DNA from: Desulforadius tongensis
Lineage (GTDB): Bacteria; Bacillota; Desulfotomaculia; Desulfotomaculales; Desulfohalotomaculaceae
DNA: 42,887 bases
NCBI RefSeq assembly: GCF_016907915.1
Contig: NZ_JAFBCW010000023.1
Coordinates: 1-42,887, forward strand
Direction: 5' to 3'
The notes under the pieces are model-generated. The model had not been told where the DNA came from and ran no database searches. It saw nothing but the letters and a program-made list of their open reading frames with translations. This document shows, piece after piece, positions 1 to 42,887 of the stretch. A program made the position numbers and the translations under genes. Numbering within the stretch: the first letter of the stretch is position 1; each line of letters begins with the position of its first letter.

Positions 1-1271
1 TTTTCTTTTTGACACCCCATCCCTCGTCTGGCAATAACATAGGCTGCTGCTTCGTGATTTGATATGCCGTATTGTTCTTGATATTTAAGAACACCAATTA
101 TCGAAGTAAATGCAGGTTTGATTTTTTTTAGTGGAATACCTTCTCTTAAGGCCCTGCGTTCAACTGCTTGCAAAAACTTTGCATATATAAAACCGTGACT
201 AATTCGATTGAACTTTGCGGACACATCTTTATCGTTCTTAAATTTTAAATCCTCAACAACTAAAGCGCATTCTGCATTTTTAACTATATCTGCAACCAAT
301 TTAGCTGTTTCTCCAATAAGATTTTCTCTACGGGCAGCCCTTGCATATGTCCATTCAGGGCAGTTAATCCATACACTGCCTTTGAAGTTACCAAGATAAT
401 CTGTTTGAGTTACACCTAAACCTGCGGGATTGGTATCAACACCAAACGCTCCGTTTAGTGCTTTATAAGGAACCGGTATATCTTCTTCAAAAGTTACGTG
501 AACGTAATACCGGTCGTTCTCGCGAATGATTTCAACTTGATATGCTCTACCTGTTTTAAGATAGTCAATAACCATTTGGCGGTAGTTTCTGCCATTGATC
601 TTACCTGTTTTTTTACTGGGTTTATGAGCCAAGTATACGGGTACGGTAATGCGTTTATATCGTACGACTTTCCCAACCTGCACCGGTTCTGCAGCTATTT
701 CAAGATAAATCTTGCCGCCTGCTTCATAAAGGCGAGTATTTAAGTTGCCACCCTTAGCCTTATCACCTCTTGAAACATATCGGTTATTTCTGGCAGTTTG
801 CCATTCTTCTTTGGTGATATTGCCTTTACAGCGTTCGTAAAACAGCTTTTTGCCTCCAAATATTACTGTTGGAATGGTGTTTTCGTCTAAATGTTTTTGC
901 CATTTAGCAAGTTTTTTCTCCCATTTGTTAAGCTTGGCAGTCAAACCGGTAATTTTCCTTGGTGATTTAGCTTTTTCCAATCGCTCTCTGATGGCTTTAA
1001 CCTTTAATGCAGCATTTTCGTAATGATATTTAACCATTTCTTTTTGAGAAGAAATAATTGTTTGGGCTTCATATACCGCATCGTTTGCTTGCCGGGAATT
1101 AAGATTGTATTTGTTTTGTACCAGTTTGCGGATCGATTGTATTTTAACGCCTTCAAGCAAACGGTTAAAACCAAATCTAACAGCAGTACAGTAGAGTTTC
1201 ATAAGTTCATCAATATATTTTTTCTGTTCCTTGTCGAGAAAGAGTATCACGCCTCTAGTTGTCGTTTTCAT
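1..1271 (-). CDS. TnpB/IS605 OrfB-related protein, 3' end outside window
   Basis: RNA-guided-nuclease-like transposon protein of the TnpB (IS200/IS605 OrfB) superfamily; 423 codons are visible and no stop is reached before the left edge. The start is set by an AGGAG ribosome site 8 nt upstream (GACAGGAGTTGAACGCC then ATG). The N-terminal half is lysine-rich and helical. The RuvC-like half starts near residue 290 with GVDTNPAGLGVTQTD (RuvC-I Asp) and continues with VVEDLKF (RuvC-II Glu). After PAFTSIIGVLKY comes NHEAAAYVIARRGMG, where classical TnpB has a CxxC zinc finger and DxNAA. This belongs to the group often annotated as TnpB-related accessory protein. No TnpA transposase is seen within the window. 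Family is confident; nuclease activity is uncertain. Confidence 0.85.
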   Translation of the reverse strand, partial: MKTTTRGVILFLDKEQKKYIDELMKLYCTAVRFGFNRLLEGVKIQSIRKLVQNKYNLNSRQANDAVYEAQTIISSQKEMVKYHYENAALKVKAIRERLEKAKSPRKITGLTAKLNKWEKKLAKWQKHLDENTIPTVIFGGKKLFYERCKGNITKEEWQTARNNRYVSRGDKAKGGNLNTRLYEAGGKIYLEIAAEPVQVGKVVRYKRITVPVYLAHKPSKKTGKINGRNYRQMVIDYLKTGRAYQVEIIRENDRYYVHVTFEEDIPVPYKALNGAFGVDTNPAGLGVTQTDYLGNFKGSVWINCPEWTYARAARRENLIGETAKLVADIVKNAECALVVEDLKFKNDKDVSAKFNRISHGFIYAKFLQAVERRALREGIPLKKIKPAFTSIIGVLKYQEQYGISNHEAAAYVIARRGMGCQKE

Positions 1272-1374
1272 TGGCGTTCAACTCCTGTCTAATATTTTCT
1301 TTCAGCTTTTTTGCTGCTCTACCACCACGCCTGCCATATATCCTTGCAGAAAATATTGAATGATTTAAGACTCT
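1258..1374 (-). other. short open frame overlapping the TnpB start
   Basis: A 39-codon open stretch with no ATG/GTG/TTG start runs into the first codons of the TnpB gene in another frame and stops at 1255-1257. It contains the basic motif ARIYGRRGGRAAKKLKENIR. It could be the tail of a decayed element gene, or the 5' part of the TnpB frame joined by frameshift. The composition looks coding, but no initiation site is visible, so this is a weak call. Confidence 0.25.
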
Positions 1375-1508
1375 TTACGTCATTTATCACCTAATAATAT
1401 TATATTTAGACATATTTAACTAGGTATAAATATATTTTTAAAAGCAGTTTCAACCTCCCGCTGCCGCTCAGTGCCTTTAACAGCGGTGGCTGCATTTCTT
1501 TTACCGGT

Positions 1509-2633
1509 CTAAATACCCAAAAAAATTCTGAACTGAATAAAAAGAAGCCGCAGCAGCTCTCTGGTGGGCGGAGCAATAACCATAACCACCGCCAGCGGAA
1601 CCAGAGCTGCCAGAACCACTTGAGCTAAATATTTAGCTTTCATCGGGCTTTTATACAGCTTATTTACACCCTTGGCATCCACTAAAATGGATCCCACTTT
1701 TAATCTTACTAAAAAGGTGCTGGCCATCCCTTTACGGCCCTTTTCTAAAAACTCCAGCATATTGGAATGGGTGCCCACAGCTACAATCAAATCTGTTCCT
1801 TTTTCATAAGCCAGCAGCATGGCTATATCTTCGCTGGTACCGCGGGCGGCAAAAACTTTGGCTTTTAATCCCAGCTTTTTAATCCTTTCTAAGCCGGGGG
1901 CCCGGCCATCGGGATAACCATGTACTATTAACTCCGCCCCGCATTTAAGGGTGCTGTCACTGATACTGTCCATATCACCTATAATAATGTCCGGTGTATA
2001 GCCGAATTCCAACAGGGCATCAGCCCCACCGTCCACACCTATCAGCACCGGCTTAACTTCATCAATATAGGATTTAATAGCCATTAAATCCTCTTTATAA
2101 TTATGCCCCCTTACAACTATCAAGGTATGCCGGTTTTTAAATACTGTATTTATATTGGGAATGGGCAGCTCTTTACAAATTAAGTCAATTTCATTTTGGG
2201 CATAATCAAGGGTATTTTGTACAAACTTGGCAAGGGTGTTATTGATATTATTTTTAGATTCTTCCATTTTCTGCAGCACATAACTTTTATCCAATAAAAG
2301 GCCGCTGCCCACCAGCCGGCCGCCAGCATAAATATCCCCATCTATTAATTCTACCTTTTCACCTTCGGTCAACTTATTTAAAAGCTCGGTACCGGCATCA
2401 TCTATCAGCGGAATACCTGCTTCTAATAATGTTAACGGACCCAAATTGGGATAATCCTCGCCAAGGGACGGTACAACATTTATAACTGCTTTCACTTTTG
2501 TATCAATCAAAGACTGCGCTGCTACTTTATCTAATTCACGGTGGTTTATTACAGCAATATCGCCCGGTTGCAAACGTTTAACTAGATTCTTTGTTCTGTT
2601 ATCAATCTTTACTATCCCTTTTATTTGCAACAC
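1509..2633 (-). CDS. steA: SteA-like protein with thiamin pyrophosphokinase fold
   Basis: 374 aa. SteA-family proteins are linked to cell division and envelope integrity in Actinobacteria and also occur in spore-forming Firmicutes. The central region resembles the catalytic domain of thiamin pyrophosphokinase: GVDGGADALLEFGY followed by PDIIIGDMDS, the same DGG and GDMDS signature seen in thiN at 31677. A C-terminal hydrophobic segment (about residues 335-356, VVLAALVPLAVVMVIA) predicts membrane anchoring with the main domain in the cytoplasm. GTG at 2633 is chosen because AGGTGG lies 6 nt upstream; TTG at 2636 is the alternative. In other genomes SteA usually has a partner gene (SteB-like); none is next to it here. 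The TPP-related fold does not by itself imply thiamine chemistry. Confidence 0.85.
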   Translation of the reverse strand: MLQIKGIVKIDNRTKNLVKRLQPGDIAVINHRELDKVAAQSLIDTKVKAVINVVPSLGEDYPNLGPLTLLEAGIPLIDDAGTELLNKLTEGEKVELIDGDIYAGGRLVGSGLLLDKSYVLQKMEESKNNINNTLAKFVQNTLDYAQNEIDLICKELPIPNINTVFKNRHTLIVVRGHNYKEDLMAIKSYIDEVKPVLIGVDGGADALLEFGYTPDIIIGDMDSISDSTLKCGAELIVHGYPDGRAPGLERIKKLGLKAKVFAARGTSEDIAMLLAYEKGTDLIVAVGTHSNMLEFLEKGRKGMASTFLVRLKVGSILVDAKGVNKLYKSPMKAKYLAQVVLAALVPLAVVMVIAPPTRELLRLLFIQFRIFLGI

Positions 2634-2891
2634 CAATCACCACCTTTAATTTAAAATTAACAATCATTTTACATTGTACTTTACTTTAATACAGCAAGTC
2701 AAGGGAACCGGGACTTATTTGTTAATTTTTTACAATAAGCAGCCGGGCTCTTTTTTGTATTTTTATACGCCGCAGGGACAATAAATCATGGTTTTTATAG
2801 TAACCAATACATTAATTAGTATCTTTTGTATTTCTTTCAACTGTTCCTAATGATAAAATGTAATTAATATCTGCCGTCAAGGAGGGTGGTT

Positions 2892-3650
2892 ATGAGTTTC
2901 GATACAGCCAACCAACCGCTTACTAAACAAGGTACTCGTGAAAACCAAAAAAAATACTTGAACATCACCAGCAGCGATTTGGCTTTAATGGCCGGTTATA
3001 AAGAGTTGTTTATAAAAGAAGCTGACCTGGTAGTACATAATTTCTACAACCACATTTTAAAGTTTCCGTATTTAAAAAAACTCATTGACAAATACACCAG
3101 CGTAGAACGGCTAAAAGAATTACAAAAGCAGTATTTCATCAGCCTCTGCGATCCATTAGACGATAATTACATCCAGCGCAGATTGGCTGTTGGCAAAAAA
3201 CACCAGCAAATTGCCCTGTACCCCCAGTGGTATATTGGAGCTTATCAAATATACACCGAGGAAATAGCGCGCATTTTAACCACCGAACATCCCAACGATC
3301 AGGACACCGTAAATAAGGCCTTAACAACCTTTATTAAACGGCTTAACTTTGATATGCAGCTGGCCATTGAAAACTACATTCTCGATCAATTACAGCAATT
3401 GATCGCTTTTCAAAAGGAAATTGGCTCGGTGGCAGAGATAATTGATGACATAGCCGGCCAAACCAATATGCTCTCTCTTAACGCTTCCATTGAAGCGGCG
3501 CGGGCAGGAGACCACGGGCGCACTTTTGCTGTGGTGGCTCAAGAAATACGCAAATTGGCAGACCGTTCCCATACCTCGGCTAAAGAGATCAGTGAAATGG
3601 TGCGCCAGAACAGCAAATTAATTGAAAAAATCAAACTGCATTCGGAATAA
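2892..3650 (+). CDS. soluble globin-coupled sensor with short MCP signalling module
   Basis: 252 aa, no membrane segment. Residues about 25-165 match the globin domain of HemAT-type sensors. H104 in [15 protein letters not shown] is the likely proximal haem ligand. Residues about 175-240 carry only the tip of a chemoreceptor signalling domain ([20 protein letters not shown], then [18 protein letters not shown]), so the long methylation helices of a full receptor are missing. Such a protein should sense O2, CO or NO and either join receptor arrays or act on a kinase directly. ATG at 2892 is preferred over the upstream GTG because AAGGAGG lies 6 nt before it. A complete chemoreceptor lies convergently downstream at 3758. 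Confidence 0.88.
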
Positions 3651-3701
3651 AAAGCATTTAACCGCCGGCTAAAGCAAACATGCCGGGCATACCACATAAA
3701 A

Positions 3702-3754
3702 GGCTGCTGGCACTATTTTGCCAGCAGCCATCAGCCCCCTCCAGGGGTTTTTTT
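3702..3754. terminator. double hairpin between convergent chemotaxis genes
   Basis: A perfect 10-bp stem (GGCTGCTGGC, 3702-3711, with its complement 3720-3729) is followed by TTTT on the minus strand and serves the receptor gene at 3758. A second small stem, CCCC-TCCA-GGGG, followed by seven T on the plus strand terminates the globin-sensor gene. Confidence 0.85.
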
Positions 3755-3757
3755 ATT

Positions 3758-5659
3758 TTAATACTTAAACCGGTTAATTTCCTTCTGCAGATCGTCAGCC
3801 AAGGCACTTAATTCTTCTGCCGAACTGGATAACTCCTGTACTGTGGCGGTTTGTTCTTCCGTAAAGGCAGCAACGCTTTCTATACTTTCGGTGGTGTCTG
3901 CAACCAGTTCCACAGCACTTACCATTTCTGCTTTAACAGTTTCACTTTCTTCTAAAATAGACTGGGCTTTAGAAACCACTGCCAGTACATTGTTTGAAAC
4001 ATCCCTGGTCTTTTTCAGAATATCTTTAAAGGCTTTAACCACGTTGTTGGCATCTCCCTGTTCAGTGGCCATTTTAACTACTTTTTCTATATCAGCACTA
4101 ATTTCCCGTACCAAACTGCCAATTTGATTGGTAGCCTCCGAACTTTGAGAGGCCAGCTTTCTTACCTCTTCTGCCACCACAGCAAAACCCCTGCCCTGCT
4201 CGCCGGCCCGGGCCGCTTCAATGGCAGCATTTAAGGCCAAAAGATTAGTCTGCTCGGCAATGCTGTTAATGGTGTCAACTATAGAATTAATTTGATTAGC
4301 CTTACGACCCAAAGTATCAATTGACAGGGCCATTTCATCAACCAGCTGCTGCCCGTTTTGCGCAGCTTGATACGCCTCTTCTGATGTGTTTTGGGTATTT
4401 TCAAGATTTTCCATTATCTTAGTCAGGTGATGGTTTAAAGCGCCAATAAATGAAGCCACATCATTTATTTTTATTTCCTGGTTTTGGGCCGAAGAGGTTA
4501 TATTCTGCACCTTAGCAGCCACATCACTGGCTGCCGCCGCTGAGTGTTCAGAAATTTCCTTAAACTGCTCGGCAGATGCCGCCAGTTTTTCTACCGCCCC
4601 GCTGATGCTGGAAAGCATCGCCCGCAGTTCAGCGGCCAAACTGCCAAATGCTTGTCCCAGTCTATCATCACCGCCAAGTTCTTTGGAAAAATCTTTTTCA
4701 TTAATAGCCTGTATGTAGTTGTTAATCGGTTTGGTAATTCTGTTAGTTATTAATAACACAAGCGGCAGCAAAACTAATACCATGATAAATATGATTTTAA
4801 AAGTTACGGTGCGCAGTTTACCGGTTACTGCATAAACTTCATCCACCGGGCTCACCATGGCCAAAGACCAGTTGTTAATGTTGGCCGGTTTGTAATTGAT
4901 AATCATCTGCTGCCCGGCTATGGTTATCTCTTCAGTTCCGCTTTCCTGATTTATCATCTTGTTAATTACATTTTTAAAGGAATCGCTGCCAGCGGTTTCC
5001 AGCGAGTTTTCTTTTAATAACTTACCGGTGTCGGGATGACTAATATAAACCCCTTTTTGGTTGATCATAAAGGTATAACCGGACTCGGTAACCTTTTTAC
5101 CGGTGATACGGTCAGATATATACTCCAGGCGAATAAATCCCACTAAAACACCTATTTTTTCCCGGGCATCGTTAAATATTGGTACCCCCAAACCGACAAT
5201 TTTCCTGCCTGTGCTGGTGGAAAAAGTGGCATCTGCAATCACCGGCTTACCGGTTTCCCAGGGAACTTTAAAGTATTCTTTATGGGCAATATTTTTCCCA
5301 TGATGACTTGATCCTTCGGAATGAGCAATTTCCGTACCCTCAGGATCACATATCAATATATGAGAGTACTGCGGGTTATCCTTGATAAAACGTTTAAAAT
5401 ACGGTTCAACCCGGGTGTAATCCATGGATTTAATAATTGGATTATAAGATAACTCTTTTATTACATTTTGCTCAGCACTTAATACCTCGTTCAAATTGGT
5501 ACTTAATAACTGCTGCGTCTGACTTTTAAACTGCTCTTTTAAAATCTGTTCAGATGTTTTAGTGGCCAACATCGAGCAAACAATTAACGGTACCAAAGCT
5601 ACAAGCATAAACCACAACAGCAGTTTCCCTCTCATACTGCCCCACTTAGGCAAATTCAT
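3758..5659 (-). CDS. methyl-accepting chemotaxis protein with dCache-type sensor
   Basis: 633 aa transmembrane receptor. A first membrane helix (about residues 10-32, [19 protein letters not shown]) is followed by an extracellular double-Cache-like domain (about 35-280, with GVPIFND and [16 protein letters not shown] segments). A second helix ([16 protein letters not shown]) and a HAMP-like linker precede the cytoplasmic domain. The signalling tip reads [20 protein letters not shown], then [15 protein letters not shown]. dCache receptors usually bind amino acids or other small metabolites; the ligand cannot be read from sequence. ATG at 5659 is chosen because AGGAGG lies 9 nt upstream; an earlier in-frame ATG at 5710 lacks a ribosome site. 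Confidence 0.93.
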
Positions 5660-5942
5660 GCTAAGCCGCCTCCTAACATTTATGAAAAAAATTCTACTGT
5701 ATGTGTACAAATATACACCCAGCTAATATTAACATTTATTAACATGCGTTAATGTCATCTACCCGACATTATCGTTCAATATAAACCTGCTGCTTTTTTT
5801 GATTTTTTCTTCTATATGTTTTCAATTCCAAGTTTTATATATATTAGAAATACAAAACTGTCCCCAGCAGTTTCTTTTTGATGGTAATTTTAGCTTCTTC
5901 TCACTCATAAATTTAACAATAGATGACTTGGGGGTTGGATAA

Positions 5943-7232
5943 ATGGCGTTACATATCACTTTTAAACAACTAAGAAACTATGCCCTAATTTTTATAACCT
6001 TATTAACCATCTGGTTGGTGATGGGGCATTTCATATGGATTGAGGTAAGCAGGGATGGCCATAACGTGCAGGTGGATTATTTCTTTCTCGCTCCCATGAA
6101 TACCGGCAGGGCGATGGAAAAATTCAGCATTCTATCTGAAGTGCCTACCCACAAGGTGGATTATACCTTTCAATGGCACTCTCCCTTTCATTTAACACTA
6201 ATCATAAATGAACAGCACTATCCTCAAGGGGTAAAATATACATACTGTTTTAAAAAATCCCGGGCTTTAATACCGCCATTTTCAGTTTCTAAAACGGGAG
6301 AAATACTAACCAGGGTGACACCAAAATTAGTTTCCGTCTCTCCCGCCGAGAACGCACCAACTTTAGGACCTGTTATACTTAAATTCAACACCCCCATTTC
6401 CCCAATCAGCATGGGGAAAATGGTTATTTGTGAAGCCCAGGGACAATTCAAACCGGTTAACGGTGATTATACCCGCTGGCAGTTTATACCGGATAAACAG
6501 CTTAGACACCAGCAGAGTTACCATATCACCGTTAAAGCGGGGCTGAAAAGTAAATACGGCCTCAAAACGGCCGAGGACCAGCAGGTAACATTTACCACTG
6601 CACCGCGGATAAAACTGCTGAGCTGTTACCCCAAAAAGGGCAGTGACAGTGTTTGGCTCAGCCGCACCGTAAAATTAACAGTGAACCAACCGGTTTTAAA
6701 GGCAGAAATCAAAGGTAACTGCCCGGGCAAAACCATAGTAAGAGATAACACTGTGCTGTACAGACCGGACAGGGTCTTTTTGCCTGCATCCAATTACCGG
6801 TTTAATGTCACCATAACATCTACGTATGGCGAAGTATTAAAAACTGAATTGAATTTTTCCACCACCAACCTGGGAAACAAAAAATGGATAGAAGTTAAAG
6901 CAGGTAAACCCTGCCAGGTGTGGTTAATGCAGGGGAAGAATGAACTGCAGCTGGTTGACGGGTGGTTTACCAGGGAACTGGATAAATTACCCACTGTAAC
7001 TATGTACGAAGCAGACCGGGGAGCAGGTACGGGAGTAAGGGGTACAGGAGAAAAGTTACCCTGGATAAAGTTAAATACAGATATACTGCTGCATGCCACA
7101 AACCATACGGGTAAAGACGATCATCATTTTTTGGGACTCCCCAGCACTTATAGCTGCATTTTACTGCCCGCTGATGTAACTGAAGAAATATACGCAAACT
7201 TTCCCCGGGGTTTTATGGTTATAGTTCACTAG
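5943..7232 (+). CDS. membrane-anchored protein with SbsA-type Ig-like domains
   Basis: 429 aa. An N-terminal hydrophobic helix (about residues 13-32, ALIFITLLTIWLVMGHFIWI) looks like an uncleaved anchor, with the rest outside the cell. Residues about 120-220 fit a bacterial Ig-like (Big_5/SbsA) domain: PKLVSVSPAENAPTLGPVIL, the FNTPIS strand and a terminal QQVTFTT. A second, more divergent copy covers about 220-310 (PRIKLLSCYPKKG to ELNFSTT). The last 120 residues match nothing I recognise. The ribosome site is a loose GGGGGTTGG. Function is unknown; a role in cell-surface or spore-surface structure is only an inference. Confidence 0.7.
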   Translation: MALHITFKQLRNYALIFITLLTIWLVMGHFIWIEVSRDGHNVQVDYFFLAPMNTGRAMEKFSILSEVPTHKVDYTFQWHSPFHLTLIINEQHYPQGVKYTYCFKKSRALIPPFSVSKTGEILTRVTPKLVSVSPAENAPTLGPVILKFNTPISPISMGKMVICEAQGQFKPVNGDYTRWQFIPDKQLRHQQSYHITVKAGLKSKYGLKTAEDQQVTFTTAPRIKLLSCYPKKGSDSVWLSRTVKLTVNQPVLKAEIKGNCPGKTIVRDNTVLYRPDRVFLPASNYRFNVTITSTYGEVLKTELNFSTTNLGNKKWIEVKAGKPCQVWLMQGKNELQLVDGWFTRELDKLPTVTMYEADRGAGTGVRGTGEKLPWIKLNTDILLHATNHTGKDDHHFLGLPSTYSCILLPADVTEEIYANFPRGFMVIVH

Positions 7233-7314
7233 CGGCCGGTTTGCAGGTTTTTTAAATTGATCGGTGTATTTATTGGAACATTTTTCAAAAATTATATAAT
7301 TATTCAGAAAACAC

Positions 7315-7344
7315 TTTACATTTAGCCGGAAAGTTTGTTATTAT
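7315..7344 (+). promoter_or_regulatory. possible sigma-A promoter for the DUF4365 gene
   Basis: TTTACA (7315-7320), a 17-18 nt spacer, then TTATTA/TATTAT (7338-7344), about 115 nt upstream of the start codon. The -35 is good and the -10 mediocre. Confidence 0.4.
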
Positions 7345-7458
7345 TTGAACAAGGCGAAAAAATATAGCTGCAGCGATATTGCACTATAGCAGCAGCATAA
7401 TATGTATGTATCAGTCGAAAAATGTAAAACCTATCTACCTACACAAGGAGGGGTAAAA

Positions 7459-8586
7459 ATGACCGGTCAATGTAAAGAGCGCGGACACAGGTTTGATAGA
7501 TCTCCGGCTGCGGCCAGAGAAACCACCCTTAAAGCAAAGAAAATTTTTCTTCAAGCCCTTCCTGACTGCTGGATACCCCGAAAAGGGGGATCTGAATACG
7601 GTATCGATTACAATGTCCAGCTGCCCGAAAACCTGGTACCCACAGGCGCAAAATTCAAAACCCACATCAAGGGAACGAAAGGCATCAGGTTTCATGACCG
7701 TCAGATAGTATTTTCGCTGGAAACAAAAAAATTAAAACACTACTACAAAACAAAACAACCTGTTTTTTTTATTCTGGTTGATGTTAATAACAGCAATGTA
7801 TTCTGGCTGTTTACACAGGAATATATAAAAGAACTGGACCAAACAACCCCCGGGTGGCGCAGACAAAAAACCGTTAGTTTAAAAATTCCCCCGGCTAATA
7901 AATTAAATGAGCGCATAGAAAGTTTTCAAGAAGCAGTTATAAAAGGCCAGCAGTTTGTTCACCTGCTTCAGTTTCAGCTGTCTTACAGCAGCATTTCCCA
8001 AAAGATAGAAAACGTAATTAAAAATTCAGCCCATCATTTCAGCGGACAATTTAAACAAATATTCCCCAAAACATACCCTGACAGCAGCTGCAGCTGTTTT
8101 ATAGAAGAAAACCCCTTTGATTTAGAAATTGAAAACAGCTTGAAGAGGGCAGAAAAACTCCGTATCAACGACCCTAAAGAAAACAGGGAGGCCTACGAGC
8201 AGATTTGTAATGCTTTGGAACACGCCGGCTGCAGCGCATCACCCGGCATTCGCTACCTGGCCCTAGGCGAAAAACATTATCACAACTATATGTTTTACCT
8301 GGTTAAAGCCTTCGATATGGAAAACAAAGAGGATGAGCAGCATTATTTCAGCGCCATAGAAGGTTTAGTGGAAACAATTTCCTCTTCCATTGATGCCGGG
8401 GAGTTAACCACCGCTTCAACGATAATACTGCGGCTGGCTGACGTTTATTTTCACGCCTTTCCTTACGTATGTACCGCTTACGGTAATGACCAGGCTTTTA
8501 CTTTATTGGATTCAGCCCACTCTCTGCTGGAACTGGCAGACAACATGGTAACCATAATTGAATCTCCCAACCGGGTAATTCAATAA
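7459..8586 (+). CDS. DUF4365 domain protein
   Basis: 375 aa. The N-terminal part (about residues 25-150) resembles DUF4365, a domain with a restriction-endonuclease-like fold. GIDYNVQL supplies the acidic residue and FKTHIKGTKG the lysine position, while the usual Gln of the Q-x-K motif is His here. It continues with FFILVDVNNSNVFWLF, typical of the domain core. The C-terminal 220 residues are helical and unrecognised, with cysteines at SCSCF and CSASPG. ATG at 7459 is supported by AAGGAGGGG six bases upstream; an upstream in-frame ATG at 7402 has no site. DUF4365 proteins often occur in defence or mobile contexts, but no partner nuclease, methylase or toxin gene is adjacent, so the role is open. 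Confidence 0.7.
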   Translation: MTGQCKERGHRFDRSPAAARETTLKAKKIFLQALPDCWIPRKGGSEYGIDYNVQLPENLVPTGAKFKTHIKGTKGIRFHDRQIVFSLETKKLKHYYKTKQPVFFILVDVNNSNVFWLFTQEYIKELDQTTPGWRRQKTVSLKIPPANKLNERIESFQEAVIKGQQFVHLLQFQLSYSSISQKIENVIKNSAHHFSGQFKQIFPKTYPDSSCSCFIEENPFDLEIENSLKRAEKLRINDPKENREAYEQICNALEHAGCSASPGIRYLALGEKHYHNYMFYLVKAFDMENKEDEQHYFSAIEGLVETISSSIDAGELTTASTIILRLADVYFHAFPYVCTAYGNDQAFTLLDSAHSLLELADNMVTIIESPNRVIQ

Positions 8587-8590
8587 AATT

Positions 8591-8626
8591 ATGAAGCCCA
8601 AGCTGCTAACACAGCCTGGGCTTCAT
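8591..8626. terminator. bidirectional hairpin between convergent genes
   Basis: A 15-bp stem with one mismatch (ATGAAGCCCAAGCTG, 8591-8605, against 8612-8626). The T-rich flank lies on the minus-strand side, so it best fits the end of the 8643 gene. Confidence 0.75.
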
Positions 8627-8642
8627 AAATTAATGGCCTAAA

Positions 8643-10268
8643 TTAAAACATCATGTCCTCTTCGTCGCGCAGGAATTCCAAGAATGGTTTTTCAATATCC
8701 ACCATGGCATTTACCACCAGTTCCACTAAACCGCCATAGTGAACGTTAAACTTGGCCGTAGCTTGGTAAAACTCCAGGATATCCCTGATGGCACCCTTAC
8801 AGTTTGAGCAGGGTGCACAAACATACTTCGGTATTTCTGCATCTTCAATGGTATCCTGGAAGGCATCCAGAATCTGCTTAAACTTCATCCGGCTGGATAC
8901 TTTATTTCTAAAATCTGTAAAGTTAAAGGAGTTCATAATAGCAAACCCGCTGCCGCCGCCACAGCAGTAGTTATTTACCCCGTGGGGTGTCATCTCTCTA
9001 AATTGCGGGGCAATGGCTTTTAAAATTTCCCGCTGCGGCTTAACAATTCCCATCATCCGCACGATGTTGCAGGGATCATGCAGGGTAACCGGGAAATTGT
9101 TTCTACTGGGATCCAGTTTAAATACCTTTTTCTTAATAAGTCCTTCTAACAGGGGCAAAAAGCTTTCCCGCGGTATATTATCTTCCCCGGTCATAATCCG
9201 GTCCTGACTTACCATAGAAGCTTTATGAGCATGTCCGCATTCAGCTATCACTATTCTCCTTACGCCCAGTTCCTTAGCCGCCTTTAATTGAGCCGCACCG
9301 ATTTTACGTCCCTGAACATCATCATAGAATATGCCGTAGTTAACGTTGTCGTAACCGATCATTTCACTGCTCAATGTCCAGTCCAAACCGGCTTCTTCCA
9401 TAATAATGGTAAAAGCAGCCGGGTTTTCCGGCCAGGCCATATATTCACCGGCGTTGTGAATTAAAAGTATATCCGCTCCCTTTTTATCCACCGGAACTTT
9501 ATACTTTTTGCCGGTCATTTCATAAATATCTTCTTCCATAAACTCGATCATATCTAAAAATGCCTCTTTAGTAATACCTGTACTGGAACCGGTTGTAAGC
9601 TGTTTTATGGTACCGCTTTCATGGAGAGGCTTGGGTGCAATACCCATTTCCATGCTGAATATTTTTCTGATTTCCCTGGCTAAAATCCCGTTGTCCAGTC
9701 CCAACGGACAGGTTTGGGCACAGCGGCGGCACAGGTTGCAGCGGTATGCCAGTTCACCCAGGCGCATAATTGTTTCAATGTTGATGTCGATATCGCCGCC
9801 CACAAACCTGCTCACCAAGCTGCCGCCCTGCTTGTGCTTTTTATACAACTTACGCAGCACTTCAGAACGGAAGATGGGCCTGTATATCTCTGCTTCGCCG
9901 CTGGATTTAAAAACGTGACAGGCTTCTGAACAGGTGTTGCATTTTGCACAATACTCAAAGGACAGCATAAAAGGCTGCAGCATGCCCCGGTTGGTATCTT
10001 CGAGGAAAAGTTTCTCCATCCCGTTCAAGAATTTTTTTATCATTTCCTCTTCTTCTTCTTTAGTTTCCGGTCTTTTTAAGGCATCATTGGCTACAAAACC
10101 GTCTAATGTGGCGCAGTAATTTTTTTTCCAATCTTCTTTTATTTCTTTAAAATCCGGCTCCATACCGGGCTTGTCATAGGGAGCCGGCAGGGGCATCAGG
10201 TTTTCTATTTTACACAATTGTTCCGACGGTTTGCCCATATCCTGGGGTTTTATATTTTTAGCAGACAT
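8643..10268 (-). CDS. DsrK/HdrD-like iron-sulfur subunit
   Basis: 541 aa cytoplasmic iron-sulfur protein. Two ferredoxin-type [4Fe-4S] motifs lie near residues 110 and 180 (CAKCNTCSEAC; CNLCRRCAQTCPLG). A CCG domain follows: HDPCNIVRMMG, 34 residues, CCGGGSGFAIM, then CAPCSNCKGAI. This is the layout of HdrD, DsrK, HmcF and TmcB, catalytic subunits that move electrons between membrane quinol and a disulfide or sulfur partner. At 541 residues it is close to DsrK. AGGAGG six nt before the ATG sets the start. The cytochrome b gene 29 nt upstream should be its membrane partner. Gram-positive sulfate reducers are known to carry a two-gene DsrMK form. Which paralogue this is (DsrK, TmcB-like or another) cannot be decided from the window, as no dsrAB or dsrC is here. 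Confidence 0.85.
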   Translation of the reverse strand: MSAKNIKPQDMGKPSEQLCKIENLMPLPAPYDKPGMEPDFKEIKEDWKKNYCATLDGFVANDALKRPETKEEEEEMIKKFLNGMEKLFLEDTNRGMLQPFMLSFEYCAKCNTCSEACHVFKSSGEAEIYRPIFRSEVLRKLYKKHKQGGSLVSRFVGGDIDINIETIMRLGELAYRCNLCRRCAQTCPLGLDNGILAREIRKIFSMEMGIAPKPLHESGTIKQLTTGSSTGITKEAFLDMIEFMEEDIYEMTGKKYKVPVDKKGADILLIHNAGEYMAWPENPAAFTIIMEEAGLDWTLSSEMIGYDNVNYGIFYDDVQGRKIGAAQLKAAKELGVRRIVIAECGHAHKASMVSQDRIMTGEDNIPRESFLPLLEGLIKKKVFKLDPSRNNFPVTLHDPCNIVRMMGIVKPQREILKAIAPQFREMTPHGVNNYCCGGGSGFAIMNSFNFTDFRNKVSSRMKFKQILDAFQDTIEDAEIPKYVCAPCSNCKGAIRDILEFYQATAKFNVHYGGLVELVVNAMVDIEKPFLEFLRDEEDMMF

Positions 10269-10297
10269 AGCTATCCTCCTATCCGTTCAATTTTTCT

Positions 10298-11197
10298 TTA
10301 CTTTTTACTGGCAGAACCAGGATTTATATGCGGTGCCGACCAAGTTGTTCCTGTCTTGGGCTTATAGCTTAAAGCATCCCTAACTATTTCTTCCATGTAA
10401 CTGTTTTTCAAATTGGGCTCGTTTTCCCACAGAACCTTATGGAAGGCAAAGTACTTCCCTACATAATGGCTCATTTTGGTTTGCGGAATGTAAATCATTA
10501 CAGCACCCAACAGGATGATATGAATGGTCAGAGCAGTATCAGCTTGGATAGGAGAAAAAGTTAGTAATGCCATCATAATTTCCCGTCCATAATTAAATCC
10601 AGGGTCACCGCTCCACACAACCAAACCAGATACCGCCACCGCAAAAAGAAACAGTAAGTTGAAGTATTCCTGCGGAGTAGTATACCTGCTTAAAGTACTG
10701 TCGGACATTCTTTTTAAAAACATGCCGCCCGCACCGACGGTGAGCAGTACAGCACCGGCTGCACCGGCTAAAAATGTAACATAGTAAACCAAACTTCCCC
10801 ACACACCGGCGGTGGCAGCTACCGGTGTCCCGGACAATTCTGTTACAGCACCTACAAATAACATAAAAGTCCATACAAATAATACATAAATACCCAGGTG
10901 CAGGCTGTAACAAACCCACCACTGGCGCCTCTGGTTAATGAACAGGTTTTTAATAAACAGCATTTCTTTTAACATGTCCACAATTTCGCCGGCATGAGTT
11001 ACCTTTCTGGGCTTATTCCACCATTCATATTCCTCGTAGTAAGAGCCCCCGTAGTGTCCTCTTCCGTCACCTTCCTTCGGTACCGGGTACAGTTCCCAAC
11101 GTCCGTGCATGGGCATCCTGGCATACTCATAAGCTTTCAAGAGAGACAGCCCTATGAATGCAAGGATTGAAAAGTACGTAAAAAGCGTTAGAAACAA
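10298..11197 (-). CDS. DsrM/TmcC-like cytochrome b membrane subunit
   Basis: 299 aa integral membrane protein of the nitrate-reductase-gamma-like cytochrome b type, with about five or six hydrophobic helices. Candidate haem ligands are the histidines in YSLHLGIYVLF, LTIHIILLGAVMIY and KMSHYVGKYFAFHK. A soluble tyrosine-rich loop after helix 1 (HYGGSYYEEYEWWNKPRK) precedes HAGEIVDMLKE. The start is a TTG, supported by AAGGAGG 8 nt upstream. It is the promoter-proximal gene of a two-gene operon and should pass electrons between menaquinol and the iron-sulfur subunit at 8643. Confidence 0.83.
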   Translation of the reverse strand: MFLTLFTYFSILAFIGLSLLKAYEYARMPMHGRWELYPVPKEGDGRGHYGGSYYEEYEWWNKPRKVTHAGEIVDMLKEMLFIKNLFINQRRQWWVCYSLHLGIYVLFVWTFMLFVGAVTELSGTPVAATAGVWGSLVYYVTFLAGAAGAVLLTVGAGGMFLKRMSDSTLSRYTTPQEYFNLLFLFAVAVSGLVVWSGDPGFNYGREIMMALLTFSPIQADTALTIHIILLGAVMIYIPQTKMSHYVGKYFAFHKVLWENEPNLKNSYMEEIVRDALSYKPKTGTTWSAPHINPGSASKK

Positions 11198-11321
11198 CTG
11201 TTATACCTCCTTAAAAACTTAATTTTGTATCTCTCCCAGGATTACAGCTTCACCCCAGGGGAATACCGCAGGATAAAATACTTGTCCATTTTGTTTATAT
11301 AGCATAATTTATTCCTATTAA

Positions 11322-11338
11322 ATGACGTAAAACGACAT
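11322..11338 (-). promoter_or_regulatory. imperfect palindrome in the DsrMK-like leader
   Basis: ATGACGT-AAA-ACGACAT, complementary at six of seven positions, lies downstream of the operon promoter in the 5' untranslated region. It could be an operator. No regulator is identified. Confidence 0.3.
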
Positions 11339-11360
11339 ACTAAAATACTATTCGACAATA

Positions 11361-11389
11361 ATTATAGTTTACTTTATTTAATTAATCAA
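11361..11389 (-). promoter_or_regulatory. strong sigma-A promoter for the DsrMK-like operon
   Basis: On the minus strand TTGATT (11389-11384), exactly 17 nt, then TATAAT (11366-11361). The leader to the TTG start is about 155 nt. The 296-base gap 11198-11493 otherwise holds the upstream terminator and one imperfect palindrome. Confidence 0.75.
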
Positions 11390-11450
11390 TAGATAATAAA
11401 TCAATATTCAATCAATTTCATAAGAATACTTAAACTATAGAAAATAAAAC

Positions 11451-11469
11451 GGGTACCCATAAGGCACCC
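11451..11469 (-). terminator. terminator of the trmR transcript
   Basis: On the minus strand GGGTGCC-TTATG-GGTACCC forms a 7-bp stem with one wobble, followed by GTTTTATTTT. It separates trmR from the next operon's promoter. Confidence 0.65.
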
Positions 11470-11493
11470 AAGTATTAGTTAATATAAATGTCT

Positions 11494-12144
11494 TTATTTA
11501 TTTTTGTAACTTAGTGCTATACCGTCACCCAAGGGAATGATGACTGTTTCCAGCTGAGGATGTTTCATTACCAGTTTCAGGTAATCACGCAGTCTTCTTA
11601 CCGCCGTTTTGTTTCTTCTTTTATCTATATCACCGGTTATCACCATACCGTGCATAAACACGTCATCTGCCACCAGCAGGCCGCCGGGGCGGAGTATGTC
11701 TATACATTTTTGTAGAAATTCCAGGTATTTTCCCTTTGCTGCATCGAGAAATATAAAATCGTAGGGGCCTTTTAATTTATAGATTAATTCCCTGGCATCC
11801 CCCAATATTAAGTCAATATTTTTATCTACCCCGGCCGCTTTAAAGTTCTTTTTAGCCGCTTCATACCTGGGCTCATTAATTTCTAAGGTGGTAATTTTAC
11901 CTCCTCTGGGCAGTACCGCTTTGGCCAGCCAAAGGGTGGAATAACCAATGGCCGTACCTATTTCCAGCACATTTTTCACATGGTGAGAAAGGGCCAACCA
12001 GTATAATAATTGGGCCACTTCCGGTTCAACAATGGGCACTATTTTTTCTTGGGCTTCTTTTTCCATTTGAGCCAGTAATTCTTCCCTGGGGGGCAGCAGG
12101 CTTCTTATGTATTTTGCAACCTCTGCACTGGAAAGTCCCTGCAT
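11494..12144 (-). CDS. trmR: TrmR-like tRNA (5-hydroxyuridine) O-methyltransferase
   Basis: 216 aa class I SAM-dependent O-methyltransferase of the YrrM/TrmR (catechol-OMT-like) family. Family members methylate 5-hydroxyuridine at the tRNA wobble position. The SAM motif is VLEIGTAIGYSTLWLA (about residues 61-76), followed by TTLEINEPRYEAA and the metal-binding DFIFLDAAKGKY; VADDVFMHG supplies further acidic ligands. AAGG inside the end of the upstream micro-ORF serves as ribosome site, 5 nt before the ATG. In Bacillus yrrM lies near mltG and peptidase genes; those are absent here, so the assignment rests on sequence alone. Confidence 0.8.
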   Translation of the reverse strand: MQGLSSAEVAKYIRSLLPPREELLAQMEKEAQEKIVPIVEPEVAQLLYWLALSHHVKNVLEIGTAIGYSTLWLAKAVLPRGGKITTLEINEPRYEAAKKNFKAAGVDKNIDLILGDARELIYKLKGPYDFIFLDAAKGKYLEFLQKCIDILRPGGLLVADDVFMHGMVITGDIDKRRNKTAVRRLRDYLKLVMKHPQLETVIIPLGDGIALSYKNK

Positions 12145-12147
12145 AAT

Positions 12148-12213
12148 TTACCTTCCTGCAGTTAGTTTTTTTATTTCATCTTCTTTAATATCTTCTATTT
12201 TGGTTATTTCCAT
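12148..12213 (-). CDS. 21-aa micro-ORF leading into trmR
   Basis: A 21-residue highly charged peptide, MEITKIEDIKEDEIKKLTAG plus a final Arg, starts after a GGGGG-rich site and ends 3 nt before the trmR ATG. Its last codons (GCAGGAAGG) contain the trmR ribosome site, so translation of the two should be coupled. It could be a regulatory leader or a small functional peptide. It shows no homology I recognise. Confidence 0.5.
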   Translation of the reverse strand: MEITKIEDIKEDEIKKLTAGR

Positions 12214-12265
12214 AGTTTTATTCCCCCGTTGTTATTTTTTATTATTTTATCATCACAGGCAGGAT

Positions 12266-12294
12266 TTTTCAGTCCAAGCACTAAGTGTTATACT
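12266..12294 (+). promoter_or_regulatory. promoter of the zinc-ribbon gene
   Basis: TTTTCA (12266-12271), 17 nt, then TATACT (12289-12294). The predicted start site is only a few bases before the AGGAGG at 12303, giving a very short leader. Confidence 0.5.
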
Positions 12295-12314
12295 ACTAGT
12301 TTAGGAGGTGTGGT

Positions 12315-12491
12315 ATGAAAGAAATTAATGTGGATTTCACCTGTCCCAACTGTGAAACAAATTTTAAACTGGATCCCCGGGATATATTGGAAAGGGATTT
12401 TATCTGCTGCCCTAATTGTGAATGCTGTCTTAGCGAAGAAGAGCTGAGCAATTTAAAAATCGCCATCAGGCACATGCTGGATGTACATTAA
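12315..12491 (+). CDS. 58-aa zinc-ribbon protein
   Basis: Short protein with two CxxC pairs, CPNC near residue 10 and CCPNCECC near residue 35, separated by about 24 residues, followed by an acidic helix (LSEEELSNLKIAIRHML). The four cysteines should hold one zinc ion. AGGAGG six nt upstream supports the ATG, and it has its own promoter and terminator. Nearest idea is a small zinc-ribbon of the type that modulates RNA polymerase or ribosomes, but the role is unknown. Confidence 0.75.
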   Translation: MKEINVDFTCPNCETNFKLDPRDILERDFICCPNCECCLSEEELSNLKIAIRHMLDVH

Positions 12492-12520
12492 AGAGTCTTG
12501 TCAGGCAGGGCTCTTTTATT
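12491..12520 (+). terminator. terminator of the zinc-ribbon gene
   Basis: AAGAGTCT pairs with GGGCTCTT (12508-12515, two wobble pairs), followed by TTATTATT. Confidence 0.6.
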
Positions 12521-12532
12521 ATTAAGCCTGAT

Positions 12533-12790
12533 TTATTTAAGCTTGATGTCAAACAACAGTCCCTGCGGGTTTTTTACAGCAGTAATAACCCCCCGGTCAT
12601 ATAAGCTGTTCAGTGTTTCCATAATTTGCTCTTTGGGATATTGTCTCAGAAACATATCTATAAAATGCAGGTAGTCAACTTCTATTTGATTAAAATACTT
12701 GTGGTCTTTAACATTTTCTTGATGTTCTTTAAGTTCCCTTAGTTCATCAAGGATAAGCTCTTCTAATATTTTTGCGTCATCTATCATCAT
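12533..12790 (-). CDS. small hypothetical protein, helical
   Basis: 85 aa, start ATG-ATG at 12790 with GGAGG 8 nt upstream. It is acidic and helical at the N-terminus (DDAKILEELILDELRELKEH) and ends in a short wing-like segment (LNSLYDRGVITAVKNPQG). That end resembles the edge of a winged-helix fold, but no family is recognised. A longer frame to 12868 reads into the adjacent repeat element and lacks a ribosome site, so it is not used. It converges with the zinc-ribbon gene. Confidence 0.6.
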   Translation of the reverse strand: MMIDDAKILEELILDELRELKEHQENVKDHKYFNQIEVDYLHFIDMFLRQYPKEQIMETLNSLYDRGVITAVKNPQGLLFDIKLK

Positions 12791-12842
12791 TACAGCTACC
12801 TCCATATGATAAAATGTATATTTAATTTTACTTAAAGAGGAC

Positions 12843-12984
12843 GTTCGAAAAGTCCGCGCCAGATCCACTTAGAATTTCTACGTTGGCTCGGCTTTTGCGG
12901 TGCTCACGTATTTTCATATACGCTCCGCTCCTCAAAGCCTTCGCCGCCTTGAACTTCTCGTGTCTCTCGTGCTCCTTTTCGAAC
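12843..12984. repeat. 142-bp element with 10-bp terminal inverted repeats
   Basis: The left end GTTCGAAAAG (12843-12852) is the exact inverse of the right end CTTTTCGAAC (12975-12984). The interior is GC-richer than its surroundings and contains a CGTAT/ATACG hairpin. On the minus strand it is open throughout (it would read FEKEHERHEKFKAAKALRSG and onward to a stop in the flank). It looks like a MITE or a palindromic-ended intergenic repeat. No second copy occurs in this window, so mobility is inferred from structure only. Confidence 0.55.
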
Positions 12985-13015
12985 ACTTATTTAATACCTG
13001 TTTGGAGTGTAAAAC

Positions 13016-13750
13016 ATGATTAAACTTATTGCCCTGGATGTTGACGGCTGCTTAATGCCCCATGATTTAACCAAAGTAGATTACCAGGCCTTTACCCGGT
13101 TAAGGGAATACTGTCTTCAATGCAGTGAAAAAAATTTACCCAAAATTTGTTTGTGCACCGGCAGGCCGAGATCCTTTGTACTGCCGCTTCTCGCTTTACT
13201 GGGAGCCCTTTGGCCGGATATTCCCTCGGTTTTAGAATCGGGAAATCAGCTTTACTTTCCCCTGGACCGCAGGATAACTGTTAATCCGCTGGTTCCGGAC
13301 AGCTGGCCGGATATTAAAAGGGCTGTAAAAGATTTTGCCCAAAAAACCAACGGACTGATTATTCCCGGTAAAGAAGTGGCTGTCAGTTTGATTCCTCCCC
13401 GGGGAATATCCATTGAAAAGTACAGCGATATGGCCAAAGACAGTCTACCATATCAAGAACTGGACATATCTTACTCCACCCTGTGTGTGGATTTCAACCC
13501 CCGGGGCATTAACAAAAAAGTGGGCTTGGAAACTGCGGCCGGTATGCTGGATATTCCGCTGTCGCAGGTGCTGGCCATTGGCGACAGCGGCATTGATATG
13601 GAGATGTTAAACAGTACCGGTTATACCGCCTGCCCCGCCAACGCCATAGATGAAGTTAAAAAGGTGTGCCAGTATGTATCTCCATACCGGGAAACCAGGG
13701 GCGTGGTAGATATTATTGAAAACTTAATTAAGGGGGCCGGTTTACAGTAA
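13016..13750 (+). CDS. HAD-superfamily phosphatase, Cof/SPP-like (IIB)
   Basis: 244 aa. Motif I is ALDVDGCLMPHD (nucleophile Asp8, acid Asp10), motif II LCTGRP, motif III the lysine of INKKVGLE and motif IV AIGDSGIDMEML. The inserted cap domain between motifs II and III places it with type IIB phosphatases that act on sugar phosphates or similar small substrates. The start has GGAG 8 nt upstream. The substrate is not predictable. It directly follows the 142-bp repeat, so its promoter region may have been altered by that insertion. Confidence 0.85.
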   Translation: MIKLIALDVDGCLMPHDLTKVDYQAFTRLREYCLQCSEKNLPKICLCTGRPRSFVLPLLALLGALWPDIPSVLESGNQLYFPLDRRITVNPLVPDSWPDIKRAVKDFAQKTNGLIIPGKEVAVSLIPPRGISIEKYSDMAKDSLPYQELDISYSTLCVDFNPRGINKKVGLETAAGMLDIPLSQVLAIGDSGIDMEMLNSTGYTACPANAIDEVKKVCQYVSPYRETRGVVDIIENLIKGAGLQ

Positions 13751-13799
13751 GCTGGAGCCTGTTGTCCAAACCTTCTGCTATCTGAAAATGTTACGGCAT

Positions 13800-15038
13800 T
13801 TACCAATCGCTGCCCTTTGCCGCGTTTTCTCCCGCCACGTAGCCGGAAGACCAGGCCCACTGCAGGTTAAACCCTCCGCAATCCCCGTCTATATCCACCA
13901 CTTCGCCGGCAAAAAACAAACCGGGCACCAGTTTAGATTGCATTGTTTTGGGGTTGATTTCTTTTACGCTCACCCCACCCGCAGTAACCTGCGCTGATGT
14001 CCAACCCTTTGTTCCGGTTACCTTTAACCGCCAGTCATGCAGTATGGCGGTAATTTTTTTTCGTTCTTCCGCAGTTACGTTACCAGCCAACTTGTTAATG
14101 TCTTTTATACCGGCCTGTTTTAAAACCACCGGTGCCAGCTGTTTATTAATCAAACCGACAAAACTAAAGGCCAGTGTTTTTTGCGGTTGGGTTTGAAAGC
14201 GGTAAATTAAAAGTTCTTCCAGCTGACCCTTACTTATGTTTTTCAGCAGCACCAGTTTCAGCCACACTTCTTTGCCCCTATGCAATGTTTCATTAACCGT
14301 TCTGCTTATATCCAGTACGGGAGGGCCGGAAACTCCGTACTCGGTAAATAAAATTTCCCCTGCGGCCCCAGCTATGGTTTTACTGCCAGCTAATACTTCA
14401 ACATCACCTATAAATTTTATTCCCTTAATCTGCTTATAAAATTTTTCGGCCAGTTTTACCTGTACCAGTGCCGGAAACGGTTCCACTATGCTGTGGCCCA
14501 GTTTCCTGGCCAGGTTATAGCCGCTGCCGTTGGAGCCAAGGTTGGGATAGCATTTGCCCCCGGTGGCAATAATTACCCGGTGGGCCCGGTATTTTTTTTC
14601 ATTTTTGGTGGTTAGGATAAATGAATTATTTATTTTTTCAATGCCGGTAACTTCTGTTTCAGTAATTATATTTACTCTGCGTTTCTGCAGTTCAAAACGC
14701 AGCACGTCCAGTACGCTGGAGGCCTGGTCGGACATGGGATATACCTTGCCCCGTTCTTCCACTTTGTGAGCTATACCAAGGTATTCAAAATAATCAATGG
14801 TCTGCTGTACATTGAAACGGTTTAAGGCACCAAGGGCGAAGTTGGGTTTTTGGCCATGGTAATTTTCTATGGTTAGGTTAACATTTGTAAGGTTGCACCT
14901 GCCGTTGCCGGTGGCCAGTATTTTTTTACCTACCCTGGGCATGCGTTCTAAAATTGTTACTTCAGCGCCGTTGTTCACTGCGGCAAGGCCGGCCATCAAT
15001 CCGGCGGCACCTCCGCCAACAACAATAACTTTTATCAT
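13800..15038 (-). CDS. BaiN/HI0933-family flavoprotein
   Basis: 412 aa NAD(P)/FAD-dependent oxidoreductase. The N-terminal dinucleotide fold reads VIVVGGGAAGLMAG, then ILERMPRVGKKILATGNGRC, the latter diagnostic for the HI0933/YhiN/BaiN family. The family end motif appears as GLFFAGEVVDIDGDCGGFNLQWAWSSGYVAG (positions 13829-13921; FAD contact). The reaction is unknown for most members; BaiN reduces a bile-acid intermediate. The second of two close ATGs (15038) is preferred because AGGAG lies 7 nt upstream. Confidence 0.88.
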   Translation of the reverse strand: MIKVIVVGGGAAGLMAGLAAVNNGAEVTILERMPRVGKKILATGNGRCNLTNVNLTIENYHGQKPNFALGALNRFNVQQTIDYFEYLGIAHKVEERGKVYPMSDQASSVLDVLRFELQKRRVNIITETEVTGIEKINNSFILTTKNEKKYRAHRVIIATGGKCYPNLGSNGSGYNLARKLGHSIVEPFPALVQVKLAEKFYKQIKGIKFIGDVEVLAGSKTIAGAAGEILFTEYGVSGPPVLDISRTVNETLHRGKEVWLKLVLLKNISKGQLEELLIYRFQTQPQKTLAFSFVGLINKQLAPVVLKQAGIKDINKLAGNVTAEERKKITAILHDWRLKVTGTKGWTSAQVTAGGVSVKEINPKTMQSKLVPGLFFAGEVVDIDGDCGGFNLQWAWSSGYVAGENAAKGSDW

Positions 15039-15104
15039 CTTCATACTCCTACCCTGAAAAATTATATCTTTCTAAGCCCGGCAGCATTTGCACACCGCTC
15101 ACTA

Positions 15105-15125
15105 AGTTCGTGTTCAGGCCGAACT
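15105..15125 (-). terminator. weak hairpin after the COG2509 flavoprotein gene
   Basis: AGTTCG (15105-15110) is the inverse of CGAACT (15120-15125), just past the stop codon at 15131. There is no T tract, so termination is doubtful. Confidence 0.3.
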
Positions 15126-15130
15126 AATAC

Positions 15131-16732
15131 TCAGCTGGCCGGTTCCGGGCTGTACTTTCCGGCAATGCTTTCCGCCACTTGGATCCCGTCCACCGCGGCA
15201 GACATTATTCCGCCGGCATATCCCGGGCCTTCTCCCGCCGGGTATATACCGCCTATATTTGTTTCCAAATTTTCATCCCGGTAAATTCTAACCGGGGAAG
15301 AACTTCTGGTTTCCACACCGGTCAGCACTGCATCGGCCATGGCAAAACCTTTAATTTTTCGATCAAAGGCAGTTATAGCCTCTTTTAAGGTTTCAATTAC
15401 ATAACCGGGCAGGCAGTTTTTAAGTTCAGCCAATTCAACCCCCGGCTTGTATGAGGGTTGTACACTTCCCAAGGCGCTGGAAGGCCTGTCCAAAAGAAAA
15501 TCTCCCACCAGTTGGGCCGGTGCCCGGTAGTTTCCACCGCCCAGCTCATAAGCTTTGCGCTCCCACCGGCGCTGGAAATATACACCGGTAAGGGGATGGT
15601 CACTGCCATAGTCATCCGGTTTTACCCCTACCAGCAGCGCGCTGTTGGCATTTTCGGCATCCCGGGCATATTCGCTCATACCATTGGTAACTACCCCTTC
15701 TTTTTCTGAAGCCGCCGCCACCACCAGGCCGCCGGGACACATGCAAAACGTATAGGCAGACCGCCCGGAACCGGAATGGTAGGATAACTTGTAGTCTGCA
15801 GCTCCCAACCTGGGGTGGTTGGCAAACTGTTTATACTGGGCCCGGTTAATCAAATCCTGGGGGTGTTCTATGCGCACCCCGATGGAAAACGGTTTCGGGA
15901 CCATAACAATACCCTTTTGGTACAGCATTTCAAAGGTATCCCTGGCGCTGTGGCCAATGGCCAGTACCAGTACCTGGGTATTTATTTTTTCACTGCCATT
16001 TACCGCTACCGCAGATACGCGGCCGTCTTCAACGATTATGCTGCTAACCCTGCTGTTAAACCTTACTTCCCCGCCCAGCTCTATTATCCTCTGCCGAATA
16101 TTTTTAACCACCGTTTTCAAAATGTCTGTGCCTATGTGCGGTTTATAAGCATACATTATTTCTTCCGGCGCACCGGCCTGCACCAGCTCTTCCAGCACCT
16201 TCCGACAGCGTTTGTTTTTTATCATGGTGGTTAATTTACCGTCGGAAAAGGTGCCGGCCCCACCCTCGCCAAATTGAACGTTGCATCCGGTGTCAAGCTG
16301 TCCGGTTTGCCAAAACTTCTGTACCCTTTCAGTTCTGGTATCAACATCTGCCCCTCTTTCCAGCAGCAGGGGCCTGTAGCCCATTTGAGCCAGTATCAAG
16401 CCGCAGAAAAGTCCCGCCGGGCCGGTTCCCACTATTACCGGCCGGTGCTCCAGTTTACTGAAGCCGTGCTGCACATATTTATATTTTAAATTGGGAGTAA
16501 CGGATATGTCTTTGCTTTTAATCTTATCGAGAATATTTTTTTCTTTTTTCAGCCGTACATCTACAGTATAAACAAAGTAGATTTTATCTTTTTTTCTGGC
16601 ATCTATTGACTGCTTGTAAATCCGGTACTCCAGTAAATCATCTTTTTTAATGCGCAGTTTTTTTAATACAGCGGTTACTATATCAGCGGTATTGTGATCT
16701 ATTGGTAGTTTAATCTGAGAAACTCTAATCAT
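15131..16732 (-). CDS. COG2509-type FAD-dependent dehydrogenase
   Basis: 533 aa. An N-terminal domain of about 90 residues (MIRVSQIKLPIDHN, then RIYKQSIDARKKD) precedes a Rossmann FAD-binding site, RPVIVGTGPAGLFCGLILAQ. Other family marks are QFGEGGAGTFSDGKL, VLAIGHSARDTFE, FCMCPGGLVVAA and a C-terminal GIYPAGEGPGYAGGI. This is the uncharacterised FAD-dependent dehydrogenase family COG2509; substrate and electron partner are unknown. ATG at 16732 is chosen because AAAGGAA lies 8 nt upstream; the reading frame to 16801 is AT-rich leader. It lies 87 nt upstream of the BaiN-like gene in the same direction, so the two may be co-transcribed. Confidence 0.87.
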   Translation of the reverse strand: MIRVSQIKLPIDHNTADIVTAVLKKLRIKKDDLLEYRIYKQSIDARKKDKIYFVYTVDVRLKKEKNILDKIKSKDISVTPNLKYKYVQHGFSKLEHRPVIVGTGPAGLFCGLILAQMGYRPLLLERGADVDTRTERVQKFWQTGQLDTGCNVQFGEGGAGTFSDGKLTTMIKNKRCRKVLEELVQAGAPEEIMYAYKPHIGTDILKTVVKNIRQRIIELGGEVRFNSRVSSIIVEDGRVSAVAVNGSEKINTQVLVLAIGHSARDTFEMLYQKGIVMVPKPFSIGVRIEHPQDLINRAQYKQFANHPRLGAADYKLSYHSGSGRSAYTFCMCPGGLVVAAASEKEGVVTNGMSEYARDAENANSALLVGVKPDDYGSDHPLTGVYFQRRWERKAYELGGGNYRAPAQLVGDFLLDRPSSALGSVQPSYKPGVELAELKNCLPGYVIETLKEAITAFDRKIKGFAMADAVLTGVETRSSSPVRIYRDENLETNIGGIYPAGEGPGYAGGIMSAAVDGIQVAESIAGKYSPEPAS

Positions 16733-16879
16733 CGCCAAATTCCTTTCAATAATATAATAATATAATTTTTTTCTGCATCTTTGTATGTAAGTTATCATCA
16801 TTGTGTTTTATTGTCAATATTAGGTAATTGTTAAGGGCAGTATTTAACACCCTTATAGTATCACCAAAATTAGATATTA

Positions 16880-16908
16880 TTGAAAATACTTATAGATAGT
16901 TTTATAAT
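16880..16908 (+). promoter_or_regulatory. near-consensus promoter of the 45-aa membrane protein gene
   Basis: TTGAAA (16880-16885), 17 nt, TATAAT (16903-16908); one of the two best sigma-A matches in the window. It ends 35 nt before the TTG start at 16944. Confidence 0.75.
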
Positions 16909-16943
16909 TAGGTAAACAACTTATAAAAATAGGGGGTGTTAGG

Positions 16944-17081
16944 TTGGTAACTACAATCGGTTTGGTATCCGGCGCTGTGGTGCTGGTAATTCTAATTGGC
17001 TTGCACGGCGTATATAACAAAGAAAGGGAAGCCCGTTTCCCGGTGAAGGAGTTAGAAAAGTTTAATAAGTCTTCGGAATAA
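16944..17081 (+). CDS. 45-aa single-span membrane protein
   Basis: Tiny protein starting with TTG after AGGGGGTG. One hydrophobic helix (residues 4-19, IGLVSGAVVLVILIGL) is followed by a charged cytoplasmic-type tail ending KELEKFNKSSE. It has its own strong promoter and a strong downstream terminator, so it is probably a real monocistronic gene rather than chance. No homologue is recognised. It is the only gene in the 628-base gap between the flavoprotein and the transporter. Confidence 0.6.
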   Translation: MVTTIGLVSGAVVLVILIGLHGVYNKEREARFPVKELEKFNKSSE

Positions 17082-17153
17082 AATTTTCAGTAAATTTTTA
17101 CAAGCGCGAATTTTATTGTTGGCATGCTAAAGTAATCGAAATTAAGGTAAAAT

Positions 17154-17230
17154 AACAGGCGGATGTTACATTATGTTAACATCGCGCCTGTTTATTTTCT
17201 CATCCCGGCTGTCCAGCCGGGTATTTTTTT
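17154..17230 (+). terminator. tandem hairpins ending the 45-aa gene
   Basis: A first long stem AACAGGCG(G)ATGTTA against TAACATCGCGCCTGTT (17154-17192) is followed by TTATTTT. A second perfect stem CCCGGCTG/CAGCCGGG (17204-17221) is followed by a seven-T run. The second is a classical intrinsic terminator. Confidence 0.85.
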
Positions 17231-17307
17231 ATCTGCCGGAGGGTACGGCCTTCATTTTCGATCATCAAATGCCGGTATTTATGCAGCATAGTTATTAAAA
17301 TATATTG

Positions 17308-17313
17308 TATAAT
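17308..17313 (+). promoter_or_regulatory. -10 box of the transporter promoter
   Basis: TATAAT at 17308-17313, preceded by an A/T-rich stretch but with no convincing -35; it lies 48 nt before the ATG of the transporter. Confidence 0.35.
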
Positions 17314-17360
17314 GTGTTTTTAATAGGGCCTGTATTTTAACAACCGGGAGGGGCTTGCAG

Positions 17361-18365
17361 ATGTTTTTTACCGCCGCCAGGTTTATTAACAAATACGTTG
17401 TACAAATTCTCCTGGCTGTCATTTTGTTCTCGATAACCTTCGGCTATTACTATCCTCAGGTGGGCCATAGCTTACAGCCCTTTGCCCCCCTGTGCCTGTT
17501 CAGCATGCTGGTTCCCATGATGGTAGGTATTCGCCTGGATGAACTGGCCACTGCGGCTAAAAGAATTAAGCTGCTTGGTGTAACCCTGGTAATAAATTTC
17601 TTATTTTCTCCCCTACTGGCCGGCATACTGGCACAGCACTTTTTATCCAATTACCCGGATTTTGCAGCCGGTTTGATTTTAATGGGTACAGTTCCCTGCG
17701 CCGGTATGATTGTGGCCTGGACTGGGCTGTCCAGGGGTAATGTTTCCATAGCCATTGTCACGCTGGTAATAAGTCTTTTGGCGGGAATACTTTTAATCCC
17801 ATTATGGACCCTGCTTTTGGCCGGCCAGTACGTATCAGTAAACCCGCTGACCATGCTGAAAAACGTTTTGATTATTATTGCCATCCCGCTGGCCGTTGGC
17901 AGTTTTATCCGCATTCAATTAACTAAAAGATTAGGTCTAAAAAAATTTAACGAAGTAAAAATGGCCCTGCCTGCCGTGTCAAGTTTAAGTATGTATATGC
18001 TGTTTTTTATTTCCCTAACCGCAGAAGCCACCGAGTTAATTAAGCACCCGGACTATTTATTGTCCATGGCGGTACCGTCACTGCTGTTTTATCCCACCTT
18101 GTTTCTGCTGGCAGCGTTAATATCATGGTTTAGAAAGCTATGTTATGAGGACATGGTGGCTGTTTCTTACAGCGTGGCGGGCAAAAACATCGCCCTCACT
18201 TTAGCCTTGGCAATACTGTTTTTCAGCCCCAAAACGGTAATGATAGTGGCCATAATGCCCATGGTGCAGGTAACTTACATGGCCACCTTTTATAAATTAT
18301 CACCGGTAATCCAAAATCTATGGCCTTATAAAACCGGTGCGCAAAATATTTCGAGCTCACCATAA
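17361..18365 (+). CDS. ACR3/BASS-family transporter
   Basis: 334 aa, about ten membrane helices. The conserved core is GTVPCAGMIVAWTGLSRGN, resembling the APCxxMVxxW motif of ACR3 arsenite exporters within the bile acid/Na+ symporter superfamily, followed by VTLVISLLAGILLIPLW. Other family segments are MVGIRLDELATA and VAGKNIALTLALAILF. Export of arsenite or transport of an organic anion are both possible. No arsR or arsC is adjacent, so arsenic resistance is not supported by context. ATG at 17361 is preferred over TTG at 17355 by spacing to GGAGGGG. Confidence 0.8.
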   Translation: MFFTAARFINKYVVQILLAVILFSITFGYYYPQVGHSLQPFAPLCLFSMLVPMMVGIRLDELATAAKRIKLLGVTLVINFLFSPLLAGILAQHFLSNYPDFAAGLILMGTVPCAGMIVAWTGLSRGNVSIAIVTLVISLLAGILLIPLWTLLLAGQYVSVNPLTMLKNVLIIIAIPLAVGSFIRIQLTKRLGLKKFNEVKMALPAVSSLSMYMLFFISLTAEATELIKHPDYLLSMAVPSLLFYPTLFLLAALISWFRKLCYEDMVAVSYSVAGKNIALTLALAILFFSPKTVMIVAIMPMVQVTYMATFYKLSPVIQNLWPYKTGAQNISSSP

Positions 18366-18378
18366 TACAGGTGAGCTC
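18353..18378. terminator. hairpin overlapping the transporter stop codon
   Basis: Perfect 9-bp stem GAGCTCACC (18353-18361) with GGTGAGCTC (18370-18378), lying between two convergent genes and including the stop codon of the transporter. The T tracts are poor on both sides. Confidence 0.5.
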
Positions 18379-18383
18379 CCTTG

Positions 18384-18644
18384 TTAGTGCTTTTCCAGGT
18401 AATATACCACATAGGCCCTTTCCACATCAGTTCTTATTTTTTTCATCACATCTGGTCCTACAGAAACTTCCCCAAATAAGTTAAAATCCTGATCCAGGTC
18501 AACGTCTTCTTCTTCGGTAACCTTGCGCACGTCAATTTTGGGGTTGGGGTCATGATCGGGCTTAATGCCCAGGGCAAGATACTTTTCTTTGGCTTCCTCC
18601 GCACTGTCAGCAAAAATAATTTGGGTATGTGTTGGATGTTCCAT
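18384..18644 (-). CDS. 86-aa acidic hypothetical protein
   Basis: Soluble acidic protein with HTQIIFADSAEEAKEKYLAL at the start, suggesting a small alpha/beta fold, then EEEDVDLDQDFNLFGEV and a terminal ERAYVVYYLEKH. No family is recognised. GGAGG six nt upstream supports the ATG, and a near-consensus promoter lies directly upstream, so strong expression is likely. Confidence 0.75.
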   Translation of the reverse strand: MEHPTHTQIIFADSAEEAKEKYLALGIKPDHDPNPKIDVRKVTEEEDVDLDQDFNLFGEVSVGPDVMKKIRTDVERAYVVYYLEKH

Positions 18645-18677
18645 TTTTAACCTCCATGTCTAAAATTTTCGACAACA

Positions 18678-18706
18678 ATTATAGCACCGGAGGTTAAAAG
18701 TTTCAA
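18678..18706 (-). promoter_or_regulatory. near-consensus promoter of the 86-aa gene
   Basis: On the minus strand TTGAAA (18706-18701), 17 nt, TATAAT (18683-18678), followed 34 nt later by the ATG. Confidence 0.75.
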
Positions 18707-18797
18707 TATTAAATTCCTCAATACACCTGTATATATAATCATAAAAGACAATTAATAACAATTCATAATATTTGATTTTCTGACAAAAACTAACTCC

Positions 18798-19214
18798 ATG
18801 AAAACAAGATTTTTTATTTACGGCCTGCTGGGCTGGGGGTTAGAGGTGTTTTGGACCGGGTTCGAATCGGCCCTTAGCGGAGACCCCCGTCTAACCGCAC
18901 ATACTTACCTGTGGATGTTTCCCATTTATGGATTGGCAGTGTTTTTAGAACCGCTGCATAATGCCATTCGTAGATACCCCTGGTTTATACGGGGAATGGT
19001 GTGGGTGCTGGTTATCTTTGCCCTGGAGTATTCCACCGGTGGGTTAATCAGGTTAATTACCGGCTATAGCCCCTGGAACTATTCCGGAACCTCGCCGTGG
19101 GAAATACACGGCTTAATTCGCCTGGATATGGCCCCGCTGTGGTTTATAACCGGTTTTATCTTTGAACAGGTTCATGACTATTTAACCCGGCGGTTAAATT
19201 TACAGGGGCGCTAA
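18798..19214 (+). CDS. CmpB-type (COG4905) putative permease-like membrane protein
   Basis: 138 aa with about four helices. FFIYGLLGWGLEVFW at the N-terminus, YLWMFPIYGLAVFLEPL and the C-terminal LWFITGFIFEQVHDYL match the small membrane protein family PF06541, often labelled putative ABC permease. No ABC partner is nearby and true transport function is doubtful. It has only a weak ribosome site (AACTCC), so expression may be low. Its end overlaps the convergent gene at 19211 by four bases. Confidence 0.7.
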   Translation: MKTRFFIYGLLGWGLEVFWTGFESALSGDPRLTAHTYLWMFPIYGLAVFLEPLHNAIRRYPWFIRGMVWVLVIFALEYSTGGLIRLITGYSPWNYSGTSPWEIHGLIRLDMAPLWFITGFIFEQVHDYLTRRLNLQGR

Positions 19215-19741
19215 TCCTTACCTGTCATCTCTTTATAAGCACCCACATGGGCAAAATTCTGTTTAATATGTTCAACCAGCCGCTGCCAATCTTCCTCGCT
19301 GCGTGTGGATTCAATTAAAGCGTTAACCACAAAGGAATCGGTTAGGGCTTCCACCATGGTCTGTAATTTTTGCTCACATTCCCCGCGCAGTTTTCCTCTT
19401 ACAAAATAACGATTTATCTGTTTAACAGCCCAGTCAGAGAGAACTTGATCAGGCACCACAAAAGGTAAAAACTTGTGCGCCTGCTCAGTAATGCGCAGTA
19501 TTGCACGCCGGTCTTTTTCCGGTGTAATGTGGCGAATGGTTTGAACCAGCTGCTCTGGTCCCATTTTTAACGCCTTGTTTAATAATTTATATTCAAACTT
19601 TGTAGCGGTAAACAGCCCTTTTTCCCTGGCCCGCACCACCATGCGGCGAAATTTTTCCACTTCTTCCAGCAGAATGTCTTCATTATCAATTATTATATAA
19701 GCGGTTAAGAAATCACATCTCTGCAGCTCAATATTCATCAT
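19211..19741 (-). CDS. 176-aa hypothetical helical protein
   Basis: Predominantly helical soluble protein. Segments include EEVEKFRRMVVRAREKGLFT, GPEQLVQTIRHITPEKDRRA and RGECEQKLQTMVEALTDSF. No domain is recognised. AGGAGG five nt upstream supports the first of two ATGs. It follows the ATP-grasp gene 29 nt away in the same direction and could be the last gene of the glycan run, although nothing in its sequence ties it to that pathway. Confidence 0.65.
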   Translation of the reverse strand: MMNIELQRCDFLTAYIIIDNEDILLEEVEKFRRMVVRAREKGLFTATKFEYKLLNKALKMGPEQLVQTIRHITPEKDRRAILRITEQAHKFLPFVVPDQVLSDWAVKQINRYFVRGKLRGECEQKLQTMVEALTDSFVVNALIESTRSEEDWQRLVEHIKQNFAHVGAYKEMTGKD

Positions 19742-19770
19742 CCTTACCTCCTCACCTATTAGGTTGTAGT

Positions 19771-20814
19771 CTACCCCGGTGAGAGAAATTCAAAACAGGT
19801 ATTAAAGCACTGGGAGGAAGTAAGGTTATTAACTCGTTCAAGGGGTATAACATAGTCTGTGTACTGCCTTATCACTACTCCTCGGCCGGCAGTGGGTTTG
19901 GTAACTTTTTGGCCCAGTATTTCTGACCTAATCAGCAGTTCCGGTTCCTTTACCCCCAGGGCAATGCGCATGCCGGTGGAACTGCTGAACCGGGGATTAA
20001 TTTCAAAAATATAGGGCTTACCATTCTTAAGACGCAGCTGCAGATTGCACGGGCCATAGCCGCCTAACATTTCAGCCACCCGCTGGCAGTAACTGCAGAT
20101 CTGCGGGTAAGAATCGGCCACCGCCCACATGGTCATACCGTCCTGCAGGCATCTTTTTAAAGCAATACAGGAAAGCACTGTACCCTTTGCTCCCAAACAA
20201 ACCCCCACTGTAAACTCCCCATCATCACCGGGCAAATATTCTTGAATAATATAATCCTTTTTATCCCCGGCAAATTGATTTAACTCCTTGATATTTGATA
20301 AAACAGCCACCCCCCGGGAGCCGGCACCAATGCGGGGTTTGGCCACCAAGGGAAAACCAACCCGTTCTATAAAATCGGGCAGCAGTGCCTTATCCTCCGG
20401 CCATCTCAATGTTTGTGGAAAATAAAAACCATTTTCTTTTAAAAAGTTCAATGTCAGCCATTTATCCTTACATGTGGCAATAACTTCCGGGGAGTGTACG
20501 AAAACCCTGGCCCCGGTTTGCTGAAAAATATAGTCCTTGTGGCGGGCAAAACCCTCAATCTCGTGGGATGAGCCAATCAATATGCCGTGAATTTTTTCCC
20601 GGCGGCAGATATCTATTATTTTATTCAGCCAAATTTCTTCTTTGGATGCCGGCGGCACCAGGTAGCCTTTATGGGCCAGGTACAATCCCAAAGTCATGGC
20701 ATTGGTATCGCAGGCTGTCACCCGGCAGTTCAGCGGCCCGTTGAGCAGTGATTGTATAATTGCCACCCCGTACAGTGATCCGGACCCGGTAACTAAAACG
20801 TTAACCTGTTTCAC
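19771..20814 (-). CDS. ATP-grasp ligase of the CarB-like type
   Basis: 347 aa. An N-terminal Rossmann-like preATP-grasp part (VLVTGSGSLYGVAIIQSLLN) is followed by the ATP-grasp fold: FPLVAKPRIGAGSRGVAVLS with the nucleotide-binding lysine and glycine-rich loop, YIIQEYLPGDDGEF, and the metal-binding KPYIFEINPRFSSSTGMR. Such enzymes join an acyl group to an amine through an acyl-phosphate, often adding an amino acid to a sugar or peptide. GTG start with GGAGG 9 nt upstream. The start overlaps the WbqC-like gene by 14 bases, indicating translational coupling and a shared pathway. The substrate is not known. Confidence 0.85.
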   Translation of the reverse strand: MKQVNVLVTGSGSLYGVAIIQSLLNGPLNCRVTACDTNAMTLGLYLAHKGYLVPPASKEEIWLNKIIDICRREKIHGILIGSSHEIEGFARHKDYIFQQTGARVFVHSPEVIATCKDKWLTLNFLKENGFYFPQTLRWPEDKALLPDFIERVGFPLVAKPRIGAGSRGVAVLSNIKELNQFAGDKKDYIIQEYLPGDDGEFTVGVCLGAKGTVLSCIALKRCLQDGMTMWAVADSYPQICSYCQRVAEMLGGYGPCNLQLRLKNGKPYIFEINPRFSSSTGMRIALGVKEPELLIRSEILGQKVTKPTAGRGVVIRQYTDYVIPLERVNNLTSSQCFNTCFEFLSPG

Positions 20815-21499
20815 CGCTGCATTCCTCCAGAATCTCTTTACTTTTAGGACCGCAGTTGAAAATCAAATCCACCACAGATAGTTTATCAACAAACTGACCC
20901 CACAACTGGCGGTAAGTGGGATGTATAAACTGTTGATACCTCAGCTCTATGCCATGCTGTTTGAAAACCTGCTCATCATTGTACACTTTAGCTCCCTGCC
21001 CGGATAAATAAACACCGGCTCCCAGTTTTTTGCAGATATCAACAATGCGCCGGCTTTTTCTTCCCTGTACATTGGGCAGCTCTGAAGAAAGAACCAGGGG
21101 AGTTTGAATATCTAAAATCTCCCTTATCAGATTAATCATGGCCAGGTTTAAATCCAGCAGTTTCTCCCATTTTTGGCTGTAAACCTGCCTAAACCGTTCT
21201 TTGTAATACTTCCAGTACTTTGAACGTGCGTAGCAGTGCTGTAAAGACTGAAAGTGCCGTTTAGCCCAATTTTCGCTGTTACAAATCAGCACTTCTTTAA
21301 TAAGAACTTTTTTCCGGGCCAGTGGAATGGTTAATAATACGGGTCCGCTGGCGCATTTAATTACGTTACGGTGGGTCACTGATTTTGATGACAGCAGCAC
21401 ATCATCGGCAATTACAAATACATCGCAGTTAAGCATTTTATGAAAGTACCCAATCCACGGTAAATAGTTAGGCTGGTGGATGGCCAGGACTTTAGGCAT
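20801..21499 (-). CDS. WbqC-like family protein
   Basis: 232 aa. The N-terminus VLAIHQPNYLPWIGYFHKML is the hallmark of the WbqC family, followed by CDVFVIADDVLLSSKSVTHR and RNVIKCASGPVLLTIPL. The middle conserved part includes ENWAKRHFQSLQHCYARSKY. WbqC-like genes sit in O-antigen and other surface polysaccharide clusters; the exact reaction is not established, with transfer of an amino-acid or acyl group to a sugar amine being the usual suggestion. It overlaps the aminotransferase by 8 bases and the ATP-grasp gene by 14. Confidence 0.85.
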   Translation of the reverse strand: MPKVLAIHQPNYLPWIGYFHKMLNCDVFVIADDVLLSSKSVTHRNVIKCASGPVLLTIPLARKKVLIKEVLICNSENWAKRHFQSLQHCYARSKYWKYYKERFRQVYSQKWEKLLDLNLAMINLIREILDIQTPLVLSSELPNVQGRKSRRIVDICKKLGAGVYLSGQGAKVYNDEQVFKQHGIELRYQQFIHPTYRQLWGQFVDKLSVVDLIFNCGPKSKEILEECSGETG

Positions 21500-22574
21500 A
21501 ATTATTCACCACCTCAGCAATGTATTGTCGTTGTTCACCAGTAAGGCCGGGATGGACGGGAATGGAAACACACCGCCGGCATATTTTTTCCGCCACCGGC
21601 CAGGATTGGCTGTAATTGAAGTTATCCCGGTACAAACGCTGGTGGGGAATAATTAACGGGTAGTGAACGGCACAGCCAACCCCCTTCTGCTGCAGGTAAG
21701 TAATAAAACGCTCCCTGTTCTTCACCTGTAAAGTAAACTGGTGATAAACGTGGAGGCAGTCTTTGGGTTCACAGGGCAGCACCACCCGGTGGTTATTAAT
21801 GTGCTGCCGGTAATAATGAGCATTGTGTATCCTTTTCCGGTTCAATGATTCTAATTTTTTTAGCTGTGCTATTCCGATGGCCGCATGGATGTTGGTGAGG
21901 CGAAAGTTATATCCCAGTATATGGTGCCGGTAGCGGTGGGATTGGCCGTGATTTATAATCATTCTCACCCGGTCGGCAATTTCCCCGCTGTTGGTAACAA
22001 CCATGCCTCCTTCGCCGCAGGTGATATTTTTAGTGGGGTAAAAACTGTACGCCGCAGCATCGCCAAAGGTGCCTACTTTTTTTCCTTTATATGCTGCACC
22101 GTGAGCCTGGGCACAATCTTCAATTAAGAGCAGGTTATTTTCTTTAACCAGCTGGCAAATTGATTCCATTTCCGCCGGCAGGCCAAAGATGTGCACCACC
22201 AGAACAGCTTTGGCATCGGGATGCTTTTTTATTGCTTGGGCCAGTGCCTTGGGTGAAAGGTTGTAAGTGCAGGGGTCAATATCTACAAACACCGGAATGG
22301 CACCGCAGTACAAAATGGCATTGGCTGAAGCTATAAAAGAAAATGGCGTGGTCAGCACTTTATCCCCCGGGGTTATGGGCAGGGCCTCCATAATGGCATG
22401 CAGGGCTGTGGTTCCCGAAGAAGTGGCAATGGCATACTTAATATTCAAGTACCCGGCAAATTCTGCTTCAAATTGCTGCACATATTTGCCCTGGGCCAGC
22501 ATTTTACTGTTTAATACCTCTATCACTTTTTCCTGCTCTTCTAAACCGATCTGCGGTTCAGCAATGGGAATCAT
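21492..22574 (-). CDS. DegT/DnrJ/EryC1/StrS sugar aminotransferase
   Basis: 360 aa PLP-dependent aminotransferase acting on keto-sugar nucleotides. The Schiff-base lysine is K182 in SFYPTKNITCGEGG. The pyridine-nitrogen aspartate is D153 in IEDCAQAHGA, and TSSGTTALHA binds phosphate. The C-terminal part has GVGCAVHYPLIIPHQRLY, typical of the GnnB/WlbE/ArnB branch. Start chosen at ATG 22574, behind GAGTGAT; the GTG at 22583 is possible. It would aminate the ketone made by the Gfo/Idh/MocA dehydrogenase at 25513. It stands 15 nt downstream of the LpxC-like gene. Confidence 0.92.
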   Translation of the reverse strand: MIPIAEPQIGLEEQEKVIEVLNSKMLAQGKYVQQFEAEFAGYLNIKYAIATSSGTTALHAIMEALPITPGDKVLTTPFSFIASANAILYCGAIPVFVDIDPCTYNLSPKALAQAIKKHPDAKAVLVVHIFGLPAEMESICQLVKENNLLLIEDCAQAHGAAYKGKKVGTFGDAAAYSFYPTKNITCGEGGMVVTNSGEIADRVRMIINHGQSHRYRHHILGYNFRLTNIHAAIGIAQLKKLESLNRKRIHNAHYYRQHINNHRVVLPCEPKDCLHVYHQFTLQVKNRERFITYLQQKGVGCAVHYPLIIPHQRLYRDNFNYSQSWPVAEKICRRCVSIPVHPGLTGEQRQYIAEVVNNYA

Positions 22575-22589
22575 ATTTATCACTCGCTG

Positions 22590-23417
22590 TTATTTAGTTA
22601 TTTTTTTAATCATCTCAATATTTAATTTATGGCCGCTGCGAAAGGCTATAAACTTACCTTTTATATTACAACCGGCAGTACCCAGGTCACCCAGCAAATC
22701 CACCAGTTTATGCCGGGCCGGCTCGTTGGCATATCTCAGCCTGGGGGCTTTGCCTTTAGAAAAAACCAATACCGACTCCATTCCTTTACCGATTAATTCT
22801 GCCACCAGCTGGTATTCCTCCCCCGTTATATAAGAGCGGGCATCTGCCAATTGATTTATAAAAATTTCCCGGTTGATGATATAACTGGCTCCCTGGGAGG
22901 GCAGGGACTGATCTGGATAATCCAAAATATATGTCAGTTCTAAATTCCGGGCGGGCAGGGCAGCAATATACTTATTAAAGCGTTTGCGGCGGTAATAAAA
23001 TTCATCTTTTAACAGGCAGGGTTCTTTTACTTCTATGTACCGTTTCGGTACCTGCTGCTGCTGCAGTCCCACCCGCAGTACTGCCTGCACAAATGCTCTG
23101 CAGCTGTATCCATCCACCACCGGAAGGCTGGAGCAGTTCATGCGCACCACTAAGTTATCTATCCCCATTCCTCTGACAGCTGCCAGCAGGTGCTCTGTAT
23201 GCTCCACCCTGACACCATTCTGCTCCAGTGAAGTCCAGCGGCTGTCTACCAAGGCATCTTCACTGCAGCAGCGCACCACAGGTGTTCCGGGTAAGTCTTC
23301 CCGGATAAATAAAATTCCCGTGTCAGCGGGTGCAGGTTCCAAGGTTATTTTCGCCTCCCCGGTGCCTTTGATATTTATACCCCTGCATTGAACAGGTTTT
23401 TTAACGGTGGTTTGCAT
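22590..23417 (-). CDS. lpxC: LpxC-like UDP-3-O/N-acyl-GlcNAc deacetylase
   Basis: 275 aa zinc deacetylase; in Gram-negatives LpxC commits UDP-3-O-acyl-GlcNAc to lipid A. All known active-site residues can be aligned: E75 and H76 in VEHTEHLLAAVRGMGIDN, zinc ligands H236 and D240 with K237 in ARHKLVDLLGDL, and D244 and H263 in FRSGHKLN. PVVDGYSCRAF matches the conserved DGS region. GGGGGG before ATG 23417 sets the start. It is 2 nt from the CgeB gene's stop and 15 nt from the aminotransferase. No lpxA, lpxD or lpxB is in the window, so lipid A synthesis is not implied; an amino-sugar glycan is more likely. Slightly shorter than the usual 300 residues. Confidence 0.88.
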   Translation of the reverse strand: MQTTVKKPVQCRGINIKGTGEAKITLEPAPADTGILFIREDLPGTPVVRCCSEDALVDSRWTSLEQNGVRVEHTEHLLAAVRGMGIDNLVVRMNCSSLPVVDGYSCRAFVQAVLRVGLQQQQVPKRYIEVKEPCLLKDEFYYRRKRFNKYIAALPARNLELTYILDYPDQSLPSQGASYIINREIFINQLADARSYITGEEYQLVAELIGKGMESVLVFSKGKAPRLRYANEPARHKLVDLLGDLGTAGCNIKGKFIAFRSGHKLNIEMIKKITK

Positions 23418-23419
23418 GT

Positions 23420-24373
23420 TTACCCCCCGCTCAGCAGCAGCTCTTTAGCCCGGTGGCGGTAAGTAAATTTTTCAGTCACTAGTCTGCGGCCCCGGCAGGC
23501 TATTTTTTTACGCTCTGCTTCATGTTTCAAATAATAGTCTACTATTTTTAGCGTTTCTTTTTCTGAACCGGACACAGCCAAATGTTTACCGGGCTGAAAT
23601 ATTTTTCTTATGGCCGGGGTGTCGGAAGCCAGCATGAATCCCCCTGCCGCTGTAATTTCAAAGGTGCGGGCGGTCAATTCGCCGGTGTAACTTTGTATAC
23701 CCAGCACAATTTTGGCGGAACTGTACACCGCATTGGTTTCTTCATAGGGCAGTTTGCCGCATAAGCATTTTTCCGGCACGGAGAAACCCACCAGGTGAGG
23801 ATCCAATTTATCCCAGCGCTTGCCCCATATTTTTACATCGTACCCGTTTTCCACCAGCGGTTTAACTAAAGTGCGCACCGACTGCCGGCGAAACCCCCGC
23901 CAGCTTACCCCGGCGGTGGCAACCACCGCTATATCACAGCGGTATTCTTCCTTCGGCGGTACCGGCCGGTGATACTCGGGATTGCAGGCCCAGGTTATAT
24001 ATGCCGACACCAGCCCCATTTTCCGGTATAGAGAAACTGAACCGGGGTCTATTGTAAATACATGGGTAGGCTTTGTGGTTTCTATATAGGGCAGGGACCA
24101 TTTTTTCGTCCACCTGGGGTCTTCGGTGGCCCAGTAGACGTGCACTAAATTATGCCTTTTGGTAAATGTACCCAGGTTGTTAAGGTTATCCCGGGTGTGT
24201 ATTTTGTTCCACCCGGCGGTAAACAGTACATGGGGCCGGAACAGCTCGTAAGCCAGTTCCAAATCTTCTTCAGCAGCAGTTTTTAATACCAGTACATCAC
24301 ATCCCACTTGGCGCAGTCCTTCAGCCATACCGTTAATGTACTGGGGATCACTGTCCACAAATAATACTCGCAT
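23420..24373 (-). CDS. CgeB-family glycosyltransferase
   Basis: 317 aa GT-B type glycosyltransferase of the CgeB (spore maturation) family. The N-terminal part carries VLFVDSDPQYINGMAEGLR and the family segment VYWATEDPRW, followed by HVFTIDPGS. The C-terminal domain has FVPEKCLCGKLPYEE-like text (GFSVPEKCLCGKLPYEETNA), VLGIQSYTGELTARTFEITA and GFMLASDTPAIRK, the donor-binding region. In Bacillus CgeB is made late in sporulation and works on the spore outer surface. GGGAGG nine nt before ATG supports the start. Confidence 0.85.
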   Translation of the reverse strand: MRVLFVDSDPQYINGMAEGLRQVGCDVLVLKTAAEEDLELAYELFRPHVLFTAGWNKIHTRDNLNNLGTFTKRHNLVHVYWATEDPRWTKKWSLPYIETTKPTHVFTIDPGSVSLYRKMGLVSAYITWACNPEYHRPVPPKEEYRCDIAVVATAGVSWRGFRRQSVRTLVKPLVENGYDVKIWGKRWDKLDPHLVGFSVPEKCLCGKLPYEETNAVYSSAKIVLGIQSYTGELTARTFEITAAGGFMLASDTPAIRKIFQPGKHLAVSGSEKETLKIVDYYLKHEAERKKIACRGRRLVTEKFTYRHRAKELLLSGG

Positions 24374-24502
24374 TAAATTAAGCCTCCCATCCTACCATGA
24401 AAAATGGTATCTTGCTGAGCCGGCGGCTTTTGCAGCGTTTGCCAAAATTCCTCGCCGGCCAAACTCGGTACTCGGTCTGCCGGGGCTTTTCATCCCCCGG
24501 TG

Positions 24503-24519
24503 GTGCCGCAATGCGGCAC
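24503..24519 (-). repeat. GC-rich hairpin between glycan genes
   Basis: GTGCCGC-AAT-GCGGCAC, a perfect 7-bp stem flanked by CCCC (24495-24498) and GGGG (24520-24523), in the 159-base gap between the transferase gene and the CgeB gene. No T tract follows, so it is an RNA structural element rather than an obvious terminator. Confidence 0.5.
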
Positions 24520-24532
24520 GGGGAAATTATAC

Positions 24533-25501
24533 TCAAGATGTTAAACTGCACCTGTAAGCTTCACGCAGCACACCCCTACCACCAAAGCTTTCTTTAAAGT
24601 TAAACAGCCGGGTATTTACCTTTGTGCCCCGGTTTTCAGTGGAAATACCCCAATCTAAATACGTAAAACCGTGCTTTTTACCCCACTCAATTAACCGGTA
24701 AAAAAGTAAATTCAGCGGGCGCAGTGACTGGTAGTTTTCATCTTGGGCAATGTAAAAACAATTTACCGCCCGCCTATTGAGAATAAACACCACCGTACCG
24801 GCTATCAGCTTTTCTTGGTTAAAAACACCGAAAAGTTTAATTTTTCCCTTAAACCGGTTCATTAAATCAATTATTTCGGCATAGGTATGAGTGGGTTTGG
24901 CTTGATGCCGTTCTTTTAAGTTGCGGGTTAAAATCAGCCAATAGGTTTTTACATCATCGGTTTCTCTAACTGTCAGGTTATTTTTTAATGCTTTACGCAC
25001 ATTTCTCAGTACAGTGCTTTTAGCCTTATTGTGGTTATAGTCCTGCAGCGGCACTGCTGTGGCCAGTTCCGTGTATGCCACCTTAAACCCATGGTAGCGG
25101 AGGGCATAATCTATTTCATCACAGGGCCACGTGTGATAAATCCGGGGTACCAGTTTTAATTCCACGGCATCAAAACCTTTTTGTTGGGCAAATTGCTTTA
25201 TTTCAGCCACTACTTCCAGCATGGAGTTGGTTTTAGTCTCATGCCCGATGATAATTCCCCCGTGGGATGCCCCGGGATGGGAATGCAAAACTTTTTTCTT
25301 CCCCTCTTTTTTCTCCGCCGCCGGCAGCACCGCCAGCAGATGCCCTTTATCGCTTAATATTAATAAAGAACGGTCATTAAACCTTTCCGGGGGATGATAA
25401 CTTAAGAACTCGCGCTGCTGCATAAAGGTTCCATTGCGAGAATTCTTAACAAAACTCTCCCACAGCGGGATATCCCCTTCTTCCAAATATTTAACTTTCA
25501 T
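24533..25501 (-). CDS. GNAT/FemAB-like acyltransferase
   Basis: 322 aa double-GNAT-fold protein related to FemAB and CelD/BioF2-type (Acetyltransf_6) transferases. The N-terminal part has WESFVKNSRNGTFMQQREFL. The C-terminal part carries LIAGTVVFILNRRAVNCFYI, LRPLNLLFYRLIEWGKKHGF and YLDWGISTENRGTKVNTRLF, then FKESFGG, all typical of this fold's acceptor site. Such enzymes move an amino acid from tRNA or an acyl group to an amine. Here the amine could be that of an aminated sugar. ATG at 25501 is preceded by AAAGGAG; the longer frame upstream overlaps the neighbour and lacks a site. Confidence 0.8.
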   Translation of the reverse strand: MKVKYLEEGDIPLWESFVKNSRNGTFMQQREFLSYHPPERFNDRSLLILSDKGHLLAVLPAAEKKEGKKKVLHSHPGASHGGIIIGHETKTNSMLEVVAEIKQFAQQKGFDAVELKLVPRIYHTWPCDEIDYALRYHGFKVAYTELATAVPLQDYNHNKAKSTVLRNVRKALKNNLTVRETDDVKTYWLILTRNLKERHQAKPTHTYAEIIDLMNRFKGKIKLFGVFNQEKLIAGTVVFILNRRAVNCFYIAQDENYQSLRPLNLLFYRLIEWGKKHGFTYLDWGISTENRGTKVNTRLFNFKESFGGRGVLREAYRCSLTS

Positions 25502-25512
25502 CTTTTTCTCCT

Positions 25513-26463
25513 TTACAGATATACGATTTGCTTTTTCAGCACTGAACTTTCTATTGCTTCCATCATTTTTATCACTCTTAAAGCACCGGCTCCCCCCGAG
25601 CGGGGCTGTTTTTTGCGGCGAACACAATTTAAAAAATGGGCGCACTGTCGTTGGAGCGGCTTTTCCACCGGTACGGCAACGTTTTGCACTCCAGCATTTG
25701 GCCGGAGGAAGGTCAACTTTGGGCCCGGTTTACGGGTATCATCAAATTCGGCCATCATTTCTGTACCAACAATATTAAGCCGGCGTATTTTTTGGGAGTA
25801 ATGCCAGTTATTATGAATGTGAACCAGGGTATGATCAGAAAAGCCACAGCTAACCAGCAGTATACCCATGGGTAAATCTTCATTCCATTTTATTCCTCTG
25901 GCAGAAACCCACACCGGCTTACTTTCCAGCAGATAAAACATGATGGTTAAATCATGTACTGTTAAATCCCAAAGCACGCTCACATCCTTCCGGTATACAC
26001 TGCAGTTTGTTCGTTCAAAGTTTAGGAATTTAATATCTCCAAAGGCACCCCGGCTAATGTGGTTTTTTAATATCTCCACCGCCGGGTGATATTCCATTAA
26101 ATGACCGGTCATTAAAATTTGTTTATTTTCCTGGGCCAGTCGAACCAGTTTTTCTGTATCTTTCATGTTAGTTGTGGTGGGTTTTTCAACCAGTACCGCT
26201 TTACCGTTAGTTAAACAATCAGCCGCTATTTCATAATGGGAGTGGGGTGGTGTAGCTATTATCACCGCCTGCACATCTGAATCATTTAACAGGGGATGAT
26301 AACTGCCAGTTACTTTAATGTGCGGAAATTTGGCAGCAACCATTTCCCGTACTGCCCGCTTTTGATCGCAAACGTACAGCAGGTTAGCTTCCGGCATGGC
26401 ATTTAACGTACGCAGGTAAGCGCTGCCCCATACCCCACATCCTATTAAAGCAATTCCAATCAT
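25513..26463 (-). CDS. Gfo/Idh/MocA sugar dehydrogenase, GnnA/WlbA-like
   Basis: 316 aa NAD(P)-dependent sugar oxidoreductase. The nucleotide-binding turn is IALIGCGVWGSAYLRTL. The family motif EKP appears in KAVLVEKPTTTN (catalytic lysine), and GHLMEYHPAVEIL and HDLTIMFYLL contain the active-site histidines. It would oxidise a sugar-nucleotide hydroxyl, most likely at C3, to a ketone, the substrate for the DegT enzyme at 21492. GGTGAT before the ATG. It is the first gene of the seven-gene run; no clear sigma-A promoter is seen upstream, which would fit control by a sporulation sigma factor. Confidence 0.88.
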   Translation of the reverse strand: MIGIALIGCGVWGSAYLRTLNAMPEANLLYVCDQKRAVREMVAAKFPHIKVTGSYHPLLNDSDVQAVIIATPPHSHYEIAADCLTNGKAVLVEKPTTTNMKDTEKLVRLAQENKQILMTGHLMEYHPAVEILKNHISRGAFGDIKFLNFERTNCSVYRKDVSVLWDLTVHDLTIMFYLLESKPVWVSARGIKWNEDLPMGILLVSCGFSDHTLVHIHNNWHYSQKIRRLNIVGTEMMAEFDDTRKPGPKLTFLRPNAGVQNVAVPVEKPLQRQCAHFLNCVRRKKQPRSGGAGALRVIKMMEAIESSVLKKQIVYL

Positions 26464-26636
26464 TTTTAATCACCACATTAACAAGTTCTTTTGTAGTATA
26501 TACTCGGGTAACTAAAATAGTGATATTTATTGCAATAATTTCCAAAAAATCAGTTAAAGTGGTCTGATAACAAGTTAAATTTTATGAATATTCCGGGAGA
26601 TTAATCATTTATTTATAGTGAGAGGAGTGTTGACAG

Positions 26637-27353
26637 ATGGGAAAAATAAAAAAACGTAGAAAACTGAAGAAGCGCAATAAAAAGATAAAAAATAATTATA
26701 CCGGGTCGGTACCGCAAACAGGTTCTAAAGTAAAGAAATTTATTCCGCCAAAAATGGAAACTACGGCGGTGGTTTTAGGGCCCAACGCCGGTTACGCAAA
26801 ACGGGTGAAAAAATTTGACACCAAGGCCGCTTTTGTACCACCAAGCTGTATTATTTCCAGGGAAACCACCGCAGCACCAAGGGCAGAGTTTTCATCTCCG
26901 TCCCCGCCAGAGCATAAACCCAGTCCCCCGCTCATTGGTCCCAATCCAAAAAAGCGCCGCAAAAAACCATTTGGAGATAATAAAGTTTTTGTACCTGCCA
27001 GCTGCATTATCAATCCTGTGTTTAAACAGTCAGTGAGCAGTTATGACTGGCGCAGTGTATTCCCCAAACCCATATGCCTGGAAAAGGTAGGCGAAATAAT
27101 TGGACCCACCATAAAGTTCCGCCATAAAAAGCAAAAAAAAATCGGCATTTCTTTTGTTCCCAGCAGCTGCATTATTAATACTCCGTTAAGGGCAGAAAAA
27201 ACCTGTACAGGTACAGGGGAACAAAAGGATGCCCTCCAGGCACTGGCCCAGCTCCCCCCCGCTTCTAAACAAAGGGCCGGAAATGGTTTGTACCTGATTA
27301 CCGCCGCTGTAATTATAATTGTTGTTTTAGCTATTCTTATGACTAATAGTTAA
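26637..27353 (+). CDS. repeat protein with FVPxSCII units and C-terminal membrane anchor
   Basis: 238 aa protein unlike any family I know. A very basic N-terminus (GKIKKRRKLKKRNKKIKNN) is followed by three imperfect units, each made of a GPN/GPT turn, a Lys/Arg cluster and the octapeptide FVP-x-SCII: residues 48-73 (FVPPSCII), 101-125 (FVPASCII) and 156-180 (FVPSSCII). A single C-terminal helix (LYLITAAVIIIVVLAILM, about 218-235) makes it a tail-anchored protein with the repeats probably on the cytoplasmic side. AGGAG nine nt before ATG. It diverges from the glycan run, sharing a 173-bp intergenic region; a spore-structure role is only an inference. Confidence 0.8.
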   Translation: MGKIKKRRKLKKRNKKIKNNYTGSVPQTGSKVKKFIPPKMETTAVVLGPNAGYAKRVKKFDTKAAFVPPSCIISRETTAAPRAEFSSPSPPEHKPSPPLIGPNPKKRRKKPFGDNKVFVPASCIINPVFKQSVSSYDWRSVFPKPICLEKVGEIIGPTIKFRHKKQKKIGISFVPSSCIINTPLRAEKTCTGTGEQKDALQALAQLPPASKQRAGNGLYLITAAVIIIVVLAILMTNS

Positions 27354-27366
27354 TCAATGAAGTAAA

Positions 27367-27398
27367 AACCCGGGGTTCTAAAATTAGAATCCCGGGTT
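27367..27398. terminator. bidirectional terminator
   Basis: 14-bp stem with one wobble, AACCCGGGGTTCTA against TAGAATCCCGGGTT, with A-rich left and T-rich right flanks, between the convergent repeat-protein and symporter genes. Confidence 0.85.
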
Positions 27399-27425
27399 TA
27401 ATAATTCTTGAAAATGTTATCTTAC

Positions 27426-28679
27426 TTATACCACAGCATTTTCAGATGGGCCTGTTGTTTCTAAATCCGTTTCCCCTAATTCACCTTCCCACCTGGAAAC
27501 CACCAGGGCAGCAACTGCGTCACCTATTACATTCAAGCTGGTGCGGGCCATGTCCAGCACCCGGTCTATACCGGCCACCAGTGCTATACCCTCTAGGGGC
27601 AGGTTAACTGAAGTAAATACCATGGTCATAACCACCAGCCCCATGGAGGGAACGCCTACACAGCCAATGGAGGCCAGTACAGCCATCAGCAGAATGGTTA
27701 ACTGTTCACTGCCGGTTAAGCCCAAGCCGTATATTTGGGCCACAAACACGGCGGAAAGTCCCAGGTAAATGGCTGTACCATCCATGTTAATTGTGTTCCC
27801 CAAGGGAATAACAAAACTGCTGACGTCTTTAGATGCCCCCAATTTCCTGACAGCTCGCATGTTAAGCGGCAGGGCAGCGGCACTGGTACAGGTTGTAAAG
27901 GCTACCAGTAACGGTTCTGTTATAACGGCAAAGAATTCTTTTAAGTTCTTTTTGGCCACCAGTTTAACAGAAACAAGATACACCAGTACCACATGAACAG
28001 CAGATATGATATACATGGCAGCAATTACTTTTATTAAAGGCAGTAAAACTTTGGGACCGTACTGGGCCACTGTGTAAGAAACCAGGGCAAATACACCAAT
28101 TGGAGCATAACTCATAATAATGTTGGTTAGTTTAATCATGGTTTCTGTTACCAGTTCAAAGAGATTTAGTAAGGGCTTTCCCCTTTCGCCCAGGGAGTTT
28201 AATGCAAAACCAAAGAAAATGGCAAATAGTATAATCTGCAGCAGGTTACCTTCGGCAAAGGCCTGCACCGGGTTAATGGGAACAATGTTTAACAGTGTAT
28301 CCACCATGCCGGGGGGATCAACTTTTTTGGCTTCTAAACCTTCCGGAGACAAGTTTAAACCCACACCCGGCTCAAGTATATTGGCAAAAAACAAGCCCAA
28401 CCCTATAGCCACCGCTGTGGTTCCAAAATACCAAAAGAGGGTTTTGGATGCCACGCTGCCCAGCTTGCGGGCGTCTCCCATGCTGGCGGCACCGGCCACC
28501 AGAGAGGCAAATACCAGGGGAATAACTATCATTCTAATTAAGCGAATAAACAAATCCCCAAAGGGTTTTATAAAGTCTAAATTCCAACCGGCCATTTGAA
28601 CAATAATTCCCAAAACAACACCGGCAATTAAAGCCAAACTCATTTTAACCGGTAATCCCATTTTCTCTTTTTGTGTCAT
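27426..28679 (-). CDS. dicarboxylate/amino acid:cation symporter (DAACS)
   Basis: 417 aa, eight hydrophobic helices and two re-entrant loops of the GltP/DctA family. Hallmarks are FTTCTSAAALPLNMR (hairpin 1, normally SSAATLP), NMDGTAIY (TM7 cation site) and GCVGVPSMGLV (hairpin 2). DRVLDMARTSLNVIGDAVA matches the TM8 substrate region with a conserved Asp-Arg. The likely substrate is glutamate, aspartate or a C4-dicarboxylate taken up with H+ or Na+. GGGGG four to five nt before ATG. It is monocistronic between two terminators. Confidence 0.92.
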   Translation of the reverse strand: MTQKEKMGLPVKMSLALIAGVVLGIIVQMAGWNLDFIKPFGDLFIRLIRMIVIPLVFASLVAGAASMGDARKLGSVASKTLFWYFGTTAVAIGLGLFFANILEPGVGLNLSPEGLEAKKVDPPGMVDTLLNIVPINPVQAFAEGNLLQIILFAIFFGFALNSLGERGKPLLNLFELVTETMIKLTNIIMSYAPIGVFALVSYTVAQYGPKVLLPLIKVIAAMYIISAVHVVLVYLVSVKLVAKKNLKEFFAVITEPLLVAFTTCTSAAALPLNMRAVRKLGASKDVSSFVIPLGNTINMDGTAIYLGLSAVFVAQIYGLGLTGSEQLTILLMAVLASIGCVGVPSMGLVVMTMVFTSVNLPLEGIALVAGIDRVLDMARTSLNVIGDAVAALVVSRWEGELGETDLETTGPSENAVV

Positions 28680-28811
28680 AATTTACCCCCAATGCAGCAT
28701 ATTTTACTTTATCTTATTTTGTCGAGCAAAATACAGTATACAGTTCTGCGCTAATTACAAATATCCTTTTGTTATTTATTGTGTATACAAAATACTTATA
28801 GTATAAAAAAG

Positions 28812-28847
28812 CCCGCCGCTCCTTTTTTAAAGGATCACTGCGGCGGG
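28812..28847 (-). terminator. terminator of the thi operon
   Basis: CCCGCCGC/GCGGCGGG 8-bp stem with an inner TCCTTT/AAAGGA stem, followed on the minus strand by GCTTTTTTATAC. Confidence 0.85.
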
Positions 28848-28860
28848 TTTATTTGCTTTA

Positions 28861-29613
28861 TTAAGCATCAATGCTCTTTAAAATTTTTTCTTTGATTTTT
28901 ACAAAATGGGCACCGGTGATCATACCGGGAATACGGGGTCTGGCCAGCGGTACATCAACCTCCAGTTTTATTCTGCCCGGCCGCTGGGACAATACATAAA
29001 TTTTATCTGATAGGTATACAGCCTCTTCCACATCGTGGGTAATAAATAACACCGTTCTTTTAAACCGATGCCAAACCTGCAGCAGCCAGGACTGCATTTT
29101 AAACCTTGTAATGGCATCCAGTGCCCCAAAGGGCTCATCCAGGAGCAAAATATCTTTTTTAGCCAGCACTGTGCGCATTAAAGCGGCCCGCTGGCGCATA
29201 CCCCCGGACAGTTCCCATGGATACCGCCGCTCAAAACCTTTCAGCCCAAAGACATCCATTAAACCCATAGCCTCTCGCACTGCATCAGCGGTGGAAACTC
29301 CGGCCAGTTTTAACGGCAGTATTACATTGTCAATTACCCTGCGCCAGGGCAGCAGCAGATCTTTTTGGGGCATGTAGCTTATTAAATCACCGGGCTTAGT
29401 TTTTTCCTCGCCTTCCAGCAGAATGCTGCCGCTGTCTTGTTTTACCAAACCGCAAATGATATTAAACAAAGTGCTTTTGCCGCAGCCGCTGGGCCCCACC
29501 AGGCTGACAAACTGGTTACCCCTTACTTCCAACGATATCTGCTCCAGTACCGGCAGCGGGCCTTCTTTAGTGCTGTAACTTTTTGTTACTTCAACCAGTT
29601 TTAGTTTTGACAT
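28861..29613 (-). CDS. thiZ: ThiZ-like ABC transporter ATPase
   Basis: 250 aa ATPase of the nitrate/taurine/pyrimidine uptake type. Walker A is GPSGCGKST, the Q-loop lies in ISYMPQKDLLLPW, the ABC signature is LSGGMRQRAALMR, Walker B is ILLLDEPFGALD and the switch histidine is in FITHDVEEA. It powers uptake through the permease at 30626. It is the last gene of the TPP-riboswitch operon, which supports a hydroxymethylpyrimidine or formylaminopyrimidine substrate rather than taurine or nitrate. AAGGAG before ATG. Confidence 0.88.
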   Translation of the reverse strand: MSKLKLVEVTKSYSTKEGPLPVLEQISLEVRGNQFVSLVGPSGCGKSTLFNIICGLVKQDSGSILLEGEEKTKPGDLISYMPQKDLLLPWRRVIDNVILPLKLAGVSTADAVREAMGLMDVFGLKGFERRYPWELSGGMRQRAALMRTVLAKKDILLLDEPFGALDAITRFKMQSWLLQVWHRFKRTVLFITHDVEEAVYLSDKIYVLSQRPGRIKLEVDVPLARPRIPGMITGAHFVKIKEKILKSIDA

Positions 29614-29625
29614 AACTGCTCCTTT

Positions 29626-30621
29626 TTAGGGTAGAAAATCATTGGTAAAGGCTTTATCCACAGCTATCATTTCCGGCAGCAGACCCCAGCGGTACATCCA
29701 CCGGGTGTAATTTTCCCACACCTCTTTCTTTTGTTCACCCCACCTGGGCGCATCATCCCGGTACCTGGTACTCAACCATTTCTGGCTGGCCACCACCAGC
29801 TCTTTATCCAATTCCGGGGCATGTTTTAACAGTATTTCTGCTGCCTCTTCAGGGTGTTCAATGGCAAATTGATAACCCTTTGCTGTGGCAGCCATAAATT
29901 TTTTCACCAGTTCCGGGTTATCCGCTATTGTCTTTTCACTGCTGATCAGCACCGGGGTGTAGTAATCCAAAGCAGGATGCAGGTCCTTTAACATCATTAC
30001 GTTAAGGGGTATTCCCCGGCGCTGGGCTTCCACACCGTCCCAACCGTAATATATCCAGGTAAAGTCAACATCCCGCCCAATGACACTGAAAAAGTCCGCT
30101 TGACCAATGTTAATGAACTGCACTTTGTTAAAATCAGCACCGGCATTTTCCATGATGGCCTTGATAACCGCCTCTTCGGTGGGTGACCCCCAGCCGCCAT
30201 AGCGCCTGCCCTCTAAATCTTTCGGTGTGGTGATGTTATCTTCTTTTTTAGAGGCCAAACCAGAGGTGTTATGCTGAATTACCGCAGCAATTGACACCAC
30301 CGGCACTCCATTGGCCCTGGCCATGGTTACATCTTCCTGGTAACTGACACCAAAATCCACCTTATTGGTGGCCACCAGCTGGGTGGTGCCGCCTTCGGCG
30401 GGTGAAATTATTTCTACATCCAATCCCTGCTCTTTATACCAGCCCTTTTCCAGAGCAGCATACAGTCCGGTATGGTTGGTGTTGGGCACCCAGTCCAGCA
30501 TTACCGTCACCTTTTCCAGCGGCTTTTCGCCCTGTTCTTTAACCTGGTTTTCCTGCCGCCCGCAGGCAGCCAGCCCAACAACCAGCAGTAAACTTAATAC
30601 CACCGCAATAATCTTTCTCAT
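29626..30621 (-). CDS. thiY: ThiY-like pyrimidine-binding lipoprotein
   Basis: 331 aa with a lipoprotein signal peptide (VLSLLLVVGLAAC, Cys20 lipidated). The mature domain is of the NMT1/THI5 type: VTVMLDWVPNTNHTGLYAAL is the family's N-terminal signature, with EGGTTQLVATNKVDFGVSYQ following. ThiY binds the thiamine pyrimidine precursor N-formyl-4-amino-5-aminomethyl-2-methylpyrimidine or its relatives. Coupled with the permease (4 nt from it) and ATPase, and regulated by the TPP riboswitch upstream. Confidence 0.9.
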   Translation of the reverse strand: MRKIIAVVLSLLLVVGLAACGRQENQVKEQGEKPLEKVTVMLDWVPNTNHTGLYAALEKGWYKEQGLDVEIISPAEGGTTQLVATNKVDFGVSYQEDVTMARANGVPVVSIAAVIQHNTSGLASKKEDNITTPKDLEGRRYGGWGSPTEEAVIKAIMENAGADFNKVQFINIGQADFFSVIGRDVDFTWIYYGWDGVEAQRRGIPLNVMMLKDLHPALDYYTPVLISSEKTIADNPELVKKFMAATAKGYQFAIEHPEEAAEILLKHAPELDKELVVASQKWLSTRYRDDAPRWGEQKKEVWENYTRWMYRWGLLPEMIAVDKAFTNDFLP

Positions 30622-30625
30622 AATT

Positions 30626-31378
30626 TTACTCCCCCTTTTTGTAATGCCAGGGTATTACCAGCCTGCCAATCACTTCTATAATCATAAACAACAGCACACT
30701 TAACAGCGATACTACAATAATGGCAGAAAACAGCCGGTCGTACTGGTATGAGTGCATGGCCCGGGTCATAAAAAGCCCCAGCCCTTTGGCAGCCCCCAGC
30801 CACTCGCCAATTACCGCTCCCATAATACTGTATGTACCGGCAATTTTTAACCCGGCAAAAAAAGACGGCAGTGCCGCCGGCAGCTTTACTTCTTTAATAA
30901 TTTGCCAGGTGCTGGCTCCCATCACCCGCAGCAGGTTAACCATATCCCGGTCTACCGCTTCCATTCCCTGGATAACGCTCACCACCAGCGGGAAAAAACA
31001 TACCAAAGCTACAACTATAACCTTTGGCAAAAGCCCATACCCAAACCAAATGATAAACAGCGGAGCCACAGAAATGATGGGTATGGTTTGGGATATGACT
31101 AATAAAGGATAAATGCCTTGGCGCAGCACCGGTGATATATCCATTAACACCGCCAGTAAAAGTGCCACCGCTATGGCCAGCGCGAATCCCACCACCGCCG
31201 CCAGCAGGGTATACCGGCCGTGCTCCACCAGCAGCGGCAGCATTCCCGGAAACGCTGCCGCAATATCGCTGGGGGCGGGCAGCAGCCATTTTTCCTTCCC
31301 CGTAAAATACACATAACTTTCCCACAGCAGCAGAAACCCGGCAGTAAATATCAGCGGATAGCGATATTTAACACCCAT
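30626..31378 (-). CDS. thiX: ThiX-like ABC transporter permease
   Basis: 250 aa, about six helices. The cytoplasmic EAA loop is LLRVMGASTWQIIKEVKLPA, which couples to the ATPase, followed by GLKIAGTYSIMGAVIGEWLG. The N-terminal helix FTAGFLLLWESYVYF and the mid-protein IVVALVCFFPLVVSV fit the SsuC/TauC/ThiX permease group. AAGGGCGG before ATG; the gene begins 8 nt after the MTH1187-type gene ends. Confidence 0.9.
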   Translation of the reverse strand: MGVKYRYPLIFTAGFLLLWESYVYFTGKEKWLLPAPSDIAAAFPGMLPLLVEHGRYTLLAAVVGFALAIAVALLLAVLMDISPVLRQGIYPLLVISQTIPIISVAPLFIIWFGYGLLPKVIVVALVCFFPLVVSVIQGMEAVDRDMVNLLRVMGASTWQIIKEVKLPAALPSFFAGLKIAGTYSIMGAVIGEWLGAAKGLGLFMTRAMHSYQYDRLFSAIIVVSLLSVLLFMIIEVIGRLVIPWHYKKGE

Positions 31379-31386
31379 AGCCGCCC

Positions 31387-31674
31387 TTACCTGTATTTGT
31401 AAATCTTTTCTTCCATGGTAACCCCGCCGGGAGCATAATCTATTTTAATTATCGTCATCACCCTGCCGGCCCCGGCATCTATACAGGCCTGCTGGGCCTG
31501 CTTAACAACCTCCAGAAGCTGGTCTAATTCACCTTCCATGGTTGTTTCCATAGGGCCCACTTCATATTTAACTCCTGATTTCTGCACCACTTCAATGGCT
31601 TTATCCACCACAGCATAGGTATCTTCACCGGGTACCTGGGGTATTACTTGAAAACTGACATTAATACTGGGCAA
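31387..31674 (-). CDS. MTH1187/YqgV-family thiamine-binding protein
   Basis: 95 aa ferredoxin-like fold protein. PSINVSFQVIPQVPGEDTYA, then VGPMETTMEGELDQLLEVV, is the family pattern; members bind thiamine or a precursor and occur in TPP-riboswitch operons. TTG start with AAGGGGGG upstream, 2 nt after the thiN stop, so the two are coupled. Confidence 0.88.
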   Translation of the reverse strand: MPSINVSFQVIPQVPGEDTYAVVDKAIEVVQKSGVKYEVGPMETTMEGELDQLLEVVKQAQQACIDAGAGRVMTIIKIDYAPGGVTMEEKIYKYR

Positions 31675-31676
31675 AT

Positions 31677-32324
31677 TTATCCCCCCTTATTCCATACTCT
31701 AATCATCAATAAAATGCCCTCTCTTACAGTTATGGCGGCGGTGGAACCGGTTAATTCATTGCTGATACCAAAGGGATGGCCGATATTAAAACTGCGGTCA
31801 ACCAGTTCCCACTTTAAACCTGTACTGAACACACCGGTTACTTCACTGGTAAGCGGGATTAGCGACACCAAATCGCCGGTTTCTCCTTTTATTTCCCCGG
31901 GCAGCTGCGGTGTAACCAGGGAAATGCGGTGCTGTTCATCAATAATGGTACCCCGCACCCCCAGTTTTGCTGCCGCCACCAGCAGGTGAACATTGGCCAG
32001 GGTATGGTCCAACCTGCCCCCGGTGGCACCCAACAGCAGTATTTCTTTAGAGCCGGCCTTTACTGCTTCCCGTATGGCCAGTTCTGTATCCACCTCATCC
32101 TTTTCTGTGGGGTAATAACAAATAACAGTCCCTTTGCCCTGGTAATAATTTAATAATTCTAACTGCACTGAATCCATATCTCCAATAATCAAATTGGGAA
32201 TTAACCCCATGGCACGGGCGTGCCTTGTTCCTCCGTCAGCACATATTATGTAACTTTTATCGGGTATCAATTTTTTCAGTGCTTGATAATCCTGTATTTC
32301 TCCACCGGCAAAAATAACAGCCAT
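31677..32324 (-). CDS. thiN: thiamine pyrophosphokinase
   Basis: 215 aa. Converts thiamine plus ATP to TPP and AMP. CADGGTRHARAMGLIPNLII is followed by GDMDS, with Asp residues for metal and ATP binding, and GATGGRLDHTLANVHLL is the thiamine-side motif; NELTGSTAAITVREGILLMI closes the C-terminal domain. ATG at 32324 is preferred over GTG at 32333 because GAGGTGAT lies just upstream. First gene of the operon and directly behind the riboswitch terminator. Confidence 0.93.
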   Translation of the reverse strand: MAVIFAGGEIQDYQALKKLIPDKSYIICADGGTRHARAMGLIPNLIIGDMDSVQLELLNYYQGKGTVICYYPTEKDEVDTELAIREAVKAGSKEILLLGATGGRLDHTLANVHLLVAAAKLGVRGTIIDEQHRISLVTPQLPGEIKGETGDLVSLIPLTSEVTGVFSTGLKWELVDRSFNIGHPFGISNELTGSTAAITVREGILLMIRVWNKGG

Positions 32325-32350
32325 TAATATCACCTCAGATAATTAAAAAA

Positions 32351-32373
32351 GTACACCCGCAGTTCAGGTGTAC
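32351..32373 (-). terminator. riboswitch-controlled attenuator
   Basis: On the minus strand GTACACC-TGAACTGCG-GGTGTAC, a perfect 7-bp stem directly followed by six T, lies between the TPP aptamer and thiN. TPP binding should favour this hairpin and stop transcription. Confidence 0.85.
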
Positions 32374-32390
32374 GTAAAAATACACTTTAT

Positions 32391-32478
32391 CCTTCCCTAC
32401 GCGGGCATTACCCCGATCAGGTTTTAAGGGTCTGGTGCTCACTAGCCCACTCTCAGCCTATAACATAGACTCCCCCAG
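32391..32478 (-). ncRNA. TPP riboswitch aptamer
   Basis: On the minus strand the conserved thi-box elements occur in order: GGGGGAGTC, GGCTGAGAGTGG, ACCCTTAAAACCTGATC, GGGGTAATGCCC and GCGTAGGGAAGG. This is the TPP aptamer core (CTGAGA, ACCTGATC and GCGTAGGGAA). It is followed 18 nt later by the attenuator and then by the thiN-thiXYZ operon. Confidence 0.95.
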
Positions 32479-32505
32479 AACTTATTCAATTACAGCCACA
32501 GTAGT

Positions 32506-32534
32506 ATTTTACTACTTAAGATATGTTATGACAA
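32506..32534 (-). promoter_or_regulatory. sigma-A promoter of the thi operon
   Basis: On the minus strand TTGTCA (32534-32529), 17 nt, TAAAAT (32511-32506). The start site falls about 20 nt before the aptamer. Confidence 0.75.
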
Positions 32535-32611
32535 TAAGTATCTTCTAAATTTATGTTACCTTTTTCCATATTTATACATATGCTGATATAAAAAAAGCGG
32601 GAGTGATAACT

Positions 32612-32953
32612 GTGAATACAACCAGGCAGCCGGAATACGGCATCGGGGGGCATGTTCATTTTTATTATGGTCCCACCAGCTTCAATTTGGGCCATATACA
32701 CCGCTACAGCGGTATCTCCAGCAGAAATTTCGGTGGTGTAGACGCACACGCCCATTACCTGACTGGGACTACAACCTTTAACAATAGACACACACATTAC
32801 TACCAGGTGGTTACCGGCCCGGGAATACCGGCAGGCAGGGGGTATCATGTTCACCGTTACTACGGGATAACATGGTTTAACGGTATCAGACCGCATACCC
32901 ATTACTATGGAGGCATAACTGCCCCGGCCCCCAACGACAGGTATTATTATTAA
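32612..32953 (+). CDS. YmaF-like histidine-rich protein
   Basis: 113 aa. Six HxH motifs in three repeated pairs: GHVHFYYGPTSF and GHIHRYSG, then DAHAHYLTGTTTF and RHTHYYQVVTG, then YHVHRYYGITWF and PHTHYYGGITA. This matches the YmaF family, whose function is unknown; the many histidines and tyrosines suggest metal binding or a surface layer. GTG start with GGGAG 8 nt upstream. It lies next to two YjcZ-type spore micropeptides, which fits a spore-coat context. An antisense reading frame of 128 codons on the other strand is a shadow. Confidence 0.8.
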   Translation: MNTTRQPEYGIGGHVHFYYGPTSFNLGHIHRYSGISSRNFGGVDAHAHYLTGTTTFNNRHTHYYQVVTGPGIPAGRGYHVHRYYGITWFNGIRPHTHYYGGITAPAPNDRYYY

Positions 32954-32967
32954 CAGATATTAAATGA

Positions 32968-33004
32968 AACCCGCTGTTTCACTTTTAACGTAAAACAGCG
33001 GGTT
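32968..33004. terminator. bidirectional terminator between ymaF-like and YjcZ-like genes
   Basis: Perfect 12-bp stem AACCCGCTGTTT with AAACAGCGGGTT and a 13-nt loop. Confidence 0.8.
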
Positions 33005-33016
33005 CCCCTTTAAGAG

Positions 33017-33136
33017 CTATTTATTAGCATCGTAATACCCATAACCGAATCCGGGTGTTCCCAACAACAACAAAATGAGAATCAAGAAAACCAGAGAAGC
33101 AGGGTTTCCATACCCGTATCCGCCATATCCGGGCAT
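33017..33136 (-). CDS. YjcZ-family spore micropeptide, copy 1
   Basis: 39 aa. A Gly/Tyr-rich N-terminus (MPGYGGYGYGNPA) is followed by a single hydrophobic helix (SLVFLILILLLLG) and TPGFGYGYYDANK. This is the pattern of the YjcZ sporulation proteins found in spore-forming Firmicutes. GGGAGG nine to ten nt before the ATG. It follows copy 2 by 36 nt in the same direction, so both are probably one transcript. Confidence 0.8.
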   Translation of the reverse strand: MPGYGGYGYGNPASLVFLILILLLLGTPGFGYGYYDANK

Positions 33137-33172
33137 AATTTTTCCTCCCTTCATCATTTTTAAATTATGCGG

Positions 33173-33298
33173 TTACTTCTCGTATGGTCCATAGCCCGGG
33201 CCATAACCGCAGCCGGGTGTACCCAGCAGCAGTAAAATGAGAATTAAAAAGATGATGAAAGTAGAGTCATTATGACCGTATCCACCGTAGTAGCCCAT
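33173..33298 (-). CDS. YjcZ-family spore micropeptide, copy 2
   Basis: 41 aa paralogue of the gene at 33017: MGYYGGYGHNDS, then FIIFLILILLLLGTPG and a CGYGPGYGPYEK tail with a cysteine not present in copy 1. AAGGGGGG upstream of ATG. The identical LILILLLLGTPG core shows a tandem duplication. Confidence 0.8.
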   Translation of the reverse strand: MGYYGGYGHNDSTFIIFLILILLLLGTPGCGYGPGYGPYEK

Positions 33299-33370
33299 TA
33301 AATTCCCCCCTTATTGATTCGGAATCTAATGACATAATATGTAGAATGGTGAAAGTTGTTACAGAAATAA

Positions 33371-33404
33371 AAACAAAAAACCCTGGGCGGTGTATCACCC
33401 AAGG
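33371..33404 (-). terminator. terminator of the cyclase gene
   Basis: On the minus strand CCTTGGG against CCCAGGG (stem within 33381-33404), overlapping the last codons, followed by TTTTTTGTTTTT. Confidence 0.75.
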
Positions 33405-34036
33405 TCTTTCTGCAGTTCCCGTAAAATTACCCTGGCCGGTGCCCCGTCGCCCCCGGCAATTTTTAACGGCAGGCAAATCAACTCATAGCGGCCGGGCGGA
33501 ACTGCGGATAAATTTAGCCCCTCAATTATTACTACCCCTGCGGATAGAAGTATTTCGTGCACCGGCAGCACCTCACCGGGGGGATCTACAGAAAGGTAAT
33601 CTATCCCCACCAGCCGGCAGCCGCTCTGAACCAGGTATTCAGCAGCACCGGGAGTCAGGTGAGCATAATCGCTGACAAATTTCTTTTTTGTCCAAAGCCC
33701 GGAATTGGCTGTTTTAAACAATAACCTTTTAACTCCCTGCAGGTGGAAACCGGACAAATCCTTTTTAGTTATGGCCCCGGTATTGGGCAGTTCTATCACC
33801 GCCGCCGGGCCCACCAGTGTTTCCAGCGGTATTTGATCTAAAGCCCTTCCATCACTATATAAATGTTTAGGCGCATCCACATGGGTGCCGGTATGGCTGC
33901 TCATGGTAATGGCGGTGGAATTGGCCAGGTCACCGTTTTTTACGGCAGATAATTCTTTTACCTGCACCGGAATATCTCCCGGGTATACCACCATACCGTT
34001 ATTTATACTTCTGGTAATATCATATATCTTACTCAT
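33395..34036 (-). CDS. cyclase-family (kynurenine formamidase-like) metallohydrolase
   Basis: 213 aa. SSHTGTHVDAPKHLYSDG contains the HxGTHxDxPxH metal-binding motif of PF04199. YDITRSINNGMVVYPGD is the usual start and VGIDYLSVDPPG a further conserved loop. Members include formamidases and isatin hydrolase; the substrate here is unknown. GAGGGGGG before ATG. It starts 28 nt after the MATE gene ends, same strand, so co-transcription is possible. Confidence 0.88.
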   Translation of the reverse strand: MSKIYDITRSINNGMVVYPGDIPVQVKELSAVKNGDLANSTAITMSSHTGTHVDAPKHLYSDGRALDQIPLETLVGPAAVIELPNTGAITKKDLSGFHLQGVKRLLFKTANSGLWTKKKFVSDYAHLTPGAAEYLVQSGCRLVGIDYLSVDPPGEVLPVHEILLSAGVVIIEGLNLSAVPPGRYELICLPLKIAGGDGAPARVILRELQKDLG

Positions 34037-34064
34037 ATCTTTCCCCCCTCTTATATTTCTCCCA

Positions 34065-35432
34065 TCACCCTGTTTCTGCCTGGCAGTATTTCCGCTGTTC
34101 CCGGTTTAAATTTTTAAATTCTACCAGCAGCCAAGCCGCAGTTAGCAGCGAAGAACACAAATCAGAAATCGGCAGGGCAAATAATATGCCGTTTAAACCG
34201 TAAAACCTGGGCAGTATTAACAATAAGGGAATTAAAATCAGCACCTGCCTGGATAGGCTTAAAAACATAGCCTGTTTTGATTTTCCCACCGCCTGGAAGT
34301 AGCTGGAGCCAACTACTTGAAAACCAATAACCGGTAACAGTATTAATGAAATGTGCAGCGCCCGGGTACCAAAACTAATCAGCTCGGCATCCTGGTTAAA
34401 TAGGGCAATAAGCTGTTCCGGATATAACCTGGTTATTATAAACCCGGTGGAAACAATCACTGTAGCCGCCATCATGGCCAGCTTTAATGTTTTTTTCACC
34501 CGGTGGAACTTCCGGGCCCCGTAGTTAAAACCGATAATGGGTTGAGCCCCCTGGTTGATTCCAAAGACAGGCATTAACACTAATGTCATAATGCTGTTTA
34601 TGACACCCATACCGGCAACAGCCGCATCTCCGCCGTAGTAATTTAAGCCGTTATTGATAATAACATTTAACAGGCTGGCAGCAATCTGCATAGCAAAGGG
34701 AGCAGATCCCACCGCTGCAATGCTGGCTGCAATTGAAAACCGCAATCTCAAGCTGCTTAACCGGAGTTTGAGCGTGCTTTTTCCACTCCAAAAATAGTTA
34801 AGCACCCAAGCCGCCGATGCCGCCTGGGCACAAACGGTGGCCAGGGCCGCTCCCTGTATTCCCCACTGGAAGATAAAAATGAAAATGTAATCCAGTAAGA
34901 TATTTAAAACGGCTCCAATTAACATGGTATACATGGCAATTTTGGGGTTCCCTTCGGCACGAATAAAGTTATTCATTCCGAAACCAATGGACATGATTAT
35001 CGTGCCGCATAAAATAATGGACATATAATCCCTGGCATAGGGCAGTACCGTTTCACTGGCCCCAAAAAGCTGTAACAGGGGATTGATAAAAAACAGCCCC
35101 GCAGCTGAGATAATCACAGAAATTAAAATTAACAGTACCATTCCATTGCCCATAATTAGTTCTGCCTCTGCCTTTTTCTGCTCTCCCAATTTAATTGATA
35201 TCAGTGAAGTGGTACCGAAACCCACCAGCATGGCAAAGGCAATTACAATCAGCATAATGGGAAACCCGATGGTAATTCCGGCAATACCCAGGGGACCAAC
35301 GCCGTTACCAATAAAAATTCTATCCACAACGTTGTACAAGGCATTAACCAGCATTCCGGTAATGGCCGGGATGGAAAACTTAATTAACAGCTTGGAAACC
35401 TTTTCTTCTCCCAGTTGTTTTGTACGTTCCAT
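34065..35432 (-). CDS. MATE-family efflux transporter
   Basis: 455 aa, twelve predicted helices in two halves. The N-half holds LLIKFSIPAITGMLVNALYN and VVDRIFIGNGVGPLGIAG, the C-half NQGAQPIIGFNYGARKFHRV; the matching start of each half is typical of the MepA/NorM group. It would export cationic drugs or a metabolite in exchange for Na+ or H+. GAGGGT before ATG. Substrate not predictable. Confidence 0.9.
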   Translation of the reverse strand: MERTKQLGEEKVSKLLIKFSIPAITGMLVNALYNVVDRIFIGNGVGPLGIAGITIGFPIMLIVIAFAMLVGFGTTSLISIKLGEQKKAEAELIMGNGMVLLILISVIISAAGLFFINPLLQLFGASETVLPYARDYMSIILCGTIIMSIGFGMNNFIRAEGNPKIAMYTMLIGAVLNILLDYIFIFIFQWGIQGAALATVCAQAASAAWVLNYFWSGKSTLKLRLSSLRLRFSIAASIAAVGSAPFAMQIAASLLNVIINNGLNYYGGDAAVAGMGVINSIMTLVLMPVFGINQGAQPIIGFNYGARKFHRVKKTLKLAMMAATVIVSTGFIITRLYPEQLIALFNQDAELISFGTRALHISLILLPVIGFQVVGSSYFQAVGKSKQAMFLSLSRQVLILIPLLLILPRFYGLNGILFALPISDLCSSLLTAAWLLVEFKNLNREQRKYCQAETG

Positions 35433-35565
35433 AAGTACCCTCTTTTAATTTTCTGCTTTAAAAGTTATTAAAACATAAATCAAAACAAATCGCTATAGGG
35501 TTCCGTTCGTGTAAGGGGCCATTGTTAAATAAACCTGCTGGAGTATCTGATTTTAAGCATGCAAA

Positions 35566-35588
35566 GAGCCAACCCATACGCTCGGCTC
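35566..35588 (-). terminator. small hairpin after the DUF6544-type gene
   Basis: GAGCC...GGCTC five-pair stem on the minus strand followed by TTTGC, close to the stop codon. Weak. Confidence 0.4.
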
Positions 35589-35591
35589 CTA

Positions 35592-36446
35592 TCAATAACC
35601 GGCCGGCTTATTATATTCGATTTCTTTGATCTCAAACCGGTACCAGTTATAGTCCCCTGTTTCCAGCTCCCAAGTAACCTCCCCAGCGGCGGGAATCCTT
35701 ATACCGTTAAACTCCTTATGTTCCCATACGTTAATGATCCAGTTCTTTTCCAGGTACCGACCGTCAAAGTTCCCATATCTCCGGGCAATAAAGTTAATAA
35801 CATCACCCTCTTGGTTAAAGGTAAACAATCCTGACACAGTCATCCCTCCATAGGTCATGACAGCCCTGGCTGAATTAGCATCCACTTCCTCCCATTCAAT
35901 ATAGCTGTTCAAGGCCGCAGAAGGAAACCATACGGTCTCAGCCAAATAGCGCAGCATGGAACCCTGGTCTATTTCATTTCCTTTTGCGTCCGCCACCTTT
36001 ACCAATGAGAGAACCTTTATGAGCATGTGGCCGCTGCCTTTTTCATACTTATCCCTTCCCGCAAAGTACAGCAGCGGGGCCATGTTGACCCTTACTTTCC
36101 AAATAAACCCCGGCTTATCCACCCTGAAATACTGCTGCACATCGGCGGGCATCCAAGGACCTCCCTCTTTGATCCTCATGAATGCCTTTTGCTTTAAGCG
36201 CACTGCCGTTATTCTTTCCTTACCCACCACCTGGGACCGCTCCAACCATTTTTGCACCACCGGCGGCAGGCCATCAAGATCATCCATTTGAATAATATCA
36301 TGTCTACTTTCCACATCACCGAAAAAATCTCTTACTTCTTTATCTACATTCTTATTGAACTGTAAATTTGCAAAAAATGAAGCTGCTGCCACCAGCGCTA
36401 AAACCACCAAAATGCCAAGCAATATTACAAGTAAAATTTTAAGCAT
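35592..36446 (-). CDS. DUF6544/DUF6920-type membrane-anchored protein
   Basis: 284 aa. An N-terminal membrane helix (LLVILLGILVVLALVAAASF) is followed by an extracellular part. The family pattern is GLPPVVQKWLERSQVVGKER, GGPWMPADVQQYF and the centre GSMLRYLAETVWFPSAALNS; the C-terminal WINVWEHKEFNGIRIPAAG-like text (positions 35674-35740) ends with ELETGDYNWYRFEIKEIEY. The function is unknown across the family. GGGAGG before ATG. It stands between the MATE gene and the frameshifted remnant, on the minus strand. Confidence 0.7.
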   Translation of the reverse strand: MLKILLVILLGILVVLALVAAASFFANLQFNKNVDKEVRDFFGDVESRHDIIQMDDLDGLPPVVQKWLERSQVVGKERITAVRLKQKAFMRIKEGGPWMPADVQQYFRVDKPGFIWKVRVNMAPLLYFAGRDKYEKGSGHMLIKVLSLVKVADAKGNEIDQGSMLRYLAETVWFPSAALNSYIEWEEVDANSARAVMTYGGMTVSGLFTFNQEGDVINFIARRYGNFDGRYLEKNWIINVWEHKEFNGIRIPAAGEVTWELETGDYNWYRFEIKEIEYNKPAGY

Positions 36447-36483
36447 TTATCTTCCTCCCAATATATACACCTATTCTGCTCTC

Positions 36484-36713
36484 CTATAAGTTATCCTTGT
36501 TCTTTTGGCAAGCTTTTTTATTATCAAAAAAGCAGTTAACTATATCAGCGGTAAATTTTTCCCCCATTAGAAACTCCAGGTCTACACCGCATACATCGGC
36601 AGTAAAATTTAATGCACCCAGCTTTCTTTCTCACATTGGCTTCCAGTTTTTTTGCTGTATATCACTGCTGTCTCCTCGGTACTTTTTGATACTGTTTGCC
36701 CTGCCACTGACAT
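36484..36713 (-). pseudogene. frameshifted small gene
   Basis: Three overlapping minus-strand frames join into one plausible 74-residue protein if one A is removed from each of two A tracts (AGCAAAAAAACTGG and GAAAGAAAG). The pieces read MSVAGQTVSKSTEETAVIYS, then KKLEANVRKK, then LGALNFTADVCGVDLEFLMG continuing to the stop at 36484. No ribosome site is visible before the ATG at 36713. It is either a decayed gene or two sequencing errors; the family is not recognised. Confidence 0.4.
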
Positions 36714-36724
36714 GGGGGTATAAT
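36696..36724 (+). promoter_or_regulatory. promoter of murI
   Basis: TTGCCC (36696-36701), 17 nt, TATAAT (36719-36724), ending 29 nt before the murI ATG. The 307-base gap before murI otherwise contains the frameshifted remnant. Confidence 0.6.
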
Positions 36725-36753
36725 AATAATTGGACTGGAATGAGGTGTTTCTG

Positions 36754-37575
36754 ATGTCAAATTCTTCTCCCATAGGAATTTTTGACTCCGGGGTGGGCGG
36801 GCTTTCTATCGCCAAAGAAATACGCCAATTACTGCCCAACGAAGATTTACTGTATTATGCTGATTCCGCTTACTGCCCCTATGGTGAAAAACCGCCGGAA
36901 GTAATCAAGCAGAGAGTTTATTTATTGAGTGATTTTCTGCTGTCCAAGGGGGCCAAAATGCTGGTGGTGGCCTGCAACACCGCTTCCATAGTCTCTTTGG
37001 ACGACATGCGAAAAAAATACCGGGTTCCGGTGGTGGGAGTGGAACCGGCCGTTAAACCCGCAGTGGCGGCCACCAAAACGGGAACCATCGGTGTGCTGGC
37101 CACCGGGGTAACCCTTTCCGGTGATCGCTTTTCATCACTGGTAAAATGTTTTGGCAGCAAAACCAAGGTGGTAACCCAGCCCTGCCCGGGCCTGGTGGAA
37201 CTGGTGGAAAACGGTAATATAAACAGTGCCGAAACTGAAAAACTGTTAAGTAAATATATCAAACCGCTGTTAGAACAAAATGCGGACACCATCGTGCTGG
37301 GCTGTACCCATTATCCTTTTCTGAAATCTAAAATTCAAGAATTAGCCGGCCCGGGCATCAAGGTGTTAGATACCGGCAAACCCGTGGCCAGGCAAACAGC
37401 GCGGGTTTTAAACGAATTTGGCCTCAACAACGCACAGCATCACCAAGGAAAGGAGTTTTTTTATACCAGCGGTAAACAAGAAACCGTTGAACCGGTGATA
37501 AGACTGCTGTGGAGTTATGAAAGGTTAAAAGTAAATCACATATTGTTAGGAGGAATATCCAGTGCGGTTAATTGA
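36754..37575 (+). CDS. murI: glutamate racemase
   Basis: 273 aa. Makes D-glutamate for peptidoglycan. IGIFDSGVGGLSIAKE holds the catalytic Asp11 and Ser12; the two catalytic cysteines are C74 in VVACNTAS and C184 in LGCTHYPFL, with H186 beside the latter. Full length for the family. ATG at 36754 has GAGGTG six nt upstream; an in-frame TTG at 36730 is less likely. The next gene overlaps it by 14 bases. Confidence 0.95.
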   Translation: MSNSSPIGIFDSGVGGLSIAKEIRQLLPNEDLLYYADSAYCPYGEKPPEVIKQRVYLLSDFLLSKGAKMLVVACNTASIVSLDDMRKKYRVPVVGVEPAVKPAVAATKTGTIGVLATGVTLSGDRFSSLVKCFGSKTKVVTQPCPGLVELVENGNINSAETEKLLSKYIKPLLEQNADTIVLGCTHYPFLKSKIQELAGPGIKVLDTGKPVARQTARVLNEFGLNNAQHHQGKEFFYTSGKQETVEPVIRLLWSYERLKVNHILLGGISSAVN

Positions 37576-38326
37576 CAGTCATATTCACGTTACCATGCTG
37601 CCCTATGACGGCCTGCAGGCCATGGCCAGGGGGGGAGTTGTTAAAGCCATCAGCTGTGCAGTGCTGGTGGGAGCCCAGCATGCCGAAAGTTACTTTGACC
37701 ACTTCAAGCAGAATTATAATTTCTACCGCAGCTGGGCCGCCCAGGAAGGAATAGAACTTTATACAGCGGTGGGGGTCCACCCCGCCGGCATCCCTGCCGA
37801 TTGGACCAGGGTGGTGGACAAGCTGCCGGAATTTCTGGCTGAACCTTCGGTGGTGGCACTGGGTGAAATTGGCATGAACAACGATACCCAGCTGGAGCGG
37901 GATGTGCTGAAGGCACAGCTGGAAGTGGCCAAAGCCGTTAATAAACCCTGCATCATCCACACCCCCAACCAAAACCGCCGGGCTTTTGTAGACCTGTACT
38001 TCGAAATGGCCCAGCAGGTAGGTATTCCCGCTCACCTGCTGGTAATTGACCATGCCATGCTGGACATTATTGACCAAATCAACGAATTTGGTGCCGTACC
38101 CGGCATCACCATCCGTAAGCAGCACGTGCTGCCGGAACACCTGGCAGAAAACCTGGACCGCTACGCCAACGGCATGCTGAACTGCGATTACAGCAATATT
38201 TTCTATAATGATCCCACCGGAGTCATTAAAGCGGCAAATTACCTGAAAGAACAAAATGTGGATCCTAAAATTATTGAAAACCTCACTTACAACAAAGCGG
38301 CAGAAGTTTTTGGCATTGGAGATTAA
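37562..38326 (+). CDS. TatD-like metal-dependent hydrolase (COG1099)
   Basis: 254 aa TIM-barrel amidohydrolase. Metal ligands are H7 and H9 in LIDSHIHV, E in ALGEIGMN, H in CIIHTPN, H in VIDHAM and D in LNCDYSN. This is the COG1099 branch, better known from Archaea, rather than the classical TatD DNase. GTG start with AGGAGG 8 nt upstream inside murI, so translation is coupled to glutamate racemase. The substrate is unknown. A 228-codon antisense frame over this gene is a shadow. Confidence 0.85.
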   Translation: MRLIDSHIHVTMLPYDGLQAMARGGVVKAISCAVLVGAQHAESYFDHFKQNYNFYRSWAAQEGIELYTAVGVHPAGIPADWTRVVDKLPEFLAEPSVVALGEIGMNNDTQLERDVLKAQLEVAKAVNKPCIIHTPNQNRRAFVDLYFEMAQQVGIPAHLLVIDHAMLDIIDQINEFGAVPGITIRKQHVLPEHLAENLDRYANGMLNCDYSNIFYNDPTGVIKAANYLKEQNVDPKIIENLTYNKAAEVFGIGD

Positions 38327-38331
38327 AATGC

Positions 38332-38375
38332 ATCAAGCCCGCCGGCGGCCTGTGCCAGCTGCCGGCGGGCTTGAT
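38332..38375. terminator. strong bidirectional terminator
   Basis: 15-bp perfect stem ATCAAGCCCGCCGGC with GCCGGCGGGCTTGAT between the convergent TatD-like and FtsA-like genes; the T-rich tail on the minus strand is GCATTTTAATC. Confidence 0.85.
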
Positions 38376-38392
38376 TATTACCTTCTTTATTT

Positions 38393-40255
38393 TTATTCCC
38401 AATATATTTCTATCCTGTCACCTTCCAAGAGGGGTTGGGTATACTCCGCCTTTTCCCCGTTGACCTTAAGTACAATCATTCCCTTGGAGTTATTTAAATC
38501 AAAATCTATAAAATTAAAAATATCCACAAAAACAGGGTTATCTTTGCCTTTTAACTGCACTTTTTCACCGTTTACAAAAACGGATATCCATTTTTTCTCT
38601 GGAAAACCGCCATGCGGTTCAGCCTTTGGCGCAGTATTTTGCTTGTTTTCTTCTGGTTTCTCCCCTGTTACCTTTCCTGTATCATTAATTGTTACTGCAT
38701 CACCGTTTTGAATTAAATAGCCGGCTTTTTGTGTTACACCGTTAACTGTTACCCGACATTTTTCCATATCAAAGCCCTGGGAATTCAGCAGCTCACCCAG
38801 CGTCAAACTGGCATCGGCACCGTGCACCGCTTTAATTATTTCAACGCAGTCTTTATCTTTTATTACTGTTTGCATATTGGCCGGCTGCCCATTCACAGTT
38901 ATTTGGGCCGGGGTGCCTAATTCTCCATAGATTTGTTTCTTTTCCCCGTTTAAGGTAAAGGTTAAGTTCTTGCCGTTGCGGGCAATTAATTCCCTGGGGT
39001 TATAATCAATCAGCGCCAGGGCATTAGCCACCGTTAACTGACTGGAATTAAACAACCTGTAATTTTTCCCATTTACATTAATGGTGATAAAATCATGTCC
39101 CACATTTTTAAAAGCCACGCTGGCAATACCCAGCACGGTAACACCGTCAGGGCCGTCGATGGGGTCTTTTTTAACCTTTATAACGCTGTTTAACATTTGG
39201 CGCCCCCGTACTGCCACCCGCAGCTTAGGCAGCTGCAGCCGCCGGGCGATTTTTTCATCAAGCAGCGGCACCTGGGAACCACCGCCAATACAAAAAACCG
39301 TCTTGGGAGCCTTGTTGCCATTTAGTCTAATTATTTCAGCGGTAATTTTATCGGCCAGCTGATCTAACACCGGTTCTATAACTGCAATAACATCCGGGCA
39401 TGAAATGGTGTTCTTCATACCCAAAATATCCACGTAATTAATATCTTTACCTTTACCAAGCTCCCGCTTTATATTTTCGGCGGTTTTAAAGTCAACCAGG
39501 CAGTTTTCAACAATGGCTTCGGTAATTTCATCCCCGGCCATCGGCACCATGCCGTATGCTGTGATGGAACCGTCACTGGTAATGGCAATATCTGACGTTC
39601 CGGCTCCGATATCCACCAGGGCCAGGTTAAGGGTGCGTACATCTTCAGGTATGGCTATATCTATGGCTGCTATGGGTTCCAAAGTTAAACTGATCGGTTC
39701 CAAATCCACCCGCTGCAGTACAGAATACAGGCTGTTTACCACTGAATCAGGCAAAAACGTGGCCAGTATTTCCGCTCCGATACTTTGTCCCCGCTGCCCC
39801 TCCAAATTGGCTATGGGATAATTATTTAAGTAATAAGAAACGACGGTATGGCCCACACAATAAAACCGGTCTCTGCCATCTAATTCTTCATTAAGCTCCC
39901 GGTGGGCCTTTTGTAAACCCGTTATTTCCAGGCTGCGTATCATGTCGGAATCTATTTCAACATCTTCAACCTCTTGTTCCACCCTGCAGCGCCTGGTTTT
40001 TAGTGAGCGGCCGGCCGCAGCGATGGCCACTTTATGTAAACTGTGGCCAATTTTCTTTTCCAGCGCCGCCTTAACCTTGGCCACCCCTTCGGCCACTTTG
40101 GGTATATTGTGTATCTGCCCGTCGTACATCGCCCGGCTGGCATGCTCCAATCTGTGCTGGGCTTTAATTTTAATTTTTTCATCCACAAATTCGGCCACCA
40201 CACCAATTATACTGCGGGTACCAATGTCCAGTGCAAAAATGGTATTACTATTCAT
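38393..40255 (-). CDS. FtsA-like ATPase with C-terminal beta-grasp-like repeats
   Basis: 620 aa. Residues 1-385 are an actin/Hsp70-type ATPase of the FtsA/PilM group: FALDIGTRSIIGVV (phosphate 1), LALVDIGAGTSDIAI (phosphate 2) and VFCIGGGSQVPLLDEKIARR (adenosine). HASRAMYDGQIHNI lies in the 1C-type insertion. From about 390 to the end there are VNG-type turns at roughly 394, 436, 454, 504, 561 and 598, with ThiS/SLBB-like GD-x-I-x-I ends (VEII near 471, GDAVTI near 518, GDRIEI near 612). A linker rich in Glu, Pro and Asn lies near 530-550. It lacks an FtsA C-terminal membrane helix. No FtsZ is adjacent. Likely a FtsA paralogue for surface or pilus-like assembly. Only a weak ribosome site (GGAT) is seen. 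Confidence 0.8.
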   Translation of the reverse strand: MNSNTIFALDIGTRSIIGVVAEFVDEKIKIKAQHRLEHASRAMYDGQIHNIPKVAEGVAKVKAALEKKIGHSLHKVAIAAAGRSLKTRRCRVEQEVEDVEIDSDMIRSLEITGLQKAHRELNEELDGRDRFYCVGHTVVSYYLNNYPIANLEGQRGQSIGAEILATFLPDSVVNSLYSVLQRVDLEPISLTLEPIAAIDIAIPEDVRTLNLALVDIGAGTSDIAITSDGSITAYGMVPMAGDEITEAIVENCLVDFKTAENIKRELGKGKDINYVDILGMKNTISCPDVIAVIEPVLDQLADKITAEIIRLNGNKAPKTVFCIGGGSQVPLLDEKIARRLQLPKLRVAVRGRQMLNSVIKVKKDPIDGPDGVTVLGIASVAFKNVGHDFITINVNGKNYRLFNSSQLTVANALALIDYNPRELIARNGKNLTFTLNGEKKQIYGELGTPAQITVNGQPANMQTVIKDKDCVEIIKAVHGADASLTLGELLNSQGFDMEKCRVTVNGVTQKAGYLIQNGDAVTINDTGKVTGEKPEENKQNTAPKAEPHGGFPEKKWISVFVNGEKVQLKGKDNPVFVDIFNFIDFDLNNSKGMIVLKVNGEKAEYTQPLLEGDRIEIYWE

Positions 40256-40281
40256 AGTAACACATCCTAATATTTAGTAAT

Positions 40282-40295
40282 GCATCGTGTGATGC
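40282..40295. promoter_or_regulatory. short palindrome in divergent promoter region
   Basis: GCATC-GTGT-GATGC, perfect 5-bp arms, between the divergent FtsA-like and amino-acid-transport genes; a possible operator. Confidence 0.35.
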
Positions 40296-40375
40296 TTTTC
40301 GACACCCTATACCGCATTCCCTCCCTAAAACATATAAAAATGCACAAAGAACACCTTTCTGCGGATAAATTCTTC

Positions 40376-40404
40376 TTGACTTCATTCCTTTAGTTAATTA
40401 AAAT
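40376..40404 (+). promoter_or_regulatory. promoter of the amino-acid ABC operon
   Basis: TTGACT (40376-40381), 17 nt, TAAAAT (40399-40404). Confidence 0.75.
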
Positions 40405-40447
40405 GTTAGAGTAAGTGAAGATAATTTTACAGGAGGAGATAGGGAAA

Positions 40448-41272
40448 ATGCGGGGAATTAAGTATTTATGGCTGGTGGTGCTGGCACTGGGTTTGGCACT
40501 GTTAGCAGCGGGCTGCGGCGAAAAGCAGGCAGACAAGCCTAACCAGCAGGCTGCAAAAACCACTTGGGAGCAGATTCAGGAAAAAGGGGTTTTGGTGGCC
40601 GGCTTGGATGATACCTTTGCGCCCATGGGTTTTCGTGATGAAAATACTAATGAATTAATTGGTTTTGACATCGATATGGGGGCAGAGCTGGCAAAGCGCC
40701 TGGGAGTGGAAATAAAGTGGCAGCCCACCGAGTGGAAGGGCGTTATGGGGTCATTAAATTCCAAGAAGTTTGATGTTATCATTTCCGGTATGAGTGTTAC
40801 CGACGAGCGGAAAAAGGTTATTGACTTTTCCAGAAATTATGTTAATGCCGGTATCGGTGTGGTTGTTAAAAAAGATAACAACGATATCGCTTCTGCCCAA
40901 GACCTGAAAGGTAAAAAGATTGCCACTCAAACCGGCAGTTCCGGTGCCATTGCTTGTAAAGATCAGGGCTTGGAAAATGTCACCTTATATGACCAGTATC
41001 CACAGGCCTTTAACGATCTGGCCATCGGCCGCGTTGACGCTGTGGTAGTGGACGTAACCACTGCTGCTCACTATATAAGCAAAAAACCGGATACTTACAA
41101 ACTGCTTGACTTCCGTCTTACAGATGAACCTTACGCCATCGGTATTCGGAAAGAAGATAAAGACTTGAAAGAAGCCATTGATAAAGCTTTAACCGAAATG
41201 ATGCAGGATGGCACCCTCTCCGCCATTTCACAAAAATGGTTCGGTGACGATGTTACTCCTAAGGCTGAATAA
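40448..41272 (+). CDS. polar amino acid ABC transporter, binding lipoprotein
   Basis: 274 aa. Signal peptide with lipobox (LALGLALLAAGC, lipidated Cys) followed by a type-3 solute-binding domain: FAPMGFRDENTNELIGFDID, the central GKKIATQTGSSGAIA and YAIGIRKEDKDLKEAIDKAL. The DxD/R pattern of amino-acid-binding members is present (ISGMSVTDERKKVIDFSRNY). Binds a polar amino acid such as glutamine, arginine or cystine. ATG at 40448 is preferred because an AGGAGG/AGGG site lies just upstream. Confidence 0.9.
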   Translation: MRGIKYLWLVVLALGLALLAAGCGEKQADKPNQQAAKTTWEQIQEKGVLVAGLDDTFAPMGFRDENTNELIGFDIDMGAELAKRLGVEIKWQPTEWKGVMGSLNSKKFDVIISGMSVTDERKKVIDFSRNYVNAGIGVVVKKDNNDIASAQDLKGKKIATQTGSSGAIACKDQGLENVTLYDQYPQAFNDLAIGRVDAVVVDVTTAAHYISKKPDTYKLLDFRLTDEPYAIGIRKEDKDLKEAIDKALTEMMQDGTLSAISQKWFGDDVTPKAE

Positions 41273-41309
41273 AAAAGCAAATAAACTGTAATTAAACGGA
41301 GTGTTTATA

Positions 41310-41984
41310 ATGCAATTTGGTTCAGTTGATGTAGAATTTTTACTAAAAATTTTACCAGTACTGCTTAAAGGGGCAGTAATGACCGTTGAACTAACTGTTT
41401 TAGCAATTTTCTTCGGGACTATTATTGGGCTGTTTGTAGCGTTAATGAAAATTTCACGCTTTAAACCGCTGGCAGTTATCGGGGGGATTTACACCTGGGT
41501 TATCCGGGGAATCCCCCTTCTTGTGCAGTTGTACATCCTTTATTACGGCCTGGCCCAGGCGGGTATAGTGGAGTTAAAACCGTTTACTGCCGCCGTTATG
41601 GGCCTGAGTATCTGTGGCGGAGCCTACATTGCTGAAATTATCAGGGCAGGTATCCAATCCATTGACAAAGGCCAAATGGAGGCCGCCCTTTCCCTGGGCA
41701 TGTCATACACCCAGGCCATGCGGCGGATAATACTGCCCCAGGCTTACCGCAGGCTGCTGCCGCCAATGGGTAATGAGTTTATCACTTTAATGAAAGACAC
41801 CTCTCTGGTTTCGGTTATCACCATGGTAGAATTAATGCGCAGCGGCGTACTGCTGGACAGCACCCATTTCCGTTCCATGGAAATTTACCTCACAGTGGCA
41901 GCAATATATTTATTACTAACCACTGTTTTTGTATATCTTATCAGCCGGTTGGAAAAGCGCCTGGCTATATCCGACGGTGAATAA
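41310..41984 (+). CDS. polar amino acid ABC transporter, permease
   Basis: 224 aa, five to six helices. The His/Glu/Gln/Arg family signature GAVMTVELTVLAIFFGTIIG is at the start. GIPLLVQLYILYYGL and the EAA loop EAALSLGMSYTQAMRRIILP contact the ATPase. CGGAG 8 nt before ATG 41310. Its partners are the binding protein at 40448 and the ATPase at 42002. Confidence 0.93.
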   Translation: MQFGSVDVEFLLKILPVLLKGAVMTVELTVLAIFFGTIIGLFVALMKISRFKPLAVIGGIYTWVIRGIPLLVQLYILYYGLAQAGIVELKPFTAAVMGLSICGGAYIAEIIRAGIQSIDKGQMEAALSLGMSYTQAMRRIILPQAYRRLLPPMGNEFITLMKDTSLVSVITMVELMRSGVLLDSTHFRSMEIYLTVAAIYLLLTTVFVYLISRLEKRLAISDGE

Positions 41985-42001
41985 CGGAAGGTGAATAGGT
42001 G

Positions 42002-42757
42002 ATGATTGTAGCAAAAAATATCTACAAGAGTTTTGGTAAATTACAGGTATTAAAGGATGTCAGTCTCACCGTTAAACAGGGGGAAGTGGTGGTAATTATC
42101 GGCCCCAGCGGTTCCGGCAAGAGCACTTTCCTGCGCTGTCTTAACTACCTGGAAACCATTGACAAAGGATATATTACGGTGGATGGTCAACCGGTGGGAA
42201 AAAGGAAGTTGGAAAACGGCAAACTGGTGGACGACAGCAGGAAAAATATTTACCGACTGCGCAGTCAAATTGGCATGGTATTCCAACGTTTTAACCTGTT
42301 TCCTCATCAAACAGCACTGCAAAACGTAATGGAAGGGCCTATAACGGTATATAAAACCCCGGTGGCCGAAGCACGGGAAAGGGCCAAAGAACTGCTGGCT
42401 AAAGTGGGATTAGCCGATAAAGCGAATACCTACCCCGCACAGCTTTCCGGCGGCCAGCAGCAGCGGGTGGCCATTGCCAGGGCACTGGCCATGCAGCCTA
42501 AAGTAATGCTGTTTGATGAACCCACCAGCGCCCTGGATCCGGAACTGGTGGGTGAAGTGCTGGCGGTAATTAAAGACTTAGCCCGGGATGGTATGACCAT
42601 GGTGGTGGTTACCCACGAGATGGGCTTCGCCCGGGAAGTGGCAGACAGGGTTATCTTTATGGACGACGGGAGAATATTAGAAGAAGCCAGCCCGGAAACA
42701 ATTTTTACCAATCCAAAGCACCCCAGAACCAGGGAATTTTTGAGCAAGATATTATAA
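42002..42757 (+). CDS. polar amino acid ABC transporter, ATPase
   Basis: 251 aa. Walker [11 protein letters not shown]-loop [13 protein letters not shown], signature [15 protein letters not shown], Walker [15 protein letters not shown] and switch [20 protein letters not shown]. GlnQ/HisP type. It follows the permease by 17 nt; a GTG at 41999 is an alternative start directly before the ATG. Confidence 0.94.
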
Positions 42758-42788
42758 AAGCCTTGAATGCAGTGCATTCAAGGCTTTT
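42757..42788 (+). terminator. terminator of the amino-acid ABC operon
   Basis: Stem AAAGCCTTGAATGCA with TGCATTCAAGGCTTT, overlapping the stop codon, followed by TTTTGTTG. Confidence 0.88.
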
Positions 42789-42793
42789 GTTGT

Positions 42794-42887
42794 GTGTGCC
42801 CGGCATGGGCAATGTCTATAGGGTGAAAGTCCCGAACGTTGAAGGTAGCAGTAAACGTTAGCTTAAGGCAAGGGTGTCCGCGGCGAC
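42794..42887 (+). mobile_element. 5' end of a bacterial group II intron
   Basis: The sequence from GTGTGCCCGGCATGGG onward begins with the GUGYG boundary motif and continues with GGGTGAAAGTCCCGAAC and the GGTAGCAGTAAACGTTAGC, AAGGGTGTCCGCGG blocks of domain I. It runs off the right edge, so its reverse transcriptase gene and 3' end are not seen. It starts 6 nt after the T tract of an intrinsic terminator, the site preferred by class C introns. Confidence 0.75.

Follow-up and report, generated by a model that had tools for sequence, protein, structure and literature searches.

LpxC is an enzyme known from the building of the outer membrane in Gram-negative bacteria, and it is regarded as a hallmark of lipopolysaccharide (LPS) and as an antibiotic target. 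What, then, might an LpxC homolog make in Desulforadius tongensis, a bacterium that, judging from its genome sequence, appears to be without an outer membrane of the Gram-negative type? The homolog, here called LpxC2, is encoded within a run of seven enzyme genes in the window, by which we mean the whole 42,887-nucleotide stretch of DNA that was analyzed. We assign a probability of about one-half to the reading that these genes form a late-sporulation mother-cell operon, whose products would build a modified 2,3-diamino sugar and transfer it onto the spore surface.

Organization of the seven-gene block

The seven genes all lie on the minus strand, span positions 26463 down to 19771, and look like an operon (Table 1). 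The initial annotation had named seven enzyme families here on a single strand, and all of them, at the positions given, are upheld by Pfam matches above cut-off: Gfo/Idh/MocA, Acetyltransf_6, CgeB-type DUF3880 plus Glyco_trans_1_2, LpxC, DegT, WbqC, and ATP-grasp. Spacing is 11 nt between the Gfo and FemAB genes and 159 nt between FemAB and CgeB. The overlaps and near-zero gaps described for the distal part were borne out by measurement, with values of 2 nt (CgeB-LpxC), 6 nt (LpxC-DegT), -8 nt (DegT-WbqC), and -14 nt (WbqC-ATP-grasp).

Table 1. Features of the seven-gene block and its surroundings in the window
Feature	Positions	Strand	Basis or remark
Lys/Arg-rich protein, FVPxSCII repeats, C-terminal hydrophobic segment	26637..27353	+	divergent from cluster
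Sigma-K-like promoter, AC-N17-TATATACTA, late mother-cell type	26494..26521	-	sequence pattern upstream of Gfo gene
Gfo/Idh/MocA dehydrogenase	25513..26463	-	Pfam 4.7e-26
FemX-like aminoacyl-tRNA-type acyltransferase	24533..25501	-	Pfam Acetyltransf_6, weak FemAB; AlphaFold model
Dispersed intergenic repeat	24374..24532	-	fills 159-nt FemAB-CgeB gap
CgeB-type glycosyltransferase, DUF3880 + Glyco_trans_1_2	23420..24373	-	Pfam 2.4e-32 and 1.3e-12
LpxC2, LpxC-family deacetylase	22590..23417	-	Pfam LpxC 1.7e-60
DegT/DnrJ/EryC1/StrS sugar aminotransferase	21492..22583	-	Pfam 2e-123
WbqC-like protein	20801..21499	-	Pfam 1.2e-74
ATP-grasp ligase, PylC/CarB-like	19771..20814	-	Pfam ATPgrasp_Ter 6e-14, PylC-like_N
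Conserved protein of no matched family	19211..19741	-	eighth gene, 29 nt past ATP-grasp gene

The eighth gene, for which searches of Pfam and NCBIfam gave no match, also lies downstream in four close relatives (G001-G004). The divergent gene for the Lys/Arg-rich protein stands beside the cluster in four genomes and away from it in G028; speculatively, its product could be an acceptor or partner within this close family.

The element between the FemAB and CgeB genes has 36 matches in its own genome, and the gap at this junction is short or absent in relatives. It is probably not part of the seven-gene system. A search of Rfam assigned the element to no family, and the candidate BTH_s39, which scored 18.8 bits where the cut-off is 77, was rejected.

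Identity of the enzymes

LpxC2 retains its active site: E75, H76, S195, H236, K237, D240, and H263 are invariant across 15 LpxC2 sequences. The serine occupies the position of Thr191 in Escherichia coli LpxC. In a phylogenetic tree, LpxC2 forms its own clade (branch support 100/100), far from the LPS-type LpxC of diderm Bacillota. It is the only LpxC in the window genome, which is 99.6% complete and in which searches recovered no LpxA (PF13720), no LpxB (PF02684), and no Omp85/BamA (PF01103), and thus the cluster does not serve LPS.

The best NCBIfam model for the Gfo protein is UDP-GlcNAc 3-dehydrogenase (NF040723, 7e-47), a match under that model's cut-off. Among PDB sequences, QdtB, a C3 aminotransferase, ranks second for the DegT protein, which also matches NCBIfam models of C4 aminotransferases. 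Because the Gfo match is under cut-off and DegT matches C4 models, C3 chemistry is not proved. The diamino-type sugar proposed in the initial annotation is compatible with the enzyme families, and short of established.

The second gene had been described as a GNAT/FemAB-like transferase. Its GNAT assignment (Acetyltransf_6) is above cut-off, and the FemAB model, at 1.9e-4, falls under its own. The gene probably starts at the ATG at 25501 rather than at 25645. An AlphaFold model of the protein (pLDDT 90) was compared with the PDB using Foldseek, and the 11 best rows were aminoacyl-tRNA-dependent peptide synthases, FemX, and FemA (E 2.5e-16 to 6.1e-15, TM 0.66-0.70 on the query). By this model the protein has the FemX double-GNAT fold.

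The CgeB-type label rests on Pfam domains above cut-offs rather than on alignment with Bacillus subtilis CgeB, and a PDB sequence search with this protein returned no match. The ATP-grasp protein matches NCBIfam NF009402 above cut-off (1.7e-89). For WbqC, we found no functional paper on the family, a PDB sequence search returned no match, and Foldseek with the predicted model (pLDDT 87) returned nothing significant. The best VIA-align result for that model is GluRS (Z 9.0, 151 aligned, 3.2 A), a weak indication that the fold may resemble class I aminoacyl-tRNA synthetase/nucleotidylyltransferase domains.

Distribution and co-inheritance

All seven genes occur together in at least 16 genomes, namely that of the window, ten relatives from its taxonomic order, Sporomusa acidovorans, and four Clostridia. 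The hosts are spore-forming bacteria, sparsely scattered, and three gene orders are represented. Since the genes are found together in 15 genomes besides the window, the set is not due to chance, and the neighborhood is kept rather than scattered among relatives. These distribution figures are lower bounds, the matches listed by the alignment search being mostly Bacteroidota LpxC with HTEHLLA; querying the genome contigs with LpxC2 as a single sequence gave no match.

Pairwise divergence of the seven genes matches (mirror-tree r 0.82-0.97), and each of the seven Sporomusa genes is closest to the same two genomes, which together indicate that the block moves as a unit. Sporomusa is a diderm that carries both kinds of LpxC, the LpxC2 of the cluster and its own LPS-type enzyme. 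Decay is seen in only two genomes: G606, one of the 16, has a broken lpxC, and G054, an additional genome, holds only remnants of the cluster.

Links to sporulation

In 13 of the 16 clusters, a full sigma-K-like pattern precedes the first gene, whereas among control genes it was present in 8 of 137 (Fisher test, 4e-11). These figures are to be read with the related genomes not being independent and with the pattern having been loosened after 13 upstream regions had been seen. Half of the eight controls bearing the pattern are cotE or cotS-like genes. Among the three upstream regions found later, the full pattern is present in one and the -10 element in all three; this element, [ACT]ATAnnnTA, precedes the first gene in every one of the 16 clusters. 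The signal emerges in the comparison across clusters, the test on a single region being not significant. Patterns for sigma-E, sigma-A, sigma-G, and sigma-H gave no consistent signal upstream of the Gfo gene.

The -10 element by itself could fit other sporulation sigma factors too.

In two genomes, two CotE genes and one cotS-like gene lie near the cluster; in the window, no recognized coat gene adjoins it. SpoIVA was found in 10 of the 11 cluster genomes searched, the exception being a genome that is 84% complete, and in 75 of 80 genomes of the order. Because sporulation is the norm in this order, the presence of the cluster in sporulating genomes is by itself hardly informative. This last point lends some weight to a different function, in which the operon decorates a vegetative surface (S-layer, capsule, or flagellin) and its spore links are incidental. 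All of the enzyme families serve vegetative glycans too, and the f4 genomes have genes for nucleotide sugars and other glycosyltransferases nearby. Against this stand the cotE/cotS-like neighbors, the sigma-K-like promoter common to the cluster and those cot genes, and the lack of recognized flagellar or S-layer genes beside the clusters in the ORF lists read, a minority of whose neighbors were scanned against families. We consider a vegetative role unlikely, though it is the strongest competitor. Of the spore or cell surface first proposed as the location, the spore surface gains support from the coat-gene neighbors, the promoter, and SpoIVA.

A proposed pathway

For the proposed spore operon, the most likely product is a nucleotide-activated 2,3-diamino sugar akin to the lipid A precursor; we infer every enzymatic step, their order, the acceptor, and the timing. 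The Gfo protein would oxidize UDP-GlcNAc at C3 and DegT would then perform 3-amination, like the GnnA/GnnB pair. The FemX-like enzyme would stand in for LpxA and acylate the 3-amino group, the donor most likely being an aminoacyl-tRNA, after which LpxC2 would strip the 2-N-acetyl group. The ATP-grasp ligase, WbqC, or both might then modify the exposed amine with an amino acid or acyl group, although the roles given to these two are guesses. Finally, CgeB would attach the sugar to the maturing spore, on either a coat protein or a glycan.

The same enzymes could instead yield a soluble product, such as a small sugar-amino acid conjugate of the streptothricin type or one resembling a thiol cofactor. 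The synthases structurally closest to the FemAB protein were solved with streptothrisamine, the predicted WbqC fold has a likeness to class I aminoacyl-tRNA synthetases, and mycothiol synthesis follows the same logic of deacetylation, then amide ligation. The CgeB-type transferase, the coat-gene neighbors, and the conservation of a set with no exporter or resistance gene make this outcome improbable. Least credible by far is a reading that follows the remnant hypothesis of PMC11448272, in which LpxC2 is left over from an LPS outer membrane since lost and has no fixed function. It draws on singleton lpxC genes in genomes without other lpx genes (our searches and that paper) and on the G054 remnants, yet sits badly with an invariant active site, seven genes retained together, block transfer reaching even a diderm that has its own LpxC, and decay seen only in G054 and the G606 lpxC.

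Relation to known systems

GnnA and GnnB turn UDP-GlcNAc toward GlcN3N in Acidithiobacillus (PMC8036547). The cluster shares with the early lipid A pathway an LpxC-type deacetylase and, likened by family rather than by sequence comparison, the pair of a Gfo-type oxidoreductase and a DegT-type transaminase, both co-inherited here. It differs in that LpxA, LpxB, and Omp85 are missing from the window genome, a FemX-like transferase stands at LpxA's place, and LpxC2 belongs to a separate clade. A bolder version, which we hold only tentatively, is that monoderm spore-formers re-use the first lipid A steps, with the tRNA-dependent FemX-like transferase replacing LpxA, and display a 3-N-aminoacyl-GlcN3N nucleotide sugar on their spores.

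Crust glycosylation by CgeA/CgeB in B. subtilis likewise involves a CgeB-type glycosyltransferase, and late mother-cell control is proposed as a further likeness; in contrast, no CgeA was recognized here, and to our knowledge the B. subtilis system has no diamino-sugar or LpxC genes. Anthrose of Bacillus anthracis is a special spore-surface sugar from a dedicated gene set, and SgtA/BclA3 of Clostridioides difficile makes a spore-surface glycan with a dedicated glycosyltransferase (SgtA). As far as we know, both use other enzymes and other sugars, and neither involves LpxC.

The initial annotation knew of no published pathway made up of precisely these genes. This agrees with the searchable literature, in which we found no paper linking LpxC, CgeB, and spores, or an LpxC homolog and sporulation in Firmicutes, and no report of the full operon or of a spore role, the supplement of PMC11448272 (figures S5, S6) aside. 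The stray lpxC itself had already been noticed. According to the main text of that 2024 study, some Bacillota, including Desulfotomaculum acetoxidans, carry a paralogous "lpxC2" region, seen as possible remnants or as having stress or virulence roles. As here, it is a singleton LpxC homolog in monoderm Bacillota, apart from the main LPS cluster; that main text differs in naming neither the seven-gene operon nor a spore role.

Significance

If our reading is true, an operon tied to spore-coat genes that keeps, apart from LPS, an LpxC relative with an intact active site would explain the "stray" lpxC2 genes found in monoderm Bacillota. It would also give the WbqC family a testable role, and the operon suggests a novel sugar that could be sought on spores.

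Conservation of the seven-gene cluster

All seven families named in the initial annotation (Gfo/Idh/MocA, FemAB-like, CgeB, LpxC, DegT, WbqC, and ATP-grasp ligase) were confirmed by Pfam, the FemAB-like protein weakly by sequence. The genes form a one-strand run with gaps, in run order, of 11, 159, 2, 6, -8, and -14 nt, the last two being overlaps. Directly after the ATP-grasp gene is a gene retained in the four nearest relatives; its conservation at this place is limited to the close family.

Features in the window and at related loci
Feature	Location	Strand	Remark
Seven-gene run	26463-19771	minus	
FemAB start	25501		better placed here
Structured dispersed repeat	24374-24532		fills FemAB-cgeB gap
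Gene 3' of ATP-grasp gene	19741-19211	minus	unnamed 176-aa protein
Lys/Arg-rich protein	26637-27353		FVPxSCII repeats
TPP riboswitch	32377-32486		78.8 bits
Second wbqC, L026	14415-15101		f4 genome
Second wbqC, L029	14463-15149		f4 genome
FVPxSCII protein, G028	L116 1252-2232		separate contig

On the proposed check of conserved co-occurrence, the six partner genes adjoin lpxC in all 11 genomes of the order (window genome counted) in which LpxC scores above its cut-off. A twelfth, G054, yields only an LpxC fragment; its locus L031 holds a decayed cluster copy with short remnants of the gfo, cgeB, lpxC, and ATP-grasp genes. Among the matches listed, the full set also occurs in Sporomusa acidovorans and Clostridiales bacterium GWB2_37_7 (degT interrupted by unread bases), and three more cases were found among 391 genomes of the latter's class, one (G606) with a broken lpxC frame.

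Three gene orders exist among the clusters, and therefore the set has been retained despite changes in order. In both f4 genomes, a second wbqC follows a relocated cgeB at the cluster end. Because pairwise identities of the seven families covary (r 0.82-0.97, 13 genomes compared) and all seven Sporomusa cluster proteins have their nearest relatives in G028 or G070, sequence comparison suggests that the whole block was transferred as a unit.

The FemAB-cgeB gap is absent or short in relatives that keep the gene order. The repeat within it has 36 full or partial genome matches, in both orientations and chiefly between unrelated genes; it folds better than shuffled sequences (z -2.6), and no Rfam family was found for it. 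Elsewhere in the window, an ordinary TPP riboswitch precedes a gene run judged by eye to encode a putative thiamine pyrophosphokinase and ABC transporter.

LpxC and the proposed pathway

Judged from genome content and sequence relationships, the cluster LpxC is not for LPS. The window genome has a single LpxC, and no LpxB, LpxA, or Omp85 was found in it. A 41-sequence tree separates the cluster proteins, as a single clade (100/100), from the LPS-type LpxC of diderm Bacillota, near whose genes none of the other six cluster genes was found; S. acidovorans carries one LpxC of each type. Within a 398-genome phylum sample, other LpxC proteins score at most 208 bits; cluster-type LpxC from the window's class reaches at least 450. 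Seven active-site positions, invariant across 15 cluster sequences, align with the Zn-binding and catalytic residues of solved LpxC, with Ser replacing Thr191.

The enzymes would act by oxidation, amination, acylation, deacetylation, ligation, and transfer, in that sequence. The nearest NCBIfam model to the Gfo protein is UDP-GlcNAc 3-dehydrogenase, with a score below cut-off. QdtB, a C3 enzyme, is second nearest to DegT among solved sequences, and C4 enzyme models match too. GnnA and GnnB convert UDP-GlcNAc to a GlcN3N precursor (PMC8036547). The FemAB structural model (pLDDT 90) best matches FemX/FemA and aminoacyl-tRNA-dependent peptide synthases, and the ATP-grasp protein scores above the NF009402 cut-off. 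The WbqC model (pLDDT 87) aligns best (Z 9.0) with domains of class I aminoacyl-tRNA synthetases and adenylyltransferases, and Foldseek returned no significant match for it; this modeled likeness is a lead only.

A possible link to late sporulation

The pattern AC-N16/17-[ACT]ATAnnnTA, relaxed after 13 upstream sequences had been seen and present in full in one of three later ones, is found no more than 110 nt from the first gene in 13/16 clusters, versus 8/137 controls (other genes in the same loci with room for a promoter; Fisher 4e-11, genomes related). Half of those eight controls (4) are cotE and cotS-like genes. The -10 element alone occurs in 16/16 clusters versus 41/137 controls.

In G017 and G029, a cotS-like kinase-fold gene (APH by Pfam; the "cotS" label is ours) lies between two CotE genes a few kilobases from the cluster, and a multicopper oxidase is near the GWB2_37_7 cluster. 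The window genome has SpoIVA, as do all but one (G066, 84% complete) of the ten other cluster genomes searched; this co-occurrence supports a spore role weakly, since most genomes of the order have SpoIVA. In four genomes, the gene for the Lys/Arg-rich protein, which has a hydrophobic C-terminal end and at least three FVPxSCII repeats, is divergent from the cluster. The G028 counterpart is beside a putative ytxC-like sporulation gene (by eye).

In Desulfotomaculum acetoxidans, PMC11448272 describes a singleton lpxC, and in Peptococcaceae bacterium DCMF an LpxC homolog; it ties both to a "paralogous lpxC2 gene region" and suggests that these are remnants, perhaps with a role in stress or virulence. 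Part of the cluster neighborhood may already be drawn in its supplement. No spore role for lpxC2 or the cluster was found in the open-access papers searched. The initial observation is confirmed; its interpretation, a pathway for a spore or cell-surface sugar, is strengthened yet unproved. As far as checked, the fixed seven-gene set, its apparent block transfer, and the evidence in sequence for a tie to late sporulation are new.
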